Source: Streptomyces lienomycini (GTDB lineage: Bacteria; Actinomycetota; Actinomycetes; Streptomycetales; Streptomycetaceae). From it: 64,000 bases of DNA. How positions within the stretch are numbered: position 1 is the first letter of the stretch; every line of letters begins with the position of its first letter. Positions 1-64,000 of this stretch are shown piece after piece. The stretch covers positions 3,906,001 to 3,970,000 of the forward strand of contig NZ_CP116257.1 of assembly GCF_027947595.1 (NCBI RefSeq), in the 5' to 3' direction. The notes below the pieces were generated by a model, which worked only from the letters and a program-made list of their open reading frames with translations, was not told where the DNA came from and searched no databases. Position numbers and translations under genes: made by a program.

Positions 1-15
1 CCGCAGCCGGGCACC

Positions 16-972
16 TCAGAGGTCGATGACGACCTTGCCGCGGACGTGTCGGGCTGCCTGGAGTTCGACGGCCGCGCGGATGTCCTCGACGGGGTAGGCC
101 GCCGCGATGGGTACACGCAGGCGGCCTGCCTCGACAAGGCGCGCGATGCTCTCCAGGGCGCCGGGCGCGGCGTTGGCGCCGCTGGCAGCGGGAATGCCGT
201 GGACCTGGCCCGCGATGGTGCAGATACGGTCGTCCGGGACCTCCAGTTCGCGTGCGACGTGCACCGTGTCCGTGCCGTGCAGGTCCAGGGCCGCGGTGAC
301 AGTGCCCGCACCGAGGTCGCGGACTCTGCCGGCCAGGCCCTCGCCGTAAGCGACCGGTTCGGCGCCGAGACTTCGCAGGTACTGGGCCGACGACGGCGAG
401 CCGGTACCGATGACACGCGCGCCCGCGATGCGTGCCAGCTGCACGGCGAACACGCCGACCCCGCCGCCCGCGCCGCCGATCAGGACCGTGTCGCCCGGAC
501 CGAGGCCGAGGACGTCGAGGGCGGCGGACGCGGTGCTGCCCGCGATCGCAAGCGTGGCGGCGGTACGGTCGTCGACGCCGTCCGGGGTGCGGTGGGCGAT
601 GCCGCTGGCGATGTTCCCGTTCGCGTCGAGGACGATGTGGTCGGCGACCGCCCGGGACAGGGCCGTGCCGAACACGCGGTCGCCCAATGCGTAGCCGCTC
701 GCGTCGGCCCCGACCTGGTCGACGACTCCGGAGTAGTCGGTCCCGAAGCCGCAGGGCAGGCTCAGGCCGAACCGTGCCGCCGTCTCGGGGTCGGCGGTCA
801 TGAACCAGTCCATGGGATTCAGCCCGGCCGCTGACACGCGGACACGGATCTGACCGGCGCCCGCCTGAGGTTCGGGTACGTCCTTGAGTGTCAGGACCTC
901 CGGGCCGCCGAACGAGTCGAGCAGGACAGCCCTGCTCGCGCCGTCTCGGAGTGTGTCGCCATGTCGCTGCAT
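16..972 (-). CDS. NADP-dependent MDR (quinone oxidoreductase-like) enzyme
   Basis: The 318-residue product is a medium-chain dehydrogenase/reductase of the zinc-free quinone oxidoreductase type, expected to reduce activated double bonds or quinones with NADPH in the cytosol. The N-terminal GroES-like half contains GxDYSGVV (about 77-84). The Rossmann half carries GGAGGGVG at 166-173, the nucleotide-binding glycine motif. No structural zinc cysteine cluster is visible. It is transcribed away from a TetR gene that starts at 1051, and the 78-bp gap holds an inverted repeat, so it is probably that repressor's target. The substrate cannot be read from the sequence. Confidence 0.88.
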   Translation of the reverse strand: MQRHGDTLRDGASRAVLLDSFGGPEVLTLKDVPEPQAGAGQIRVRVSAAGLNPMDWFMTADPETAARFGLSLPCGFGTDYSGVVDQVGADASGYALGDRVFGTALSRAVADHIVLDANGNIASGIAHRTPDGVDDRTAATLAIAGSTASAALDVLGLGPGDTVLIGGAGGGVGVFAVQLARIAGARVIGTGSPSSAQYLRSLGAEPVAYGEGLAGRVRDLGAGTVTAALDLHGTDTVHVARELEVPDDRICTIAGQVHGIPAASGANAAPGALESIARLVEAGRLRVPIAAAYPVEDIRAAVELQAARHVRGKVVIDL

Positions 973-1007
973 GTCCTACTCGTTTCGTCGTGTTCGTGAG
1001 CCACCTC

Positions 1008-1027
1008 AAACGGACTATGCTCCGTTT
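1008..1027. promoter_or_regulatory. TetR-type operator, inverted repeat
   Basis: Perfect inverted repeat AAACGGA-6-TCCGTTT in the gap between the divergent MDR and TetR genes. Size and symmetry fit a TetR-dimer operator. The adjacent TetR protein is the likely ligand, by position. Confidence 0.7.
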
Positions 1028-1041
1028 ATGACATCCAGCAT

Positions 1042-1060
1042 AACCGGAGCGTGATCCGTT
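1042..1060. promoter_or_regulatory. Second, weaker copy of the TetR operator over the start codon
   Basis: AACcGGA (1042-1048) and TCCGTT (1055-1060), separated by 6 bp, repeat the arms and spacing of the palindrome at 1008-1027. This copy overlaps the GTG start of the TetR gene, which suggests autorepression or a leaderless start. Confidence 0.5.
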
Positions 1061-1638
1061 TGACGAGTCCCAGGTCGCGTGCGACACGGGCCGACGCCGC
1101 CCGCAACCGCGAACAACTGCTCGAGGTCGCCACCCGCATGCTCGCCTCGGCCGACGCCGAGACGTCCATGCGCGCTATCGCTCGCGAGGCCGGTGTCGGT
1201 ATCGCGACGCTCTACCGCCACTTCCCGACGCGCGAGTCCCTCGTGGAGGCCGTCTACAGCGACCAAGTCGTCCGCCTCACCAACGGCGCCGAGGACCTGC
1301 TCGCGGCCGAGACCCCTGCGGTTGCGATGCGACGCTGGATGGACCTCTTCGGCAACTGGATCGCGACGAAGAACGGCATGCTCGACACCCTGCTGACCCT
1401 GATCGAGTCCGGCGCGGTCGGCCACGCCCAAACCAGGGACAACCTTCTGAACGCCATATCGACGATCCTCGACGCCGGTCGCGCCGCCGGAGACCTGCGG
1501 CCCGACGTCACCGCCGAAGAGATCGCAGCGAGCCTCATCGGGATCTTCACCGTCGCGCACCAGTCGGGCCCTGCGGTCACAGCCGATCGCCTCCTGGACA
1601 TCCTCCTCGACGGCCTTCGACCTCAAGGGCCCCGGTGA
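1051..1638 (+). CDS. TetR/AcrR family transcriptional regulator
   Basis: A 195-residue TetR-family repressor. The helix-turn-helix lies near residues 30-65 (SMRAIAREAGVGIATLYRHF is typical), followed by an all-helical C-terminal ligand domain of the kind found in Streptomyces TetRs with SBP-like regulators. The chosen start is GTG 1051; no clear ribosome-binding site precedes it and an operator half-site overlaps it. It faces the MDR oxidoreductase at 16-972 across a short gap with two related inverted repeats, so it most likely represses that gene and itself. The ligand is unknown. Confidence 0.88.
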   Translation: MIRLTSPRSRATRADAARNREQLLEVATRMLASADAETSMRAIAREAGVGIATLYRHFPTRESLVEAVYSDQVVRLTNGAEDLLAAETPAVAMRRWMDLFGNWIATKNGMLDTLLTLIESGAVGHAQTRDNLLNAISTILDAGRAAGDLRPDVTAEEIAASLIGIFTVAHQSGPAVTADRLLDILLDGLRPQGPR

Positions 1639-1761
1639 GGACCCGCCGCGCGGTACGGAGCGCGGCTGAAGGCTCAGCCGAAACGCAGGTCGGAGACGAT
1701 CCGGGTCAGCAGCCCGACGGGGCCGAGTCCGACCGCGAGGGCGAGGAAGCCGGCTGAGACA

Positions 1762-1950
1762 GCGGGCTCGAGGCAACGCTCAACGACGTCGCCCACTACA
1801 CCGGCGTGGGCGTGGGCACGGCCTACCGGCGGTCCTCGTCGAGGCCCTCGCGGAGCCGAACCCTGGGACGGTCCCGTGCGGTACCTGGAGCGCTCGCCGG
1901 CGATCCAGGCGAAGGATCGAGGCATGGCGGAGCGTGGTCGTGCCCCGGCG
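1762..1950 (+). pseudogene. Degraded TetR-family fragment
   Basis: Translation around 1765-1835 gives a TetR recognition region (TLNDVAHYTGVGVGTAYRR). After a frame change near 1860 it continues as YLERSPAIQAKDRGMAE, which matches the region after the HTH in this family. There is no start, no C-terminal domain and at least one frameshift. It is a relic next to the damaged XRE regulator. Confidence 0.6.
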
Positions 1951-1977
1951 TCTCCCATCTTGCTGCCGGGCGAGTGC

Positions 1978-2752
1978 TCAGGGCCGGCATGCGGCGTCCT
2001 GGCAGTGGCTGGGTTCGCCCTTCGGTTCGTGGGCCCCGTCGAGTGTGGCGGCCCAGCTGGCGAGCAGTTTGAGTCCGTCGGCCGACGTCGTGCCGGGTTC
2101 GGCGCTCATGGCGGTGAGGGTCAGACCCGGATCGGTCGGTACGGGCAGGGCTTCGAAGGCGAGGACCAGGTCGCCGACGGCGGGGTGGCGGAAGCGCTTG
2201 ACGCCAGTGTGGTGCAGGCGCACGTTGTGCGCGGCCCACAGCGAACGGAAGTCCTCGCTGCGGGTGGAGAGTTCACCGATCAGGTCGCTCAGGTCACGGT
2301 TGTACGGATCCTGCCCGGCCTCGGTGCGCAGGAGAGCTGCGGCCGCGGCCTTTGCTGCTCCAGTTCGGACATGTACTGCGCGGCGCCGGGGTTGAGAAAC
2401 TGGTAGCGGGCCATGTTGACCGGCGGGGCCGGATGGGCTGTGCCGTGCGGCGGCGTGCGGGCCGGCGGGTCGTGCCGGCGGTCCGGGCCAGATCCATGAG
2501 GTGGGCGCGCTCGGATTCGTCGAGCTGCAGCGCCCGTGCCAGGGAGTCCAGGACGGCCTCGGAGGTGCCGGAGAGGTTTCCGCGTTCCATGCGGGCGTAG
2601 TACTCGGCGCTCACCCCGGCGAGCATCGCGACCTCTTCGCGGCGCAGCCCCTTGACCCGCCGGTGTCCTGCGGCGGGCCGGCCCGCCTGCTGCGGCGTGA
2701 TCTTCGCACGACGGCTGGTGAGGAACTCGCGGACCTCGCTGCGGTTGTCCAT
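1978..2752 (-). pseudogene. XRE/MmyB-type HTH regulator, two frameshifts
   Basis: From ATG at 2752 the translation reads MDNRSEVREFLTSRRAKITP, then an HTH (GLRREEVAMLAGVSAEYYAR), typical of the Streptomyces HTH plus MmyB-like ligand-binding regulators. The frame breaks near 2425-2440. A second frame gives MARYQFLNPGAAQYMSELEQ, then breaks again near 2350. A third frame carries the MmyB end (LRTEAGQDPYNRDLSDLIGE through LKLLASWAATLD) to a stop at 1978. All domain parts are present in order, so this is either a recently inactivated gene or a region with two sequencing indels. It faces the SDR gene at 3200, which it would be expected to control. Confidence 0.75.
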
Positions 2753-3199
2753 GTCTTCGAGGCTACGACGATCGCAGCAAGTGAGGGGTGCCCTGCCAGT
2801 ACACGTAACAGCGGGCCCTTCCGCACACGCGTGACCTGCCGTTTCATCGAAATCAAGCCAGCAGACGGCCGCCTCTGCGTCAGGTGGCACACACCGCACA
2901 GGGAAGGCGAAATGGAAGGCGGTGCCCTTCCCTGCGAGTGCGGGAACGAGCCGGGCCTTCGCGCGGAAAGGAGTCAGTGATGGCGGAGGACAAGCAGCCC
3001 GAAGCGCCGCCCCGCCCGTACCTCCTGACATTCGCCGGGGCGCCCGGAACCATCCAGCCCCCGCACACCCTCCCGCGCCTACGGAAGAGAGCATGCGGGC
3101 ATTTCCGGCGTGGCGAGAACGCACTGTCACACACCCCCCCCGCACGAGGCGGTTCCCCGAACGTCGGGCCCGCCTGCCACAGAGATGGGAACCCTGAGC
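2753..3199. other. Intergenic region, XRE regulator / SDR
   Basis: A 447-bp divergent intergenic region. A short plus-strand reading frame begins at ATG 2980 behind a good AAAGGAG (MAEDKQPEAPPRPYLLTFAG), but it runs on out of frame over the SDR gene and matches no family known to me. It may be the 5' stub of a lost gene. Nothing else convincing was seen. Confidence 0.4.
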
Positions 3200-3967
3200 A
3201 TGAACCCGCAATACAACTTCGAAGGCCAGGTCGCCCTGGTCACCGGCGCGGCCTCCGGCATGGGACTGGCCGCCGCCCGTGCCTTCGCCCAGGCCGGCGC
3301 AGCCGTCGTACTGGCCGACGTGAACGAGGCCGCCGTGCAGACGGCGGCGAAGGAGCTCACCGACGCCGGACACCAGGCCATCGGTGTGGTGTGCGACGTC
3401 ACCGACGAGAACCAGGCCGCCGCCATGGTCCGGAGCGCGGTGGACACCTACGGCCGCCTGGACATGGCCTTCAACAACGCCGGTATCCAGGTCCCGCCCT
3501 CGGACGCCGCCGACGAGACGGCCGAGGACTTCGACCTGGTCAACGGCGTCAACCTGCGCGGCGTGTGGGCCGCCCAGAAGCACGAACTGCGCCAGATGCG
3601 CACCCAGGGCTCCGGCGCGATCGTCAACTGCTCCTCCCTCGGCGGACTGGTCGGCCTGCCCGAACGCGCCGCCTACCACGCCTCCAAGCACGGTGTGATC
3701 GGCCTGACCAAGAGCGCCGCGGTCGAGTACGCGCCCAAGGGCATCCGCATCAACGCCGTCTGCCCCGGCGTGATCGAGACCCCGATGGTCGCCGACATGC
3801 TCGAAGGGCAGGCCGAGGCCATGGCCGCGATCATGAACGAGCAGCCCATCGGGCGCCTCGGCCAGGCCGAGGAGGTCGCCGCCGCTGCGCTGTGGCTGTG
3901 CAGCCCCGGAGCCAGCTTCGTGATCGGCGTCGCACTGCCCGTCGACGGCGGATACACCACCCACTGA
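3200..3967 (+). CDS. SDR family oxidoreductase
   Basis: A 255-residue classical short-chain dehydrogenase. Visible motifs: TGAASGMG cofactor motif at 15-22, D40 after beta-2 (NAD preference likely), NNAG at 92-95, the Ser region at 145-146, and the catalytic YHASK with Tyr159 and Lys163. The C-terminal PVDGGYTTH ending is typical. ATG 3200 was chosen because it begins the family's normal N-terminus; an upstream in-frame ATG at 3185 would add five residues. It lies divergent from a broken MmyB-type regulator. The substrate is not predictable. Confidence 0.92.
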   Translation: MNPQYNFEGQVALVTGAASGMGLAAARAFAQAGAAVVLADVNEAAVQTAAKELTDAGHQAIGVVCDVTDENQAAAMVRSAVDTYGRLDMAFNNAGIQVPPSDAADETAEDFDLVNGVNLRGVWAAQKHELRQMRTQGSGAIVNCSSLGGLVGLPERAAYHASKHGVIGLTKSAAVEYAPKGIRINAVCPGVIETPMVADMLEGQAEAMAAIMNEQPIGRLGQAEEVAAAALWLCSPGASFVIGVALPVDGGYTTH

Positions 3968-3971
3968 ACCC

Positions 3972-3984
3972 CCCCCAACGGGGG
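3972..3984. terminator. Possible short GC hairpin after SDR gene
   Basis: CCCCC-AAC-GGGGG begins four bases after the SDR stop codon. Its short stem and lack of a T-run make this only a possible terminator. Confidence 0.3.
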
Positions 3985-4062
3985 CGCCCGGCCCGGGACG
4001 CGGCACACACGCTTCACCGCACCACCGCGCCGGGTCACCCCCGCCCCGTACCGGAGACCATC

Positions 4063-4158
4063 ATGAGCACCTGGACCCAGACCCAGCTGCGCTCGTTCGC
4101 AGCAGCCGACGACCTGCACATCTCATCCGCCCGCGAGGACGGCGTCACCCACGGCAAG
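4063..4158 (+). pseudogene. DUF2255-like protein, N-terminal stub
   Basis: ATG 4063 begins MSTWTQTQLRSFAAADDLHI followed by about 12 more residues that fit the start of DUF2255 proteins (MSTWT..EL..I..ADEL.I...R.DG). Similarity stops at about 4158, where a minus-strand gene ends at 4161. The remaining roughly 90 residues are missing, so a rearrangement breakpoint lies here. Confidence 0.55.
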
Positions 4159-4160
4159 GA

Positions 4161-4484
4161 TCAGGAAGAGACGGGCTCCGCGATACGGAAGTTGCTGCCG
4201 TTGAGTGGGCCAAGCACGGCTGTGATGACCAAGCGTCCGTCACCCGGCCCGACAGCGAACTCCCGGCTGCCCTCGCCGAGTCGAGTCCGGCTCTGCCCCC
4301 GATAGCGGAAGAAGACGTTGATGCTATGTCCCCCGGCCGTTACAGGGACCTCGATCACACCCCAACTCCCGGTGTGCTCCTGCGCGTCGACCTGCACCAC
4401 TGGCCTGGTGAACATCCGGTGGAACCAGAGCGCGCTGAGTGACGGTCTGACGTGAACCTCAAGGACTACACTCGGTGTATCCAT
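4161..4484 (-). CDS. Conserved hypothetical protein
   Basis: A 107-residue predicted protein starting MDTPSVVLEVHVRPSLSALW. The pattern of alternating hydrophobic residues suggests a beta-rich domain; no signal peptide, membrane segment or catalytic motif is evident. Composition and codon bias are Streptomyces-like and the start codon is unambiguous (ATG at 4484). Function unknown. Its 3' end abuts the truncated DUF2255 gene. Confidence 0.55.
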   Translation of the reverse strand: MDTPSVVLEVHVRPSLSALWFHRMFTRPVVQVDAQEHTGSWGVIEVPVTAGGHSINVFFRYRGQSRTRLGEGSREFAVGPGDGRLVITAVLGPLNGSNFRIAEPVSS

Positions 4485-4929
4485 AGAGTAAGGATACGGG
4501 TCTTGTCCCGGACCTTACTTGACAACCGTGGCAGGCACCGACAATGCAGACGTACATGGAGTGAGGGCCGTTGCTGCGGCAGGTGACCTCCTTGCCGGTG
4601 ACCGGATCACGGCCAGTGCCTGATGGGAGCCGGACGGGCGCGGCCTTCCGTCCGGCGGGGTGTGTGATGCACGGTGGCAATCACGGGTGCGGACATACCC
4701 CGGCTACGAGTCGGCGGGTGTCCTGGTGCTGCCACCTCCATGCGGACCGCAGGGACCGGCCGGCTGACACGGCAGCCACGATCCCCACCCCCTCTCGCCG
4801 CGCTTCGTAGCAAAGGCGCCCCTGAGAGGTCGGTTTGGGAGCCTTGGGCCGTGACTTGCCTTGAATTGGTGTTCATCAGCGGTTACTTCGAACGCGCTGT
4901 CCGGTGGGGCGACGGGGGATACTGGTCCT
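4485..4929. other. Intergenic region
   Basis: A region of about 445 bp. A minus-strand frame around 4459-4680 encodes a short Cys-rich stretch (CRSNGPHSMYVCIVGACHGC) that may be a relic, but it overlaps the gene at 4161-4484 and lacks a good start signal. No other feature was recognised. Confidence 0.35.
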
Positions 4930-5337
4930 GTGGACTGGTTGGAGCGAGCTCGGGCGGCGGAACAGCTCCCAGAATGGGATGTGGCGATCGCGCTGGTAAG
5001 CGCCCACGCCGAGTGTTTCTCCGACGATCCAGACATGCACGACAATCATCTGTGGCATATGGACCTGCTGGCCCGGGCGGAACGGGTAGCAGAGCTTACG
5101 GAGCGCGCCCTCACCGATAGCCACGCACGTCGAAGACTCAACAGATCGCTTCGAGAGCGGGGCATGGAGGCGGCGCTGCGTGACCGCGCCGAAGACGGCG
5201 ACCGCGGCGCCTTGTACGTCCTCGTTCGACTGATGTGCGAGACGGGTCGGGTGCAAGAAGCCCAGAAGGCAGTCCAAGACATCGGTCCTGACGACCAGTA
5301 CGCACACCAGATAGTGGCCAGAGACTGCCGGCCGTAG
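4930..5337 (+). CDS. Conserved hypothetical protein of helical-repeat type
   Basis: A 136-residue protein from GTG 4930 (VDWLERARAAEQLPEWDVAI). The sequence has repeated short helical pairs resembling a TPR-like or SEL1-like solenoid and belongs, as I recall it, to a family common in Streptomyces. The last few residues (VARDCRP) may be altered, because a transposon-associated relic begins immediately after on the other strand. No catalytic residues are apparent; function unknown. Confidence 0.6.
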   Translation: MDWLERARAAEQLPEWDVAIALVSAHAECFSDDPDMHDNHLWHMDLLARAERVAELTERALTDSHARRRLNRSLRERGMEAALRDRAEDGDRGALYVLVRLMCETGRVQEAQKAVQDIGPDDQYAHQIVARDCRP

Positions 5338-5471
5338 ATGTCCGGCCATGACCTCCTCATGAAGTTGCCGGTGCCGACGTCGGCGAGAATGTCGAGCTTG
5401 ACCAGCCCTTTCAGCTTGGCGCGGCTGCCTTCGACGTTCTTCGGCAGCAGCTCGTGACCCACTGGGCGCAT
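5338..5471 (-). pseudogene. Relic of IS-associated winged-helix accessory protein
   Basis: Minus-strand translation GHELLPKNVEGSRAKLKGLV continuing LDILADVGTGNFMRRS matches the C-terminal winged-helix pattern of the small gene at 38674-39078 (NVTRSRLGRLVRQGFLEQPGRGRY). The upstream part is missing. It sits next to a transposase relic. Confidence 0.5.
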
Positions 5472-5624
5472 GGTTGAAGAAGGTGGCGAGGACGCGCGGG
5501 TGGTCCGGGTGCTCGCGCAAGGGCCTCAGCCTGCCGTAACCCGTTCTGCGGGCTGTCGCTCTGTGCGCGGAGGCCACCGCGCCCGGCAGGGCGACCCGAC
5601 CAGCCTCGGCAAGCTGCTGATCAT

Positions 5625-6035
5625 GAAACTGTCGGCCTCGGCTCGGGCATGACCTACTGGCGGCGCCTCGCCGCCTGGAACGACGCCGGCGTGCCAGCTC
5701 CACCAGCTGCTGCTGGGCGAATCGACCGCGCACGGCCGGGCAAACACCACCACATCGTCGACGGGCAGGGCATCCCACTCGCGGTGTCACTGACCGGAGC
5801 TGACCGGAGTAGACCGCGGACGACCTCACCCAACTCGTGCCGCTCCTCGACAAGATTCCCGCCGACGCCCCGACGCACTCCTGGCCGACCGCGGCTACGA
5901 CCACGACACGTACCGTCGCCCGCCCTGGCAGCGAGGCATCGGCCCCGTGATCGCGAAGACAGGCGAGCGAGCCACACGGCACCAGTCCGGGCGTCTTCCG
6001 CTACGCCCTCGAGCGTGGCGGTGGGTGAAGCAGTC
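5625..6035 (+). pseudogene. IS5-family transposase relic (same family as the 34037 and 39089 copies)
   Basis: Scattered frames encode GSGMTYWRRLAAWNDAGV, ARPGKHHHIVDGQGIPLAVS, LLADRGYDHDTYRR and GVFRYALER, in the same order as the complete transposase at 34080-34915. Internal deletions and several frameshifts make it non-functional. Confidence 0.75.
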
Positions 6036-6039
6036 GACG

Positions 6040-6478
6040 AGGTCGCGGGGTGGCGCACTCCCCGCTCCCGAGCGAGAAGGCTCATCGACGCTTACCATCA
6101 GGACGGCCGCACTCCGACCGAGGTCCGTGCCGCGCTCGTACCGGACTACCTCTTCGCGCTCCCCACCGCCCGCGGTGCCCTCGCCCACGCCGCCGCGGGC
6201 GGCGGTGCCCGTCTTCTGATGATCGGTCCCGCCGAGGCCGCGCCCGCCGCACACGGCACTGAGATGTACGCCCTGGTCGGCGAAGAACGGCCTGGCCGCA
6301 GCGCGGAGCAGGCCGTATCCGCGACATCGTGCTCGACTTCGCCACCGGCGAGCATTTCCGCCGGTGGCCCGCCGTCACGGACCGGCCCACCTCGGAACGG
6401 TCGGCAATCCTCCCTTCGGGATCACCGCCCGTTACCAGGCCGCCCTGGACCTGTGGGCGGGCATCGAGCGCCCCTGAC
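6040..6478 (+). pseudogene. Carboxylesterase C-terminal fragment
   Basis: The frame reading RLIDAYHQDGRTPTEVRAAL, then DYLFALPTARGALAHA, then HGTEMYALVGE resembles the C-terminal part of type-B (para-nitrobenzyl) carboxylesterases, where the HGTE/HGAD motif supplies the catalytic His region. The nucleophile-containing N-terminal half is missing, apparently replaced by the transposase relic upstream, and the frame changes at least once near 6320. It ends in QAALDLWAGIERP at about 6478. Confidence 0.6.
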
Positions 6479-6537
6479 GGCCGGCAGGCGACACGGAACA
6501 GCGCACCAAGGGGGACGAACAGAGTGAGGAACTCGGC

Positions 6538-7569
6538 ATGAGTCACATGAGTCAGTCGTCAGCAGCCGGCGGCGCCGCACAGGCGACGATGCGGGCCGTG
6601 ATCGTCACCCGGCCCGGCGGCCTGGACGCACTTCAGATCGAGGACGTGCCGGTACCCGTCCGCAAACCCGGCTGGGTACGGATCAAGGTCAAGGCGTTCG
6701 GCGTCAACGAGTCCGAGGTCATCACCCGCAAGGGCGAGTCGGACGCGGTGGTCACCTACCCGCGTGTACCCGGCATCGAGGGCGTCGGCGTGGTCGATGT
6801 CGCCGACGAGGACAGCGGACTGCGGCCGGGCCAGCAGGTAGCCACGATGATGGGCGGTATGGGCCGCTCCTACGACGGCGCGTACGCCCAGTACGTCACC
6901 GTCCCGGAGGCGCAGGTCATCCCGTTCGAGACCGCCCTCCCGTGGGACGTGGTCGGCGCACTGCCCGAGATGTTCCAGACCGCCTACGGATCCCTCACTC
7001 GGGGCCTGGACCTCAAGTCCGGGCAGACGCTGCTGATCCGCGGCGGCACCTCCACGGTCGGGCTGAGCGCGGCCACGATCGCAAAAGACCTCGGAGCGAC
7101 CGTACTGTCCACCACCCGCAGCCCCGGCCGGGCCGGAGAACTGCGGGCAGCGGGCGTCGACCATCCCCTCGTCGACGACGGCACCCTCGCCGGCCAGGTG
7201 CGCGAGCTGGTGCCGGACGGAGTGGACGCCGCACTGGAGCTGGTGGGCTGCTCGGTCCTCGCCGACACCCTCCGCACCGTCCGCCTGCACGGTACGGTCT
7301 GCTTCACCGGAGCCCTGGCGGGCCAGTGGTCCATCCCCGACTTCACCCCGTTCATGATCCCGGGCGGGGTACGCCTCACCTCCTACGGCGGTGAGGCCGC
7401 CGACCTCCCGGCCGACGTCTTCGCCCAGCAGCTCCAGGCCATCGCCGCAGGACACCTCAAGGTTCCGGTCGCGAAGGTCTACCACGGCCTGGAACAGGTC
7501 CGTGACGCCCAGGCCGACCTCGAGTCAGGCACCATGCCGGGCAAGCACGTCGTCGTCGTGGACGGCTGA
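6538..7569 (+). CDS. Zinc-free MDR oxidoreductase (quinone reductase-like)
   Basis: A 343-residue medium-chain reductase. The catalytic domain (19-135) is followed by a Rossmann domain with RGGTSTVGLSA at 168-178, which fits NAD(P)H binding. Cysteine zinc ligands are lacking. The end (GKHVVVVDG) is typical. ATG 6538 has a GAGGAA ribosome-binding site; MRAV at 6589 is an alternative start with a more usual family length. It is the second MDR enzyme in the window and stands alone between pseudogenes, so regulation and substrate are open. Confidence 0.85.
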   Translation: MSHMSQSSAAGGAAQATMRAVIVTRPGGLDALQIEDVPVPVRKPGWVRIKVKAFGVNESEVITRKGESDAVVTYPRVPGIEGVGVVDVADEDSGLRPGQQVATMMGGMGRSYDGAYAQYVTVPEAQVIPFETALPWDVVGALPEMFQTAYGSLTRGLDLKSGQTLLIRGGTSTVGLSAATIAKDLGATVLSTTRSPGRAGELRAAGVDHPLVDDGTLAGQVRELVPDGVDAALELVGCSVLADTLRTVRLHGTVCFTGALAGQWSIPDFTPFMIPGGVRLTSYGGEAADLPADVFAQQLQAIAAGHLKVPVAKVYHGLEQVRDAQADLESGTMPGKHVVVVDG

Positions 7570-7589
7570 GAACCGATCGTGTGACGCGA

Positions 7590-7815
7590 CAAGCGGCAAG
7601 GCCATCGCACACAGCGACTCGCTCCGCTCGAACCCGCGCATCGTCCGCAGCAAGTACCTCAACCCGGCGATGAGCGTCACCGGCAGTGGTGAATTCACGC
7701 TCCTGGCCTACGACCCGAACACCTACGCTCTCGCCGCCGACGGCAACGAACGGCACCTGCGCACCTGGAACGCCACCAAGGTGTTCCGGCGCTCGACGGC
7801 GAGTGACACATCGGG
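7590..7815 (+). pseudogene. Unrecognised protein fragment
   Basis: A plus-strand frame reads NPRIVRSKYLNPAMSVTGSG and then FTLLAYDPNTYALAADGNE, followed by RHLRTWNATKVFRRS. It looks coding by codon bias and amino acid pattern, but it has no start and fades out near 7815. I could not assign a family; it is probably the C-terminal end of a deleted gene. Confidence 0.4.
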
Positions 7816-7895
7816 TACTCCCGCTGGGCGTTCCCGCGGGCGGCGACGACAGCCATCGCCTCCTGACGGGCGAGCGGGCGTCCGCCGCGTTCGCG

Positions 7896-8831
7896 TCACG
7901 CGCCGGTCCTCGCCTCGCGGGCAGCGAAGGCGGCCGGGGCGAGACCGGTGCGGTCGCGGACGAAGCGGCCGAAGTTCGCGGGGTCGGTGAAGCCGAGGTG
8001 AGCGGCCACGGCCCGGGCTTCCCACCGGGCACCTCCCAGCAGGCGCCGAGCTTCAAGGAGGCGTCGTTCGTCGATGAGTTCGCGTACCCCCTTGCCGGTG
8101 GCGTCCCGGGCGGCGCGGCTGAGGGTGCGGACCGAACAGCCGAGCAACTCGGCGTAGTCCGCGGCGTGGTGCAGCTCACGGAAGTGCAGTTCCAGGGCGT
8201 CCAGGAAGCGTCCGTACCTGTCGGTGCGGCTCGTGCCGGTCGTGGCTGTGCCGGTCGGGGCGATGCCCGGGGCGTTGGCCAGGCGCAGCAGCAGGGATTC
8301 GAGCAGGCTGCGGCGTAGGGCGTGGTGGATGTCGAGGGGGCGGCGCCCCAGTGCGCGGTGTTCGTCCAGGAGCTGGAACGCCGACTGCTGGAGCCAGGCG
8401 GAGTCACCGGCGTGCGGGCTCAGCACGGCCGGGGCGTCATGCGCGGTGAGCGGGGCCAGCAGACGGGCGATGTCCGGCCGTAGTACATCCGGTTCGAACA
8501 GGATGAACGGGCCCCGGGCGGAGCCGGGCGGATGCCAGCACAGCGTGTGTCCCGGACGCACCCAGAGCCACTGGCCGGGGGCGACGGTCCGCGTGACGTG
8601 GTCGACATCGTGCCGCAGCTCGCCCTCGGTGACCGCGATGAGGTAGTGGAAGGTGGCGCGGCCCGGCCGGGGAGGGTTCCACGGCCAGTCGTCGTGCTGG
8701 ACGAAGAAATCCTCGATGGTGTTCACCTCCAGGCCGTACGGAGTGCCGACCGGGGGCTGGAAAGCGTACAGCGGAACCGTGGCGGGTCCCGCCTGACCGC
8801 TCAGGCTGAGGTGTCGCTTGTCGACCATCAC
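7896..8831 (-). CDS. AraC family transcriptional regulator
   Basis: A 311-residue regulator. Residues about 30-160 resemble a cupin-type effector domain (DFFVQHDDWPW, APGQWLWVRPGHTLCW). The C-terminal ~95 residues form the double HTH of AraC/XylS proteins (ADYAELLGCSVRTLSRAA, then AVAAHLGFTDPANFGRFVRD). Tandem ATG codons at 8831 and 8828 are both possible starts. It is divergent from the MmcQ/YjbR pair beginning at 8956 and may regulate it. Confidence 0.88.
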   Translation of the reverse strand: MMVDKRHLSLSGQAGPATVPLYAFQPPVGTPYGLEVNTIEDFFVQHDDWPWNPPRPGRATFHYLIAVTEGELRHDVDHVTRTVAPGQWLWVRPGHTLCWHPPGSARGPFILFEPDVLRPDIARLLAPLTAHDAPAVLSPHAGDSAWLQQSAFQLLDEHRALGRRPLDIHHALRRSLLESLLLRLANAPGIAPTGTATTGTSRTDRYGRFLDALELHFRELHHAADYAELLGCSVRTLSRAARDATGKGVRELIDERRLLEARRLLGGARWEARAVAAHLGFTDPANFGRFVRDRTGLAPAAFAAREARTGA

Positions 8832-8955
8832 GTGTCCGCAGTCTAACGCGCCTCATTTCGGTTTCGGGGAGAGAGTGGGAGGTGCCGCCGCGACCGCGCG
8901 GCGCGCTCGCGTCACATGGTGCCCAGCCCGCGCCCATCTGAGGGAGGAGACGTCC

Positions 8956-9351
8956 ATGAACGGAACGACCCTGCACAGGGCCGCAGCCGCCTGCGCCGAG
9001 GAGCTTCCCGGAGCCCAGCTTGAGCATCCCTTCGGCGACGACTGGGAGGTCTTCAAAGTACGCGGCAAGGTGTTCATGCTGATGACCGAGGTCCCCGGGC
9101 GTCCCGTCGTCATCCTCAAGGCGGACCCCGGCGAGGCTCACGCCCTGCGGGAGCAGTACAGCCATATCACCCCCGGCTACCACATGAACAAGAAGCACTG
9201 GATCACGCTGGAGAGCGGGGACGGCGTCGACATGGAGCTCGTCAGGGAGCTCGTCACCGACTCCTACCGGCTCGTCGTCGTCCTCCTGCCCAAGGCGGAA
9301 CAGCCCGTAGACCCGCACACCTACGGCACCGGCATGCGGGCGGCCCGGTGA
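8956..9351 (+). CDS. MmcQ/YjbR family DNA-binding-fold protein (copy 1)
   Basis: A 131-residue member of the MmcQ/YjbR (CyaY-like fold) family. Diagnostic segments: LPGAQLEHPFGDDWEVFKVR, KVFMLMTE, KADP..A..LR, PGYHMNKKHWITL and the C-terminal LV.DSYRLVV. ATG 8956 follows a strong GGGAGGAG. It overlaps the next gene by 4 bp (GTGA), and the two products are clearly paralogous, so they form a two-gene operon. Members bind DNA or have unknown roles; no specific function can be assigned. Confidence 0.85.
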   Translation: MNGTTLHRAAAACAEELPGAQLEHPFGDDWEVFKVRGKVFMLMTEVPGRPVVILKADPGEAHALREQYSHITPGYHMNKKHWITLESGDGVDMELVRELVTDSYRLVVVLLPKAEQPVDPHTYGTGMRAAR

Positions 9352-9716
9352 GCGCGGCCGGTGACCGGCTCCAGGACACCGCCCGCCGGACGGCCCTCGC
9401 TCTCCCCGACGTCAGCCACGGATACCCCTTCACCCCCGGACTCGACGTGTACAAGGTTGCGGGCAGAGTGTTCCTGATCGTCACCGACGACCCGGACGAA
9501 CAGATCATCACGGTCAAAAGCGAACCCGAACACTCCCGCACGCTGAAACACGGCTATGCCTCGATCACACCGGGCCGCTACCTCGACAAACGACACTGGA
9601 TCTCGCTCGGTCCCGGCCCTGGCATCACCAAGCGGCTGGTCACCGACGCGGTCGAGGATTCCTACGACCTGGCCGTCGGGCGGCTGCCCCGGCGCGACCG
9701 CCCCACAGCCCGATGA
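9348..9716 (+). CDS. MmcQ/YjbR family protein (copy 2)
   Basis: A 122-residue paralogue of the preceding protein with the same blocks in order (ALPDVSHGYPF, LDVYKVAGRVFLIVTD, KSEPEHSRTL, PGRYLDKRHWISL, LVTDAVEDSYDLAV). GTG start at 9348 is translationally coupled to copy 1. Divergence between copies is substantial, so the duplication is not recent. They might act as a heterodimer. Confidence 0.85.
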   Translation: MSAAGDRLQDTARRTALALPDVSHGYPFTPGLDVYKVAGRVFLIVTDDPDEQIITVKSEPEHSRTLKHGYASITPGRYLDKRHWISLGPGPGITKRLVTDAVEDSYDLAVGRLPRRDRPTAR

Positions 9717-9821
9717 GCGCGCAGAACGGCTGAACTCCTCTCGGACAGCGTCCCGTTCGCGAACCCACGTACACACACCTGTGCCTCCGCCGCCCTTCCC
9801 GGATCCGAGAGACCGACGGAA

Positions 9822-10065
9822 CCGACCGAAGCGACCCTGCCGCTCTTCGACGACGAGCCTGCCCGGACACTCGCCGACCGCCTGCGCCCCACCCAGCTGG
9901 AAGGCGTCGTCGGACAGGACTGCATCGGGAAAACGACCATCGCCCCGCCTCCTCGCGGACGCCGGCAACCTGGACTCCGAACCGGCGTCGGCCACCTTCA
10001 CCGGCGTGGCCGAACTGCGCAGGGTCTTCGCCCCCGCACAACGCCGGCGCGGCATCGGCCGCTCG
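9822..10065 (+). pseudogene. RarA/MgsA (replication-associated AAA ATPase) N-terminal relic
   Basis: Frames encode PLFDDEPARTLADRLRPTQL then EGVVGQD, next GKTTIA, and then LLADAGNLDSEPASATFTGV followed by AELRRVFAPAQRRRGIGR. These match the first ~110 residues of RarA (clamp-loader-like AAA ATPase), with a deletion between the GQ motif and Walker A and at least one frameshift. The rest of the gene is absent. Confidence 0.7.
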
Positions 10066-10122
10066 GGGGGCGACCCGATGGGGTGGAGCCCGCCCCCGGG
10101 ACACACCTCCACGACGCGCCCA

Positions 10123-10212
10123 TGGCTGGCGCAGGCGGGCTTAAAAGTCGACCACGAGGAGTTCGTCCCTGAGGGCGAGGGCGGCCACGCCCTGTTCCGG
10201 ACTCGGCGACCT
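10123..10212 (+). pseudogene. SAM-methyltransferase-like C-terminal tail
   Basis: The short frame WLAQAGLKVDHEEFVPEGEG and following HALFRTRRP resembles the C-terminal end of class I SAM-dependent methyltransferases. It has no upstream part and is too short for certainty. Confidence 0.3.
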
Positions 10213-10389
10213 GTCTGCGGCGGAGCCCTTCCGATGTCCGATATCCGAGCGCGGACCGAAACAGTAGAGATTGACCAGATCAGCGCGGACGGCACACGGC
10301 ATTCGTCGCCTCGCGGACAAGGCCACTGTGACTGAGCCCCGTAGGCGGCCCGGGTGGGCGGCTTCGGTGCTCAGCGTCAGGCGGGGAGG

Positions 10390-11589
10390 TCATGGGTATG
10401 TGGAGCGGCGGCGGTCCCCGCACAGCAACGCAGCGATGCCCTCCCGGTTCTCTGGCAGCCCCGTCGCGCGGAACCACAACCAGTTGCCGCGGACGCTGCC
10501 CGTCGCCTCGTCGGTGTGCACGAACGCCCGCAGCAGCGCACGTTGGGCGGAGGTGAGCGAGCGGGTCGGGTCGTAGCCCCCGGGGAAGGCTCTGAACAGG
10601 ATCGGCCCGCTTTCATGGTCGACGATGGACTTGTGGCCGCCGGTCACCATGGCGATGGCCACGGGCGCGACCTCCTCGAACGACGAGGCCAGGTCGAGCG
10701 CGGAACGCAGCACGGTGAACCGGAACCGCCCGTCGACCCCCCGCAGCGGCTCCGGGAACCATCCGTCTGTCGTGCGGGGGTCTTTCAGCGCGTCGAGGAG
10801 CACGGCGAGAGCGCGAGGCCGATCGATGCGGACGGGACCGAGCGCTGCGCAGACCCGCACGGCCGGGTCGGAGTCGGCGAGCAGGTCGGAGGTGTCCGTC
10901 CCCCAGAGGCTCAGCGCCCGCGCTACGGCCGCTCGCTCCCGTCGGCCCGTCATGGAGCCCAGCCGGGCCCTCAGTAGCGCGGCGGCACGCGGTATCCGGT
11001 CGGCGAGGGCCGGGGCGTACAGGAGCGGAATCGCCGCGCCGAGCGCGGTCTCACAGACGTGGGGGTCGGAGGAGGAGAGGAACGGCTCGACGGCGTCGTA
11101 CAGGGCGGGTCGAATGTCCCGGCACGCTTGCAGCGCGGCGAGCTCGTCGGGGTCGCGCTCGCCGCGCGGGTCCTTGTCCCAGGGCTGCCACTCCCAGTTG
11201 GCTCGATCCCGCGCCGGATCCTCCCCGTAGGCCGCCGACTCAGCCACCTGACCCAGCCAGCCGAGCAGAGCGGCGCGCAAACTACGCGGCGGCCCGTCAG
11301 CCCACGGGAAGTGTCCCTCGTGCTCGGTGACGCCCATGGGATGGTCGAGGATCGCGGCGACGAACAGTGCCGCGGGCGCGGTGACCGTGTACAGCGAGCC
11401 CTGGTGCAGCACGCTCATGTCCAACGCGGCCAGCGCCCGGGAACGCACCTCGGCATCCTCGTCCACGAGGGAGCACAGAGAGACTGGTATGTCCTCGCCC
11501 GAGCCGTAGGCGTGCTGGTGAGAAGCCCAGTCCGTATCCAACAGCAGTTCTTGCGCCACTGCCGGCAACCCCCTGAGGGTCCGCGGCAT
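10390..11589 (-). CDS. HEAT-repeat-like protein
   Basis: A 399-residue predicted cytosolic protein made of repeating paired helices, for example DEDAEVRSRALAALDM, SSSDPHVCETALGAAIPLL and DSDPAVRVCAALGPVRIDRP. These are typical HEAT or armadillo-like units (D.dp.VR..A...L). No enzyme motif is seen. Proteins like this are scaffolds or adaptors. ATG at 11589; no operon partner is adjacent. Function unknown. Confidence 0.75.
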   Translation of the reverse strand: MPRTLRGLPAVAQELLLDTDWASHQHAYGSGEDIPVSLCSLVDEDAEVRSRALAALDMSVLHQGSLYTVTAPAALFVAAILDHPMGVTEHEGHFPWADGPPRSLRAALLGWLGQVAESAAYGEDPARDRANWEWQPWDKDPRGERDPDELAALQACRDIRPALYDAVEPFLSSSDPHVCETALGAAIPLLYAPALADRIPRAAALLRARLGSMTGRRERAAVARALSLWGTDTSDLLADSDPAVRVCAALGPVRIDRPRALAVLLDALKDPRTTDGWFPEPLRGVDGRFRFTVLRSALDLASSFEEVAPVAIAMVTGGHKSIVDHESGPILFRAFPGGYDPTRSLTSAQRALLRAFVHTDEATGSVRGNWLWFRATGLPENREGIAALLCGDRRRSTYP

Positions 11590-12019
11590 ACGGGCGCTCT
11601 CGCTATCCCGTCATACACGCACTCTGCCAGCACCCACCGACAACACCCCCTGCGGAAGCTCACCGGACAGAACCAGCGTTCGCCCCCATCGGGCCACCTG
11701 CCGCTCCTAGGGTCCAACTGGCAAGCCCCTCCAACTTGTTGGCGGGCCGATTGCGGTCCTTCGCACAATCGGGAGACCCAGGGGCCTGGGGGTGCCTTTG
11801 GCTCGTTCAGGCCGTGGTCGTGGCTTTGACCGACTGGCTACCCAGTGCCCTGCGACGACTCGGCCGCTCATTGGAATGAACGAACGGAGGTCGTTCTGTA
11901 TGGGCACGTCGGCGTTTTCGTCTGCAGAGACCAGTCAGCCGATCGGCGAGGGCGGCTCGGGTGCTCGAGCTCTGGGCGGGGACGGCTGCCGGCAAGGCCG
12001 CGCACATTGCACGGGGATC
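11590..12019. other. Intergenic region, nothing recognised
   Basis: About 430 bp upstream of the HEAT-like gene. Short frames on both strands show no recognisable family. The promoter of the minus-strand gene is presumably near 11600-11700. Confidence 0.3.
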
Positions 12020-12460
12020 GACACAGACAGGACGAAGGTGCTCGCGCGCCGCGGCCCCAACAGCGCGCCCCGGAGTCCCTGGAGCTGTGGCATCCGGCGT
12101 CGGCGAGCAATGACCGGACGCGGGGCCCCAGTTCCGCGCGGGGCGGCAACCGGTGGGTGCGCACGGGCTCGGCGATCTCGGCGCCGACGCGGCGCAGCGG
12201 ATCGAGGGAGGCCAGGCGTCCTGGAGGAGGAAGCCGATAAGCGGCCCGGGACTGCGCGCCAGGTGGACCCCCCCGGAGAGCACGGTCCCCCATTCGGGCG
12301 TGTGCGGCTGGGGACCCAGGCCCAGGAAGCTGAGCCCGGAAGGCGGCCCGCGACCACACCAATCGCCGGAACCGGGACGCACATGCCGGCCGGTTGGCCG
12401 GTCGCCGACGAGGTCCCCGAACAGCGTGATGGAGATGTCAGACATCTCGACCAACAGCCC
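12020..12460 (-). pseudogene. Peptide-type ABC transporter relic (permease end fused to ATPase fragment)
   Basis: Minus-strand frames give the DppC-type permease signature GLSFLGLGPQPHTPEWGTVL and then, in another frame, LDPLRRVGAEIAEPVRTHRL followed by RSLLADAG, which matches the linker region of OppD/OppF-type ATPases. The pieces are joined with frameshifts and large deletions. They are the remains of a dipeptide/nickel ABC operon. Confidence 0.6.
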
Positions 12461-12511
12461 GGGGGCCTCGCTCGTCGCGGTTTGGCTGAAAGGTATTCAG
12501 GATGACAGAGG

Positions 12512-13027
12512 TTAGCTGATGCGCAGTTCGATGAGCATGGTTGGTTCCCCAGAGGCGCCGGATTCTCCATACCCGGTGAAGTCATTGGCGGGGGCGTTGA
12601 TGACGGTAGTGGTGCCGTCGTCTTCACGCACAGTGGTCTTCACCGGGTCGGCCGAGGTCCAGATTCCGTGCGCCTTGGGTATCTCGACGGTGAGGAAGGC
12701 GGGCTTGGCTGTGATGTCGAAGCAAAAATCTTGCTGCCCAGTCCGGCTCATGATCCAGATATCTTCACTGCCGTCGCAGGAAGTCATCACGATGTGACCG
12801 TCACCGCGCTTGAGGAGGGCACCCGTCTCCTCGTGAATTCGGGATGCGCCAGGGTAGTTGAAGTCCTCCACGGCATGGGGCATCTCGTCGGTGGCCGCAG
12901 CCGGGGCTGCCGGCGTGCTGTCATCGTCGGCGTAAGCCACGCCGAGCGTCGTCGCGGACGCCGCAAGGACTGCACGGCGCGTCGTACGAGCGTGTGACCA
13001 TGCCCTTCGAGCCGAGTTCGCGTACAC
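12512..13027 (-). CDS. Secreted protein of unknown function
   Basis: A 171-residue protein. The N-terminus has several Arg residues (ARTTRRAVLAASATTLGVA) followed by a hydrophobic stretch, resembling a short Sec or Tat-like signal. The mature part is mainly beta-forming, with two Cys (CDGSEDIWIM and QQDFCFDI) that could form a disulfide. The GTG start at 13027 overlaps the start of the divergent gene at 13000; a slightly downstream start is possible. It ends at 12512 with an acidic, soluble C-terminus. Function unknown. Confidence 0.6.
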   Translation of the reverse strand: MYANSARRAWSHARTTRRAVLAASATTLGVAYADDDSTPAAPAAATDEMPHAVEDFNYPGASRIHEETGALLKRGDGHIVMTSCDGSEDIWIMSRTGQQDFCFDITAKPAFLTVEIPKAHGIWTSADPVKTTVREDDGTTTVINAPANDFTGYGESGASGEPTMLIELRIS

Positions 13028-13458
13028 CGCGCATGCCAGGTAACGGCTGTCAGTCCGGGCAGCCTCCGGACTCGCGAGGTGACGGGTTCGCGGGTGGCTG
13101 CCTGACCCTGATCGCGCTGCTCATCGAGATCCCGGTCGCTTTCCTGCTGGCGCTGACGTTGGGAATCCGCGGATGGGGCCGTGCAGACGAGCGGGCCGGG
13201 ACGCCCCCCATGGACTGGGTTCCGATCCTTTGGCTTGGCGGGTTCACACTGGCCGTACTCGTGATCGCCGGAATCGTCCTGTACTTGGCGCATCCGTTTG
13301 CCGGAGCGGTCCAACTGCTCATCGCAGCCATTGCACTGATCTTCACGATCACTGCTTGGCACGAGCAGTACGAGCGTGCCCATCCCCCTCCGCTGCCGAC
13401 GTGCCCAACGAGGGCTGGGGTGCCGTGCGCTCCATCGAACCTCGTGACCGACCAGTAA
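13000..13458 (+). CDS. Small integral membrane protein (DUF6234-like)
   Basis: A product of about 152 residues with three hydrophobic segments (roughly GCLTLIALLIEIPVAFLLAL, LWLGGFTLAVLVIAGIVLYL and AVQLLIAAIALIFTITAW) and a Pro-rich cytoplasmic start. The layout resembles the actinobacterial DUF6234 membrane proteins; that assignment is from memory. ATG 13000 is preferred over GTG 12994. Its 5' end overlaps the divergent secreted-protein gene, and downstream lies a truncated IS982 element. Confidence 0.55.
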   Translation: MPFEPSSRTPRMPGNGCQSGQPPDSRGDGFAGGCLTLIALLIEIPVAFLLALTLGIRGWGRADERAGTPPMDWVPILWLGGFTLAVLVIAGIVLYLAHPFAGAVQLLIAAIALIFTITAWHEQYERAHPPPLPTCPTRAGVPCAPSNLVTDQ

Positions 13459-13513
13459 GACCGCTGTCATGCATACTCAGCTTGGCCAACTCACAAGCGC
13501 GGTGGCCAACTGT

Positions 13514-14036
13514 GCTGCTCAGTCACATCCGAGAACGCAGACGGGGCGTCCAAGATCGTTCACGGTTCTTCTGGGGCCTGCGGCTGTATCTGGTGTGCAC
13601 CCCGACCGGGATGCCGATCCTGTGGGCCCTGGCGAACCCGAAGCTGGACGAGCGCGAGGTGCTGACGGCCATGCTGGACCGCGAGCCGGACGCGGTCACC
13701 GACCGGCCCGGGCTACTGCTGATCGCAGACAAGGGCTTCGCCTCCAAAAAGTTCGAGGCCGACCTGGCCTTGGGCGGGGCGGTGTTGCTGCGGCCGTCGT
13801 TCAAGCGGGAGAAGCGTCGCAAGGGCGAGTCCTTGCTGAAGTCGGTGCGGCAGTTGATCGAGTCGGTGAACGACACCCTCAAGGGCCAGCTCGACCTGGA
13901 ACAGCACGGCGGCCGGACCTTCGAGGGCGTCGCCGATCGCGTTGCCCAGCGTGTCCTCGCGCTGGCGGCGGCGATCTGGGACAACCACAAGACCGGACAG
14001 CCGGTCAGGCGGTCTCTGATCGCTTACGACCACTGA
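13514..14036 (+). pseudogene. IS982-family transposase, 5'-truncated
   Basis: Long intact C-terminal region: FFWGLRLYLVCTPTGMPILW, GLLLIADKGFASKKFEADL, SVRQLIESVNDTLKGQLDLE and AQRVLALAAAIWDNHKTGQP, ending SLIAYDH. These are diagnostic of Streptomyces IS982-type DDE transposases. The first ~120 residues with the first Asp are missing. Confidence 0.8.
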
Positions 14037-14189
14037 TCACATCGGAATGACTCGTCTAGAGCGGCGAGCGGGGGCCGTGCCCGTCGGTGATCAGATGGTG
14101 CTCCGAATCGGCCCGGCCCCGGTCAACCGGCGAGGGACCTGTCGGGCTCCCTCTTTTGTGTCCCTGACGTGCGAGGAGTCGACCGTACA

Positions 14190-14745
14190 CCTCGGACGAC
14201 GGCGGCCGACCGCCGTCGGCCCCTGGAAGCCAGCGCGTGGAAGTACCGCACCTGCTCGCCCTGGCGCGACCTGCCAGAGGAGCTCGGACCCTTTTAGACT
14301 GCACACAAACGCCTGATCAGATGGGGTGTGGACGGCACATGGCAACGGGTCCTCGCAGTGGTCCTTGCAGTCGTGGATGCCGATGAGGAGGTGGGCTGGA
14401 CAGACTCGGTGGCCTCCACCGTCTGCCGCGCTCACCAGCATTCGGTCGGTGCCAGGAAAAGGGACGCCCGGCCGGTTTGAGCCCGAGGATCACGCGCTCG
14501 GACGCTCCCGCGGTGGCTTGGGTACTAAGATTTGCGTGGCCAGCGGCAACCAGGCACGACCTCTGTCCGTTCACGTCACCACGGGGCAGGCTGGCGACGC
14601 GCCAGCCTTCTTGAGGCGGTCATGGCTGGAATCCCGATCCCGCGGAGCGACCTCGGTAGGCCAGGAACCCGCGCTGCGTCCGTTGTTGCGGATCGCGTGT
14701 ACTCTTTCCGCTCATTCCGTGGGCACTTCCGTTGACGCGGTATAG
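14190..14745 (+). pseudogene. IS5-family transposase relic
   Basis: Frames spell WRDLPEELGPF, RLIRWGVDGTWQRVLAVVLA, VDADEEVGWTDSVASTVCRA plus HQHSVGARKKG, and DHALGRSRGGLGTKICVASG. The order and motifs match the larger relic at 49610-50440. Several stops and frame changes are present. Confidence 0.7.
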
Positions 14746-14747
14746 GT

Positions 14748-15395
14748 GCGATGGTCCCGCAGCCCGCCGACCAGATAGGCCATCGCCTGCGGAGGGCCAC
14801 GCTGGAGGCCGCCAAGGTTGTCCATGATGACGCAGATCGTGGCGCCGTCGGGTCGGGCGGCACGGATCGACTTCAGCGCGGCCAGGGTGTCGGTGCCCTT
14901 GCGACGGCGGTTAGCGCCCCACAGACGGTCGTCGCCGAGGAGTAACAGCCGTCGAAGTAGGTGACGCCGTGCGTCCGATGGCAGGACGCAGGGAGCCGGT
15001 CGGGCTTGCCGCGTTCGGCCCAGCATGACTCTGCGGTAGGGCGGATCCCCAACTGCCCGAACTCGTCGAAGGTGTCGAAGGTGAAGATCCGGTCCGGGAA
15101 GCGTTTCAGCACCTGCTCGATACGGTCGAGTTTGGCGTCGCGCTCGGGGTCGGGGTTGGGGTCGGACGACTTCTTCCAGGTTTAGGTGGGCTGGAAGGTG
15201 ATGCCGCAGCGCAGGAGCAGGCACCGTAAGGCTTGTCGGCCGATGTGGATGACGCGTCCGTGCAGACCCTCGAGGGGCGGGAGGCCGCCCCGCCTGCTCA
15301 CCCCTGCCGACGAGAACCACGTCATCCAGACGGCCGCCACCCGCCCCGCCGAGCTCGGCCAGCCCTTCACTCGCTGGCCGCTCCGCAAACGCGCC
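14748..15395 (-). pseudogene. IS630-family transposase relic
   Basis: Minus-strand translation gives HIGRQALRCLLLRCGITFQP, an in-frame TAA near 15182, then TWKKSSDPNPDPERDAKLDR and FPDRIFTFDTFDEFGQLGIR. After a frame change it gives GTDTLAALKSIRAARPDGAT and CVIMDN. These are IS630 DDE blocks (DEFG and the IxDN Asp). Confidence 0.7.
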
Positions 15396-15439
15396 GCCTA
15401 CCTGCGCCGAGTCCGTTTTCCGTCGGTGAGGCGCGAGTC

Positions 15440-15700
15440 GGGTAGCTGCGGCCTCGATGTCGAAGTGCGTGGTGCGGAGTTCGATGCCCAGACCCAGCAG
15501 ATCCCAGTGCGTTCCGGTCCGTCCGTGGGGCATTGCCGATGCTGCCAGCGGTTGCACACCAGCCGGCCGTGGGCGAGGAGGACGATCGGCATGTGGATGT
15601 GACCGCAGGCGATGGTGTCGCCCCGGGGCGCTGAGGGAACCGCTTCGGCGCGAAGGGCGAAGGACTGGTGAAAGCCCGAGTATTCGAGCATCGTCCGTTG
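15440..15700 (-). pseudogene. Metallophosphoesterase C-terminal fragment
   Basis: Minus-strand frames encode DTIACGHIHMPIVLLAHGRL (the GHTH metal-binding motif, here GHIH) and, after a frameshift, PHGRTGTHWDLLGLGIELRT. This matches the end of YfcE/ApaH-like phosphoesterases. The N-terminal metal-binding motifs are absent. Confidence 0.6.
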
Positions 15701-15716
15701 GACGAGAGGAGCCCCG

Positions 15717-16349
15717 ATGACCGTCGGACCAGGCGTCGGCATCGGCGCCGCGCGTGCCGATGCGGAGAGCGACGCCTCAGTGATCGCGCGGTCCCGGGAT
15801 GACCCCGAGGCGTTCGCCGTACTCTTCGACCGGCACGCCGACGCCGTGCACCGCTATGTGGCCCGCCGCCTCGGCGGTGAGGTCGCCGATGACCTCGTGG
15901 CGGAGACCTTCACCACCGCGTTCCAGCAGCGGCATCGCTACGACCCGGCCCGCAGCGCCGGCGCCGATGCCCGGCCCTGGCTGCTTGGCATAGCGACGAA
16001 CTTGGTCGGCCGGCACCGGCGGGCTGAGGCCCGCCGGTTCAGGGCCATGGCCCGGGTACCGGCCCTCGCCGATCACGACGAGCCGTTGGCCGACCGGGCT
16101 GCGGACCGGGTGGTGGCGAGGGCCGTACGCCGCGAACTGGCTGCTGCGCTGGCCGCGCTGCCCGCTCGGCACCGGGACGTGCTGCTGCTGGTGGCCTGGG
16201 GGGATCTCGGCTACGGGGAGGCTGCCCAGGCCCTCGGTATCCCGGTGGGCACGGTCAGATCACGGCTCCACCGGGCTCGCAGCAAACTGCGCGAAGCGTT
16301 GGGCGGATCCGATCCGACGGCACTGCGAGAGGTATCCGACCATGAATGA
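15717..16349 (+). CDS. ECF-type RNA polymerase sigma factor
   Basis: A 210-residue sigma-70 family factor. Region 2 spans about 28-90 (FAVLFDRHADAVHRYVARRL, DDLVAETFTTAFQQR) and region 4 about 140-195 (LPARHRDVLLLVAWGDLGYG, then GTVRSRLHRARSKLREAL). ATG 15717 follows GAGAGGAG. The stop overlaps the next gene by 8 bp, so the two are coupled. The partner is a CU044_5270-type membrane protein rather than a zinc-finger anti-sigma, a pairing common in Streptomyces. Target promoters are unknown. Confidence 0.92.
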   Translation: MTVGPGVGIGAARADAESDASVIARSRDDPEAFAVLFDRHADAVHRYVARRLGGEVADDLVAETFTTAFQQRHRYDPARSAGADARPWLLGIATNLVGRHRRAEARRFRAMARVPALADHDEPLADRAADRVVARAVRRELAAALAALPARHRDVLLLVAWGDLGYGEAAQALGIPVGTVRSRLHRARSKLREALGGSDPTALREVSDHE

Positions 16350-17310
16350 CGAACTCGAACTCCTGAGGAAGTGGGACGCGGACGCGGCCCCCCTCACCGG
16401 TCCGGCCCGGGACCGGGCCCGGCACCAGCTGCTCAACGCGATGGCCCACGCGGACCAGCGCGTCACCGCCGACCCGGGTCGCCGCGATGCACTGCGTCTC
16501 GCTGCGGCCGCAGTGGTCGCCACGGCCGTCACGGGGACTGCGGTCCTGTTCGGCACGAACGGCTCCGGCGAGGACGGCACGCCGGGCGCGAGCACCCTGC
16601 GGGTGGAGAACGCCGCCGCGACGGTGCTGAACGGTGCGGCGGCGTGGGAACGCGAGCAGGAGAAGCAGCCGGTGGCGCCGCGCGGTGACCAGTTCATCTA
16701 CTCGAAGCGGATCATCAAGGAGACGGAGCAGAAGACCGGCAAGGTCAAGACCTACACCGACGAGATGTGGGACTCGGTGGACGTCTCCAAGCCCTCCTTG
16801 GCCATGGAACTGGGCCGCGAGATGTGGGAGCAGCCCGCGGAGAAGGGCGGCGGGGTGTGGCCGCCCCGGCAGTGGACCGAGCTGAAGACGCTGCCCCAGG
16901 ACCCGGAACAGCTCGTCATGGCCATCATCTCCCTCGGTTCCAGTCCCGACGGCAGGTCGATCAGCGATCTCGACAAGCTCGAGCGGTACGAGGCCTACTG
17001 GCTGCTCGGTGAGCTCCTGAAGAACCCGCTGCTGCCCCAGGGGCTGCGCCCCGCAGCGTACGAGGCGCTGGCCCGTGTGCCCGGCGTCAAGACCATCCCG
17101 GGAGTGAAGGACTCCGCCGGGCGGACCGGGGTGGGGATCGCCCATACCGGGCGTGGGTCCTACGAAAACAAGTACCTGATCTTCGACCCGGTGTCCTACG
17201 AGTTCCTGGGATTCCGCGACGAGCGGACCTCGACTTCCGGAAAGAAGTACATCCAGCTGTCGCACGTAGTGGACTGGGGGATCGTCGACCGGGTGAAGCA
17301 GCGCCCGTAG
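16342..17310 (+). CDS. CU044_5270-type membrane-anchored protein, sigma-factor partner
   Basis: A 322-residue protein. A cytoplasmic N-terminus of about 50 residues (ELELLRKWDADAAPLTGPAR) precedes one transmembrane helix around residues 52-72 (LRLAAAAVVATAVTGTAVLF) and a long extracytoplasmic domain rich in charged residues. This layout and the position directly behind an ECF sigma gene identify the CU044_5270 family, presumed to modulate the sigma factor. The N-terminus is the likely sigma-contacting part. It begins 8 bp before the sigma stop codon. Confidence 0.8.
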   Translation: MNDELELLRKWDADAAPLTGPARDRARHQLLNAMAHADQRVTADPGRRDALRLAAAAVVATAVTGTAVLFGTNGSGEDGTPGASTLRVENAAATVLNGAAAWEREQEKQPVAPRGDQFIYSKRIIKETEQKTGKVKTYTDEMWDSVDVSKPSLAMELGREMWEQPAEKGGGVWPPRQWTELKTLPQDPEQLVMAIISLGSSPDGRSISDLDKLERYEAYWLLGELLKNPLLPQGLRPAAYEALARVPGVKTIPGVKDSAGRTGVGIAHTGRGSYENKYLIFDPVSYEFLGFRDERTSTSGKKYIQLSHVVDWGIVDRVKQRP

Positions 17311-17335
17311 GCCACCACCCCCCGGCCGGGACCCG

Positions 17336-17375
17336 CAGGGCCGCCGACACCGGCAGATGGCCGCCGGCGGCCCTG
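17336..17375. terminator. Strong bidirectional hairpin terminator
   Basis: The 11-bp perfect stem CAGGGCCGCCG (17336-17346) pairs with CGGCGGCCCTG (17365-17375). It lies between two convergent genes ending at 17310 and 17420, so it probably stops transcription from both sides. Confidence 0.65.
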
Positions 17376-17419
17376 ATGCTCCCCCTTTGGGAGGTCAGGC
17401 CGTTGGCGACGGCGGGCCG

Positions 17420-17956
17420 TCAGACGCTGCCTGGGCCGGCTGTTGCTATGGCCTCGGTCGCCACCCGCCGCAGCCCACGCTGCGTGAGCCAGCTGTTCTT
17501 CCCGCCGGTCAGGTGGGCCACAGCGCGGCCCACCCACTCTGGGTCGCCGAGGAGGTGTAGCTGCCCCTCGTCGATGAGCTGCCGCAGCAGACTCTCCAGC
17601 CGGAGGGCATCCACCGCCCGGTAGGGGCGCGCGTGCTGGTCGAAGCGCAACTGGTGGTCCTCGTACGGGTGGCGAAGCGTCATGTGCATCCAGCCTCCGT
17701 CGCGCTCAGCAACCATTCCCTTGACCGTGTACATGCCCCTGGTGTTCGTGTTCCGGGAGTGCTTGCCCCAAGTGAGCCAGATGCCGGTCATGATCCTTGA
17801 CCACGGGATCAACTGCCCCTCGGAGCCCGGCTCGCGCTGGTGGAGCCCGTCTGGGCGCAACTCCACCCAATGGGTGTCCGGGCGTGCGGCATCCCCGACT
17901 GCCCAACGCCCACTGACCAGTTCCAAGGGTCCCAACCGTGTACCGTTCGCCTCCAT
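17420..17956 (-). CDS. Conserved hypothetical protein
   Basis: A 178-residue soluble protein (MEANGTRLGPLELVSGRWAV). The sequence suggests a PH-like or beta-barrel N-terminal region (VELRPDGLHQ, IPWSRIM) followed by helices (AVDALRLESLLRQLIDEGQL). The IPWSRI block resembles that seen in Streptomyces hypothetical proteins with a bacterial PH-type fold. No catalytic motif. Start ATG 17956 is clear. Function unknown. Confidence 0.65.
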   Translation of the reverse strand: MEANGTRLGPLELVSGRWAVGDAARPDTHWVELRPDGLHQREPGSEGQLIPWSRIMTGIWLTWGKHSRNTNTRGMYTVKGMVAERDGGWMHMTLRHPYEDHQLRFDQHARPYRAVDALRLESLLRQLIDEGQLHLLGDPEWVGRAVAHLTGGKNSWLTQRGLRRVATEAIATAGPGSV

Positions 17957-17994
17957 GCGGGCATTGAATCACGCGTTCTGAGACCTGCCGCGCT

Positions 17995-18400
17995 CTCGCC
18001 GCTTACGAGTTGGTGCGCGAGAACGGGCGCGGTCTACGAACACTTCTACGAGCACTACCCGGAGTCGGACGCGGCCGTCGCAGCGTTGGTGTCGCGCATC
18101 ACGGGCTATGTGGGAGCGCTCCTCGCACGGTACCCGGACGACGTCGACCACGGTGCTGACAGCCGACCGGTCGTCTTCTGGCGGCCGGGCTGCAAGTGCT
18201 GCATACGACTGCGCATCCGGCTGGGCCGCAGCGCCCGCCAGTCGCACTGGGTCAACATCTGGCGCGACACGGCAGGAGCCGCAGCGGTGAGAGCAGCCAA
18301 CGACGGCAACGAGACCGTGCCGACCGTTGTCGCGGCGGGCCAGCCACACACCACCCTCGGTCCCGGATAAGTGCGCGAACAGTTCTCTCCTTCCGCGTGA
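17995..18400 (+). pseudogene. Glutaredoxin/mycoredoxin-like fragment, altered at both ends
   Basis: The frame PVVFWRPGCKCCIRLRIRLG, then HWVNIWRDTAGAAAVRAAND and ETVPTVVAAGQPHT, is a glutaredoxin/mycoredoxin domain with a CKCC redox centre. Three ending residues are cut by a TAA at 18368, after which VREQFSPSA, the expected family ending, continues in the same frame. The usual N-terminal membrane segment is absent; instead the upstream sequence (YEHFYEHYPESDAAVAALVS) looks like part of a different hypothetical protein. There is no good start codon, so I treat it as a pseudogene. Confidence 0.6.
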
Positions 18401-18419
18401 TCAACACCGCGTCCTGCGG

Positions 18420-18670
18420 AGAGGCAAGCACCCGCAGCCACAAGCGCAGGCCTGCGTGGTCACCGTCTTCTCCCAGCGCCCGTTGCGCCAGGTGGTGCGG
18501 GCGTCTGTGTGTCCTCCCCCCTACGCGACGCCGATCTTTGTGGTGGCCTCGGCTTCGATCAGTTCCTGCAGCAGCCGCTCGGCGACCTCGCGGACGAGTC
18601 CAAGACCATCGACCGAACGTACTGACTCAAGCAGGCGAAGTAGATCATGCTGGGGCAAGGTCACCGTGCA
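18420..18670 (-). pseudogene. IS256-family transposase N-terminal relic
   Basis: Minus-strand frame DLLRLLESVRSVDGLGLVRE, then LLQELIEAEATTKIG, an in-frame TAG, then HTDARTTWRNGRWEKTVTT. This is the N-terminal signature of IS256/MULE transposases (LLQELIEAEA...RNG). The rest is missing. Confidence 0.65.
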
Positions 18671-18855
18671 CCCTCTGGGGTGGAACTGCCCTTCCACTTC
18701 GGACAGTTGTACGGTGGCCTGTCAGTTGAGCAGGGAGCAATACCGTCCGCTCCGTGCCGCAGCCAGCCGTCGTGCGATCACCGCTGGTCCCGGCCCGGCG
18801 GGCCGGGACAGGGCCTCCAGCGAGGAGATTCGGGCGGCGACCTGGGGCGCGGTTC

Positions 18856-19722
18856 TCATGTCGTTCCTGCGGCACGCGCCGCGTCCACGGCGGCGGTAAC
18901 GAAGGACGCAACCAGGCGGCGGCGGTCGTCCTGCGACCACGCAAGCACGAGTTCGTTGTGGGGGGCGTCCGTCACCGGCCGGTAGACGAGGTCGGGTTGC
19001 AAGGGCTGCGCCAGTGAGTTGGGAAGTACCGCGATCGTGCGTCCCAGCCTGATCATTTGCAGGGCTTCGGCCAGATCCGCGACCTCGGGCCCCCCTTCCG
19101 TTTCGGGTACTCCGGTCCAACGCACGCCTTTCCAACGGGGCAGAGCTTCACGGGTGAGATCGGCGAGGGTGACCGCTGTCTGAGAGGCAAGCCGGTGATC
19201 CGGCGGGAGGATTGCCACCCGTCCTTCGACCTGGAGGGTTTCGTGGTCCAGGCCGGTCATGTCGTCAAACGGAACGTAAAGCAGTCCCAGGTCGGCGCGG
19301 CCGTCCCGGACGTAGTCGGCCCGGTCGGTTGCTCCGCCGAAGACGATGTCCACCTGGCGGGCTTCGGGCCGGCCGGCATAGGCGGCCAGGATGGCGGACA
19401 ACAGGTTCGCGTCACCACCGGGTTTGATCACCAGACGCAGATGGGATTGCCGGTCGGGTGCCCGTCGGGTCTTCTCGGCGGCCGCGCCGATGGCATTGAG
19501 CGCATGTCGACCGTGCTCCAGAAGTGCTTCGCCCGCTGGAGTGAGGCGGACGCTCCTGCTCGAGCGCTCCAGCAGCTTGACCTCGAGTCGGTTCTCCAGG
19601 CGCCGCACTGCCTTGGAAAGGGCTGGCTGCGCTATCGCCAGGCGGGCTGCCGCGTGACCGAAGTGCAGTTCCTCGGCCACGGCGACGAAGTACTCCAGCT
19701 CGCGGGTCTCCAGATCGGCCAT
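18856..19722 (-). CDS. LysR family transcriptional regulator
   Basis: A 288-residue LysR regulator. N-terminal winged HTH (ELEYFVAVAEELHFGHAAAR, then RLAIAQPALSKAVRRLENRL) and a periplasmic-binding-fold effector domain (LGLLYVPFDDMTGLDHETL, AILPPDHRLAS). It faces a small Dabb-like protein gene at 19817, and the ~95-bp gap has an inverted repeat of LysR-box type. It probably controls that neighbour; the effector is unknown. Confidence 0.9.
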   Translation of the reverse strand: MADLETRELEYFVAVAEELHFGHAAARLAIAQPALSKAVRRLENRLEVKLLERSSRSVRLTPAGEALLEHGRHALNAIGAAAEKTRRAPDRQSHLRLVIKPGGDANLLSAILAAYAGRPEARQVDIVFGGATDRADYVRDGRADLGLLYVPFDDMTGLDHETLQVEGRVAILPPDHRLASQTAVTLADLTREALPRWKGVRWTGVPETEGGPEVADLAEALQMIRLGRTIAVLPNSLAQPLQPDLVYRPVTDAPHNELVLAWSQDDRRRLVASFVTAAVDAARAAGTT

Positions 19723-19766
19723 GCTCTGAGCCTATCGCGCAATCCATTCCTCCCAGGCATCGAACG

Positions 19767-19781
19767 AGATCCAGTAGATCT
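19767..19781. promoter_or_regulatory. Candidate LysR box
   Basis: Perfect inverted repeat AGATC-CAGTA-GATCT in the gap between the divergent LysR and Dabb-like genes. It fits a dyad of LysR type. Assigned by position and symmetry only. Confidence 0.45.
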
Positions 19782-19816
19782 TGGACGCGCCCAGAAAATA
19801 CCTGTTCACTGAATGC

Positions 19817-20134
19817 ATGATTCACCACACGACGATCGTATCGTTCGAAAATCCGATTCCTGACAGTGACTTGAAGCAGTACCTGACCGAGTTCGAGGAT
19901 CTCGTGATGGGCTCCGGCCTGGTCGAGTCGGTCGCGGCCCAGCCTCACATCCGTGTCCCGGGGGACGACCATGCTCCGGTTGCCGTCGCCTCCGCTGTCG
20001 TGCAGTTGCGCTTGGCCGACCTCGACGCCCTGAACGCCACCTTCACGATGCCGGGGGCCGTTGACCTCATCAAGCGCTGGCAGTCCCGCCACCCATACAA
20101 GGTGATCTGGGTCAACCACGATCCGCTGGTATGA
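19817..20134 (+). CDS. Stress-responsive alpha/beta-barrel (Dabb-like) protein
   Basis: A 105-residue protein (MIHHTTIVSFENPIPDSDLK) with the layout of Dabb/ferredoxin-like barrel proteins: an initial beta strand with His pair and FE, a helix, then a long helix after VAVASAVVQLRLADLDAL and a terminal strand VIWVNHDPLV. ATG 19817 is the family-like start. Dabb proteins include polyketide cyclases and stress proteins. Divergent from LysR; role unknown. Confidence 0.65.
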   Translation: MIHHTTIVSFENPIPDSDLKQYLTEFEDLVMGSGLVESVAAQPHIRVPGDDHAPVAVASAVVQLRLADLDALNATFTMPGAVDLIKRWQSRHPYKVIWVNHDPLV

Positions 20135-20269
20135 GCAGCGGGAAGTTCCCCGCGGGGGAGCCTCGCCGTGCGAACAGACCCGGTCCGACGACCGGAACGG
20201 CAGCAGAGACGTCGCGCACGTGGGAGGAGTAGACCTCCGGAACGTCCAACTGGGGGAGGATCCACGTCG

Positions 20270-20600
20270 GTGAGCGCGCGCAACAAGCCGGGTGGCCGCG
20301 ACACCACGGAGGTGACGATCAGCCAGCGGCCCGCTGGAGCAGCCGACCGTGCGGTGCCCGGCCGCTGGGAAGGTGACCTGGTCATCGGGCTGAACCGGTC
20401 GGCGATCGGTACGCTCGTGGAACGCACCACCCGCTGCACGATGCCGGTTCACCTGCCACCGGCCGAGGGCTACGGCACGATCCCGCGCACCAGGAACGGG
20501 CCCGCCCTGGCCAGCTACGGTGCCGTGGCTACGAAGGACGCCCCGACCACCACGATGGCCACGTTGTCCGACCAGCTTCGCCGGTCACGAGCCTGGGAGC
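20270..20600 (+). pseudogene. IS30-family transposase fragment
   Basis: The frame reads [20 protein letters not shown], then [20 protein letters not shown] and [26 protein letters not shown] is the first catalytic Asp block of IS30 transposases. Both ends are missing. It lies just downstream of the terpene megaenzyme gene. Confidence 0.75.
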
Positions 20601-20867
20601 GAATCCGCCGTGCGGCGGGGGCCGTCCCGCAGTGCCCTGCGAGCGCTGCGGGACGCGACGCACGAATTCGCCGCGCTCCCGTGCTGCGGATCGGGAGACG
20701 TGAGTACGTGAGAGAAGTGAGAGAACGGATTGCCGCCGGTGATCGATGGCTTGTCGGCGTCGCCGACCGACCGCTGGTCTGGAGCATCGATGCGCCGACC
20801 TGTGGCTGTGTTGCAGAGACTGCCCGTAGGCCGCGGACTGTCGGCTTGCCGCGCGGCCGATCCGTGG

Positions 20868-23800
20868 TCATGGTCCGGTGACGGCTTGAGGGAACGTGAA
20901 CAGCCCTTCCGGATCGCTGATGGCCTTGACGTGCTGCATTTTCGGATAGTTGCGGCCGTGGTATGCGGTGGGCCAGTCGGTGAGTTCGGGGTCCATGCCG
21001 TTGGTGTAGCCGCCGGCTCCGAGGTGGGGCTGCATGGCGGTGTGGACGTCGCGTAGCCAGCCGGTTCTGCGATCGACATGGGCACGGTCGGTGAGCTGGT
21101 GCCAGTAGGAGTGGTACTGGACGACGCCGACGGCGTTGCGGTGTGGGAACACGGTGGCTTCGGGGGGCCGGTCGTTGACGGCGCCGCCGAGGGCGTCGAT
21201 GAGCAGGCCGCTGGCGCCGCCCACGCCGGTGAAGGCGTGCAGCTGCTCGAGAGCCGAGGCCATGTCGGTGGCCGCTGCCGGGCTCAGGTGCTGGCGCACG
21301 ATGTGGGATTTGGCGGCGAAGGCGACGCGCGGTCCGAAGGTGCCGGCGCCCCAGCGGTCCGCTTCACAGGCGGCCCGCGGGTAGTCGCAGGGAACGGTCA
21401 CCCGGCCGGTCTCGGGCCGGCCTACCGTGGCGGTCAGCCGGTCCAGGAGCGGATCGAGGTCGTCTGGTGTTCCGATGAAGGTTCCGGTCACGGTGGGCTG
21501 CGCGGGCATGCCGGAGTCGCTGAGCTGCTCGAAGGCGCAGGTGATCGTCCGTGGTGTGGCCGGGTCCGCGTTCCACAGCGTCCAGCCCCTCAGGACTGCC
21601 GAGGTTGCGCTGGTGGGCCAGCTGGCCAGGAACCGTGTGAAGGCGAGGTCACGGATGTCCTCGGTGGCGAACTGAAGAGCGGTGACGACGCCGTAGTTGC
21701 CTCCGCCGCCCCCGCACAGAGCCCAGAACAGGCCGTCGTCGGGCCAGGGCGAGTCGGCGTGGACGCGGCGGATGCGGCCGTCAGCGGTGACGATCTCGGC
21801 TTCTTGCAGGTGGTCGCAGGCCAGTCCCCAGGCTCGGGTGAAGGCGGACAGTCCGCCGCCGAGGGTGAGGCCGGCCAGGCCGATGGTGGGGCAGCGGCCC
21901 AGCGGCAGGCCGGCTCCGGCCGTTGCCAGCGTCTGGTGGGCCTGCCCGCCTTTGACGCCGGCGCCGAAGCGTGCCCGGCCGTCGCGGACCGTGGCGCTGC
22001 TCAGGGAGCTGGTGTCGATGACAAGTCCGGGTCCGGTGGAGTAGCCGGCGTAGCTGTGTCCTCCGGAGCGCAGCGCAAGGGAGACACCGGTGGTGCGGGC
22101 GAACCGCAGCATTTCGACGACGTCGTGGGCGTCGGCCGGGTAGGCGATCGCCTGCGGACGGATGTGGTCGAAGCGCTGGTTGACCAGAAGTCGGGCTTGT
22201 TCGTAGGCGGCCTGTTCCGGTGTCAGAAGTACACCGCGCAGATGCGTCTGAAGCGCTGACCAGTGAGGGCCGGGCGTCCGGGACCGGACTCGCCCGGATG
22301 GGACGGGGGCCGGGACGGCGGGCAGGCGGGCGGCGCGCAGGGCGGACAGGGTGTGGAGGTCGGCGAGGACGGGATAGTCGAACGGCAGTGGCCGGGGGCC
22401 GACCTGGTCGGGCGGCGAGGTGAACCCGCCGTCCGGGTCCTGCTGGGCCAGCAGGTAGGCCACCGCCCGGCTCACGGTGAGCGGGTCGCCGTGTCGCGCG
22501 AGTACGGGGACGGCCTGGGCGGTGGAGAGCACGTCGCTCAGCTCGTCGGGCAGTTGCCCCCAGCCGCCGTCGGCGTTCTGTGTCGCGGTGAGACGTGCCA
22601 CGGACCGCACGGTCGCCTCGGCGATCCGGGTCGTCAGGCCGGCATCTGCTGTGGGGACGGCGTGCAGGGCGTCCAGGGCGCGCAGGATGGCGCTGGACTC
22701 GCTGACCGTCCAGCTGCGTTCGAACGTCCCGTCCGTCTGCTGGGCGTTCAGCACGAACTCCAGCGCGCCCGTGAGGAGACGCTCGTGCTGGGCGGCCCGT
22801 GGGGCCAGGGCGAGGATCGCGCCGGCGGTCATGTCCAGGTCCGGCGTGTCGCCGCACACCCAGGTGGGGAAGCCCCCTTCGGGACCTGCGATTTGGGTCA
22901 GGTACCGGGTTGCCCTCTCGAGCGTCTCGTGGTGGCGGTCGGGGTCGGTGGCGTGCAGGAACTCCATGCAGCGGGTGGTGGTGTCCACATCGGTCTGCTG
23001 CATGCCGGTGGCGAACGGCCAGCCGCCGTCGGCGGCCTGCCAGGATGCCACGAGATCGGCCATCCGCGGAACGAACCGCGCCAGCTGGGTCTCGTCCTGG
23101 AACGCCAGGCCCGCCACGGCGGTCAGCCACACGTCCTGGCTGTCCAGGAACGGCACACCGTCGTCGGCGTTGACCGCGAGGCACAGCCGCAGCAGGCCGT
23201 CGTCGAGAACGGGGGAGGCGGGCCGGAAGGTCCGCACCGCGTGCAGGCCGAGCAGGAAGGTGGTGGCGCTGGCTTCCCACAGCACCCTGTGGCGCCCCAG
23301 CGACAGCAGCGACACCAGGCGCTCCCGCTCGGCGTCGGTCATCGCGTGCGGGCGGCCGCGGGCGTGCGCGTGGATGATCCGCGCCGACAGCAGGTGCACG
23401 TCGGTGAACGTGGTGACGCCTCCCGGCCCGACCGGGGCAACCGTATCGCTGTCGCCCAGCGCCGAGCCGCACAGCAGATGCAGCACCGTACTCAGCATCA
23501 CAGACTTCAGCCGACCACGCCCGGCCGTACCGCTGCTCACCGCCATCGGCAGGCCGGCGGCCACAGACGGCGCACGTTCGGCCATGCCCGCCGGGTCCAG
23601 GCAGGCGTCGATCAGCAAAGCGTCCAGCCTGCTCGCGACAGGCCGACGCCGCTCAAGGAAGCGAGCCAACCGGTCCCGCTCGCCTACTTCGCGGCCCCGG
23701 GCCCGCAGCAGGGACAGCAGCAACGCGGACTCCAGCACCCGGCTGCCGCACCGGTCCTCCACATGCCCGGCCGCGTCCACGGCGACGGCCAGATGCTGCA

Positions 23801-24773
23801 CGAGCGCGGGCAGCCCCCGTTCATGACCGCCGGACGTGACAGCTTCCCCGCACGTGTTGCGGTGCGTTTCCCGCTGCCAGGCCAGACAGCCGCCGAGCAC
23901 GCGACGGATGAGCGCAGCCCGCTCGCCGTGCGCTGCCCGGTCGAAGTCGTCCATGCGCTCGGCCAGCATGCCGCGGGCGTGGGCCGCCGCCTGCAAGCGG
24001 TTGCACCCGTGATGGCGGGCGAGCACACCGACCAGGTTCTCCGCGCCCTCGTCCTCCTCGCGCGCCGCGGACCGCAGGTCGTTGGTCCAGCCGACGATGT
24101 CGGCGCATGCGTCCCTCAGCTCGTCGAGCTCGCCCGCTACGGGCAGGGCCCGTTCCACCACGGCGAGCAGCGGCAGCACGGTGACGGTACGGCGCCGCAA
24201 GGTCAGATACTCGTCAAGCCCGAGGCGTTCGCCGCAGGCGCGCTGCCGGATCTCCGTGCACGTGGCCTCGGCGAAGTCCCGATACAGCGCGAGGAAGTGC
24301 CGCCGCCAGCCAGGCCGGGCCACGATGCGCGTGTGCTCCCACAGCTCGGCGAGCGCCCGCACCAGAGGTGCCGCCGACGCCGGATGCCGGGTTCCGTCCG
24401 GACCGTCCAGCACCTCGAGGAACTCGTCCAGCGCTGCACGCGTCTGCGCCGGTGACTGACCCTGGCGGTCGAAGCCGTCATCCACCAGCGCGATGAACGC
24501 ACCCCACTGCGCGATCAGCCCCAGCTCCGCCTCTCCCGCTCGCGGAACCAGCCATCCGGCCATACGCCCGTGGCCCGTCCGCGCCAGCCGCCGCTTCTGC
24601 TCCTCACCGGCGACCAGACCGTGCCGCACCGCCCAGGACCGCACCTGACGCTCGGCACCGACCCAGCCTGGGTTGCACACCGTGGCCGGCCCCCCGACCG
24701 GGCCGTCTTCCGGACGCAAGCCGCTCGCGAGCCCGGAGGCCAGGAGCTCACTCGTCCCTCCCGGAGTACTCAT
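20868..24773 (-). CDS. Three-domain terpenoid enzyme: class I terpene synthase + class II-type cyclase + BBE-like flavin oxidase
   Basis: One uninterrupted 1301-residue frame. Residues ~34-310 are an all-helical class I terpene synthase with Asp-rich motif DDGFD (98-102) and an exact NSE triad (N231, S235, E239 in NDLRSAARE), both metal-diphosphate motifs. Residues ~345-815 form an alpha/alpha-barrel of the squalene cyclase/prenyltransferase repeat type, with five DGGW/DGGF-like repeats (579-587, 630-638, 678-688, 732-740, 777-786) and DVDTT (595-599), a variant of the class II DxDD acid motif; DLDM (645-648) is a second candidate. Residues ~840-1301 are a berberine-bridge-type FAD oxidase with GGHS (H906) and GRCPTIG (C961), the two positions used for bicovalent FAD. 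ATG 24773 follows GAGAGGGTG. Inferred role: cyclisation, diphosphate ionisation, then oxidation, probably on farnesyl or geranylgeranyl diphosphate. No signal peptide; no biosynthetic neighbours. Confidence 0.85.
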
Positions 24774-25827
24774 GCCACCCTCTCGGTACCGCGCACAAAC
24801 GCTCCGCACAGACTCCTCGCAGGTCTTCTGGCTCTCCGGATGCTGCTATCGCCACAGGGCAAAGCGACCGATGGCTGTACCTGCCTGCGCATCTCATGCT
24901 CCATCCGTCATCCACGGCACCCGCCGTCCGATCCAGAACACCCCGGCCAGGCGGGACAGGGAGCGGCCACAACGTCAAACCACCCTTCCGTGCGAACCGC
25001 GTGCCACGAACGAGTCCCGAGCAGAGCGCGGCGGTCCTGCGCCGCGGGGACGCTGACCGGCTTTCCTCCTCCGCATCCCGAGCCCGGCCATCCGGCTGGA
25101 CGGGCGGTCCGGCAGTCGAACGGCGAGTTGCCCGTCGACACGGACTACCTGACAGGCGTCGGCCGGGACACGAACCGGGTTGGGCTGCGTGCGGGGCCGG
25201 ACGCCTTCGGGTCGATGTGACCCGACCAGCACAGACAACTGCCCTTGGACCGGGTGAAGGACCTCGGCCTGGCCCAGAAGTTCCAGCCTCGCGCGGTGCC
25301 TGCGTACGGCGCTGGACGCCCGGCCGCTCACCACCGACAAGAACTGACCTGCGAGGGCTGACTTGCTCCGCGGCCCGCGGGTCGGCCCCACCCCACGTCC
25401 TCGTGACCGGCTTCCGGGCTGCGTGATGGTCAGTGCGCGCAACTATGCGTAACCACGTCGCAGGGGAGAGTGCCATGACGTTACGGTTCGTCGAGGCCGA
25501 TCCGAACACCGGAGACCAAGAGTCGTGCGGCACTTTCATGCAAGGGCCTCAAGGGCGCGGAGGCTGTCTGCCCACCGCCGGCCGCGGACCGGATCGGTCG
25601 GCATCAGCGGCTCGATCCGGCCCACAACCCATCAGCGATCACTAACCGAATGGACACGTCCGATCAACTGACCAGCCCGCCATAGAGATACGCTCTGGCT
25701 CGGCGAGCGGCTGCCGTGCTGGGACTTCCCGTATCGGCGGCGCCGCGAGGCTGCCTGAGACGTCTGGCGAGCGACGAACCGAGCGTCGTCGAGGGGCGTT
25801 CTTCTGATCCGTCCCACCCGCAGCCGG
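24774..25827. other. About 1 kb of non-coding or degraded DNA
   Basis: This holds the promoter side of the terpenoid gene. A short frame at 25474 (MTLRFVEADPNTGDQESCGT, preceded by GGGGAGAG) resembles the start of a small Streptomyces protein family but runs into an unrelated tail by 25560, so it is probably a stub. The rest shows no recognisable protein, RNA or repeat. Confidence 0.4.
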
Positions 25828-26430
25828 TCACATCGGCGACGGTGGAGCGGAGGCCGGGCCGGAGGCCGTGGTGTGCTGTTCGAGGCCGCCGAGGATGAGC
25901 GCGAGGCCCGCCTCGAAGGCCACCTCGTGGTCGAGTGCGGGGACGTCGTCCGGGAGGGTGTCGCCCGTCTGCTGCTCTGCGTCTGCCTGTTCTTCCAGGA
26001 CGCAGCCGACCGTGTACCGGCCTGCGGCCAGCATCGCCATCTGCGCCTGCAGCTCGGGTACGCCGGAGGAGGCCAGGAAGGCCATCTTGTGGCGGATCCG
26101 GCCGAGGTCGCCAGTGGGAGTGCTGCCGGCGTGCAGTCGGGCGCCGTCGCGTCGCATCAGGAGTGTGCGGCGGAAGCTGCGGGAGTTCTCCAGGAACCAC
26201 GCACGCCAGTTGTCCTCGGGGGAGGGGAGCGGGGCGTTGGCGTGCGGGGCCATGGCCGCCTGTGCCATGGCCGCGAGCAGGTCGCTCTTGGTCCGGAAGT
26301 GGTAATAGAGCGACGGTTGTTCGACACCGAGGCGCTTGGCGAGCCGTCGGGTGCTGACCGTTTCCAGGCCGACGTCGTCCAGGAGATTCAGCGCCTCTGT
26401 GACGACGGTCTCACGGTTCATCTTGGTCAC
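25828..26430 (-). CDS. TetR-class repressor (TetR_C-type)
   Basis: A 200-residue repressor. HTH at ~20-45 (VSTRRLAKRLGVEQPSLYYH) is nearly that of classical TetR. The C-terminal part (EDNWRAWFLENSRSFRRTLL, MRRDGARLHAGSTPTGD, then FEAGLALILGGLE) also follows TetR(B)-type proteins. It lies divergent from a TetX-like flavin monooxygenase, and the 72-bp gap holds two tetO-like sites. Expected role: derepression of the monooxygenase (and itself) by a tetracycline-like or aromatic polyketide ligand; the ligand is inference. Confidence 0.9.
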   Translation of the reverse strand: MTKMNRETVVTEALNLLDDVGLETVSTRRLAKRLGVEQPSLYYHFRTKSDLLAAMAQAAMAPHANAPLPSPEDNWRAWFLENSRSFRRTLLMRRDGARLHAGSTPTGDLGRIRHKMAFLASSGVPELQAQMAMLAAGRYTVGCVLEEQADAEQQTGDTLPDDVPALDHEVAFEAGLALILGGLEQHTTASGPASAPPSPM

Positions 26431-26438
26431 GTTGACAA

Positions 26439-26453
26439 TCTATCGCTGATAGA
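26439..26453. promoter_or_regulatory. tetO-like operator 1
   Basis: TCTATCGCTGATAGA is a perfect 6+3+6 palindrome that differs from the core of classical tetO (TCTATCATTGATAGA) only at two central bases. It lies directly upstream of the tetR-like gene. Confidence 0.8.
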
Positions 26454-26468
26454 AGACCGTTGGAAGAA

Positions 26469-26483
26469 TCAATCACCGATAGA
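26469..26483. promoter_or_regulatory. tetO-like operator 2
   Basis: TCAATCACCGATAGA shares the GATAGA arm and spacing of operator 1, with one altered base in the other arm. It lies 20 bp before the monooxygenase start. The centre-to-centre distance of 30 bp resembles tandem tet operators. Confidence 0.65.
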
Positions 26484-26502
26484 TTCTTGGGGTGGGTCGG
26501 CC

Positions 26503-27750
26503 ATGACGAACGGGATCACGAGGCGTTCGCTGCGCATCCTCGTCGCCGGCGGCGGCATCACCGGGCATGCGCTGGCCTTCTGGCTCACCCGTGACGGTCA
26601 CCGGGTGACGGTCGTCGAACGCTTCCCGGCGCCGCGTGCCGCAGGTGCGCAGGTCGACCTTCGCGGCCAGGGCATCGAGGCGGTCGCGCGCATGGGACTG
26701 CTGGAAACGGTGCGGGGCCGGCTGGTGGACGAGGCGGGTGTGGCCTTCATCGACTCGCGCGGCAAGCCGAAGGCGACGATCATGGCGAACACCTCCGGCA
26801 GAGGCCGCCAGTCCCTGACTTCTGAGTACGCAATCATGCGCGGCGACCTGGTCCGCATCCTGTACGAGGCGACCAGGAACGACACCGAGTACGTCTTCGG
26901 CAGGAGCGTCGACGGTTTCGTCCAGGACGCAGACCGGGTCACCGCGCACTTCTCGGACGGGACCAGTGACGAGTACGACCTGCTGGTCGGCGCCGACGGG
27001 CAAGGTTCACGCGTCCGCCGGGCCCTGCTGCCGGAAGGCGCGGATCCGTACTGGCGCGTGGGCATCCACATGGCCTACTGGTTCGTGCCGCGTATCGCCT
27101 CGGACAGCAACATCCGTGACACCTACATGGTCCCGGGCGGTCGGCAGATCATGCGGCGCAGCCACAACGCGACCGAGACCCAGGTCTACTTCGTGCTGCG
27201 CGAGGAGTCGGCAAAAGCGTCCGCGATCCACCGCGCTCCCGTCGAGCAACAGCAGAAGTTCTGGGCCGACCGGTTCCGGGACGCCGGATGGCAGACCGGC
27301 CGGTTCATCGAGGGCATGCAGGACAGCCCGTTCTTCTACTCCCAGGAGATCGTCCAGGTGCGCACCGACCGCTGGTACAAGGGCCGGGTGGTCCTGGCGG
27401 GGGACGCCGCGCACTGCGCTTCCCCCTACAGCGGCATGGGAATCTCCGGCGGTCTGGTCGGCGCCTACGTCCTGGCCGGGGAGATCAACCGGCACCCGGA
27501 CGACCTGCCGACCGCGCTGGCCGACTACCAACGAGTCCTGCGGCCCTTCGTCGACGAGATCCAGGACGAGGTCGATCCCCGCATCCTGCGCCTGGGCATG
27601 CCCAAGCATGGGCACGCCATCAGCGCCTTCCAGAATGCCACCGCGCTGGCCTGCTTCTTCCACCTGCCCGACCTGGTCGCGCGGTTCTCCAGGAAGGACC
27701 GCGGCGGTGGCTGGCAGCTGCCCGCCTACGCCGACACGCGCGCCGTCTGA
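26503..27750 (+). CDS. TetX-like FAD-dependent monooxygenase
   Basis: A 415-residue flavoprotein hydroxylase. FAD motifs: GGGITG at 16-21 with acidic E39 after beta-2, ADG at 164-166, and the FAD-ribityl GD motif at 300-301 (VVLAGDAAHCASPYSGMG). This is the group A aromatic hydroxylase fold that includes TetX and many polyketide hydroxylases. ATG 26503 lies 20 bp after a tetO-like site. Paired divergently with a tetR-like gene, it may inactivate a tetracycline-like molecule or serve detoxification; the substrate is not proven by sequence. Confidence 0.9.
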   Translation: MTNGITRRSLRILVAGGGITGHALAFWLTRDGHRVTVVERFPAPRAAGAQVDLRGQGIEAVARMGLLETVRGRLVDEAGVAFIDSRGKPKATIMANTSGRGRQSLTSEYAIMRGDLVRILYEATRNDTEYVFGRSVDGFVQDADRVTAHFSDGTSDEYDLLVGADGQGSRVRRALLPEGADPYWRVGIHMAYWFVPRIASDSNIRDTYMVPGGRQIMRRSHNATETQVYFVLREESAKASAIHRAPVEQQQKFWADRFRDAGWQTGRFIEGMQDSPFFYSQEIVQVRTDRWYKGRVVLAGDAAHCASPYSGMGISGGLVGAYVLAGEINRHPDDLPTALADYQRVLRPFVDEIQDEVDPRILRLGMPKHGHAISAFQNATALACFFHLPDLVARFSRKDRGGGWQLPAYADTRAV

Positions 27751-27911
27751 GCCGCCCCGCCCTGCGGCGCAGGAGCGCGGACCGGCGAGGTGACGCGGAC
27801 CGGTCAGTGGGCGGGGGCGGCCCTGTGCCGCTCTTCCGCGGGCGGCGGCGCCCCCGGACGGCTGTGTACGGACCGCGGACCGGCGCGGTGCACAGGGGTG
27901 AACAGCTCCTT

Positions 27912-29426
27912 TCAGCCGGGCGCACCCGCCCACGCGGTCAGTGCCTGGACCCGCTCGTCACGGCGTACTCCGCAGTCGGTGGTACGGGTGGCCCAGGCGA
28001 CGTGGCCGTCGGGACGGACGAGAACCTCGATCACACCGTCGAGGTCGGCGTGTTCGTCGTACTGGTTCGCGGTGACGGCTGTGACCCGCGGGTCCCAGCC
28101 CGCGTCGACGGACTCCCGAAGGGCAGGGTCCCCGGCCAGGGACAGCAGAACGAAGCGGCCCTGGGTGAGCAGTTCGTACACTCGCGTCGCCTCCGCACCG
28201 GCGGTGGTCAGCCCGACGTCGGGCATACGGCGCCCCACCAACGGATCGGCGCCCGCGGCGGGCGGCGGGTAGCTGGTGCCGAGCGCGGAGACCTGGTCGG
28301 CGAGTCGGCGGTTGACCTCCGTCATGCCCAGCAGCTGGTCGAGGAGTGTGCGCAGGGCCGCGGCCGGGCGCTGGTACTGCGCGACCAGTGTCAGCTCCGC
28401 CAGCAGGGTCTGGACCTCGGTGTTCTCGGTCACCGACTGGCCGACCGGCCGGCGTTCCGCGTCGTAACTGTCGAGCAGTCCGGGCGGGGCCCAGCCGTGC
28501 ACCGCGGCGGCCAGCTTCCACCCCAGGTTCATGGCGTCCTGGAGCCCGGTGTTGAGCCCCTGGCCGGCTGCGGGGAAGTGGATGTGGGCGGCGTCGCCCG
28601 CCACCAGGACGCGTCCCGCGCGGTAACGCTCCGCGAGCCGGGTGGCGTTGCCGAAGCGCGACAGCCAGCGAGGCTCGGCGATCCCGTAGTCGGAGCCGGT
28701 GATCCGGGCCAGTGACGTACGGAACTCCTCCAGCGTCACGGGCTCCCTGGCCGGCACGCGTATCCGCTCCGGGTCCAGGTAGACCAAACGGGTGACCCCT
28801 CCCTCCAGCGGCGCGACGATCACGCCGCCGGCCCGTGCCGCATCAAGGGCACCGGGCTGTGGGTCGACGACCGCGAAGTCGCCGAGTACCCCGGTCAGGG
28901 TCTCGTCGGTGCCGGGGAAGCCGATCTCCGCGGCCTGCCGCACGACGCTGCGCCCGCCGTCACACCCGACCGCGTAGAGGCAACGGACGGTCTCCGTGCC
29001 GCCGCCGGGGATACGCACCTCCACCCCGACCCCGTCGTCGTCCTGGCTCAGGCCGAGGACCTCGTGCCCCCGGCCGATCTCCACTCCGAGCTCGCGCGCC
29101 CGCTCCTCGAGGACCGCCTCGGTGCGCGCCTGGGCCAGGAAGAGGGTGTAGCCGTGCCGGGAGTCGAGGGCGCTGAAGTCCAGCCGGGTGCGCAGGCCCG
29201 CGAAGTGCCAGCCCGGCACGGTGCGGCCGAGCGGAAGGAACCGGTCGAGCAGCCCTCGCTGGTCCATCAGTTCAACGCTGCGCGGGTGCAGGCTCAGCGC
29301 CCGCGAATCGCGCTGCGGTTCGGTGCGGCGCTCCAGGATACGAGTCCGTACGCCCGCCAGTGTCAGCTCGCACGCGAGCATCAGCCCGGTCGGTCCCGCG
29401 CCCACGATGATCACATCGGTGTCCAT
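27912..29426 (-). CDS. FAD-dependent aromatic hydroxylase (polyketide/rifampicin monooxygenase type)
   Basis: A 504-residue group A flavin monooxygenase with GAGPTG at 9-14, the DG motif (CDGGRS, about 154-159) and GD motif (VAGDAAHIHFPAAGQGLNTG). It has the long C-terminal thioredoxin-like domain (FVLLSLAGDPALRESV to DGHVAWA) typical of polyketide hydroxylases and rifampicin monooxygenases. A strong AAGGAGGG precedes ATG 29426. It is divergent from a TetR gene with a perfect 32-bp palindrome between them. Probable detoxification or tailoring enzyme. Confidence 0.9.
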   Translation of the reverse strand: MDTDVIIVGAGPTGLMLACELTLAGVRTRILERRTEPQRDSRALSLHPRSVELMDQRGLLDRFLPLGRTVPGWHFAGLRTRLDFSALDSRHGYTLFLAQARTEAVLEERARELGVEIGRGHEVLGLSQDDDGVGVEVRIPGGGTETVRCLYAVGCDGGRSVVRQAAEIGFPGTDETLTGVLGDFAVVDPQPGALDAARAGGVIVAPLEGGVTRLVYLDPERIRVPAREPVTLEEFRTSLARITGSDYGIAEPRWLSRFGNATRLAERYRAGRVLVAGDAAHIHFPAAGQGLNTGLQDAMNLGWKLAAAVHGWAPPGLLDSYDAERRPVGQSVTENTEVQTLLAELTLVAQYQRPAAALRTLLDQLLGMTEVNRRLADQVSALGTSYPPPAAGADPLVGRRMPDVGLTTAGAEATRVYELLTQGRFVLLSLAGDPALRESVDAGWDPRVTAVTANQYDEHADLDGVIEVLVRPDGHVAWATRTTDCGVRRDERVQALTAWAGAPG

Positions 29427-29446
29427 CGGAGATGCCCTCCTTAATT

Positions 29447-29478
29447 AGTGAACAACGTTCACGTGAACGTTGTTCACT
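29447..29478. promoter_or_regulatory. Perfect 32-bp palindromic operator
   Basis: AGTGAACAACGTTCAC (29447-29462) is followed immediately by its exact reverse complement (29463-29478). It can equally be read as two adjacent GTGAACAACGTTCAC-like sites. It lies in the divergent promoter gap. TATACT at 29478-29483 overlaps its edge and lies only 7 bp before the TetR ATG, suggesting a leaderless message. Confidence 0.85.
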
Positions 29479-29490
29479 ATACTGGCGGCC

Positions 29491-30156
29491 ATGAACTCCT
29501 CGTCAAGCCCAAACAGAGGCCGACCTGCTCGACTCAACCAGGAACGCACCCTCCAGACCGCCCTCGACCTGCTGAACGAGTCCGGCCTCGACGCGCTGAC
29601 CATGCGCCGGCTTGCCGATGCACTGGGCGTCCAGGCCGGCGCGCTGTACCGCTACTTCGCGACCAAACATGACCTGCTCACCGCGATGGCGGAACGCATG
29701 CTCGACGGCGTCGCCGACGCCGCCGGGCCGACGACGGACAGCGACTGGAGCGAGAAGGCGGCGGACCTCATCCGCGCGCTGCGTACAGCCCTGCTCGCCC
29801 ACCGCGACGGCGCACGTGTCTTCGCCGGCACCCACCCGACCGGCCCGAACACCCTGGGCTTCTCCGAACGCCTCATCGGCGTGCTGCGCGAGGCGGGCTT
29901 CAGCGACAGCGAAGCGGCGCGGGCGCTTTACACGGTGGCCAACTTCACCGTCGGCCACACTTTGGAGGAACAGGCCGCCCACTACCCAGGGGACGAGGAG
30001 CCCACCGATGCGGGGGCCCTGCACGAGGCAGTAGCGGCAGGGGCGTATCCCCATCTCGCCGCCACCCTGCCGGTACTCGCCGGCACGGACTTCACGACGA
30101 ACTTCGAGTTCGGCCTGCGACTGCTCCTGGACGGACTGCGCGCCCTCCAGCACTGA
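29491..30156 (+). CDS. TetR family repressor
   Basis: A 221-residue repressor. HTH at ~34-60 (LTMRRLADALGVQAGALYRY) and a TetR_C-like ligand domain (SDWSEKAADLIRALRTALLA, HRDGARVFAGTHPTGPNTLG). ATG 29491 (MNSSSSPNRGRPAR) was chosen because a -10-like TATACT lies at 29478-29483, which makes a leaderless transcript likely. The 32-bp palindrome upstream is its probable operator, and the divergent monooxygenase its target. Confidence 0.9.
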   Translation: MNSSSSPNRGRPARLNQERTLQTALDLLNESGLDALTMRRLADALGVQAGALYRYFATKHDLLTAMAERMLDGVADAAGPTTDSDWSEKAADLIRALRTALLAHRDGARVFAGTHPTGPNTLGFSERLIGVLREAGFSDSEAARALYTVANFTVGHTLEEQAAHYPGDEEPTDAGALHEAVAAGAYPHLAATLPVLAGTDFTTNFEFGLRLLLDGLRALQH

Positions 30157-30590
30157 GCCGGACGAGCCGGATAGCGCTCGGAGGGGTTGGCCGGTGTGCT
30201 GAGTCCTTGCTGGCCTGAGGTGTTGTCGGTTCGCTGAGAAGTCGGATGGTCGGTTATGGCGAGATGGGCGGGGGTTTGAACTGGGGTTGTGCGTACTGTG
30301 GCGGGGTGGGCTGTAGGTAGTGCCAGCGTGTAATGGCTGGGTTGGTGTTTCGGCTGGTCAGCGCCGTCTTGTCAGGCCGGTGGGTGGGGGATAGCGGCTG
30401 CGGGTGGGGCGTCTGTGTTGTTCAGCGAGGTGGTCGAGTCGTACGGCGTCGAGGGCGGCGCGTCCGGCGAGCTGGGCGCCACGGGTGCGTGCCGGTGAAC
30501 CGTGGGGCGTCGTCGGTGACGTTGACGCCGGTGTAGATGAAGGTTGCGGGTAGGGGTTGCCCGTAACCGGTGCCTCGGGGTGGAGGTCAG
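30157..30590. other. G/T-rich non-coding stretch
   Basis: About 430 bp with strong G and T bias on the plus strand and no convincing protein frame. One minus-strand frame gives PLPATFIYTGVNVTDDAPRF but no family is recognised. It probably belongs to the IS21-type relic beside it. Confidence 0.35.
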
Positions 30591-30591
30591 T

Positions 30592-30725
30592 TCAAGGGCA
30601 CCACTCCCTTGTCGGCGAGGGCGTCGGCGAGGCGATGCGAGACGCCGGAGGTGGTGACGAGGTGAGCGTGGTGCATGAGGCGATCGGTGCTGGCCCCGGC
30701 AAGATTCTTGGGCATGATCGTGTCG
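30592..30725 (-). pseudogene. IstB-like ATP-binding protein (IS21 family), C-terminal relic
   Basis: The minus-strand frame FDTIMPKNLAGASTDRLMHH, then AHLVTTSGVSHRLADAL and KGVVPLN ends as IstB helpers do. The ATPase domain with Walker motifs is missing. Confidence 0.6.
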
Positions 30726-30754
30726 AAGCAGCCAGTTTCGGGCCGTTGGCCCGG

Positions 30755-30959
30755 TTGAGGCGCGTTCTTCGGCGATCTGCCCGGTCATCCGTTCAAGGAC
30801 GCGTTCGGCGACGGCGAGTTCGTCCCACTCGGTCCGCACTTCGGCCAGCTGATTGCCCAACTGGGCTTCGAGTGCGTCCAGTTCCGCAAGGCGCGCGGTG
30901 ATCCCTTCCAGCAGTTCGGGATCCGCCGCTCGCGTTCCCCGCCTGATTCGGTCTTGCAC
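30755..30959 (-). pseudogene. Coiled-coil fragment of IS-accessory type
   Basis: About 68 residues (DPELLEGITARLAELDALEA, then QLGNQLAEVRTEWDELAVAE) form a heptad-rich helix, similar in style to the N-terminal coiled coil of the accessory gene at 38674. It continues without break into out-of-frame IstB sequence. Low certainty. Confidence 0.35.
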
Positions 30960-31014
30960 GAGCCACGTGGGATCGCCCGCCCGGCGCCGTTGAGATGCCA
31001 GGCTGTGCTCGGTG

Positions 31015-31398
31015 TCAGGGCGGGGTGACTGCCCGCATGACGTCGTGCCAGGCAGTGGCGTCGAAGATGAGGCGGATGGTGTCGATCCGGCCGTCCGTGA
31101 AGTGAAAGTGTTCGGCTGTGCGCTGGGTTCCGATGGCCGAGACCGAGGTGTGGACGTCGTAGAGCAGGATGGCTTCGCTCTCGCCGTACAGTTCGCTGAT
31201 CAGATCGACGCCGCTCACGATCCCCAGGAACGAGTCCAGCCCGCTGAGGTGGTGGTGCGGGCTGTCGGAAGTCAGCAGGGGGCTCTGGAAGTGGAAGGGC
31301 TCAGCAAGGGTTCGAACGGCGGCAGGGATGTCGCCGCGGAACCGGGCCTGGTGGTAGGCGCGGACGGTGGCGCGCGTCGTGGGCGCGGCCCTTGTCAT
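31015..31398 (-). CDS. NTF2-like (SnoaL-type) protein
   Basis: A 127-residue protein with the cone-shaped NTF2/SnoaL pattern: helix TVRAYHQARFRGDIPAAVRT, then LAEPFHFQSPL, FLGIVSGVDLI, and strands IGTQRTAEHFHFTDGRIDTI. Such domains bind or cyclise small hydrophobic molecules. Its ATG at 31398 overlaps the stop of the MarR gene (ATGA), so the two are co-transcribed and co-translated. The ligand is unknown. Confidence 0.8.
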   Translation of the reverse strand: MTRAAPTTRATVRAYHQARFRGDIPAAVRTLAEPFHFQSPLLTSDSPHHHLSGLDSFLGIVSGVDLISELYGESEAILLYDVHTSVSAIGTQRTAEHFHFTDGRIDTIRLIFDATAWHDVMRAVTPP

Positions 31399-31967
31399 GC
31401 GGGGATGTTTCTTTCGGTAGCAGTGAGGTGGGTGGCGATGCGCTGCTGGTTCTGAACGAGGCGCAGGCAAAGGTGGCGGAGCTGGTGGAGTTCGGTGTCG
31501 GTGAATCCGTGGAACAGCGCCGCCATCGCCCTCTGCGTCGGCGCTCGGAAGTCGTCCAGCCACGTCAGGCCGGCGGGGGTGATACGGGCGACGACGGATC
31601 GGCGGTCTGCGGGGTCGGGGTCGCGCCGGACGAGTCCTTGGCATTCGAGCGTGTCGACTAGGCCGGTGGCGTTGCGGGCAGTCATGCCCGCGGAGCGTGC
31701 GAGGTCGCCGAGATGCGCACCGGCCGTCCCGAGAGTGCGCAGGCGGATCAGGACGTCGACGGCTCCAGTGCTGAGGCCACGGCCTTCTGAGCCGTGTGCG
31801 CGAAGCCGCTCGACGGACCTGTGCGCAGCGCGCGCGGCAGCCGCCGTCTCCAGACGGAGGATGTCGCCTCCCGCCGTGAACTCGGCCATCGACGCGCGGA
31901 CTTGGGGATCATGGAGCAGCCCGTCCGCGTCGCAGGCGAGCTCGGCCAAATTAGTTACGTGCTTCAT
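31395..31967 (-). CDS. MarR family transcriptional regulator
   Basis: A 190-residue MarR protein with an extended N-terminus. Winged HTH: LGDLARSAGMTARNATGLVD then TLECQGLVRRDPDPADRRSV (the wing with DxRS). It is the first gene of a two-gene operon with the NTF2-like protein. A near-perfect palindrome covers its start codon, which points to autoregulation; little or no leader is left. Confidence 0.88.
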   Translation of the reverse strand: MKHVTNLAELACDADGLLHDPQVRASMAEFTAGGDILRLETAAAARAAHRSVERLRAHGSEGRGLSTGAVDVLIRLRTLGTAGAHLGDLARSAGMTARNATGLVDTLECQGLVRRDPDPADRRSVVARITPAGLTWLDDFRAPTQRAMAALFHGFTDTELHQLRHLCLRLVQNQQRIATHLTATERNIPA

Positions 31968-31977
31968 AATGAAGTAC
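31959..31977. promoter_or_regulatory. MarR operator candidate over the start codon
   Basis: GTGCTTCATAATGAAGTAC, a palindrome with CTTCAT-A-ATGAAG core and one mismatched outer pair. It contains the marR-like start codon (31965-31967). Confidence 0.6.
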
Positions 31978-32144
31978 TACCGAATACCGTCCGGTCCAGT
32001 CAAGGCGGGGGAGGTATCCGGGGCGGCGCCCGACCGCAGGCGGCCGACACGCTCCCTGGCCTGGAACCAAGGTGAGCAGGCCCGGAGAGCGACAGTGCAC
32101 GGCTCCGCGCCGTCGGGTGACGGCGCACCAGTTCTGAGGCCGTC

Positions 32145-33065
32145 TCAGGGCTCCGCGGTCCGTCCGTAGCGCGGTGCGCTGTCGTCGTCGAGCGCCGACA
32201 GGAAGCCGTCCAGGGTGGTGGTGACCTCGTCAAGGCTGCGGGCGCTGAAGAGTACTGGCTGGTACCCGGAGATGTCGTACTTGGTGGCCAGCATTGCGCG
32301 GATGTCCAGTGGACGGATCCGGGCCTGCCGCAGGCGGCAGATCTCCCCGGCGGAGGAGAGCAGAGCTGCCCCGTATGCCTTGGGTATGCCTGCCTCGTCG
32401 AGGATTCCGTACTCCAAAGTGAACCAGTACACGTCGCTGATCATCTGGAGGACGTCCTTGTTCTGGACGCGCATGGCCGCGTCGCCGATCAGCCGGTAGA
32501 CGTCGGCGAAGGCGGGCGAGGCCAGGTGGATTCCGTGACCGAAGACGTCATGGATGATGTCCGGTTCGGGGGTGAACATCGGTACGGCCGGGTGGCGGAC
32601 GAATTGCACGGCGTGGAAGTAGCCGTCGGCCATCGACCCCAGGAACCTCTTGTTGCCGACCACACCGCCCGCGACGGTGAAGTCGAAGCCCGTCAGCGCG
32701 CGCAGGTGCAGCCCGACTTCGGCGTGCTGCGGGATGTGGTCCGCCGGAACGGGCGCCTGTTCACGGGCGTCGAGGGCGGCACGGCAAGCATGCTCACGTT
32801 GGGCGTTCCAGAGCCGCTGGTGGACGGTCCGCCAGGTCCGGTGCTCGGCCTCGGTGTAGTCCACTCGTGGGGAGGGGGCACCGACCCGGTGTCCGCGGGC
32901 CAGCGAAGCGATGGCCCGACGCCGCAGCAGGTAGCGGGGGTCACTGAGGCCAGGGTGCTTGGCGGCCGCGTCGAGCCGGCCGTCGGTCGCGATCGGCGTA
33001 CGCACGTGATTCTCTCTCACAAACCCGATTCTTTCGGTCGGCGCGCAGCCGGAGCACCCGGACAC
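32145..33065 (-). CDS. Aromatic amino acid hydroxylase (phenylalanine 4-monooxygenase-like)
   Basis: A 306-residue (or about 290) pterin-dependent non-heme iron hydroxylase. The iron triad is visible: H172 and H177 in HDVFGH and E218 in WFTLEYG. Flanking blocks (TGFDFTVAGGVVGNKRFLGS, FTPEPDIIHDVFGHG, ISDVYWFTLEYGILDEAGIP) are classical. It converts an aromatic amino acid, most likely Phe to Tyr, using tetrahydropterin. The start is uncertain: ATG 33065 gives a Cys-rich leader, while a GTG 15 codons later gives a more usual N-terminus. No pathway genes adjoin. Confidence 0.9.
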   Translation of the reverse strand: MSGCSGCAPTERIGFVRENHVRTPIATDGRLDAAAKHPGLSDPRYLLRRRAIASLARGHRVGAPSPRVDYTEAEHRTWRTVHQRLWNAQREHACRAALDAREQAPVPADHIPQHAEVGLHLRALTGFDFTVAGGVVGNKRFLGSMADGYFHAVQFVRHPAVPMFTPEPDIIHDVFGHGIHLASPAFADVYRLIGDAAMRVQNKDVLQMISDVYWFTLEYGILDEAGIPKAYGAALLSSAGEICRLRQARIRPLDIRAMLATKYDISGYQPVLFSARSLDEVTTTLDGFLSALDDDSAPRYGRTAEP

Positions 33066-33312
33066 GCCTGCCCCAGTGGTGCGTCATCCACGCGCCGCTC
33101 GGGTCACCCAGCCGCCCCGAAGCAGTCGAGGCCGCGCACGCCGACTTCGCCGCCCTCCAGACCGTGCGCGTTCGCTCGCTGGGCCGGCTGGCCCTGGCCG
33201 GGGTCGTTCACGGGGCTGGCTGGCCGGCACTGCGCGGTTGCCCTGCCCGGAGACCGGGACGTGATGCGGAGACCGGCCGAAGGGGATAGAGGGACATCGG
33301 CAAGGAGCTGTC

Positions 33313-33685
33313 ATGACGAGCAAGCTGGAGACCTACTCCGATCAGGACGCGGCGAAGAAGGGCCTGGAGGGGAAGGGTTACGTAGGCCCTGGGCGAGTCA
33401 CCGCGTCGGGCCAGGCGCTGAATCAGGCGTACAACGGCCAAGGGAAGAACAGTGGGACCCATGTCGTCGACGGCGAGCAGCGGCAGGTCTTCCCACGCCA
33501 GTGCCGGCAAAGCCGGTACAAACGCGAGCGTCACTGTCTTCTACTACCCCAAGGAGCCTTCCAGCAGCTTCCACCTGGTGGCCTTGGGCGTGCACGCCAG
33601 CGCCGACCTGTACAAGATCGGCAAGGAGCTGGCCCAGGACCAGGCCCCGTTCCAGAAGAAGACGGTCGGGCCCGAGGGACGGTGA
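33313..33685 (+). pseudogene. Hypothetical protein interrupted by a frameshift
   Basis: ATG 33313 follows AAGGAG and starts MTSKLETYSDQDAAKKGLEG with a Lys/Gly-rich region. Near 33480 the sensible reading moves to another frame (SSHASAGKAGTNASVTVFYY, then SFHLVALGVHASADLYKIGK) and ends at 33683-33685. Joined, it would be a small soluble protein of about 120 residues of unknown family. The indel could be biological or a sequencing error. Confidence 0.5.
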
Positions 33686-34033
33686 GGCCGCGTCCTCGAG
33701 GGCCGCGGTCAGCACCTCCTCCTGGGCGAGGAGGAACCGACCTGGCCGGCCGCGGAAGGCCGGTCGTCGATGAGGCCGACGGCCTCCGCCGAACCACTAC
33801 GGTCGTGTGGGGCCCTCGCCTCGTGCCACGACGTCCTAATACGCTCGGCGGCGGGGCGTCAGGGGCATCCGTCGCGGCGGACACTGAGCCGTCGGCGCGG
33901 CAGCGCCTGCCGACGAGACCCAGGTGCGTCAAGAACTGCGCCCGTCACACCATGCCGATCGGGGGAATCGGACGGGGCACGGGATTGCGGAGGGCACTTG
34001 GCAGGAAGGACGCCGAGGTAATGCAACTCGGGA
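33686..34033. other. Intergenic region before the composite transposon
   Basis: About 350 bp with no gene, RNA or repeat recognised. It ends at the TAA directly flanking the left IS copy. Confidence 0.35.
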
Positions 34034-34036
34034 TAA

Positions 34037-34921
34037 GAGGTCCTAACAGAAGTTGTTGATCATGTGACTTTCGGCTTGGGTGGTCGTTGGTCCGTTCGTG
34101 GGGAAACGACAGTCGCGGCCCTGGGTCGTGTCGGATGAACTGTGGTCGCTCATCGAGCCGTTGCTGCCCGTGCCGGGTCCGAAGCTGGTGGAGGGCAGGC
34201 CGCGGGTCCCGGACCGGCAGGCACTGTGCGGGATCCTGTTCGTGCTGCACACCGGCATCCAGTGGGAGTACCTGCCCCAGGAGCTGGGCTTCGGCTCGGG
34301 GATGACGTGCTGGCGGCGCCTGGCCGCCTGGAACGAAGCCGGCGTGTGGGACGGACTGCACCTGGTGCTGCTGCAGAGGCTGCGGGCCGCGAAGAAGCTC
34401 GACTGGTCCCGGGCGGTGATCGACTCCTCCCACGTACGGGCCGCTCGGCGCGGCCCAAAAGCGGGCCCAGCCCGGTCGACCGCGCACGACCGGGCAGCAA
34501 GCACCACGTCCTCACCGACGGCCAGGGCATCCCGCTCGCGGTGTCGCTGACCGGCGGAAACCGCAACGACGTCACCCAGCTGCTGCCGCTGCTGGACAAG
34601 GTTCCGGCCGTGGCCGGCGTCGTCGGCCGGCCCAGACACCGGCCAGACGCACTCCTCGCCGACCGCGGCTACGACCACGACAAGTACCGCCGCCTGCTGC
34701 GACAGCGCGGGATCCGACCGGTCATCGCCGAACGAGGCGTCGAACACGGCTCCGGCCTGGGCGTCTTCCGCTACGTGATCGAGCGCACGATCGCCTGGCT
34801 GCACGGCTTCCGCCGACTGCGAATCCGCTGGGAACGACGCGACGACATCCACGAAGCCTTCCTCGGACTCGCCACCTGCCTCATCACCCACCGCCACGTC
34901 CAACGCCTTTGTTAGGACCTC
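34037..34921 (+). mobile_element. IS5-family element, copy 1 (885 bp)
   Basis: Terminal inverted repeats GAGGTCCTAACAGAAG (left) and, inverted, GAGGTCCTAACAAAGG (right). Flanked on both sides by TAA, consistent with a 3-bp target duplication. It carries one transposase in two overlapping frames. Confidence 0.9.
34080..34915 (+). CDS. IS5-family transposase made by -1 frameshift (copy 1)
   Basis: The first frame (GTG 34080) encodes the N-terminal region (SDELWSLIEPLLPVPGPKLV, GSGMTCWRRLAAWNEAGVWD, VIDSSHVRAA with the first catalytic Asp). The second frame supplies the rest (SKHHVLTDGQGIPLAVSLTG, DALLADRGYDHDKYRRLL with the second Asp, GVFRYVIERTIAWLHGFRRL with the Glu). They overlap at CCCAAAA (34454-34460), an ideal X_XXY_YYZ slippery heptamer read as C_CCA_AAA in the first frame. 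IS5/IS427-type elements use such frameshifts. Confidence 0.85.
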
Positions 34922-34939
34922 TAAGTGAGGTGTCTGAGC

Positions 34940-35266
34940 ATGCCCGTCACGCCCATCACGAGCATGAGCCAGTTCCACAAGGTCATCAACGACTCCAAGC
35001 CAGCCGTCATTGACTTCTGGGCCACCTGGTGTGGCCCTTGCAGGCAGATCAGTCCGGTGCTGGAGAGCATCGCGAAGGAACCAGAGAACTCTGGGATCGA
35101 TTTCTACAAGGTGGATGTCGACGACCACCAGGACATCGCGCAGGAGGTCGGCATCAGGGCCATGCCGACCTTCGTGGTGTTCAAGGACGGGAACAAGGTC
35201 GACGAGATGGTCGGAGCCAACCCGGCGGGCCTGAAGAAGCTGGTCCAGCAGGGCAGCGCTCTGTGA
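34940..35266 (+). CDS. Thioredoxin of eukaryotic (fungal) type
   Basis: A 108-residue thioredoxin with active site WCGPC (Trp30, Cys31, Cys34) and cis-Pro in RAMPTF. The sequence style (VIDFWATWCGPCRQISPVLE, then FYKVDVDDHQDIAQEVGIRA and GNKVDEMVGANP) is that of fungal cytosolic thioredoxins rather than actinobacterial TrxA, which usually reads SIPTL and lacks QEVGIRAMPTF. G+C looks lower than that of its neighbours. ATG 34940 starts MPVTPITSMSQFHKV. It lies directly inside the left IS copy, so it is transposon cargo. Expected activity: general disulfide reductase with thioredoxin reductase. Confidence 0.88.
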   Translation: MPVTPITSMSQFHKVINDSKPAVIDFWATWCGPCRQISPVLESIAKEPENSGIDFYKVDVDDHQDIAQEVGIRAMPTFVVFKDGNKVDEMVGANPAGLKKLVQQGSAL

Positions 35267-35575
35267 GTCCAGCGAGGCCCCCGCCACTCGGTGGTGTGGG
35301 CTTCGCTGCCTGTCTGGCGGGCCAGGCGCGTTCCAGTGCGCCGAGAGAACGGTGGAGTTGTGCCACCGCGGTGGCGAGTGCGACCAGGGCGGGCGGGCCT
35401 CCGGGTCGAGGTTCCGGGGATGTGGGGCGCGGACGAAGAGGCGTGAATTGACCGGGGGTCCGCCCGCGCACCATGTGCACACCGCAGCAGCCAGGTCTTC
35501 TGCGGCCTGGACTGCCGTGGTGGTGGCCGGGTGGTCGGGAGCCTCGTCGGACAGCCGCTGGGCCCCTGTCGTGCC
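35267..35575. other. Unassigned stretch downstream of the thioredoxin gene
   Basis: About 310 bp without a recognisable gene. A minus-strand frame (LSDEAPDHPATTTAVQAAED and following) could be a coding relic but lacks any family match known to me. Confidence 0.3.
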
Positions 35576-35990
35576 GCACTCGACCGGCCTCATGCGCTGG
35601 TCGAGTGGGTCACGATGCCCATCGTCACCCGTGAGGGCGACCTCCGCTGCAAGCTCCCGCCGCACCAGTGCGCCCTCGCCGCTCTCGCTACCTGTGCAAG
35701 CACGACACCCTTGCCCAGATCAGCGCAGGCTTCGGCATATCCGTCCGCACCGCCCACGCCTACACCACAGCGGTCGTGAAGCTTCTGGCCGGCCGGGCGC
35801 CGGGCCTGTTCAAGATCCTGCGCGAGCACGACCCCGATTTCGTGCTCCTGGACGGCACTTTCAGCGAGTGCGACCGCCTGGGCGACGGACGCACCGACTA
35901 CTCCACAAGCACCGACGCCACGGCGTGAACGTGCAGGTACCGCTGGGCGGAAACGACGACGCCGGGCGCCCGTGGTGGCCAGGGCGCGAG
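35576..35990 (+). pseudogene. IS5-family (HTH_Tnp_4 type) transposase N-terminal relic
   Basis: Frames read RPHALVEWVTMPIVTREGDL, then RYLCKHDTLAQISAGFGISV, TAHAYTTAVVKLLAGRAPGL and DPDFVLLDGTFSECDRLGDG, then after a shift HKHRRHGVNVQV. These are HTH plus first-Asp (LLDGT) blocks of HTH_Tnp_4 transposases. The C-terminal half is missing and two frameshifts are present. Confidence 0.7.
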
Positions 35991-36076
35991 TCGTCTCCAG
36001 CCCGGTTCCCGCCTGTGTTTGTATTTCATCTCCAAGCGGCGCGAATGGCTGTAGCGCCGCACCGGGAGATCGCGGC

Positions 36077-37211
36077 CTACGGGTCCTGGCGTGCGTGCCG
36101 GATCCTCGCGGACGCCGATCGCACCCAGCCGGGGCCCGGGGCCGCGTCGAAGTTCTCCGGGAAACGGTAGATGCCGCGCACGCCCGTGTACGCGGCGACC
36201 AGGGCCAAGATCCACGCCACCGCGTCGGGTCCCGGTCCGCGTTCGGCCATGACGAGAGCGAGTAGCGTCACCGCGGCCATGGCCAGCGCGGGAAGGTGCG
36301 CGGCGGCGCGGAACTGGGAGGTGCGCGGAGCCCGGCGGACGCGGCGGGCTGTGGTGGCTTGCGCGTGCTCCGGTGCGTACGCCGACTCCGCGGCGTAGCG
36401 ATCCGTCACGCCCCAGACGACGTACCCGTCGTCCGTGACCAAGGCCGCGCCCATCGCCTCCGTCGGTTTCGCCCCAGGATCCGCCGGCGGCGGCCCAGCA
36501 AAGCCAGCCGTACCGGCCCTCAAGGGCGATACCCGGTTCCAGGTCGAGCCAGCGGAAGGCCATGTTCTTCTCGTCCGCGGTCCGCAGTGCGAAGGTCTGG
36601 TCGTCGGCCGTGAGCGACAGCCGACGCGCCCGCCAGGTCACGTTGCCCTCGCCGTCCCAATGGGCCTTGCCCACCCGGACGCGGCGGGCGGCAACCGTAC
36701 CGGCGGCGGCATCCCGGCGCAGCTCGGCCGGGCCCGAGTGAGGGCCGCCACCGGCGAAGAGGCTGACCACCCACAGTCGCAGCAGGTACAGAGACACGAA
36801 CCCGGCGACGATGGTAATCAGGTTCATGGCAGGTTCCAGCGGGCCGGCGTGGGCGCCTATCGTGCGGGCCACGACGAGCGGGAGCGCGGACAGCATCAGC
36901 CCGGGCACGAGCGTCGCCCGCACCCTGCGTCGGCGTGGTAGCCGGGCGGGTACGGCCGCGCGGCCGGGCTCCGCCGAGAAGGGCGGAAGGATCAGCGGAG
37001 GGGCCAAAAGCGCGCCGACCCACCAGAGGGTGGTGAGGAGTGCGGTCAGCGCCGCGTACCGAACCACCAGGTCGCTCCCGACGTCCGATTCGGGCGTCGG
37101 GAAGAGCAGGCAGAGGGTGGTGAGTGCCCCCGCCGCCAGCGCCGCCGTCCCTGTCACCCGGCACCACCAGGTCGCACGCCGCGGCAGCGCCGTACGGTCG
37201 TCGTCGTTCAT
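36077..37211 (-). pseudogene. Multi-pass membrane protein with one frameshift
   Basis: From ATG 37211: MNDDDRTALPRRATWWCRVT followed by hydrophobic segments (TGTAALAAGALTTLCLLF, AALTALLTTLWWVGALLAPP, ATLVPGLMLSALPLVVA, NLITIVAGFVSLYLL) and a soluble part ending LDLEPGIALEGRYGWLCWA. Near 36510 the frame changes to one giving AKPTEAMGAALVTDDGYVVW and two more helices (LALAMAAVTLLALVMA and AWILALVAAYTGV), ending at 36077. The joined product would be about 378 residues. Function unknown. Confidence 0.6.
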
Positions 37212-37299
37212 GGTTCCCCCCCAGGGCAGCCCAGCTGGAGGCGCGGCACGGTGCCCCCCGGCGAACTGCCTCTCGCCTGTGTTCGATCCGGCGACAGAG

Positions 37300-37700
37300 T
37301 ACGCCTGAATTTGTCAGCGAGTCGGCGGTAGCAGATGAGGATGCAGGTGATGCTCGTGAAGGCCAGGAAATGGTCGGCCTTGCGTTCGTAGCGGCGGTGG
37401 AGCCGTCGGAGATCACGACGAATATGGGCAGACAGGTCTGCTCGGTGATCAGATGGATCTTCGAGCCGTACTTGCCACGGTCGACAGGATTGGGACCTGT
37501 CAGGTCGCCCTCTTCAAGGCCCGCATGTTCACCGAGTCGAGCGCGCACCTCGACCGGTCCAACTCGCCGCGGGAGCCGAGTGCGTCGAGGACCAGGCGGT
37601 GCAGCTTGGCCCAGACCCGTGCCTTCGTCCACTCGGTGAATCTGCGGTGGGCTGTCCCACCGGACGGACCGAACGACGTCGTGGGAGTGAGGCCGTGGGG
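37300..37700 (-). pseudogene. IS5-family transposase relic with internal deletion
   Basis: Minus-strand frames: TAHRRFTEWTKARVWAKLHR, GELDRSRCALDSVNMRALK, then a shift, LTGPNPVDRGKYGSKIHLIT, and directly the C-terminal end HFLAFTSITCILICYRRL. It is related to the element at 40294. The catalytic middle is deleted. Confidence 0.7.
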
Positions 37701-37822
37701 TGACGATCCCCTTGCTTGAGAGGGCGTTAAGTCCCGTTCCTGATGATGTGGTGTCGCCCGTTCGTGGGTGATGGGACAGTTCCGTCCTCGTGTCATGGCG
37801 TGTACATGATGGGGTCGTGGGC

Positions 37823-38677
37823 ATGGAACGGACGCCGTACGCAACCGACTTGTCCGACGAGCAGTGGGCGTTGATCGAGCCGCTGGTCACCGCGTGGAAG
37901 CAGGAGCGGGTGGCGCGGTCGGCGACCGGAGACCCGGGCTCCTGCGCCCTGCGCGAGGTCGTGAACGCGCTGCTTTACCAGAACCGGACGGGCTGTCAGT
38001 GGCGGCTTCTGCCGCACGACTTCCCGGCCTGGTCGGCAGTGTTCTACTACTTCACCCTGTGGCGCCAGGACGGCCTTGACCAGCGGATCCAGGAGATCCT
38101 GCGCTGCCAGGTGCGGGAACGGTCCAGACGATTAGAGGACCCGTCCCTGGTGATCATCGACACCCAGTCCGTCCGCGTGGCGGCCGGGGTGCCGAAGGAG
38201 ACGACGGGACTGGACGCGAACAAGAAGACGCCCGGCAGGAAGCGGGGACTGGCCGTCGATGTGCTGGGCCTGGTCATCGGTGTGGTGATCCTCGCTGCGA
38301 GCGCGCACGACAACGAAGCCGGCATCGCCCTGCTGGACCAGGCGGCTGAGCGGTGTGGGATGCGCCTGGAGAAGGTCCTGGTCGACCAGGGCTTCAAGGA
38401 CGCCGTGATCATCCACGGGGCGGTGAAGGACATCACCGTTGAGGTGGTCCGCCGCAACCCCGACGACGAGGGGAAAGGCTTCGTCCCGCAACCGAAGCGG
38501 TGGGTGGTCGAGCAGGTCAACGGCACCCTCATGCTGCAGCGGCGCCTCGCCCGCGACTACGACCACCGGCCCGACAACGCGGCCTCCCGCGTCTACTGGG
38601 CCTCCACCGCCGGCATGCTCCGCCGCCTCACCACCCCTACCCCCACCTGGCGGGACGACGTGGAGCTGGCCGCGTGA
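37823..38677 (+). CDS. IS5-family DDE transposase
   Basis: A 284-residue transposase. N-terminal DUF4096-type region (LSDEQWALIEPLVTAWKQER, LPHDFPAWSAVFYYFTLWRQ) and a DDE domain with VIIDTQSVRVAA (first Asp), LAVDVLGLVIGVVILAAS, KVLVDQGFKDAVII (second Asp) and WVVEQVNGTLMLQRRLARDY (Glu). Intact in one frame. ATG 37823. It overlaps the accessory gene by 4 bp (GTGA). Confidence 0.92.
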   Translation: MERTPYATDLSDEQWALIEPLVTAWKQERVARSATGDPGSCALREVVNALLYQNRTGCQWRLLPHDFPAWSAVFYYFTLWRQDGLDQRIQEILRCQVRERSRRLEDPSLVIIDTQSVRVAAGVPKETTGLDANKKTPGRKRGLAVDVLGLVIGVVILAASAHDNEAGIALLDQAAERCGMRLEKVLVDQGFKDAVIIHGAVKDITVEVVRRNPDDEGKGFVPQPKRWVVEQVNGTLMLQRRLARDYDHRPDNAASRVYWASTAGMLRRLTTPTPTWRDDVELAA

Positions 38678-39078
38678 ACGTCTGCGAACTCCTGCGGCTG
38701 CTGCAGACCGAGCACGATGAGACCGCTGCCCGCGCCGACCACCTGCGCGAGCAGATCGAGCGGCTCACCACCGACCTCGCCGAGACCGAAGCCCGCCTGG
38801 CCGAGCTCGCTGCCACCGGCAAGGTCATCGACGGCCTCACCCCTCCCGACCAGGCACCGGCCCCCGCGGAGACCGCCATCGCGACCGTCTACCAGCGCAT
38901 CGTGACCACGTTCAACGAGCACCCCGGGGAGGTGTTCCGCGTCCGTGATCTGCATGAGCACCTCGGCCTGCCCACCGACGAGCCCTCGATCAACGTCACC
39001 CGCTCCCGCCTGGGACGACTCGTCCGCCAGGGATTCCTCGAGCAACCGGGACGCGGCCGCTACCAGAAACGGACTTAA
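38674..39078 (+). CDS. IS accessory protein: coiled coil plus winged helix
   Basis: A 134-residue protein translated from GTG 38674, coupled to the transposase by a GTGA overlap. Residues ~5-55 form a coiled coil (TAARADHLREQIERLTTDLA, TEARLAELAATGK). A Pro/Ala linker follows, and residues ~75-132 form a winged HTH (IATVYQRIVTTFNEHPGEVF, LGRLVRQGFLEQPGRGRY). It lies inside the IS ends, so it is part of the element, perhaps regulating transposase or end binding. Relics of the same family occur at 5338-5471 and 51815-52009, each beside IS remains. Confidence 0.75.
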   Translation: MNVCELLRLLQTEHDETAARADHLREQIERLTTDLAETEARLAELAATGKVIDGLTPPDQAPAPAETAIATVYQRIVTTFNEHPGEVFRVRDLHEHLGLPTDEPSINVTRSRLGRLVRQGFLEQPGRGRYQKRT

Positions 39079-39088
39079 CGCCCTCTAA

Positions 39089-39973
39089 GAGGTCCTAACA
39101 AAGGCGTTGGACGTGGCGGTGGGTGATGAGGCAGGTGGCGAGTCCGAGGAAGGCTTCGTGGATGTCGTCGCGTCGTTCCCAGCGGATTCGCAGTCGGCGG
39201 AAGCCGTGCAGCCAGGCGATCGTGCGCTCGATCACGTAGCGGAAGACGCCCAGGCCGGAGCCGTGTTCGACGCCTCGTTCGGCGATGACCGGTCGGATCC
39301 CGCGCTGTCGCAGCAGGCGGCGGTACTTGTCGTGGTCGTAGCCGCGGTCGGCGAGGAGTGCGTCTGGCCGGTGTCTGGGCCGGCCGACGACGCCGGCCAC
39401 GGCCGGAACCTTGTCCAGCAGCGGCAGCAGCTGGGTGACGTCGTTGCGGTTTCCGCCGGTCAGCGACACCGCGAGCGGGATGCCCTGGCCGTCGGTGAGG
39501 ACGTGGTGCTTGCTGCCCGGTCGTGCGCGGTCGACCGGGCTGGGCCCGCTTTTGGGCCGCGCCGAGCGGCCCGTACGTGGGAGGAGTCGATCACCGCCCG
39601 GGACCAGTCGAGCTTCTTCGCGGCCCGCAGCCTCTGCAGCAGCACCAGGTGCAGTCCGTCCCACACGCCGGCTTCGTTCCAGGCGGCCAGGCGCCGCCAG
39701 CACGTCATCCCCGAGCCGAAGCCCAGCTCCTGGGGCAGGTACTCCCACTGGATGCCGGTGTGCAGCACGAACAGGATCCCGCACAGTGCCTGCCGGTCCG
39801 GGACCCGCGGCCTGCCCTCCACCAGCTTCGGACCCGGCACGGGCAGCAACGGCTCGATGAGCGACCACAGTTCATCCGACACGACCCAGGGCCGCGACTG
39901 TCGTTTCCCCACGAACGGACCAACGACCACCCAAGCCGAAAGTCACATGATCAACAACTTCTGTTAGGACCTC
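39089..39973 (-). mobile_element. IS5-family element, copy 2 (885 bp)
   Basis: Same length and apparently the same sequence as copy 1, in opposite orientation, with ends GAGGTCCTAACAAAGG at 39089 and the complement of GAGGTCCTAACAGAAG ending at 39973. Flanks are TAA and TTA. The lack of divergence points to very recent movement. Confidence 0.9.
39095..39930 (-). CDS. IS5-family transposase made by -1 frameshift (copy 2)
   Basis: Both frames give products identical to those of copy 1. The slippery CCCAAAA is at 39550-39556 on this strand. Catalytic residues are intact in the combined product, so this copy should also be functional. Confidence 0.85.
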
Positions 39974-39976
39974 TTA

Positions 39977-40293
39977 GTAGGAGCCCTTGGCCTGGTCCGT
40001 TCGCGCCGGGATCAGCCGGAGTAGGCGCGTTGGTACCTGATTTCGTCGCGGTGAGCCCCAGCGATCCGGAACCGCGCGTCCGCATCTTTTGCCCTGCCTC
40101 CTGGACGCTCGAGACCTGAGCCCGTGACCGGCTCGGCGCGGGATCCCGCCGCGGTCGCTGAGCCAGGGGGATGCCTTCAGCCGTCGAGGGTTGTGGTGAG
40201 GCGGTCGAGGACGTGCCGGATGCCGGGTTGCCGGCCGGTTCCCGAGCGGTTTAGACATCGTTTCTTATGGCGTGATCGTTCGTTGATCCGTGC
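39977..40293. other. Intergenic region, right flank of the composite transposon
   Basis: About 315 bp. A short minus-strand frame ending near 40180 (RQPGIRHVLDRLTTTLDG) could be the end of a lost gene. Nothing else is seen. Confidence 0.3.
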
Positions 40294-41102
40294 ATGACGG
40301 ATCTGGTGGAGCGGTTAGTGCCGGAGGAGTTGTGGGTGCTGTTCCGGCGTGTGGTGCCGCCGACTGAGGTGAAGCGCCCGCAGGGTGGGGGCCGCCGCCG
40401 GGCGGGTGACCGTGAGGCTCTGGCCGCGATGATCTTCGTGGCGACCTCGGGCTGCACCTGGCGGCAGTTGCCGCCGGTGTTCGGTCCGGCCTGGCAGACG
40501 GTCTACCGGCGGTTCGCTCAGTGGAGCCGGGACCGGGTCTGGGCCAGGTTGTATCGGGTCATGCTCGACGAACTCGGTGCCCGGGGTGAGCTTGACTGGT
40601 CGCGGTGCGCAATCGACTCGGTCAGTGTCCGGGCTGCAAAAGGGGGCCTTTGACGGGACCGAATCCGACCGATCGCGGCAAGCTGGGATCGAAGATCCAC
40701 CTGATTACCGACCGTAACGGACTCCCACTGTCTCTGGGTATATCCGGTGCGAACATGCACGACAGCCTGGGCCTGGAACCGCTCGTGCGCGGCATCCCAC
40801 CCATCCGCTCCCGTCGCGGCCCGCGTCGCCGACGCCCGGCGAAGCTGCACGCCGACAAGGGCTACGACTACGACCACTTGCGTCGGTGGCTCCGCAGCCG
40901 CGGCATCGGCCACCGTATCGCCCGCAAAGGGGTCGAGTCCTCACAGCGGCTCGGCCGTCACCGGTGGGTGGTCGAGAGGACCGTGTCCTGGCTGGCCGGC
41001 TGCCGACGGCTCCACCGACGCTACGAGCGCAAGGCCGAACACTTCCTCGCTTTCGTCGGCATAGCGGCACTCCGCATCTGCTTCCGTCGGCTGACTACCT
41101 GA
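40294..41102 (+). CDS. IS5-family transposase in two frames
   Basis: The first frame (ATG 40294) gives MTDLVERLVPEELWVLFRRV, TSGCTWRQLPPVFGPAWQTV and SRCAIDSVSVRAAKGG (first Asp). The second gives LTGPNPTDRGKLGSKIHLIT, KLHADKGYDYDHLRRWLRSR (second Asp) and HRWVVERTVSWLAGCRRLHR (Glu). They meet at GCAAAAGGGGG (about 40637-40647), a run suited to -1 slippage. Left inverted repeat is not obvious and the right end was not found, so the element may be truncated. Confidence 0.75.
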
Positions 41103-41138
41103 ATCCGGCGACGGGGGCGGGGTGGTGAGCTGGCCACG

Positions 41139-41732
41139 TCAGAGACCCGACGGGTGGCTGGAAAGCCAGTCGGCATGCCGATCGCGCGTCCGATCCCGTT
41201 CCCCGGGCGTAGCAAGGAAGACATCGGCGCCGCCGTCGTAGGGGTGGTAGATGCGTCGCATCTGGGTGTCGGTGATGAGGACTCCCGCCACCTTGTCGTC
41301 AGCGATGTCACGGAGCGGCTCGTCGAGGCAGCCATATCGCCAGGGTCGGCGGGCGGCGAAGAGGTGGCAGTAGGTACGGAACTCCGGGTCTGGATCGTCC
41401 TCCACCAGCAGGGTCTGCCAGTAGCCATCGCCTGGCTGGGATGGCGGAACCTCGGCTTCGGTCGCCCAAACCGGGGTGATCACGTAGATATCCCCACCGG
41501 CGAACAACTCATCAAGGACGGTGTTGTACCGCTCCAGGACGACGCCGTATTCGCTTTCAACCTCTGCGTATCGCTTCGACTCCGGCAGGCTGTGGAAGCG
41601 CACCCAGAGATCCCGGTACGGGTCGCGGAGCTTGTACCCGACCGGAGGACAGTCGGGCCAGTGCTGCTGCCACAGCTCGGTCAAATCCGCTTGTACGCCT
41701 CCAGACACTTGCCGCACCCGTCCTCTCGCCAT
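41139..41732 (-). CDS. DUF3885-like protein
   Basis: A protein of about 197 residues from ATG 41732 (MARGRVRQVSGGVQADLTEL). Blocks DCPPVGYKLRDPYRDLWVRF, HSLPESKRYAEVESEYGVVL, and MRRIYHPYDGGADVFLATP fit the DUF3885 family as I know it. Members are small cytosolic proteins of unknown function, sometimes considered immunity-like. The upstream frame is open into a LysR relic, so a readthrough fusion is possible, but the domain itself looks complete. An alternative start is ATG 41768. Confidence 0.7.
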   Translation of the reverse strand: MARGRVRQVSGGVQADLTELWQQHWPDCPPVGYKLRDPYRDLWVRFHSLPESKRYAEVESEYGVVLERYNTVLDELFAGGDIYVITPVWATEAEVPPSQPGDGYWQTLLVEDDPDPEFRTYCHLFAARRPWRYGCLDEPLRDIADDKVAGVLITDTQMRRIYHPYDGGADVFLATPGERDRTRDRHADWLSSHPSGL

Positions 41733-41769
41733 CGGTTCCCATCGACGACCATGATGCCCGGCACTCATC

Positions 41770-42545
41770 CACCAATAGAAACGACGTCTTAGGGCATGGA
41801 TGCTCCGGTGGACCGGCACACGCAGCGGGTGGATGCTCAGGTTCGGTCCGGGGGCCGGCAGCGCCATGCGGGGAATGAGGGCGACTCCTGCGCGGCGGGC
41901 GACCAGGGCGGTCAGAACAGCGAAGTCGCCCGCCACCGCCGCGGCTCGCGGGACGAAGCCGGCGGCGCCGCACGCACGTTGTGTCATTTCGTGGCAGGCC
42001 GTCTCGGGGCCGGGAAGCAGCCACGGGGCGTCGGCTAACCGGCGCAGGTCCGCCTGCGAACCGGGAGCGAGGCGGTATCCGGCGGCGTCGGCGGGGTGCA
42101 GGACGAGATGCACGGGTTCGTCGAACAGTGCCGTGTGTTCACAACCCGCGGGAACCGGGTGGGGAAGCAGGCTGTAGGAGTGGGTGACCGCGATGTCGAC
42201 CTCCCGGCGGCCGAGGGCGGCCTCCGCCGCCGGGGGTTCGTGTTCGACCAGGAACGCGGCGGGCTCTTCCGGGGCCGGTGCCGTGCCGGGATCGGGCCAG
42301 AGACTGGGAATGATCGTGCGGGCGGCGGAGGCGAACGCCGCGACGCGGACCGTGCCGCGTTCGCCCTAACGCAGTGCCGTCAGATCCGACTCGGCGGCGG
42401 CGAGGTTGCCGAGGAGGACATGTGCGTGATCCACGAGACGTTGCCCCGCGTCGGTGAGGTGCAGAGCCCAGGCTGCGGCGGCAATCGTGCCGTGCGAGGC
42501 GAACTCGGCCAGCACACGGAGTCGACGGACATCCAACAAGAAAGA
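41770..42545 (-). pseudogene. LysR-type regulator with HTH deleted and one stop
   Basis: The minus strand begins near 42545 with LDVRRLRVLAEFASHGTIAA plus AAWALHLT, then jumps to DAGQRLVDHAHVLLGNLAAA, so the recognition helix region is missing. A stop near 42366 follows. The effector domain then continues in frame (HLVLHPADAAGYRLAPGSQA, AVLTALVARRAGVALIPRMA) until about 41780, where DUF3885-side sequence begins. Confidence 0.7.
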
Positions 42546-42549
42546 CACC

Positions 42550-42980
42550 ACCTGACGATCAAGCCCTTGCTGCACCGTTACACCGGGCTCGAAGTCGCCG
42601 CCTACGCGATGTGGACCGGAACCGCTCTTCTCGTCCCTTTCTCCCCCGGGGCCGTCCGGGCCGTGCTCGATGCCCCGGCCGGTGCGACCGCGGCGCTGGT
42701 CTTCCTCGGCCTTCTGCCCTCGGCCGCCGGGTTCGTCATCTGGGGCTACGCCGTCGCCCGGCTCAGCGTCACCGTCGCCACCGCCGCGCTCTGCCTCGTC
42801 CCCGCGGTCACACTCGCCGCCTCCTACCTCTGGCTCGGCGAGCAAGCACGGCCCATTGCGATTCTCGGCGGGCTCATCACCATCGCCGGCCTCATCCTTC
42901 TCAACAAACGCCGTAGATCCACCAAGCACATCCCAGCCCCGTACCCGTCACCTACCATCCCCTCGCGCCACCACTCCTGA
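42550..42980 (+). pseudogene. EamA/DMT-type exporter, C-terminal half
   Basis: The frame reads TGLEVAAYAMWTGTALLVPF, then ATAALVFLGLLPSAAGFVIW, YAVARLSVTVATAALCLVPA and RPIAILGGLITIAGLILLNK. These are the last four or so helices and the EamA signature of drug/metabolite exporters. The N-terminal half is missing; the breakpoint coincides with the damaged divergent LysR gene. Confidence 0.7.
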
Positions 42981-43019
42981 AGCTCACCTCGCACCGCCTG
43001 TCGACGCGCACGTCGAGAG

Positions 43020-43575
43020 GCCTGCCGCCGCAGCAGCAGCCGGACGGTGTCGGTGGGAGAGGCGCCCTGCGCGACCTCGGTCGCACCGACTACGAACTCA
43101 TCGCGATGGAGGACGGCTACCGCGCATCGTCGGAGTCCTGGGCAGGCGGGCCTGTTGCGGGACTGCCGGCGGCCCGGCATGCGCGTTCCCGTCCTCACTG
43201 TCGGCGACGGCGCCCTCGGCTTCTGGAACGCACTGAACGAGGTCTTCCCCGACACCTGCCTCCAAGGTGCTGGGTTCACAAACGGCCAACTGCCTCGACA
43301 GCCTCCCGTAGTCGGCCCAGCCCGCGGCGAAGAAGGTCATCCGGGACGGCTCAACGCAGGGACGCGAGCACGCGACCAAGGCCGTCGCCGCGTTCGCCAA
43401 ACAGTACGGCGCGAAGTTCCCCAAGGCCGCCAAGAAGAGCGTCGATGACGAGGCAGATCTACTGGCGTACTGCGACTTCCCGGCCGAGCACTGGATCCCC
43501 CTGCGGACCACGAACCCGATCGAGTCGACCTTCTCCACCGTCCGCCTGCGGACGAAGGTCACCGAAGCGGTATGG
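43020..43575 (+). pseudogene. IS256-family transposase relic (middle to C-terminal)
   Basis: Frames give SESWAGLLRDCRRPGMRVPV, LTVGDGALGFWNALNEVFPD, CWVHK, FPKAAKKSVDDEADLLAYCD and RTTNPIESTFSTVRLRTKVT. These are the IS256/MULE catalytic and C-terminal blocks (GDG, CWVHK, NPIESTF). Several frameshifts; cut off at about 43570 by another relic. Confidence 0.75.
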
Positions 43576-43815
43576 CTTCGCTTTTGTAGCGGTAGACGGT
43601 TGCGATCCCGACACCGAACCCGGCTGCGAGCTGGGCGTAGGTGTCACCGCACCGCAGGTGCGTCAGGGCGAGCAGGGCCTGACGTGCCACGGGAAGCCGC
43701 CGCCACCCCGTCCCGATGTCTCGTCTCCTGGCCGTCAACGGTGCGGTCGGGAACCGCAGGATGCGGACGGACAAGTCGACAGAGGACGGATGGACAAGCA
43801 CGCGAAGCTCCTGGC
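43575..43815 (-). pseudogene. IS5 (HTH_Tnp_4) transposase N-terminal relic
   Basis: The minus-strand frame VLVHPSSVDLSVRILRFPTA, then RRLPVARQALLALTHLRCGD and TYAQLAAGFGVGIATVYRYK is the HTH part of HTH_Tnp_4 transposases. Nothing follows after KSEAIPLR. Confidence 0.65.
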
Positions 43816-43953
43816 GGACACGGATGACCTTCGTCGGGACCCCGTCCACCAGGAGCTTCGTCGTTGCGCAAGACGGCCCAACTCGCCTTCAGCGCCGCCA
43901 GCTGAGAAGGGGCTCCCTGACAGGGGCGTCATGTGGCGGAAGCAGTTCTCTGG

Positions 43954-44778
43954 TCAGAGCGTCCCTTCGCGCTTGCTTCGGCGGGCGAGGTTTCGGGCCT
44001 GCCCTTCGTGAATGCCGCTTGCCCACTCCCAGCCGGGTTTGGGTGATACGACCCGTGGGTCGCTGGAGACCCGGGCGTCACGCAGGTCCTCCACGTACGC
44101 TCGATCCAGTTTGATCCTTGCGCGTACCTTCTCATCCTTGGCGACGGACCCATGTCCGGGGATGAGGACATCGACGTCGTCCGCTACGCCCTCAAGCCGC
44201 CCCAGCCCGACGAGGTAGTCCTCAATCGGGTTGTCGGTGTCGTCGTCGAGCATGGGAACGAAGACGTCGGAGAGCATGTCGCCGGCGATGAGAACTCGGC
44301 GTTCTTCGATCAACAGGGCCGCATGGCCCGGGGCATGCGCCGGATGCTCGATGATCCGCACCTTGGGGCCGTCCCAGGGAAGCTGCGTGGTTTCAGCAGG
44401 CAGACCAGTGATCAGGCCGTACAGGTCGAGCGGTGTGTCCTCGACGATTTCCGGCGGCAGCCCCTCGACGACACCGGCCTTCCAGTCCGCGTTCGACAAC
44501 ACATCCCGCATGAAGTCCGCGCAGCGGGCTGTGCCGTAGCGAGGCGCTTCGCCGAGTTCGGCGTGCCAGAGCACGTGATCCCAATCAGGATGCGTCGAGA
44601 ACCCTGCCACCACGGGCCGGCCCAGCTCTCGAAGGTCGCTCGCCAGGCAGGTCATTTCGGTACCGGTAATCCCGGCGTCTACGAGTAGCACGCCGTCCCT
44701 GCCCTGCACGACAACGGTGTTGTTCTCGAGCAACTCACTCTGGTGGATCAGCACGCCCTCGGCGACTTGCTTCAGCAT
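43954..44778 (-). CDS. MBL-fold metallo-hydrolase
   Basis: A 274-residue metallo-beta-lactamase-fold protein. Metal motif STHPDWDHVL at 61-70 (H63, D65, D67, H68: the usual HxHxDH with Asp at the second His position), then HAPGHAALLI, LIAGDMLSD and VLIPGHGS supply the later ligands. ATG 44778 follows GGGGAGGG; the longer open frame upstream belongs to a recombinase relic. The family hydrolyses esters, lactones or thioesters; the specific substrate is unknown. The His-to-Asp change may affect metal content. Confidence 0.85.
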   Translation of the reverse strand: MLKQVAEGVLIHQSELLENNTVVVQGRDGVLLVDAGITGTEMTCLASDLRELGRPVVAGFSTHPDWDHVLWHAELGEAPRYGTARCADFMRDVLSNADWKAGVVEGLPPEIVEDTPLDLYGLITGLPAETTQLPWDGPKVRIIEHPAHAPGHAALLIEERRVLIAGDMLSDVFVPMLDDDTDNPIEDYLVGLGRLEGVADDVDVLIPGHGSVAKDEKVRARIKLDRAYVEDLRDARVSSDPRVVSPKPGWEWASGIHEGQARNLARRSKREGTL

Positions 44779-44799
44779 GGGTCCCTCCCCGTTTGATGT

Positions 44800-45564
44800 C
44801 CGCACCCTGCCAGAGGGTCTGGCGCACAGCAACACAACCGGACGGCGGTGTGTGCTGCCGCGGCTGGGCGGCGACCTGGCCGGGGTGGAAGAGCACCACC
44901 TCCAGCTGGTGCAGGTGCGTGATCCAGCACTTGGCCGGGCCCTCGTAGAACTGCTCGGCCGATGGGTAGAAGGCAGCGAACTCCGGTAGCTGGGGGAAGA
45001 ACCGGATCGCCTCCAGGATCTCGGCGACATGTTCGCTGGTGATGTCGGCGACGTCGGTGAGGCCGTTGCGGAGCACGATCCGGGCCACCGACCAGTGCAT
45101 CGCCTGCTTCGCCGCCGGGCTGCTGTAACCGAGGGCGATCGCCTCCTGGACAAGCGCCGCAGTGCCCAGGTCGATCCCGGCGAGCGCGGCCTGGTCGTGG
45201 ACGCGCAGCTGGCTGACGGCGAACATCCATCGGTAGTCGAACGTCGCGTATCCGCGCAGGCCGAGGTAGGCCAGGTAGGGCCGGGCCTTGTGCGCGGTGG
45301 GGAACGAGGGGCCGTGGAAGGATTCGCCAGGTAGTCGCCCCACCCGCTCGGCCAGCGGCTCGGCGAACCACGTCGCAAGGTCCGGCCATCGTTCGCGGAA
45401 GGCCCGGTAGTACGCAGTTTGGCGTTGAGGTAGTGGTGGTTGAAGCCGTCCTGGCCGCGGACGAACCTCACGTACCCATGGTCGGGGCAGTGTCGTGGGC
45501 GCCGTCGGCGGACCGGACCCGGGCTGGCGGCCATGGCTGCTGTGGAAGTCGGGCCGCCTCTCAT
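44800..45564 (-). pseudogene. Second integrase-like recombinase, frameshifted and 3'-truncated
   Basis: ATG 45564 overlaps the stop of the upstream recombinase (ATGA). N-terminal sequence RRRPRHCPDHGYVRFVRGQD, then HHYLNAKLR. A shift near 45420 moves to YYRAFRERWPDLATWFAEPL, ESFHGPSFPTAHKARPYLAY, then VHDQAALAGIDLGTAALVQE and EHVAEILEAIRFF. Similarity ends at about 44830, so the catalytic C-terminus is lost. The gene order resembles Tn554-type paired recombinases. Confidence 0.6.
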
Positions 45565-46717
45565 GAGGTGGCCTTGCGCGGCTTGCCCAGGGCGTCCAGG
45601 GCCTGGCGGTGGTCGGCGACGACGGCAGGATCGGATACCCGGGTGTAAAGACGCGTCGACTCTGGCGAGGCGTGACCGAGTCGCTTCTGCAGCGTCAGCT
45701 CCCGCATCCCTCCTTCCCACATGCGGGTCACCCAGGACTCGCGGATGCCGGCCCGGGAAGAGGCCCGGGAGAACATCCGCACCAGCCCGTCGTAACCGAG
45801 CGGCTCCAGCCGACGGGTGCCGCGGCCGCCGACGAGGAACACCAGCCGACTGTCGGCGTCCTGCGGCCGCTCGTTCATCACGTAGGCGCTGACCGTGGCC
45901 AGAGTGTCCGCCTCATGCAGGTCCACGACCCGCTCCTGGCGGGACTTCGACCGGGCGCCCTTGGGATGGTTGTCACGATGCCGGACCACCACGCGCCGCC
46001 GTCCGTAAGCCAGATCATCGAGGTGCAGGCCGAGGACCTCGCCGGGCTGCAGTCCGCCGTGGAGCATCAGCAGCACGATCGCCCGGTCGCGCAGCCCCCG
46101 GAGCTGCGCGAGCAGCAACTGGATCTGCTCGTCGTCCAGCGGACGGGGAACCCGCTGAACGGTCTTGACGCGCACGGCCCGGCGGACGGGACGCTGCCGG
46201 CTGGCCCGCCCTATGAACGGACGATGCTTGTCGGAGACACGCTGCAACGCGGGGTCCGGGCGCTTCTCGATCGGGTTGGCCCGCTCCAGCAGCCCGGCCA
46301 GGATCGCGTACTCGTAGAACGAGGACACCGCGGCCAGGATCCGGTTCACCGTGCTCGCTGCGAGCTTGGTCGCCGGGCCGTCGGCGTCCATCGTCACCAC
46401 CGACAGCGTCATCCGGCGGCTCGGACGACGGGACGGCACCGATCGCAGGTACTCCAGCAACGCGATCGCGTCCGGCGGACCGAACCCCTCCCAGCTCAGG
46501 CCGCGGCTCTCGAAGAACCGCCACAGGTGCCGGAGGTCGTAGGCGTACGAGACGAGCGTGCTCGGCGAACAGTCCCGAGCCTTGAGGAACCGCAAGAACT
46601 CCGCAACAACCCCGCAACAACCTCGACCGGCACCCCGCCCTCGTCGAGCAGCTCGACAACCGTCGAGCCGCCTTCCAGACACCGCTGCTGAACCCGCACG
46701 GACACCCCCGCAGCCAT
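45561..46717 (-). pseudogene. Tyrosine recombinase inactivated by an 11-bp duplication and active-site losses
   Basis: From ATG 46717 (MAAGVSVRVQQRCLEGGSTV) the frame is broken at a tandem 11-bp duplication (46601-46622) and resumes as FLRFLKARDCSPSTLVSYAY to TRLYTRVSDPAVVADHRQAL. The core-binding and catalytic domains are recognisable. The first catalytic Arg site reads GGLQPGEVLGL where GGLRxGE is expected. The HxxR box appears deleted (ESWVTRMWEGG). The final LGH and Tyr (RLGHASPESTRLYTRV) remain. Non-functional. Confidence 0.8.
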
Positions 46718-46739
46718 CGCACCCGACGGCCTCAGAGGA

Positions 46740-47669
46740 CGCCCCCAACTCCCGACGGAGGTTGAGGCGTCCAGGTGACCAAATAGGAGGCGTTGTCGGT
46801 GGCCACCATCTCCGGCTACCCCGCCGTCCAGGTTCAGCAGCGCGTCCAGGATGTGCAGGGAGTCGCGCGGCGTGCCCGGGACGACCATCTGCCCGATCCC
46901 GGCGACCTGGTCGTTGACGGCGTTCAGCCAGGTGATGCCGCGCTTGAACCCGAAGGACTCCGGCGAGCGACGGCGCCGCGCTGATCGTGCGGACGGGGAC
47001 GACGAACCGCAGTCCGTCGACCGAGGCCAGCAGCCCATCCCCCAGAACTGCACGATCGGCACCTCGGACTGGGCCTCGATCAGCAGCGCGTTCGCCGCGG
47101 CTATCGTGTCGGCGCGCAAGTAGACCTGGTCGACATGGACCAGGCGGGAACGGGTCAGGGCCTCGTGGCCGGGGTGGGTTGCCCGGAGTCAGGCCGATGT
47201 TGCACGCCTCCGAGACCGGCAGCGCGACCACCGAGGTGGTCAGCTCTTTCATGCGGGTGGTGCCGTCGCCCAGGTGCACGAAGGCGTCGAGGAACCCGGT
47301 CCAGGAGTGGACCTCGAACACAAGGTCCGGCAGGTTGATCTTCGGGGGCATCTTCTCGACCCCCTTGCGCAGCCAGGCCAGCGACTTCGGCTCACCCAGT
47401 ACGCCGAGCTTCTCCACATTCAGCTTCACCCGACCGCTCGGCAGGACGTCCAGCGACACCTTCGCATCCTTGCCCGCCGACTCCAGGCGCTTCGCAATCT
47501 GCCTCCAGCCCGCGTCCAGGGCCCCCACCAGCTCCGCCAAGTGCTCGGTGACGGGCAGGTCCAGGCTCAGCCCGGCCAGCACGTCCTCGCACACCGCCTC
47601 GTCCAGGAGCCGGGCGCGCGGATCGGACCACCGGTGCGAGGGCGAGGCGAACACGTTGCGATTGTTCAT
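46740..47669 (-). pseudogene. Tn3-family transposase relic
   Basis: The first frame (ATG 47669) encodes PVTEHLAELVGALDAGWRQI, LPDLVFEVHSWTGFLDAFVH and LTTSVVALPVSEACNIGLTP. After a shift near 47170, another frame gives RADTIAAANALLIEAQSEVP, then FGFKRGITWLNAVNDQVAGI and VVPGTPRDSLHILDALLNLD. These are DDE_Tnp_Tn3 blocks. The last section (MVATDNASYLVTWTP) stops at the recombinase module, so the Glu-containing end is lost. Confidence 0.75.
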
Positions 47670-47779
47670 GAGGATGAGGGAGGGCGGGATGGGCGGCGCG
47701 GACGCAGCCGGGGATCGGGGTGCGCTCAGCCGGTTGCGCGTCGGCGTGGCCTCCGCGCTCGTGCCGCGTCAGCGCGGCG

Positions 47780-47960
47780 GTGACGTCAGGCGGGGGACGT
47801 CGGCGGGGGAGAGGTCGGGTCGGGCCCGGTGCCAGCCGGGCGGGGTGTCGCCACCTGCCGGAGGCGTCGCGGGCGACGTCGACGCCGACTTCCACCACCA
47901 GCTCGGGCTCCACCAGCGTGAGGTTCAGCTTTCCCCACCACGTAAGGGCCCCGCATGTCA
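47780..47960 (-). pseudogene. ATP-dependent DNA ligase C-terminal fragment
   Basis: The minus-strand frame KLNLTLVEPELVVEVGVDVA, then RDASGRWRHPAR and, after a shift, WHRARPDLSPADVPRL resembles the OB-fold end of LigC/LigD-type ligases (LVVEV...GR.RHP.R..R.RPD). Catalytic Lys domain absent. Confidence 0.5.
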
Positions 47961-48084
47961 CTGCCCGGTTCGTCAGGGCGCTGGCGGCGGACCCGGGACC
48001 AGGGACCCGACCAGATGGTGCCGCGCCTGCTGGCTCTCGCCGCAAAGTGACCCAGGCCACTTCTCTTCCTCCCGGTCTCCCTTG

Positions 48085-48104
48085 ACCTCAAGCGCGCTTG
48101 AGGT
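48085..48104. repeat. Perfect 20-bp palindrome
   Basis: ACCTCAAGCG followed directly by CGCTTGAGGT. It lies at the 5' breakpoint of the truncated NmrA-type gene, so it could be an operator of the lost gene, a hairpin or a recombination remnant. Confidence 0.7.
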
Positions 48105-48111
48105 GTGAGAC

Positions 48112-48660
48112 TCGGCGGTCGCAGACGTCGCCAAGGAGAACGGCGTCGCGCACCTCGTCTACAGCTCTGTCGACGGCGCCGAGCGCGGCTCCGGCATCGA
48201 CCACTTCGAGACCAAGGCCGAGATCGAGCAGCACGTCCTGTCGCTCGGCATTCCCGCCACCATCCTGCGGCCGGTGTTCTTCATGAACAACCTGCTCCAC
48301 TTCGCCGGGGCCCAGGGCGAGCGCGTGATGCAGCTGCCGGTGAAGCCCGAGCGGCCGATGCAGTTCATCGCCTCCGACGACATCGGCCACTTCGCAGCCG
48401 AGGCCTTCGACAAGCCGGAGAAGTACCTCGGCCGGCAGGTCGCGCTCGCCGGTGACGAGGTCACCTTCACCGAGGTCGCCGAGATCTACGAGCGGCTCAC
48501 CGGGACGCTGACCCGCCTCGAGCCGCAGCCCATCGAGGACCGCATGTTCGAGTGGTTCGCCGAGGAGGGCTACCAGGCGGACATCCCGGCGCTGCGCAAG
48601 GAGCACCCGGGCCTGCTGGCCCTGGAGCGGTTCCTGTCCCAGCGGCTGGCCGCCTCCTGA
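48112..48660 (+). pseudogene. NmrA-like NAD(P)-binding protein, 5'-truncated
   Basis: The intact frame from about 48112 (VADVAKENGVAHLVYSSVDG) continues with ATILRPVFFMNNLLHFAGAQ, and FTEVAEIYERLTGTLTRLEP, to FLSQRLAAS. It is the C-terminal two thirds of an NmrA/NAD(P)H-binding atypical SDR. The GxxGxxG dinucleotide motif and start are missing. An internal ATG at 48274 could start only a partial product. Confidence 0.75.
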
Positions 48661-48680
48661 CCCGCACCGTTCGCGTCCCG

Positions 48681-48721
48681 CGCCCGTGAGCCCCGGCGAG
48701 CCTGCCGGGCGCTCACGGGCG
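48681..48721. terminator. Hairpin terminator
   Basis: The 11-bp stem CGCCCGTGAGC (48681-48691) pairs perfectly with GCTCACGGGCG (48711-48721), 20 bp after the NmrA stop codon. Confidence 0.65.
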
Positions 48722-48849
48722 TTCGCCTCACGGCGGCACGCACCGCGGCGCACGGCTTCGCGCGGACCTCGACCAGCCCTTCAGACGCCCTGGCGACCCT
48801 CTACCGAGGCAGTGCACCACAGCCCTCGACGGGGGAAGGGGCAGCACGC

Positions 48850-49125
48850 ATGGCAGTACATGAGCGGGCGGCGCGTGCCGTGCACGAGGTCACGGTGGCG
48901 GCACCTGCCGAGGCGGTCCACCGGCTGCTCGCCGACCTCGGCAACTGGCCCTGGATCTTCCAGCCCTTCGTCCACGTCGAACTCCATGACACCCGACGGC
49001 GACTTCGAGTGCATCGGCATGGGGACCACGATCGGCGACGAGGTCGTGCACTGGGTGGCCCTGCGCCGCGTGGACGACGCCGGACCGCGCATTGACTTCC
49101 GGCCCGAGTCCGGACTCGGTACACG
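48850..49125 (+). pseudogene. SRPBCC aromatase/cyclase-like fragment with frameshift
   Basis: ATG 48850: MAVHERAARAVHEVTVAAPA, then HRLLADLGNWPWIFQPFVHV. A shift near 48990 leads to FECIGMGTTIGDEVVHWVAL and DAGPRIDFRPE. This is the first ~90 residues of a polyketide aromatase/cyclase of SRPBCC type; the rest is missing and IS630 relic sequence follows. Confidence 0.65.
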
Positions 49126-49149
49126 GGTGCAGTGGTTGGCGCTGAGAAC

Positions 49150-49620
49150 GATCTCGGTCAGGGCGTGAGTGGGCTGACCCGGTTCGCGTACTCGCGGCGG
49201 GCCTTGCGCTGGGCCGGGACTGCGGGGAGGCCCTGGGCGCCGTCGAGCGGCTGGCAGCGGGCGAGGTGGTCGCGGTGGAGGACGTCGAGGGTCCGTCGAC
49301 AGCTTGAACGTCTCGGTGCGGTGTGGCTGCAGGCCGAAGGCCCGCCAGATCCGTGACACGGTCGACTGCGACAGGTCCATCTCCGTGGCCATTGCCCGCG
49401 TCGACCAGTGCGTGGCGTTTTTCGGCGCGTATTCCAGCGTCCGCTTCACGACCGAGGCGACCTGCTCGTCGGTGACTGACCGGGGCCCGCCGGACCGCGG
49501 CATGTCACCCCGCCCGGCGATCCGGTGTTCGACGACTTCCGCCAGCGGCCCACCGCATGCGGTGTCGAACCGAGCTGTGCGGCCACGTCCTTGTTGGACG
49601 CGCCACTCGAAGGGCACAAG
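49150..49620 (-). pseudogene. IS630-family transposase N-terminal relic
   Basis: The minus strand gives SNKDVAAQLGSTPHAVGRWR (HTH), then after a shift SGGPRSVTDEQVASVVKRTL, EYAPKNATHWSTRAMATEMD and SQSTVSRIWRAFGLQPHRTE. These are IS630 N-terminal blocks. The DDE domain is gone. Confidence 0.7.
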
Positions 49621-50440
49621 GGCGGGTCGGCCGCCCGTCTGGCCTCGGCGGCAGCTCGTCGACGGCATACGGTTCCGGATCCGGACTGGTGTTCCGTGGC
49701 GGGACGTTCCCGCCGAGTACAGGCCCTGGGATCGGGTCTACGACCTCTTCCGTCGATGGCAGCGGAACGGCACCTGGCACCGCATCCTCACGCGCCTTCA
49801 GTCCCTGGCCGACGCGGACGGTGCGATCACGTGGAACCTGGACGTCGACTTCACGGTCTGCCGCGCTCATCAGCATGCGGCCGGGGCCCGCAAGCAGGGT
49901 GATCCGCAGGAGGAGTCGCCGGGTGGCGTGTTCGCCGAGCCTCGTGATCACGGGTTGGGCCGCTCGCGCGGCGGTTTCAGCACCAAGTTGCACCTGGCCG
50001 TCGAGCAGGGCCAGAAACCCATGGCGATCCTGGTGACGGCCGGGCAGCGAGGAGACTCTCCGCAGTTCGAACCCGTGCTGGAGAAGGTCCGAGTGCCCCG
50101 CATCCGGCCGGGCCGGCCACGCGTCCGTCCACATCGCGTGCGGGCTGACAAGGCGTACGCCTCCCGCAAGAACCGCGCCTACCTGCGGCGCCGCGGGATC
50201 CACTGCACCATTCCGGACAAGGCCGACCAGGCGCGCAACACAACCGCCACAAGCTCGGCTCCCGCGGCGGCCGACCGCCGTAGTTCGCCCCGGCGGACTA
50301 CCGCGAGCGCCATGCGGTCGAGTGCGGCATCAACCGGCTCAAGCGGAACCGGGCGGTGGCCACCCGGTTCGACAAACTCGCGGTCCGCTTCGAGGTCACC
50401 GTCCTCATCGCCGTAATCAACGAATGGCTATGGCATCTGT
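49610..50440 (+). pseudogene. IS5-family transposase, nearly complete but frameshifted
   Basis: Long frame: LVDGIRFRIRTGVPWRDVPA, EYRPWDRVYDLFRRWQRNGT, then WNLDVDFTVCRAHQHAAGAR (first Asp region altered to VDFT), LGRSRGGFSTKLHLAVEQGQ and VRADKAYASRKNRAYLRRRG. A shift near 50235 moves to [20 protein letters not shown] and INEWLWHL. Related to the relic at 14190. Confidence 0.75.
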
Positions 50441-50474
50441 ATGGCCTCCTGGGCAGTCGAGCCTCCGCGCCCTC

Positions 50475-51587
50475 TCAGCCGGCGCGCAGGATCCGAAAGC
50501 GATCGGGCTCTGCGGGGTCCCGGTCAACGACTTGGATCGGTGTCCAAGCCCATTGCCAAACGCTGATGCCCGTGGTGCGGGAGAACCGGATCGGCCCGCG
50601 GGTGCCATCGACCACCACGCGCGGCCATGACTCGGCGATGGCTGCCCGGTCCGTGCCGTGGGAACGCAACACCTCGGCGAGGACAGTGACGGTGTCCCAG
50701 CCCTCGAAGGCGACGAAGGAAGGCGCTTCGCCCAGACGCTCGCGGAGCTCCTTCTCGACGCGTTCGCCGAGCGGGCCGAGGACCTCAGGCAGGTAACGCA
50801 GAAACGGGATCCCGGCGCCGTCCTCGCCCAGAAGCGCGGCCCACTCAGGGAACTCCGGTTGTCCGGCCGGAGCACCGATCAGGATCTCCGCGAGCCGCAC
50901 GTCATCCCGTACGGCCCTGACGATCGGCACCCCCGGCTCCGGGTGGCCGACCAGCAGGAGCAGCGCCGTCGCGCCGTGGTCCACGAGCGCATCGCACAGG
51001 GCCTCGGGGGTGAGCGCGCTCGCGTCGAGTTCGACCACAGTGCCGCTGTGCGGAGCTAGGTGCTCCCGCAGGACGCGGGTCCCGGACGCCCAGTAGACGC
51101 TCGGCTGGGTCGCCACGGCGATCCGGCGTCGTCCCTCACCGAGGAGGAAGTCCGCGTAGATCCGCCAGCCACGAGACTGCGCCGGGGCAAGGCGCGCGAC
51201 CCACTTCGTCGGCTCCTCGGTGAGCTCGTCAAGCACTGCGGACGAGCAGAGGAACGGCACGCCCAGGGCGTCGGCCCGGCCGGCGGCGGCGCGGGCGACG
51301 ACGCTGTGATACTCGCCCGCCACAACAGCCACGCCCAGGGCGGCCAGTTCGTCCACGGCCGCCAAGGCCCGCTCCGGATGGGCCGCGGTGTCCCGGACCA
51401 CCAGCTCAAGTGGTCTGCCGTCAATCCCGCCTGTGTCGTTGACCTTGTCAACGGCCAGCTCGAACCCTGCGAGCAAGTGACGCCCCGCCTCGGCCCAGCC
51501 GGGCCGCGTCAAAGGGACGAGTACGCCCACACGGACAGACGACCCCTCTGCGTGCTCCGCTCCGGACGGCGATGGTGGTGTGGTCAT
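50475..51587 (-). CDS. ABC-type substrate-binding protein (type 1 periplasmic fold), no signal peptide
   Basis: A 370-residue protein of the branched-chain amino acid/amide-binding (ANF-receptor) fold: [60 protein letters not shown], then [20 protein letters not shown] and [20 protein letters not shown] 51587 begins [17 protein letters not shown], without lipobox Cys or hydrophobic signal, so the product appears cytosolic. No permease or ATPase genes are adjacent. It may be a solitary sensor or an ABC remnant whose signal was lost. Confidence 0.85.
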
Positions 51588-51804
51588 CGGTCAACGTCTC
51601 CTTGGGGCTATACGGTCACGGTCTGCCCGAATCGCATCTGGTCAGGGCCGCCGGTCCGCATTCATCACGTCTCGCCGCAGCAGGAGCGCCCGGGTGATCA
51701 TGCTGGTCATTGGATCCGCCACCAGAGCGAATAGTCAACCGACGATCCGCTCGCCGAGCTGCCGAGCCCAGCAAAACTCAGCACCACCAAGCACCCGCAC
51801 CTCC

Positions 51805-52009
51805 GAGGGCGTTGAGTTCGATTCTGGTAGCGGCCTCGTCCGGCTTGGGTGACGAAGCCTTGTCGGGTGAGGGCTCTGAGGCGGCTACGCGTGACGTTCA
51901 CGGCCGGGTCGTCAGCTGGTATTGCTGAGGAGGTCGTCAGTTCGCCGGCCCAGGTGTCGGCCGCGTCGTGGCGGGCTTGGAGGTTGGTGAGGAGTTCGGT
52001 GATGTTCAA
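51805..52009 (-). pseudogene. IS accessory winged-helix relic with IS end
   Basis: Minus-strand frame LNITELLTNLQARHDAADTW, an internal deletion, then AVNVTRSRLRALTRQGFVTQ and GRGRYQNRT: a shortened version of the accessory protein at 38674. Immediately after it, GAGGGCGTTGAGTTCGATTC (51805-51824) is a diverged copy of that element's end (GAGGGCGTTAAGTCC), confirming its origin. Confidence 0.75.
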
Positions 52010-52106
52010 GCGGCCGCCTGGAGGGTGTCGCGTCAGGCCGGAGTGGGTGCGGTGAAGTGGCGGGTCACGTTTGCTCTGGAGGCCCGGTAGACCGGGGAGC
52101 AATCCC

Positions 52107-52790
52107 TCAGTCGGCCCTGCCCTCCACTCGCACCAGCCCCAACTCGTAAGCCACGATCACGGCCTGTGCTCGATCCCGCAGCTTCAGCTTCGCGAACAGC
52201 CGGTTGATATGGGTCTTCACGGTGTGATCCGTGATCGTGAGCCTGCTCGCGATCTCCGTATTGGACAGCCCCCGAGCGATCAACGTAAGCACCTCCGCCT
52301 CACGCGCCGTGAGCTCCCCCACGGAGTGAACCGGCAGTCGCTCGGTCCGCGCACGCACGAACGCGCCGATCAACCGCTTGGTTATCTCGGGCGAGAGCAG
52401 CGCGTTCCCGGCCGCCACTACTCGCACCGCGTGCAGTAGTTCGGGAAAGGTGGCGTCCTTGAGCAGAAAGCCGCCCGCGCCGGCCGCGAGCGCGTCGTAC
52501 ACGTACTCGTCGAGCCCGAAGGTCGTCAGCATCAGGACCTTCGTCGTGCCCCCGGAGGCGGCCAGAATCTCGCGGGCTGCTTCGATGCCGTTCTTGTGCG
52601 GCATCCGGATATCGAGGAGCGCGAGGTCGGGCCGGGTCTCGGCGGCGATGCGCACCGCCTGCACACCGTCCTCGGCCTCGCCCACGACCTCGATGTCCTC
52701 CTGAGTGTTGAGGAGGTTCATAAAGCCGGTGCGGACGACCGCCTGATCGTCAGCGACCAGTGCCCTGATCACACCCAACTCCTTCTTCAT
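52107..52790 (-). CDS. LuxR-type (NarL/FixJ) response regulator
   Basis: A 227-residue regulator. Receiver domain with D14/D15, phosphoacceptor D60 (LALLDIRMP) and conserved Lys in FLLKDA. C-terminal LuxR HTH (LTAREAEVLTLIARGLSNTE, TITDHTVKTHINRLFAKLKL). ATG 52790 (MKKELGVIRALVADDQ) begins 5 bp after the kinase stop codon, so the two form an operon. It probably controls the divergent glycosyltransferase pair. Confidence 0.93.
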   Translation of the reverse strand: MKKELGVIRALVADDQAVVRTGFMNLLNTQEDIEVVGEAEDGVQAVRIAAETRPDLALLDIRMPHKNGIEAAREILAASGGTTKVLMLTTFGLDEYVYDALAAGAGGFLLKDATFPELLHAVRVVAAGNALLSPEITKRLIGAFVRARTERLPVHSVGELTAREAEVLTLIARGLSNTEIASRLTITDHTVKTHINRLFAKLKLRDRAQAVIVAYELGLVRVEGRAD

Positions 52791-52795
52791 GTCGA

Positions 52796-53998
52796 TCACC
52801 CGGCTCCCCAGGGAAGCTCCGCCTCCACCAGGAAACCTCCGTCCGGGCCCGCGCCCGCGCTGAGCCGACCGCCGACCAGGGCCGCCCGCTCCCGCATCCC
52901 GGTCAGGCCGTGGCCCGCGCCGGAGCCTGGAGCGGAAGCAGGGCCCGGGCCGTCGTCGTGGATGCGCAGCTTGAGCAGCCGGTCGGCGCCGTAGTCGATC
53001 TCCACAACGGTACGGGCGTCGGGCGCGTGCTTGCGCGCATTCGTCAGCGCCTCTTGGGTGATCCGGTAGGCGGACAGCTCCCATGCGGCGGGCAGCGACA
53101 CCTGCCCCCCGGTGATTCTCAATTCGACCTCGCCGCCCACTGCCCGGTGCTGCTCGACGAGTTCAGCGAGGTGGTCAAGGGTCGGCTGCGGGGTGGTGAG
53201 GGCTGTGTCACCCTGGCCTTGGGGGGTGCGCAGGACACCGAGGAGGCGGCGCAGTTCGGCCATCGAGGAGCGTGCGGTGCCGGCGATCTGCTGGAAGCCA
53301 TCGCGGGCTTCGGGGGTGAGTCCGGGGGTGGTGTACGTGGCACTCTCGGCCTGCACGGCGATCATCGACACCGAGTGTGAGACGATGTCGTGCAGCTCAC
53401 GGGCGATGGCGGCCCGCTCGGCCTCGGCGGCCTGCTGCCGCTCCATGGCGATCAACTGGGCCTGGGCCAGGTTCCGTTCCTTGCGGGTCTCCTCCCGGGA
53501 ACGTACCGCGTCACCCATCATCACGGCCCCGAAGATGACCACGGTCAGCAGGAACGACTCGGCGAACAGACTGAGCGATCCCTTCTCCCAGAGCGCGGGC
53601 ACCGGCAGGTCCATCCGCGACCAGGTGTTGATGTGCACCAGGTTCACGCACAGGGCCCCGAGCGCGGCGCCCGCGACGGTCACCGCGGGGTGCAGTACCC
53701 GGTTGCGGCCCAGGGTGTAGCAGCTGATCAGCCCGCTCGCCATGATCGAGACGTACAGGTTGACGTCCCCGGCGAACCCGAGCAGCCCCGCGGCGACCGT
53801 GAGCACCGCGACGGGTGGGAACGACCGTCGCCACATCAGCGAGGCGGAGGAGACGAGGACCCCGATCGTGGTGGTCACGGATCCGGGAAAGATGATCAGC
53901 TCCGCCACGGCACCGACGGTCAGGGCACCGCCGGTTACCCATGGGTAGGCGGGCGCGTCGATCCAGGCGCGGGACCTCTGCTGAAGGGACGTACTCAT
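52796..53998 (-). CDS. Sensor histidine kinase (HisKA_3, DesK/NarX-like)
   Basis: A 400-residue membrane kinase. About five hydrophobic segments occupy residues ~20-165 (TGGALTVGAVAELIIF, VAVLTVAAGLLGFAG, SFLLTVVIFGAVMM). The HisKA_3 box has H203 in IARELHDIVSHSVS. The ATPase domain shows N-box EALTNARKHA and glycine box GPGPASAPGSGAGHGLTGMR. ATG 53998. Cognate regulator follows at 52790. The signal is unknown; the membrane-embedded sensor has almost no extracytoplasmic loop, as in cell-envelope-stress kinases. Confidence 0.93.
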   Translation of the reverse strand: MSTSLQQRSRAWIDAPAYPWVTGGALTVGAVAELIIFPGSVTTTIGVLVSSASLMWRRSFPPVAVLTVAAGLLGFAGDVNLYVSIMASGLISCYTLGRNRVLHPAVTVAGAALGALCVNLVHINTWSRMDLPVPALWEKGSLSLFAESFLLTVVIFGAVMMGDAVRSREETRKERNLAQAQLIAMERQQAAEAERAAIARELHDIVSHSVSMIAVQAESATYTTPGLTPEARDGFQQIAGTARSSMAELRRLLGVLRTPQGQGDTALTTPQPTLDHLAELVEQHRAVGGEVELRITGGQVSLPAAWELSAYRITQEALTNARKHAPDARTVVEIDYGADRLLKLRIHDDGPGPASAPGSGAGHGLTGMRERAALVGGRLSAGAGPDGGFLVEAELPWGAG

Positions 53999-54134
53999 AC
54001 ATCCATGGTCCGTGCCCGCGCGGGTGCGCGCGTCGCCGCACGGGTTGAGCCTGTGGCCGGATGTCATGCCACGGGTTGAGTTTCAGGTCCGGAGTCTCGG
54101 TTGATGCCTTCCGACCTGCGGATTCCTACCGTCG

Positions 54135-55274
54135 ATGAACATGACGAAGAGTTATGAACGGTACGTGAGACACATCCAGTACATACATCACGAGCGGTAC
54201 ATGTGGGCTGGCTGCGCGGTTGTCTCGCTGGGGCTCGCCTTGGCCTCGGATCTGGGGCCGCACCGGGTGTGGGGGGTGATGGCGGGGACGGGCTACGCGG
54301 TCGCGGCGGTCTTTGCCTGCGGTGCGCGCTCCCGCCCAGCTGCCCGGATGGTCGCGGTGGCGGGGGCCGTCGTGGTGCCGCTCGTGCGGCTGGTGACGGC
54401 CGGGCTCGGGCAGCTGGAGGTCACGGTCGTCGAGCGGTCAGGGCAGCTGCTGCTCACGACCGGCAGCCCGTACGTCGCCGGCCCTACGGCCGTCGCCGAC
54501 TTCAACCCCTACCTGCCCGGGATGGCGCTCTTCGGTGTGCTGCCCGGGGATGCGCGCTGGTGGCTGGGCGGCGCATTCGTGGCGGCCCTCGCGGCGGCCG
54601 GCCTGCACCGATCCTGGCTGCTCGCCTGCCCTCTGGTCGCGCTGCCCCTCGCGGTGGGCGGGATCGACCTTCCGGTCGTCGGCTTGATGTGCCTCGGGGT
54701 CGTGCTCGCCGGGCAGGGGCGGCCGGGTCGGGCAGGGCTGGTGCTCGGCGCCGCCGCCGCGCTCAAGTGGACGGCGTGGCCCGCGCTGCCCGTGGCGCTG
54801 GCGCTGATCGCGGTACGCCGGGGCGGACAACCCGCGCTGCGGTACGCGGCCGTGGCCCTGTCCACCGCGACGGCGGCGGTGCTGCCCTTCGCCCTCGCCA
54901 ACCCCGCCGGCTTCTACCGGAGTGTCATCGCCTTCCCGCTGGGCCTCACCAACACCACCTCGCCGGCCGCGAGCCCGCTGCCCGGGCATCTGCTCGCGAC
55001 GTACGTCCCCGGCGGCAGGGTGATCGCGCTCGCGCTCCTCGCAGTGAGCGCGCTGCTGATCGCGGTGTGGCTGGTGGTGCGGCCGCCGGGGACGGCACGG
55101 GCGGCGGCCGCCCGGCTCGCGCTCGGTCTGGGCCTGGCGATGGCTCTGATGCCCGCGACCCGTTTCGGCTATCTGGTCTATCCGCTGGTGCTCGGGGCGC
55201 TGGCGTTCCGAATGTTGCAGCGGGGCAGCACCGTCACCCCTGTCGTCCCGTCCAGGGAGAAGGCCCTCGTATGA
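54135..55274 (+). CDS. Polytopic GT-C (GT87-like) glycosyltransferase
   Basis: A 379-residue protein with 9-11 hydrophobic helices. The extracytoplasmic signature VAGPTAVADFNPYLPGMALF and ALKWTAWPALPVALALIA are typical of polyprenyl-phosphate-mannose-dependent GT87 (DUF2029) mannosyltransferases of actinobacteria. ATG 54135 has no clear Shine-Dalgarno. It overlaps the GT4 gene by 4 bp (ATGA), indicating coupled expression. Likely adds a sugar to a lipid or cell-envelope glycan on the outer face. Confidence 0.8.
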   Translation: MNMTKSYERYVRHIQYIHHERYMWAGCAVVSLGLALASDLGPHRVWGVMAGTGYAVAAVFACGARSRPAARMVAVAGAVVVPLVRLVTAGLGQLEVTVVERSGQLLLTTGSPYVAGPTAVADFNPYLPGMALFGVLPGDARWWLGGAFVAALAAAGLHRSWLLACPLVALPLAVGGIDLPVVGLMCLGVVLAGQGRPGRAGLVLGAAAALKWTAWPALPVALALIAVRRGGQPALRYAAVALSTATAAVLPFALANPAGFYRSVIAFPLGLTNTTSPAASPLPGHLLATYVPGGRVIALALLAVSALLIAVWLVVRPPGTARAAAARLALGLGLAMALMPATRFGYLVYPLVLGALAFRMLQRGSTVTPVVPSREKALV

Positions 55275-56434
55275 CGAACAACTCCCGTCCTCGCACGCTG
55301 ATCGTCACCAATGACTTCCCGCCCAGGCAGGGCGGCATCGAGACGTTCGTTCGTGAACTGGCCGACCGTTTCCCATCCGACGAGGTGGTCGTCTTCACCT
55401 CTGCGTCGAGCCCGGCTACGGCGGAGTCGGCACCCGACGAGCCCTTTCCGTACCCGGTGATCCGCCACCGGGTGCGCACTCTCTTGCCCACCCCCCGGGC
55501 CACCGCGCACGCCGCGTCCGTGGCCCGCCGGTATGGCTGCGATCGGGTTTGGTTCGGAGCGGCGGCGCCGCTCGGCCTGATGACGGCGCGGCTGAGGCGG
55601 ATGACGGACATCCGTACCGCCGTCGCCACCACGCACGGCCATGAGGTGTGGTGGGCCCGCACCCTCGGCGCCCGCGGCCTGCTGCGCCGCATCGGGAACG
55701 AGACCGACGCCCTGACCTGGCTAGGCGCCAGCACCCGCGGACCGATCGAGGCGGCCCTCACCCCCGGGACCCAGACCGCACGCCTCGTCCCCGGAGTGGA
55801 CACCACGGTCTTTCACCCCGGCATCGACGGAGGCCCGGTCAGAGCCCGGTACGGCCTGAGCCGCCGCCCAGTGATCCTGTGCGCGGCCCGGCTGGTCCCG
55901 CGCAAGGGCCAGGACACCCTGATCAGGGCGCTGCCCTGGATCCGCAGGGCGGTCCCGGACGCCATGCTTCTTCTGGTCGGTGACGGTCCTTACATCTCCG
56001 TACTACGTCAACTCGCCCTGACCGAAAACGTCTTGGACTCGGTCGTCTTCGCGGGCGGCCACCCCCACCACACCCTCCCCTCCTTCTACGCCGCCGCCGA
56101 CGCCTTCGCCATGCCCTGCCGCAGCCGCAGACGCGGCCTGGAGGTGGAGGGCTTGGGCATTGTCTACCTGGAGGCCGCCGCGTCCGGACTCCCCGTCCTG
56201 GCAGGCGACTCGGGCGGCGCCCCCGACGCGGTACGCGACGGCGAGACCGGCCATGTCGTCGACGGCCACTCCGTGGCGGCGACGGCAGACCGTCTGACCA
56301 GACTCCTCCGCAACCCTGAACTCGCGCACGAGATGGGCGAGAAGGGCCGCCACTGGGTCCAAACGCAATGGACCTGGGACCGGTCCTACGCGACTTTGGC
56401 GGGGCTGCTCCATTCAGCGGGAGCAGCGGGGTGA
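55271..56434 (+). CDS. GT4 family glycosyltransferase (PimB-like)
   Basis: A 387-residue GT-B enzyme. N-terminal TNDFPPRQGGIETFVRELAD (the GGIE acceptor loop); C-terminal donor domain with ILCAARLVPRKGQDTLIRAL, LLVGDGPYISVLRQLA, and the E-x7-E motif region GLEVEGLGIVYLEAAASGLP. This pattern is that of GDP-mannose-dependent PimB/PimC-type mannosyltransferases. Coupled to the GT-C gene, it probably assembles a glycolipid with it. The donor sugar is inference. Confidence 0.88.
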   Translation: MTNNSRPRTLIVTNDFPPRQGGIETFVRELADRFPSDEVVVFTSASSPATAESAPDEPFPYPVIRHRVRTLLPTPRATAHAASVARRYGCDRVWFGAAAPLGLMTARLRRMTDIRTAVATTHGHEVWWARTLGARGLLRRIGNETDALTWLGASTRGPIEAALTPGTQTARLVPGVDTTVFHPGIDGGPVRARYGLSRRPVILCAARLVPRKGQDTLIRALPWIRRAVPDAMLLLVGDGPYISVLRQLALTENVLDSVVFAGGHPHHTLPSFYAAADAFAMPCRSRRRGLEVEGLGIVYLEAAASGLPVLAGDSGGAPDAVRDGETGHVVDGHSVAATADRLTRLLRNPELAHEMGEKGRHWVQTQWTWDRSYATLAGLLHSAGAAG

Positions 56435-56580
56435 GTGAGTGCAAGCCGTACCCAAGCGGCTTGTCCGATGAACGTTGGGCGCTGATCGAGCCGATGATCA
56501 CGGCGTGGAAACAGGACCGGGTGGGGCGGTCGGAGACCGGCGACCCCGGGGCCTGTGATCTCCGAGAGATTGTGAAATCA
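56431..56580 (+). pseudogene. IS5-family transposase N-terminal fragment
   Basis: YPSGLSDERWALIEPMITAW, then KQDRVGRSETGDPGACDLRE and IVK matches the first ~45 residues of the transposase at 37823. It begins directly at the end of the glycosyltransferase gene and breaks off at about 56580. Confidence 0.75.
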
Positions 56581-57339
56581 CGTCCTGGTCACCGTCCGAG
56601 CCCAGTGACCTGGCCTCGGACGGTGACACAGCCGGGTCCTGTACGTCCCGGTGCACAGCGACCCGGTGACCGGCGTCGCCCTGGCGGAAGTCCGGGGCAC
56701 CATCCCGCGCCCGCCTGTAGCAGCCCGCTGCCACGCGCCGTGACGTACGAGACCCTGGGCTCTGTCGGCGAGCCAGGGGTCCCACGGCGGCAGCGGAGTG
56801 GTCAGAGGTCGTCCCAGTAGCTCTCCCGCTCGGAGGGAGGCCCGAACCGCTCGATGGACCGGCAGGTGCAGTTCCCGCCCTCGTGCAGCTCCCCGTGGTG
56901 CTCCCGCAACGGCCCGCTTCTTCGCGGCCGTCGGCGGCGTGGTCTGCGGGGCGGGCTGTGCGGTGGCGGCCTCGACGACCGGCACCACACCCGCCCATTC
57001 CATGCCCGGCGCGGCGAGGGCGACTGGCGGCAGTCGGCAGTCGGTGAATCTGAGTAGCGGGCATGCTTCTGACCGCAGGCTGCGCAGGTCGACTGAGCGA
57101 GTTGGAGGCGGTGCTGCTCACTGGATCTGGTCAGAGTCTGGGCCCGTCGGCTGATCTGGCCTGCGGAGTGTCCGGGGCCGGGCATGATCGCGCTGTGCCT
57201 GGTGAAGCCACCATCCGTTTTCAGCCCTCTCTCACAAGCCAGGAGGCAAGGGGCAAGCAGGGGGTAGGCGAATGGTATGGATGGCACACCACTTCGACAG
57301 GACGAGCAGAACGTACAGGCAGACCGTGCCCGAGGAACG
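56581..57339. other. Long stretch without a convincing gene
   Basis: About 760 bp. Two minus-strand frames look partly coding: one ends HHGELHEGGNCTCRSIERFG plus PPSERESYWDDL (56802 side), the other contains TCAACGQKHARYSDSP, with possible zinc-binding Cys. Neither has an intact start or known family. An inverted repeat GTCCTGGTCACCGTCCGAG/CTCGGACGGTGACA near 56585-56630 may form a hairpin. Confidence 0.35.
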
Positions 57340-57561
57340 ATGCGGAACTGGCAGTGGGCCAGGTGGGTGGCCCTTGTCCTCGCGGCCAGCTGGGCGGTGA
57401 ACTCGGTCGTCAACCTCGTTCAGGGCGAGCAGGGCCGGACCTTGTGGTGGCCCCTGGTCAGCACCGTCATCTGGACAGCGCTGACCGTGCACGGTTTCAG
57501 GACCTACCGCCGCATCAGGACGACAACCCTGCCGGCCATTACCAACCGTCCGCCCGCCTGA
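57340..57561 (+). CDS. Small two-helix membrane protein (1 of 5)
   Basis: A 73-residue protein from ATG 57340 behind GAGGAA: MRNWQWARWVALVLAASWAV. Two transmembrane helices (WVALVLAASWAVNSVVNLV and WWPLVSTVIWTALTVHGF) are joined by a short Gln/Gly loop, with a basic C-terminal tail (RTYRRIRTT). An earlier in-frame ATG at 57277 is less likely. First of five similarly built tiny genes in a row. Confidence 0.6.
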   Translation: MRNWQWARWVALVLAASWAVNSVVNLVQGEQGRTLWWPLVSTVIWTALTVHGFRTYRRIRTTTLPAITNRPPA

Positions 57562-57643
57562 ACCCCCTTGAGCGATCCGCTCTCTCCTCGTAAGACCTTG
57601 TCCCGCCCCGATGAGCATCGCGCCTCGGGGTACGCGGGGCGGC

Positions 57644-57940
57644 ATGGCATCGAAGACCGAACGCATCCAGTTCCTGCGGGCCGCGCGGCAACTGCGCCGC
57701 ATCCGCTCCTTCTACGCTGCGGCCATGGTGCTGTGGGCAGGGTCCGCGGCGTGGACTGGCTGGCAGGCACCCGGGAGCCGGCAGATGTGGGTGTCCGTCC
57801 TCCTCCTGGCCGTCTTCACTGTGCTCCTGGCCACCGCGAGCCTGTCCCTGCGGGGCCTCGCCGCTCCCGCGACCGGCCGCCCCGTCCACCACGCTGCTCC
57901 GCACAAGACGCCAAGCGTTCACCACCACGCCCCCGCCTGA
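57644..57940 (+). CDS. Small two-helix membrane protein (2 of 5)
   Basis: A 98-residue protein from ATG 57644 (MASKTERIQFLRAARQLRRI); ATG 57611 is an alternative start. Basic N-terminus, helices SFYAAAMVLWAGSAAWTGW and MWVSVLLLAVFTVLLATASL, and a His/Pro-rich tail (PVHHAAPHKTPSVHHHAPA). The His-rich tail could bind metal. Function unknown. Confidence 0.6.
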   Translation: MASKTERIQFLRAARQLRRIRSFYAAAMVLWAGSAAWTGWQAPGSRQMWVSVLLLAVFTVLLATASLSLRGLAAPATGRPVHHAAPHKTPSVHHHAPA

Positions 57941-58039
57941 CGTGTCCGGCACCCTGCGAACACGATTTTCGGGTAACCGGTTGGCATGCAGACGCGGGAG
58001 CGGACGGTCGAGTGGTGGTCTCAGTGGTGGATGCGCTGA

Positions 58040-58207
58040 GTGGCTGTTGTGGCCGTCTACGTGGCGGCCGCGGTGGTGTGGCGGGCTGTTACAGGCAGGA
58101 GGTGGCTCGACGCGCTCGTGTTCGCGGGCCTGGTGGGCGTGGTCAACGTGGTGACGCAGTGGGTGGCGAGCGGGGCCAGGAGGAAAGCAGCAGCACGCGA
58201 CGGTTGA
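58040..58207 (+). CDS. Small two-helix membrane protein (3 of 5)
   Basis: A 55-residue product from GTG 58040: VAVVAVYVAAAVVWRAVTGR, then RWLDALVFAGLVGVVNVVTQ and a basic tail. Same helix-loop-helix-basic tail plan as its neighbours. The start signal is weak, so confidence rests on hydrophobic pattern and position. Confidence 0.45.
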   Translation: MAVVAVYVAAAVVWRAVTGRRWLDALVFAGLVGVVNVVTQWVASGARRKAAARDG

Positions 58208-58355
58208 GTGACCAGCCCACGTCTGAGGTCGCGTCGTCATCCCGCCGACCCAGACGGTCTGGGGGAGGCGGTGGATATGACAGATCGTTCGTATCCGTTG
58301 TCCGAGGGGAAGGCGATCTTGCGGCAGTGCGGTAGCTGTCCAGAAGGAGTGCTGA

Positions 58356-58583
58356 ATGCCACGCTCTGACCCTCACGTTCCGCGGCCATGGGCCCAACCG
58401 GGCCACCGATGGGGGCCGTGGGTTTACTGGCCGATGCTCTGTATCAGCGTCGCCGTGTTGGTGTGGCGGGTGGCCGACGGTGATGGTGCTGGTCCCATCG
58501 TTTTTGCGGCCGGCCAAGTTCTCGTGTGGGTCTGTCTCCTGGTCGCCAACCGCACCGCACGACGCAAGCAGACGGCCCCTTGA
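58356..58583 (+). CDS. Small two-helix membrane protein (4 of 5)
   Basis: A 75-residue protein from ATG 58356 behind a good AGAAGGAG. Pro-rich start (MPRSDPHVPRPWAQPGHRWG), helices PWVYWPMLCISVAVLVW and PIVFAAGQVLVWVCLLVA with a GDG loop between, and a basic tail (NRTARRKQTAP). No family recognised. Confidence 0.6.
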   Translation: MPRSDPHVPRPWAQPGHRWGPWVYWPMLCISVAVLVWRVADGDGAGPIVFAAGQVLVWVCLLVANRTARRKQTAP

Positions 58584-58654
58584 ACCGGTCACGCAACGGT
58601 CCCATGGTGTGCTGCAGGCCGACTGTCCGGCATGACTGCGGGCACCGGGCGACC

Positions 58655-59005
58655 ATGAGGACACAGTGGAGGACTCGATATCCCCTTCCGGAGCGGACCG
58701 TCACACAGCTTCGACGCAGCCGTTGGGTCTTCGCAGGGTGCGCGCTTCTCGAAGCGTTCGCACTCGCCATGACGCTGACGGAGGACCACCACAGCGCCTG
58801 GACCGTGACGTGGACGGGGATTGGTAGCGTCTTCTTCCCGCTCATGCTCTTGGGAACCCAGTATCAGCTCAGGAAGAACACGTCGGCCAGCAGCGCGTCG
58901 GGGCGTCCATCCGACACGATCCACGGCCGCGACCGACGGATTCCCATACCCAGACCTACGAGCACAGCCTCACGATCAGCAGCCTTTGCTAGAGCCAGTT
59001 ACTGA
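58655..59005 (+). CDS. Small two-helix membrane protein (5 of 5), tail possibly altered by IS insertion
   Basis: A 116-residue frame from ATG 58655 (MRTQWRTRYPLPERTVTQLR). Helices RWVFAGCALLEAFALAMTL and WTVTWTGIGSVFFPLMLLG are separated by a short loop. A long polar tail follows and runs into the left end of the IS630-type element at 59002, so the original C-terminus may have been longer or different. Weak ribosome-binding site. Confidence 0.5.
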   Translation: MRTQWRTRYPLPERTVTQLRRSRWVFAGCALLEAFALAMTLTEDHHSAWTVTWTGIGSVFFPLMLLGTQYQLRKNTSASSASGRPSDTIHGRDRRIPIPRPTSTASRSAAFARASY

Positions 59006-60153
59006 GTCTTCGTGTCAGTTCTGTGGTGGTTGGGGCTTCGGTAGTGTGAGCATGATGGTGTGTCTTCCAAGCCGCAGAATGCTGTTGCTGATGTCTCCGT
59101 TCCGCCGCTGACGCGGCGGCAGTTGACCGAGACACGTCGCATGCGTGCGGCCGAGTTGTTCGAGCAGAGACGTCCTTCGTCCGAGGTTGCCCGGGCAGTG
59201 GGGATGCATCCCGAGAGTGTGCGCCGGTGGAAACGCTTGTGGGAGCAGGGCGGGACTGAGTCATTGCGGCGGCGTCCGGCTACCGGTGCCCAAGCTGGAT
59301 GACGCCCAGGTCGAAGCGGTGCGAGCCGCCTTGGAGGAGGGCGCCCAGGCGCATGGGTTCGAGGCGGATCTGTGGATGCCGGAACGGGCCGGCGTGGTGG
59401 TTGAGCGGGTGACCGGGGCGAGGCTGGCCCGAGCCTCGGTATGACGCCTGCTGACCGGGCGGCTGGGATGGAGTCTGCAGCGGCCCCGGCGTCAAGCCGT
59501 CGAGCGGAACGAGTCCGAGATCGCCCGATGGATCGCCCACGAGTGGCCGCGCATCAAAAGGGGGCGGTGAAGAAACGTGCCTGGATCGTCTTCCTCGACG
59601 AATCAGGAGTGTCGCTGCTGCCCGAGGTGCGTCGCACCTACGCACCCCGCGGCCGCACTCCGCTCTTGCGGCACCGGCTGAATTGGAAGCGAGCCGGGAT
59701 GGCCGCCGCGCTGGACTATCACGCCGCCGACCCCGAACGCGGCCCGCGGCTGTGCTTCCACCTCAAGCCGGGCAGGTACGACATCATTTCCCTGATCGAT
59801 GTGCTGGAAGAGATCAGGACCTTCTACGCCGGTGAGCCGGTGGTGTTGGTATGGGACGGACTGTCCGCCCGCTGCAGCCGGGGCATGCGGACCTGGATGG
59901 CTGAGCAGGACTGGCTCAGCCTCGAGCGGCTGCCTGCCCATGCTCCCGAACCCAACCCGTGGAACTGCTGTGGTCGGCGTTCAAGACCCGCGAGCTGACC
60001 AACCTCACCGGCGACCACCTCGCCGATGCCGCTGACGCCGCCGAAGGCGGCATCCACCCAGTCTGCTCCAGCGAGCAACTCCCGTGGCCCTTCCTCACCC
60101 ACGCCGGCCTGACCACCCACCCCCAAACACCACAGAACTAACGAAAAACTCAG
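59002..60153 (+). mobile_element. IS630-family element (1152 bp) with TA target duplication
   Basis: Imperfect inverted ends of about 30 bp: CTGAGTCTTCGTGTCAGTTC from 59002, and on the other strand from 60153 CTGAGTTTTTCGTTAGTTCT. Both sides are flanked by TA (59000-59001 and 60154-60155), the IS630/mariner hallmark. Confidence 0.85.
59060..60141 (+). pseudogene. IS630-family transposase with several frameshifts
   Basis: HTH: RRMRAAELFEQRRPSSEVAR then AVGMHPESVRRWKRLWEQGG. Shift near 59290 to LDDAQVEAVRAALEEGAQAH, another near 59440 to LLTGRLGWSLQRPRRQAVER, another near 59560 to WIVFLDESGVSLLPEVRRTY and LVWDGLSARCSRGMRTWM, and a last near 59950 to NPVELLWSAFKTRELTNLTG. All DDE blocks exist but in at least four frames, so the element could move only if transposase is supplied in trans. 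Confidence 0.75.
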
Positions 60154-60325
60154 TAGCGGTTGGCTCCGGGAGTCCTTCGGGGGTTGACGCGGCGGTTGGT
60201 TTCGTGGCCGAGGTGAGCAGGTGTGCCGACCGCTGGTGGGACGCCATCAATACGGTCGTTGAGCAGCCTCACGGCCCTCACCCAGCCCCTCTCCATCATC
60301 ACCAACCAACGATGACCGCCTAGGT

Positions 60326-60374
60326 GCAACCCTTGGGTTGCGCCTAGGCGGTTGAAGTGCAACCCTGGGGTTGC
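60326..60374. promoter_or_regulatory. Two palindromic operators before the SRPBCC/ArsR operon
   Basis: GCAACCC-TT-GGGTTGC (60326-60341) and GCAACCC-TG-GGGTTGC (60359-60374), centres 33 bp apart, about three helical turns. The second lies 29 bp before the first start codon. They are likely bound by the ArsR protein encoded in the operon. Confidence 0.7.
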
Positions 60375-60403
60375 ATCCGATGGTGACGGTGAAGGAGTCC
60401 CCC

Positions 60404-60850
60404 ATGAGCGAGGACCGGATCGAACGCGAAACCCTGATCGCAGCGCCCCTGGAGCGGGTCTGGTCGCTGGTGGCCCAACCCGGGTTCTGGGTGGCCGACA
60501 AGGCGAGCCTGCCGGGCACCGTGGCCAAGGAAGGCGAGTCGATGATGGCGAGGAACGCCGAGCACGGCGACTTCCCGGTGCGTGTGGAGAAGGTCGAGCC
60601 GCCCACGTACCTGGCGTACCGCTGGACCAGCGCCTTCCCCGGAGAAGAGCTGCGCGAGGACAACAGCACGCTCGTGGAGTTCACATTGACCCCGGAAGGC
60701 GAGCAGACGCGGCTGCGCGTCGTCGAGAGCGGGTTCGCGGCGCTGGCCGGGTCCGAGGAGCTGCGCAGTCAGAACCTGAAGGACCACACGGAAGGCTGGC
60801 CCCTGGAGCTCGACGCGCTCAAGACACGCGCCGAACAGCCCTCCACATGA
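60404..60850 (+). CDS. SRPBCC (AHSA1-like) family protein
   Basis: A 148-residue helix-grip protein: IERETLIAAPLERVWSLVAQ, PGFWVADKASLPGTVAKEGE, then PTYLAYRWTSAFPGEELRED and STLVEFTLTPEGEQTRLRVV, with the terminal helix RSQNLKDHTEGWPLELDALK. This is the Activator-of-Hsp90/START-like pattern common in operons with ArsR regulators. ATG 60404 follows GAAGGAG. Overlaps the ArsR gene by 4 bp. The ligand is unknown. Confidence 0.9.
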   Translation: MSEDRIERETLIAAPLERVWSLVAQPGFWVADKASLPGTVAKEGESMMARNAEHGDFPVRVEKVEPPTYLAYRWTSAFPGEELREDNSTLVEFTLTPEGEQTRLRVVESGFAALAGSEELRSQNLKDHTEGWPLELDALKTRAEQPST

Positions 60851-61215
60851 CGGAAGAACGCCCCGGCGCCGCTGAGGTCGTCGACAGCGTCCTCGGTGCG
60901 CTCGCCGACCCGACGCGACGTCAACTGCTTGACCTGCTCGCCGCACAGGACGAAGCCACTGCCACGACGCTCGCCGAACGACTTCCCGTCTCGCGGCAGG
61001 CGGTGGTCAAGCACCTCGCCGTCCTGGAGGCCGCCGGGCTGGTTTCCGGCGGCCGGGTCGGACGCGAGGTGCGGTATGCCGTACGGCCCGCGGCGCTGGA
61101 CACGACGGCACGGTGGATGGCCTCGCTCGCGGCCTACTGGGACCGGCGGTTGGCGAACATCAAACGCGTCGCTGAGGCAGCGGAGCGGGATCCGAGTGCG
61201 ACACGCCCCGAATGA
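60847..61215 (+). CDS. ArsR/SmtB-type transcriptional regulator
   Basis: A 122-residue winged-helix repressor: GALADPTRRQLLDLLAAQDE, TLAERLPVSRQAVVKHLAVL (recognition helix), GLVSGGRVGREVRYAV (wing). It lacks the ELCVCDL metal-binding Cys box, so it is not a classical arsenic sensor. ATGA overlap with the SRPBCC gene. Twin palindromes upstream of the operon are its probable sites, giving autoregulation of the whole operon. Confidence 0.9.
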   Translation: MTEERPGAAEVVDSVLGALADPTRRQLLDLLAAQDEATATTLAERLPVSRQAVVKHLAVLEAAGLVSGGRVGREVRYAVRPAALDTTARWMASLAAYWDRRLANIKRVAEAAERDPSATRPE

Positions 61216-61227
61216 AGGAAGCACGCT

Positions 61228-61710
61228 ATGGACACGACAGTACTTCGCAGCGCCTACGACAGGTTGCTCGATGCGGCGGCCATCCCCGACCTCGGCGACG
61301 CGGATAATGGAGGATGGAACGCCGACCAGATACTGGCCCATCTCCTCAGCGTTGACGCCTCGATCGCAGCGGTTGCTCTGGGCGTCGTCGCCGGCTCACG
61401 GCCCACCTTCGACAACCGGATCTCCCTCGACACCTGGAATCTCGACCGGATCATCACCGAGCACTCAGGTCGGGCGGACCTGATTGATCATGTCCGGAGC
61501 CAGGCCACCGTCCTGTGCGACATCGCCGATCAACTCAACGAGGAAGCCGCCTCGGTTCCGGTGCCGTCGCTCCTCCTTTCCAATGACGCACTCGTGCTGG
61601 ACCAGCCGATTCCGCTGGCAAGCCTCATAGATGGCCTCGCCGAAGACCACGTGCCCGTGCATACCCAACAGCTCCTCGATCTCCGCGTCGCCGTCCCTGG
61701 GCACGCCTGA
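61228..61710 (+). CDS. DinB-like four-helix protein
   Basis: A 160-residue protein starting MDTTVLRSAYDRLLDAAAIP. Blocks NGGWNADQILAHLLSVDASI and HVPVHTQQLLDLRV fit the DinB/YfiT-like helical bundle (W..A.ILAHL...). It starts 12 bp after the ArsR stop codon, so it is the third operon gene. The usual metal His set is only partly visible. Possible thiol- or metal-dependent detoxification role is inference. Confidence 0.65.
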   Translation: MDTTVLRSAYDRLLDAAAIPDLGDADNGGWNADQILAHLLSVDASIAAVALGVVAGSRPTFDNRISLDTWNLDRIITEHSGRADLIDHVRSQATVLCDIADQLNEEAASVPVPSLLLSNDALVLDQPIPLASLIDGLAEDHVPVHTQQLLDLRVAVPGHA

Positions 61711-61837
61711 AGGCGGCGCCTGAGTCGAACTTCGGGTCCCCGGCCCCCGAGTCTCCCCTTGAGGACCGACTGCGTGGACCGGGCCGCTCCGCCGACGCAC
61801 GGCGCCACTGCAGGCACATGTCGACGCGTCATTTTCC

Positions 61838-61981
61838 TTGGTCGGTGGTGGTTGGGGTGGGCCTTGTGGGGGTGGGGGTGGCTGTGCTGGTGGGGGTGGG
61901 GGTGTGCCCGCGGGCCCTTTGGGTTGGTGGGGGTGGGTCCGCGGGTGGGTGGTGGGTGGTGGGGGTGTGGGGGTGTGGGTT
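61838..61981 (+). repeat. G/T-rich tract with many G-runs
   Basis: About 140 bp almost free of A and poor in C on the plus strand, built from GGGGTGG, GGTGGGGG and similar units (many runs of three to five G). It lies between convergent genes ending at 61710 and 61980. It could form G-quadruplexes and act as a terminator for either gene. No protein is supported. Confidence 0.75.
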
Positions 61982-62687
61982 ATGCGCGGGCGTCGTCGAC
62001 TTGGTTGACGAGGGTGAGGAGGGTGAGGAGGGCGTCGGCGGCGGGGCCGGAGGAGGCGGGGCTCTGGCCGGTGATGAGGAGGCCGTCGATGACGACGTAG
62101 GGCTGCCAGTTGTCGGTCTTGGTGTAGTGGGCGCCGAGTCGCTTGAGTTCGTCCTCGACGAGGAAGGGGACGATGTCGGTGAGGCCGGCGTCGGTTTCCT
62201 CGCCGTTGGTGAAGCCGGTGACCTTGCGGCCGCGGACGAGGGGGGTGCCGTCGGGGTTGGTGGCGTGGCGCAGGGTGCCGGGGGCGTGGCAGACCAGGGC
62301 GAGGGGCTTGCCCGCGCGCAGGATGGTTTCGACGAGCCGGACGGAGGTGGGGTCTTCGGCGAGGTCCCACAGGGGGCCGTGGCCGCCGGGGTAGAAGACG
62401 GTGTCGAAGTCGTCGGCGGAGACGCTGTCGAGCCGGACGGTGTGGGCGAGGTCGGCCATGGCGTCGGGGTCGGCCTCGAAGCGGCGGGTCTCGTCGGTCT
62501 GGAAGGCGGGTTCGTTGCTCTTGGGGTCCAGGGGCGGCCGGCCGCCCTTGGGGGAGGCGAGGACGACTTCGGCGCCGGCTTCCTTGAAGCGGTAGTAGGG
62601 GGCGGCGAGTTCCTCCAGCCAGAAGCCGGTCTTGCGGCCGGTGGTGCCGAGTTCGTCGTGCGAGGTGAGGACGATGAGAATCTTCAT
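61980..62687 (-). CDS. DJ-1/PfpI family protein (Hsp31/glyoxalase III-like)
   Basis: A 235-residue class I glutamine-amidotransferase-like protein. Nucleophile Cys133 in LALVCHAPG with His134, and acidic residue near Glu25-26 (GFWLEELAAPYY). DTVFYPGGHGPLWDLAEDP is diagnostic of the DJ-1/PfpI type that converts methylglyoxal to lactate or repairs glycated proteins. ATG 62687. A TetR-type operator lies 21 bp upstream, identical in core to that before the TetR gene, so it is probably induced by reactive electrophiles. Confidence 0.9.
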   Translation of the reverse strand: MKILIVLTSHDELGTTGRKTGFWLEELAAPYYRFKEAGAEVVLASPKGGRPPLDPKSNEPAFQTDETRRFEADPDAMADLAHTVRLDSVSADDFDTVFYPGGHGPLWDLAEDPTSVRLVETILRAGKPLALVCHAPGTLRHATNPDGTPLVRGRKVTGFTNGEETDAGLTDIVPFLVEDELKRLGAHYTKTDNWQPYVVIDGLLITGQSPASSGPAADALLTLLTLVNQVDDARA

Positions 62688-62707
62688 GGAAGTGCACTCC
62701 CTTTGAG

Positions 62708-62721
62708 TAGACCGGTCGTCT
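62708..62721. promoter_or_regulatory. NemR-like operator in front of the DJ-1 gene
   Basis: TAGACCGGTCGTCT, with AGAC/GTCT arms, equals the first 14 bases of the site at 63417. It resembles known NemR/TetR sites with TAGACC arms. Confidence 0.65.
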
Positions 62722-62797
62722 CGAAGGTACGAGAGTCGGCCGGATTCCGGGTGGATCTTCGGGGTCGGGGTCGACCCGGTTCCTTGGTTCTGCGGGT

Positions 62798-63394
62798 TCA
62801 GGCGTTCTGCAGGTGCAGGAGTTGACGGGTGACCGTCATCGTGGTGTCCAGCTGGCCGATGTCGCGGTGGATCTTGGTCATGACGCTCGCTCCGAGCCAC
62901 ATGCCGTACAGGGCCTGTGCGGTCTCGCGGGGGGTGGCGTCGACGGTGATCGAGCCGTCCTTCAGGCCGGCCGTGATCGTGCGTTCCAGACGGTCGATGA
63001 CGGCGGTGGTACCTTCCTTGAGCGCGATCCGCATCGCTTCGGAGAGGTCGGCGACCTCCGCGCCGAGCTTGACGGCCAGGCACTTGCCCTGGCATTCGTC
63101 GACACTCTGCGTCTCGCGCCAGTTCTGCCAGTAGTTCATCAGCCGCTGCGCCGGGGTCAGGCCGGGCTGGGCGAGGATGCGGTCCATGTCGGCCAGGTAG
63201 TCGGTGAAGTAGGCCCGTATCATGGCCTCGCCGAAGGCGTCCTTGGAGCCGAAGAAGTGGTAGAACGACCCCTTGGGCACTCCGGCCGCCGTGAGGACTT
63301 CGTTGATGCCCACCGCGGAGAACCCCTTGCGGGCCATGATCCGCTGGGCGGCGTCGAGAATGCTGCGGCGGGTGTCGCCCTGAACGGTAGGCAT
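62798..63394 (-). CDS. TetR/AcrR family regulator (NemR-like)
   Basis: A product of about 198 residues from ATG 63394 (MPTVQGDTRRSILDAAQRIM; ATG 63415 is an alternative that would overlap the operator region). HTH: GINEVLTAAGVPKGSFYHFF. C-terminal TetR_C with a conserved Cys in ECQGKCLAVKLGAEVADLSE, the GCL..NL-type segment seen in the NemR/AcuR group, where a Cys senses electrophiles. Matching palindromes precede this gene and the DJ-1 gene downstream, so the two genes form a regulon. Confidence 0.9.
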   Translation of the reverse strand: MPTVQGDTRRSILDAAQRIMARKGFSAVGINEVLTAAGVPKGSFYHFFGSKDAFGEAMIRAYFTDYLADMDRILAQPGLTPAQRLMNYWQNWRETQSVDECQGKCLAVKLGAEVADLSEAMRIALKEGTTAVIDRLERTITAGLKDGSITVDATPRETAQALYGMWLGASVMTKIHRDIGQLDTTMTVTRQLLHLQNA

Positions 63395-63416
63395 GGCCAC
63401 CACTCTATCATCCATT

Positions 63417-63431
63417 AGACCGGTCGTCTAG
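63417..63431. promoter_or_regulatory. NemR-like operator in front of the TetR gene
   Basis: TAGAC-CGGTC-GTCTA, a perfect 5+5+5 inverted repeat 23 bp before the chosen start codon. Confidence 0.7.
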
Positions 63432-63463
63432 TTGAGGGCGGGTGTCGCATGGTGTGGCCGGGG

Positions 63464-64000
<537 letters not shown>

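What the first reader, a model, noticed from the sequence alone, without database searches (positions are those of the whole stretch)
20868..24773. Single-chain terpenoid megaenzyme: class I synthase, class II-type cyclase and flavin oxidase in one frame
The 1301-residue frame has intact motifs for three enzymes: DDGFD and NDLRSAARE in an N-terminal class I domain, an alpha/alpha barrel with DVDTT and repeated DGGW/DGGF units, and a BBE-like oxidase with GGHS and GRCPTIG. Known plant bifunctional terpene synthases have the order gamma-beta-alpha, with the class I domain last; here the class I domain comes first. I know of no characterised enzyme that adds a covalent-flavin oxidase. This suggests one polypeptide that cyclises a prenyl diphosphate, removes diphosphate and oxidises the alcohol or hydrocarbon.
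Basis: partly seen in the sequence, partly recalled or inferred. Interest (0 to 1): 0.93.

Follow-up and report, generated by a model that had tools for sequence, protein, structure and literature searches.

The report
Three-in-one terpene-making bacterial enzyme
One rare bacterial protein joins two kinds of terpene-forming enzyme and a flavin oxidase in a single chain, so one gene may carry a short chemical pathway from building block to oxidised product.

Summary
A 1301-codon frame on the minus strand (24773-20868) encodes, in order, a class I terpene synthase (alpha) domain, a class II beta-gamma cyclase closest to drimenyl diphosphate synthase SsDMS, and a BBE/EncM-like flavin oxidase. It is not an artefact: 36 of 48 other homologues carry all four Pfam signatures; 10 of 13 loci from a genome scan hold an open full-length frame; all three domains are under constraint (dN/dS 0.19-0.33 in 7 pairs). 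The family spans several actinobacterial genera and Nannocystis but is rare (1 of 121 genus genomes at E<=1e-100, the window's own). No neighbour gene recurs in more than two of the 14 loci compared. Some members have two flavin domains, a dehydrogenase or a GXWXG/DUF4334 tail; one branch has an exchanged flavin domain. Most likely it runs protonation-cyclisation, diphosphate ionisation and oxidation in sequence; no activity was measured. Reported bacterial class I/II fusions have the opposite order (PMC11469919). Ten searches of an open-licence library showed no paper on this family. New variant of known kinds.

The parts
20868..24773 (-). whole gene, ATG to TGA, 1301 aa, alpha - beta/gamma - flavin oxidase
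   Evidence: open full-length frame in 10 of 13 related loci
23844..24692 (-). class I terpene synthase (alpha) domain, residues 28-310
24468..24482 (-). DDGFD, residues 98-102 (DDxxD metal-binding motif)
   Evidence: D98, D99, D102 in 32 of 32 rows that hold the domain
24057..24083 (-). NDLRSAARE, residues 231-239 (NSE motif)
   Evidence: N231 32/32, S235 30/32, E239 28/32
22326..23822 (-). class II beta-gamma cyclase, residues 318-816, drimenyl-diphosphate-synthase-like
22977..22991 (-). DVDTT, residues 595-599; D597 is the predicted general acid
   Evidence: aligned with the DVDD of SsDMS; D595 and D597 in 33 of 33 rows
22239..22325 (-). linker, residues 817-845, variable, low model confidence
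20871..22238 (-). BBE/EncM-like flavin oxidase domain, residues 846-1301
   Evidence: PF01565 and PF08031; EncM 31% identity, TMt 0.83
22053..22064 (-). GGHS, residues 904-907; H906 predicted 8-alpha FAD attachment
   Evidence: H906 in 30 of 30 rows; attachment role recalled from BBE-type enzymes
21888..21899 (-). GRCP, residues 959-962; C961 predicted 6-S FAD attachment
   Evidence: C961 in 30 of 30 rows; attachment role recalled
24778..24784 (-). GAGAGGG, ribosome-binding-site-like, 4 bases before ATG
   Evidence: read directly; inference

Best explanation
A self-contained terpenoid megaenzyme. Shown: one frame holds three domains of known families with intact motifs, the fusion is conserved, and each domain is under purifying selection. 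Inferred: (1) the beta-gamma domain protonates a prenyl diphosphate, most likely FPP, with D597 and makes a bicyclic drimane-type diphosphate; (2) the alpha domain ionises that diphosphate with Mg2+ (DDxxD/NSE), rearranging it, cyclising it further or quenching it with water, and so takes the place of the separate Nudix hydrolase or fused HAD phosphatase of other bacterial drimane systems; (3) the covalently bound FAD oxidises the product (alcohol to aldehyde or ketone, or dehydrogenation), where the known Streptomyces drimane pathway uses P450s.
Against: No activity was measured. The alpha domain's best PDB match by sequence is a type I diterpene synthase (9m25, 29-30%), so C20 is open. The helix-G effector position (Gly in typical enzymes, recalled) is Thr198 in 32 of 32 rows, and the Tyr of the C-terminal RY pair is Asn306 in 29 of 33, so the alpha chemistry may differ. 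The flavin domain is about 31% identical to EncM and at most 46% to relatives outside the family, so its substrate is unknown, and its placement was not modelled with confidence (pTM 0.49). Parts also occur apart: 7 of 48 homologues lack the flavin domain, 1 lacks alpha, and flavin proteins 76-79% identical to the domain are encoded separately, P0051 (470 aa, nearly the whole domain) without a partner that I could identify. The exchanged flavin domain in P0038/P0039 shows that the oxidase is not strictly tied to one cyclase.
Confidence: 0.58

Rival explanations
1. Same order of steps but with GGPP: a labdane-type diterpene diphosphate is made by beta-gamma, processed by alpha and oxidised.
For: Best PDB match of alpha by sequence is a type I diterpene synthase from Streptomyces (9m25); the reported bacterial class I/II fusions were assayed in GGPP-producing cells (PMC11469919, passages).
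Against: The beta-gamma part matches FPP-cyclising SsDMS over its whole length and no other PDB sequence at E<=1e-5; SsDMS structures lead by about 6 to 8 Z units. The best structural rows for alpha are sesquiterpene synthases.
Confidence: 0.2
2. Class I acts first: alpha ionises the prenyl diphosphate and releases an olefin or alcohol, which beta-gamma then protonates and cyclises as squalene-hopene cyclases do; the flavin domain finishes.
For: The chain order puts alpha first, and SHC-type folds act on substrates without diphosphate (SHC and MstE are structural neighbours; their chemistry is recalled).
Against: The closest beta-gamma relative makes a diphosphate product (drimenyl diphosphate synthase); linear order need not mirror reaction order.
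Confidence: 0.1
3. About step 3 only, so compatible with the readings above: the flavin domain does not oxidise a simple alcohol but performs an EncM-like oxygenation or an oxidative ring closure on the terpene.
For: EncM and BBE are among the best sequence and fold neighbours, and both do more than alcohol oxidation (their chemistry is recalled).
Against: The EncM variants aligned have Val where C961 stands, whereas C961 is kept in 30 of 30 rows here, as in doubly attached BBE-type oxidases (recalled).
Confidence: 0.25
4. The fusion is an assembly or annotation artefact, or only a scaffold with a dead domain.
For: Separately encoded parts occur in database records, and 3 of 13 loci hold broken or partial copies.
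Against: 10 of 13 loci have one open frame, in separate genome records; the window's genome is one contig; motifs and dN/dS hold in all domains.
Confidence: 0.04

Closest known systems
SsDMS, drimenyl diphosphate synthase of Streptomyces showdoensis (PDB 7xq4 and variants)
   Different: a beta-gamma didomain enzyme with DVDD; here DVDTT, fused behind a class I domain and ahead of a flavin oxidase
Bacterial bifunctional diterpene cyclases/synthases (CseDCS, ChjDCS, StrDCS; PMC11469919)
   Same: class I and class II terpene domains in one bacterial protein
   Different: they have gamma-beta-alpha order and a DxDD motif, and no oxidase is mentioned in what I read; here alpha comes first and an oxidase follows
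AsDMS-type bifunctional drimenol synthases (PMC9128629)
   Same: one chain couples class II cyclisation to loss of diphosphate; DxDTT motif
   Different: they use a HAD-like N-domain and a beta domain; Pfam lists no HAD match here, and an oxidase is added
cav pathway of Streptomyces clavuligerus (PMC11035983)
   Same: class II cyclase, diphosphate removal and oxidation as one pathway in an actinobacterium; that cluster also holds a separate class I cyclase, CavF
   Different: separate genes, Nudix hydrolase and P450s; here one gene with a class I domain and a flavin oxidase
EncM / berberine bridge enzyme family
   Same: FAD_binding_4 and BBE domains and fold
   Different: found here as the third domain of a terpene synthase chain; about 31% identity to EncM

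Membership tests
Class I terpene synthase (alpha domain) | DDxxD and NSE metal motifs | tested here: met
   D98/D99/D102 32 of 32; N231 32, S235 30, E239 28 of 32
Class I terpene synthase (alpha domain) | class I terpene fold | tested here: met
Class I terpene synthase (alpha domain) | diphosphate sensor Arg, effector Gly and C-terminal RY pair (recalled) | tested here: inconclusive
   R194 32/32 and R305 33/33 present; effector position is Thr198 in 32/32; Tyr is Asn306 in 29/33
Class II beta-gamma terpene cyclase (DMS-like) | DxDD/DxDT acid motif in register | tested here: met
   D595 and D597 33 of 33; aligned with SsDMS DVDD
Class II beta-gamma terpene cyclase (DMS-like) | beta-gamma didomain fold | tested here: met
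Class II beta-gamma terpene cyclase (DMS-like) | FPP to drimenyl diphosphate activity | not testable with these tools
   needs an assay
BBE-like covalent flavoprotein | FAD_binding_4 plus BBE domains and fold | tested here: met
   (the model of this part is weak: pTM 0.49)
BBE-like covalent flavoprotein | His and Cys attachment residues (recalled) | tested here: met
   H906 and C961 30 of 30
BBE-like covalent flavoprotein | FAD actually bound covalently | not testable with these tools
   needs purified protein
Plant/bacterial bifunctional terpene synthase (DCS/TPS) | domain order gamma-beta-alpha | tested here: not met
   alpha is N-terminal here and in the three-domain relatives compared
HAD-type drimenol synthase (AsDMS) | N-terminal HAD-like phosphatase domain | tested here: not met
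   Pfam shows PF19086 there and lists no HAD model at max E 10

The most novel reading that the evidence does not exclude
A modular terpenoid assembly chain in bacteria: class I and class II cyclases fused in the order opposite to plant enzymes, followed by swappable oxidation modules (one or two covalent-flavin oxidases, a dehydrogenase, a GXWXG/DUF4334 tail), so that a single stand-alone gene carries scaffold formation, diphosphate removal and tailoring, and evolves by domain duplication and exchange as polyketide or peptide megasynthases do.
Probability: 0.45. Interest if true: 0.88.

Novelty: new variant of a known kind. Interest (0 to 1): 0.74.

Why it matters
A 2024 review calls class I and class II terpene enzymes prototypically separate in bacteria (PMC11795633, passage). 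Five putative bacterial fusions with the plant order have been reported, three of them active (PMC11469919, abstract). This family looks like a separate fusion in the reverse order with an oxidation step added. If active, it would give a one-gene route from a prenyl diphosphate to an oxidised terpenoid, a natural test of intermediate transfer between three active sites, and a model of modular domain shuffling in terpenoid enzymes.

Tried and rejected
Gene-cluster reading: rejected on what could be seen. Among 13 related loci and the window, neighbours are shared by at most two loci; the largest shared run is between L011 and L014, downstream of the gene. Limits: at most 10 kb of flank, some contigs end close to the gene (L005, L017), and frames were called mechanically. 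Of the two flavin monooxygenase genes beside the window's gene (25873-29426), the second has one 37% match, in L015; the first has none.

Artefact of frame choice: rejected. The plus-strand frame holds stops; 10 of 13 related loci hold an open full-length frame. L014 is cut after about residue 650, L016 is broken into frames, L017 is a partial copy at a contig end.

Membership in the plant-like bacterial DCS: rejected on domain order. HAD-type drimenol synthase: rejected, no HAD match listed. The 50 rows shown by VIA-align hold no plant tri-domain synthase; that is no evidence against a shared arrangement.

Placement of the flavin part: model too weak (pTM 0.49); not used. The full chain exceeds the 1200-residue limit, so it was folded in two overlapping parts. 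The alpha-beta-gamma model (pTM 0.85) was used through fold searches only; active-site distances were not measured.

Literature: ten searches in a library of open-licence PubMed Central papers showed no description of this architecture; two class II cyclase papers were not held. Subscription papers may describe it.

Samples and limits: one search lists 49 proteins: P0002 (own or near copy), 36 with all four signatures, 2 without the BBE model (P0031, P0043), 1 without alpha (P0039), 7 without the flavin domain, 2 flavin-only (P0048, P0050). Alignments used 13 (A1), 33 (A2) and 30 (A4) rows; trees used 31, 31 and 43 rows; conservation counts come from A2 and A4; dN/dS used 7 of 36 pairs. Searches scored at most 8000 candidates each, and one search listed 120 of 6859 matches. 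The genome scan used two exact peptide patterns, so it misses divergent members. One search warns of long branches (P0044, P0168, P0029 among others) and its roots are midpoints, so the duplication and exchange readings rest on groups, not on rooting.

Full report
What is there. The finding's coordinates hold one long frame on the minus strand, 24773 to 20868, 1301 codons from ATG to TGA. The genome is a single 7.86 Mb contig. At E<=1e-60 the protein matches it in two places, the gene itself and a flavin-oxidase match elsewhere (residues 821-1301, 38%). Pfam finds a class I terpene synthase domain, squalene-hopene-cyclase-type repeats, an FAD-binding domain and the BBE domain, in that order. 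NCBIfam lists 18 partial matches, to class I synthases, squalene cyclases, flavin enzymes such as BagK/FevA1 and others, none reaching its curated cut-off.

It is a family. A search of about 5.8 billion proteins gave 49 matches; one (P0002) is the window's own or a near copy, and 36 of the other 48 carry all four Pfam signatures. In those with three domains the order is alpha, beta-gamma, flavin. Hosts named include Streptomyces, Kitasatospora, Nonomuraea, Amycolatopsis, Saccharopolyspora, Saccharothrix, Actinosynnema, Streptantibioticus and the myxobacterium Nannocystis. A scan of one genome for each of 84,980 species with two exact peptide patterns gave 13 loci, 10 with an open full-length frame. 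It is rare: 1 of 121 genomes sampled in the genus (the window's own) at E<=1e-100 with residues 1-830. Of 40 relatives searched with the whole protein at E<=1e-60, none holds the whole chain; 18 hold a flavin-oxidase match and 1 a beta-gamma match.

Is every domain kept? Where tested, yes. For 7 of 36 pairs, dN/dS lies between 0.19 and 0.33 in each domain. The catalytic Asp residues of both cyclases and the flavin-attaching residues are invariant, the rest of the NSE motif nearly so. Departures: the effector position of the class I domain (Gly in typical enzymes, recalled) is Thr in 32 of 32 rows, and the Tyr of the final RY pair is Asn in 29 of 33.

Parts also occur apart. Seven proteins lack the flavin domain and one lacks alpha. 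The flavin search found separately encoded flavin proteins 69-79% identical to the domain; three have the same source contig length as an alpha-beta-gamma protein (P0053 with P0041, P0055 with P0040, P0056 with P0045), but P0051 (470 aa, 79%) has no partner that I could identify. The alpha search found six proteins at 51-71%, among them fragments, a broken copy and P0170 (386 aa, the whole alpha domain), then one at 29%. Whether P0051 and P0170 are free-standing enzymes or pieces of split genes could not be told.

How it evolved. Trees of the three domains agree broadly. In the flavin tree the 33 family rows, 3 of them separately encoded (P0051, P0053, P0056), part from 10 outside relatives with 100/100 support. 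Four proteins (P0023, P0024, P0028, P0029) carry two flavin domains; the second ones, with that of fragment P0048, form one clade (100/100) beside the first ones, which fits an internal duplication. P0029 ends in a short-chain dehydrogenase and P0044 in GXWXG/DUF4334; P0023 has the same dehydrogenase families in its precomputed list. P0038 and P0039 have divergent beta-gamma domains (54-55% identity to the window, grouped with P0049, 100/100) but flavin domains 77-78% identical to the window's, nested in an 11-row clade (98/96): a module exchange. The trees are midpoint-rooted and the program warns of long branches.

Surroundings. Nearby lie genes for flavin monooxygenases, TetR and LysR regulators, a sigma factor and a biopterin-dependent hydroxylase. 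No neighbour family recurs in more than two of the 14 loci compared. The gene appears to be the whole conserved unit.

How it most likely works. Bacterial drimane pathways use a class II cyclase, then a Nudix hydrolase (followed by P450s) or a fused HAD phosphatase (PMC11035983 and PMC9128629, passages). Here a class I domain and a flavin oxidase could occupy those places. I therefore propose protonation-cyclisation of FPP, ionisation of the bicyclic diphosphate, then flavin oxidation. The sequence of steps, the substrate and the product are inference.

Comparison with what is in print. PMC11469919 (abstract, passages and one section read) reports five putative bacterial class I/II fusions among 15,498 species, all gamma-beta-alpha with DxDD, three with the expected bifunctional activity. 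It reports no alpha-first fusion in what I read, and 'FAD' has no occurrence in its main text. PMC11795633 (passages) calls the two classes prototypically separate in bacteria. PMC9814783 (passages) built an artificial class II - class I fusion to mimic plant and fungal enzymes. PMC13244436 (passages) describes SsDMS as a beta-gamma didomain enzyme. Ten searches showed no account of a class I - class II - flavin oxidase protein, but most subscription journals are not held.

Verdict. Real, conserved and, as far as I could search, undescribed; each domain belongs to a known family, the combination and order do not. New variant of known kinds, with high interest because it is directly testable in one expression experiment.

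Noticed in passing
window 34034-34925 and 39085-39976: Two copies of an 892-base stretch, 100% complementary, in inverted orientation 4159 bases apart; the frame at 34080-34547 matches an IS4/5-type transposase model (DUF4096), and a further IS4/5-type transposase gene lies between the arms at 37790-38677.
   Followed up: partly
window 25873-29426: Two flavin monooxygenase genes (FAD_binding_3; the second with an aromatic-ring hydroxylase C-terminus) on opposite strands next to the megaenzyme; only the second has a match near a homologue, 37% in L015.
   Followed up: partly
window 32145-33065: Biopterin-dependent aromatic amino acid hydroxylase gene on the minus strand.
   Followed up: no
L013 9845-15622 and L015 9656-16402: Longer relatives with a second tandem flavin oxidase domain, open frames of 1925 and 2248 aa.
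   Followed up: yes
P0040/P0055, P0041/P0053, P0045/P0056: Alpha-beta-gamma and flavin proteins whose source contigs have equal lengths, as if the gene were split near the linker; whether by real split or sequence error could not be told.
   Followed up: partly
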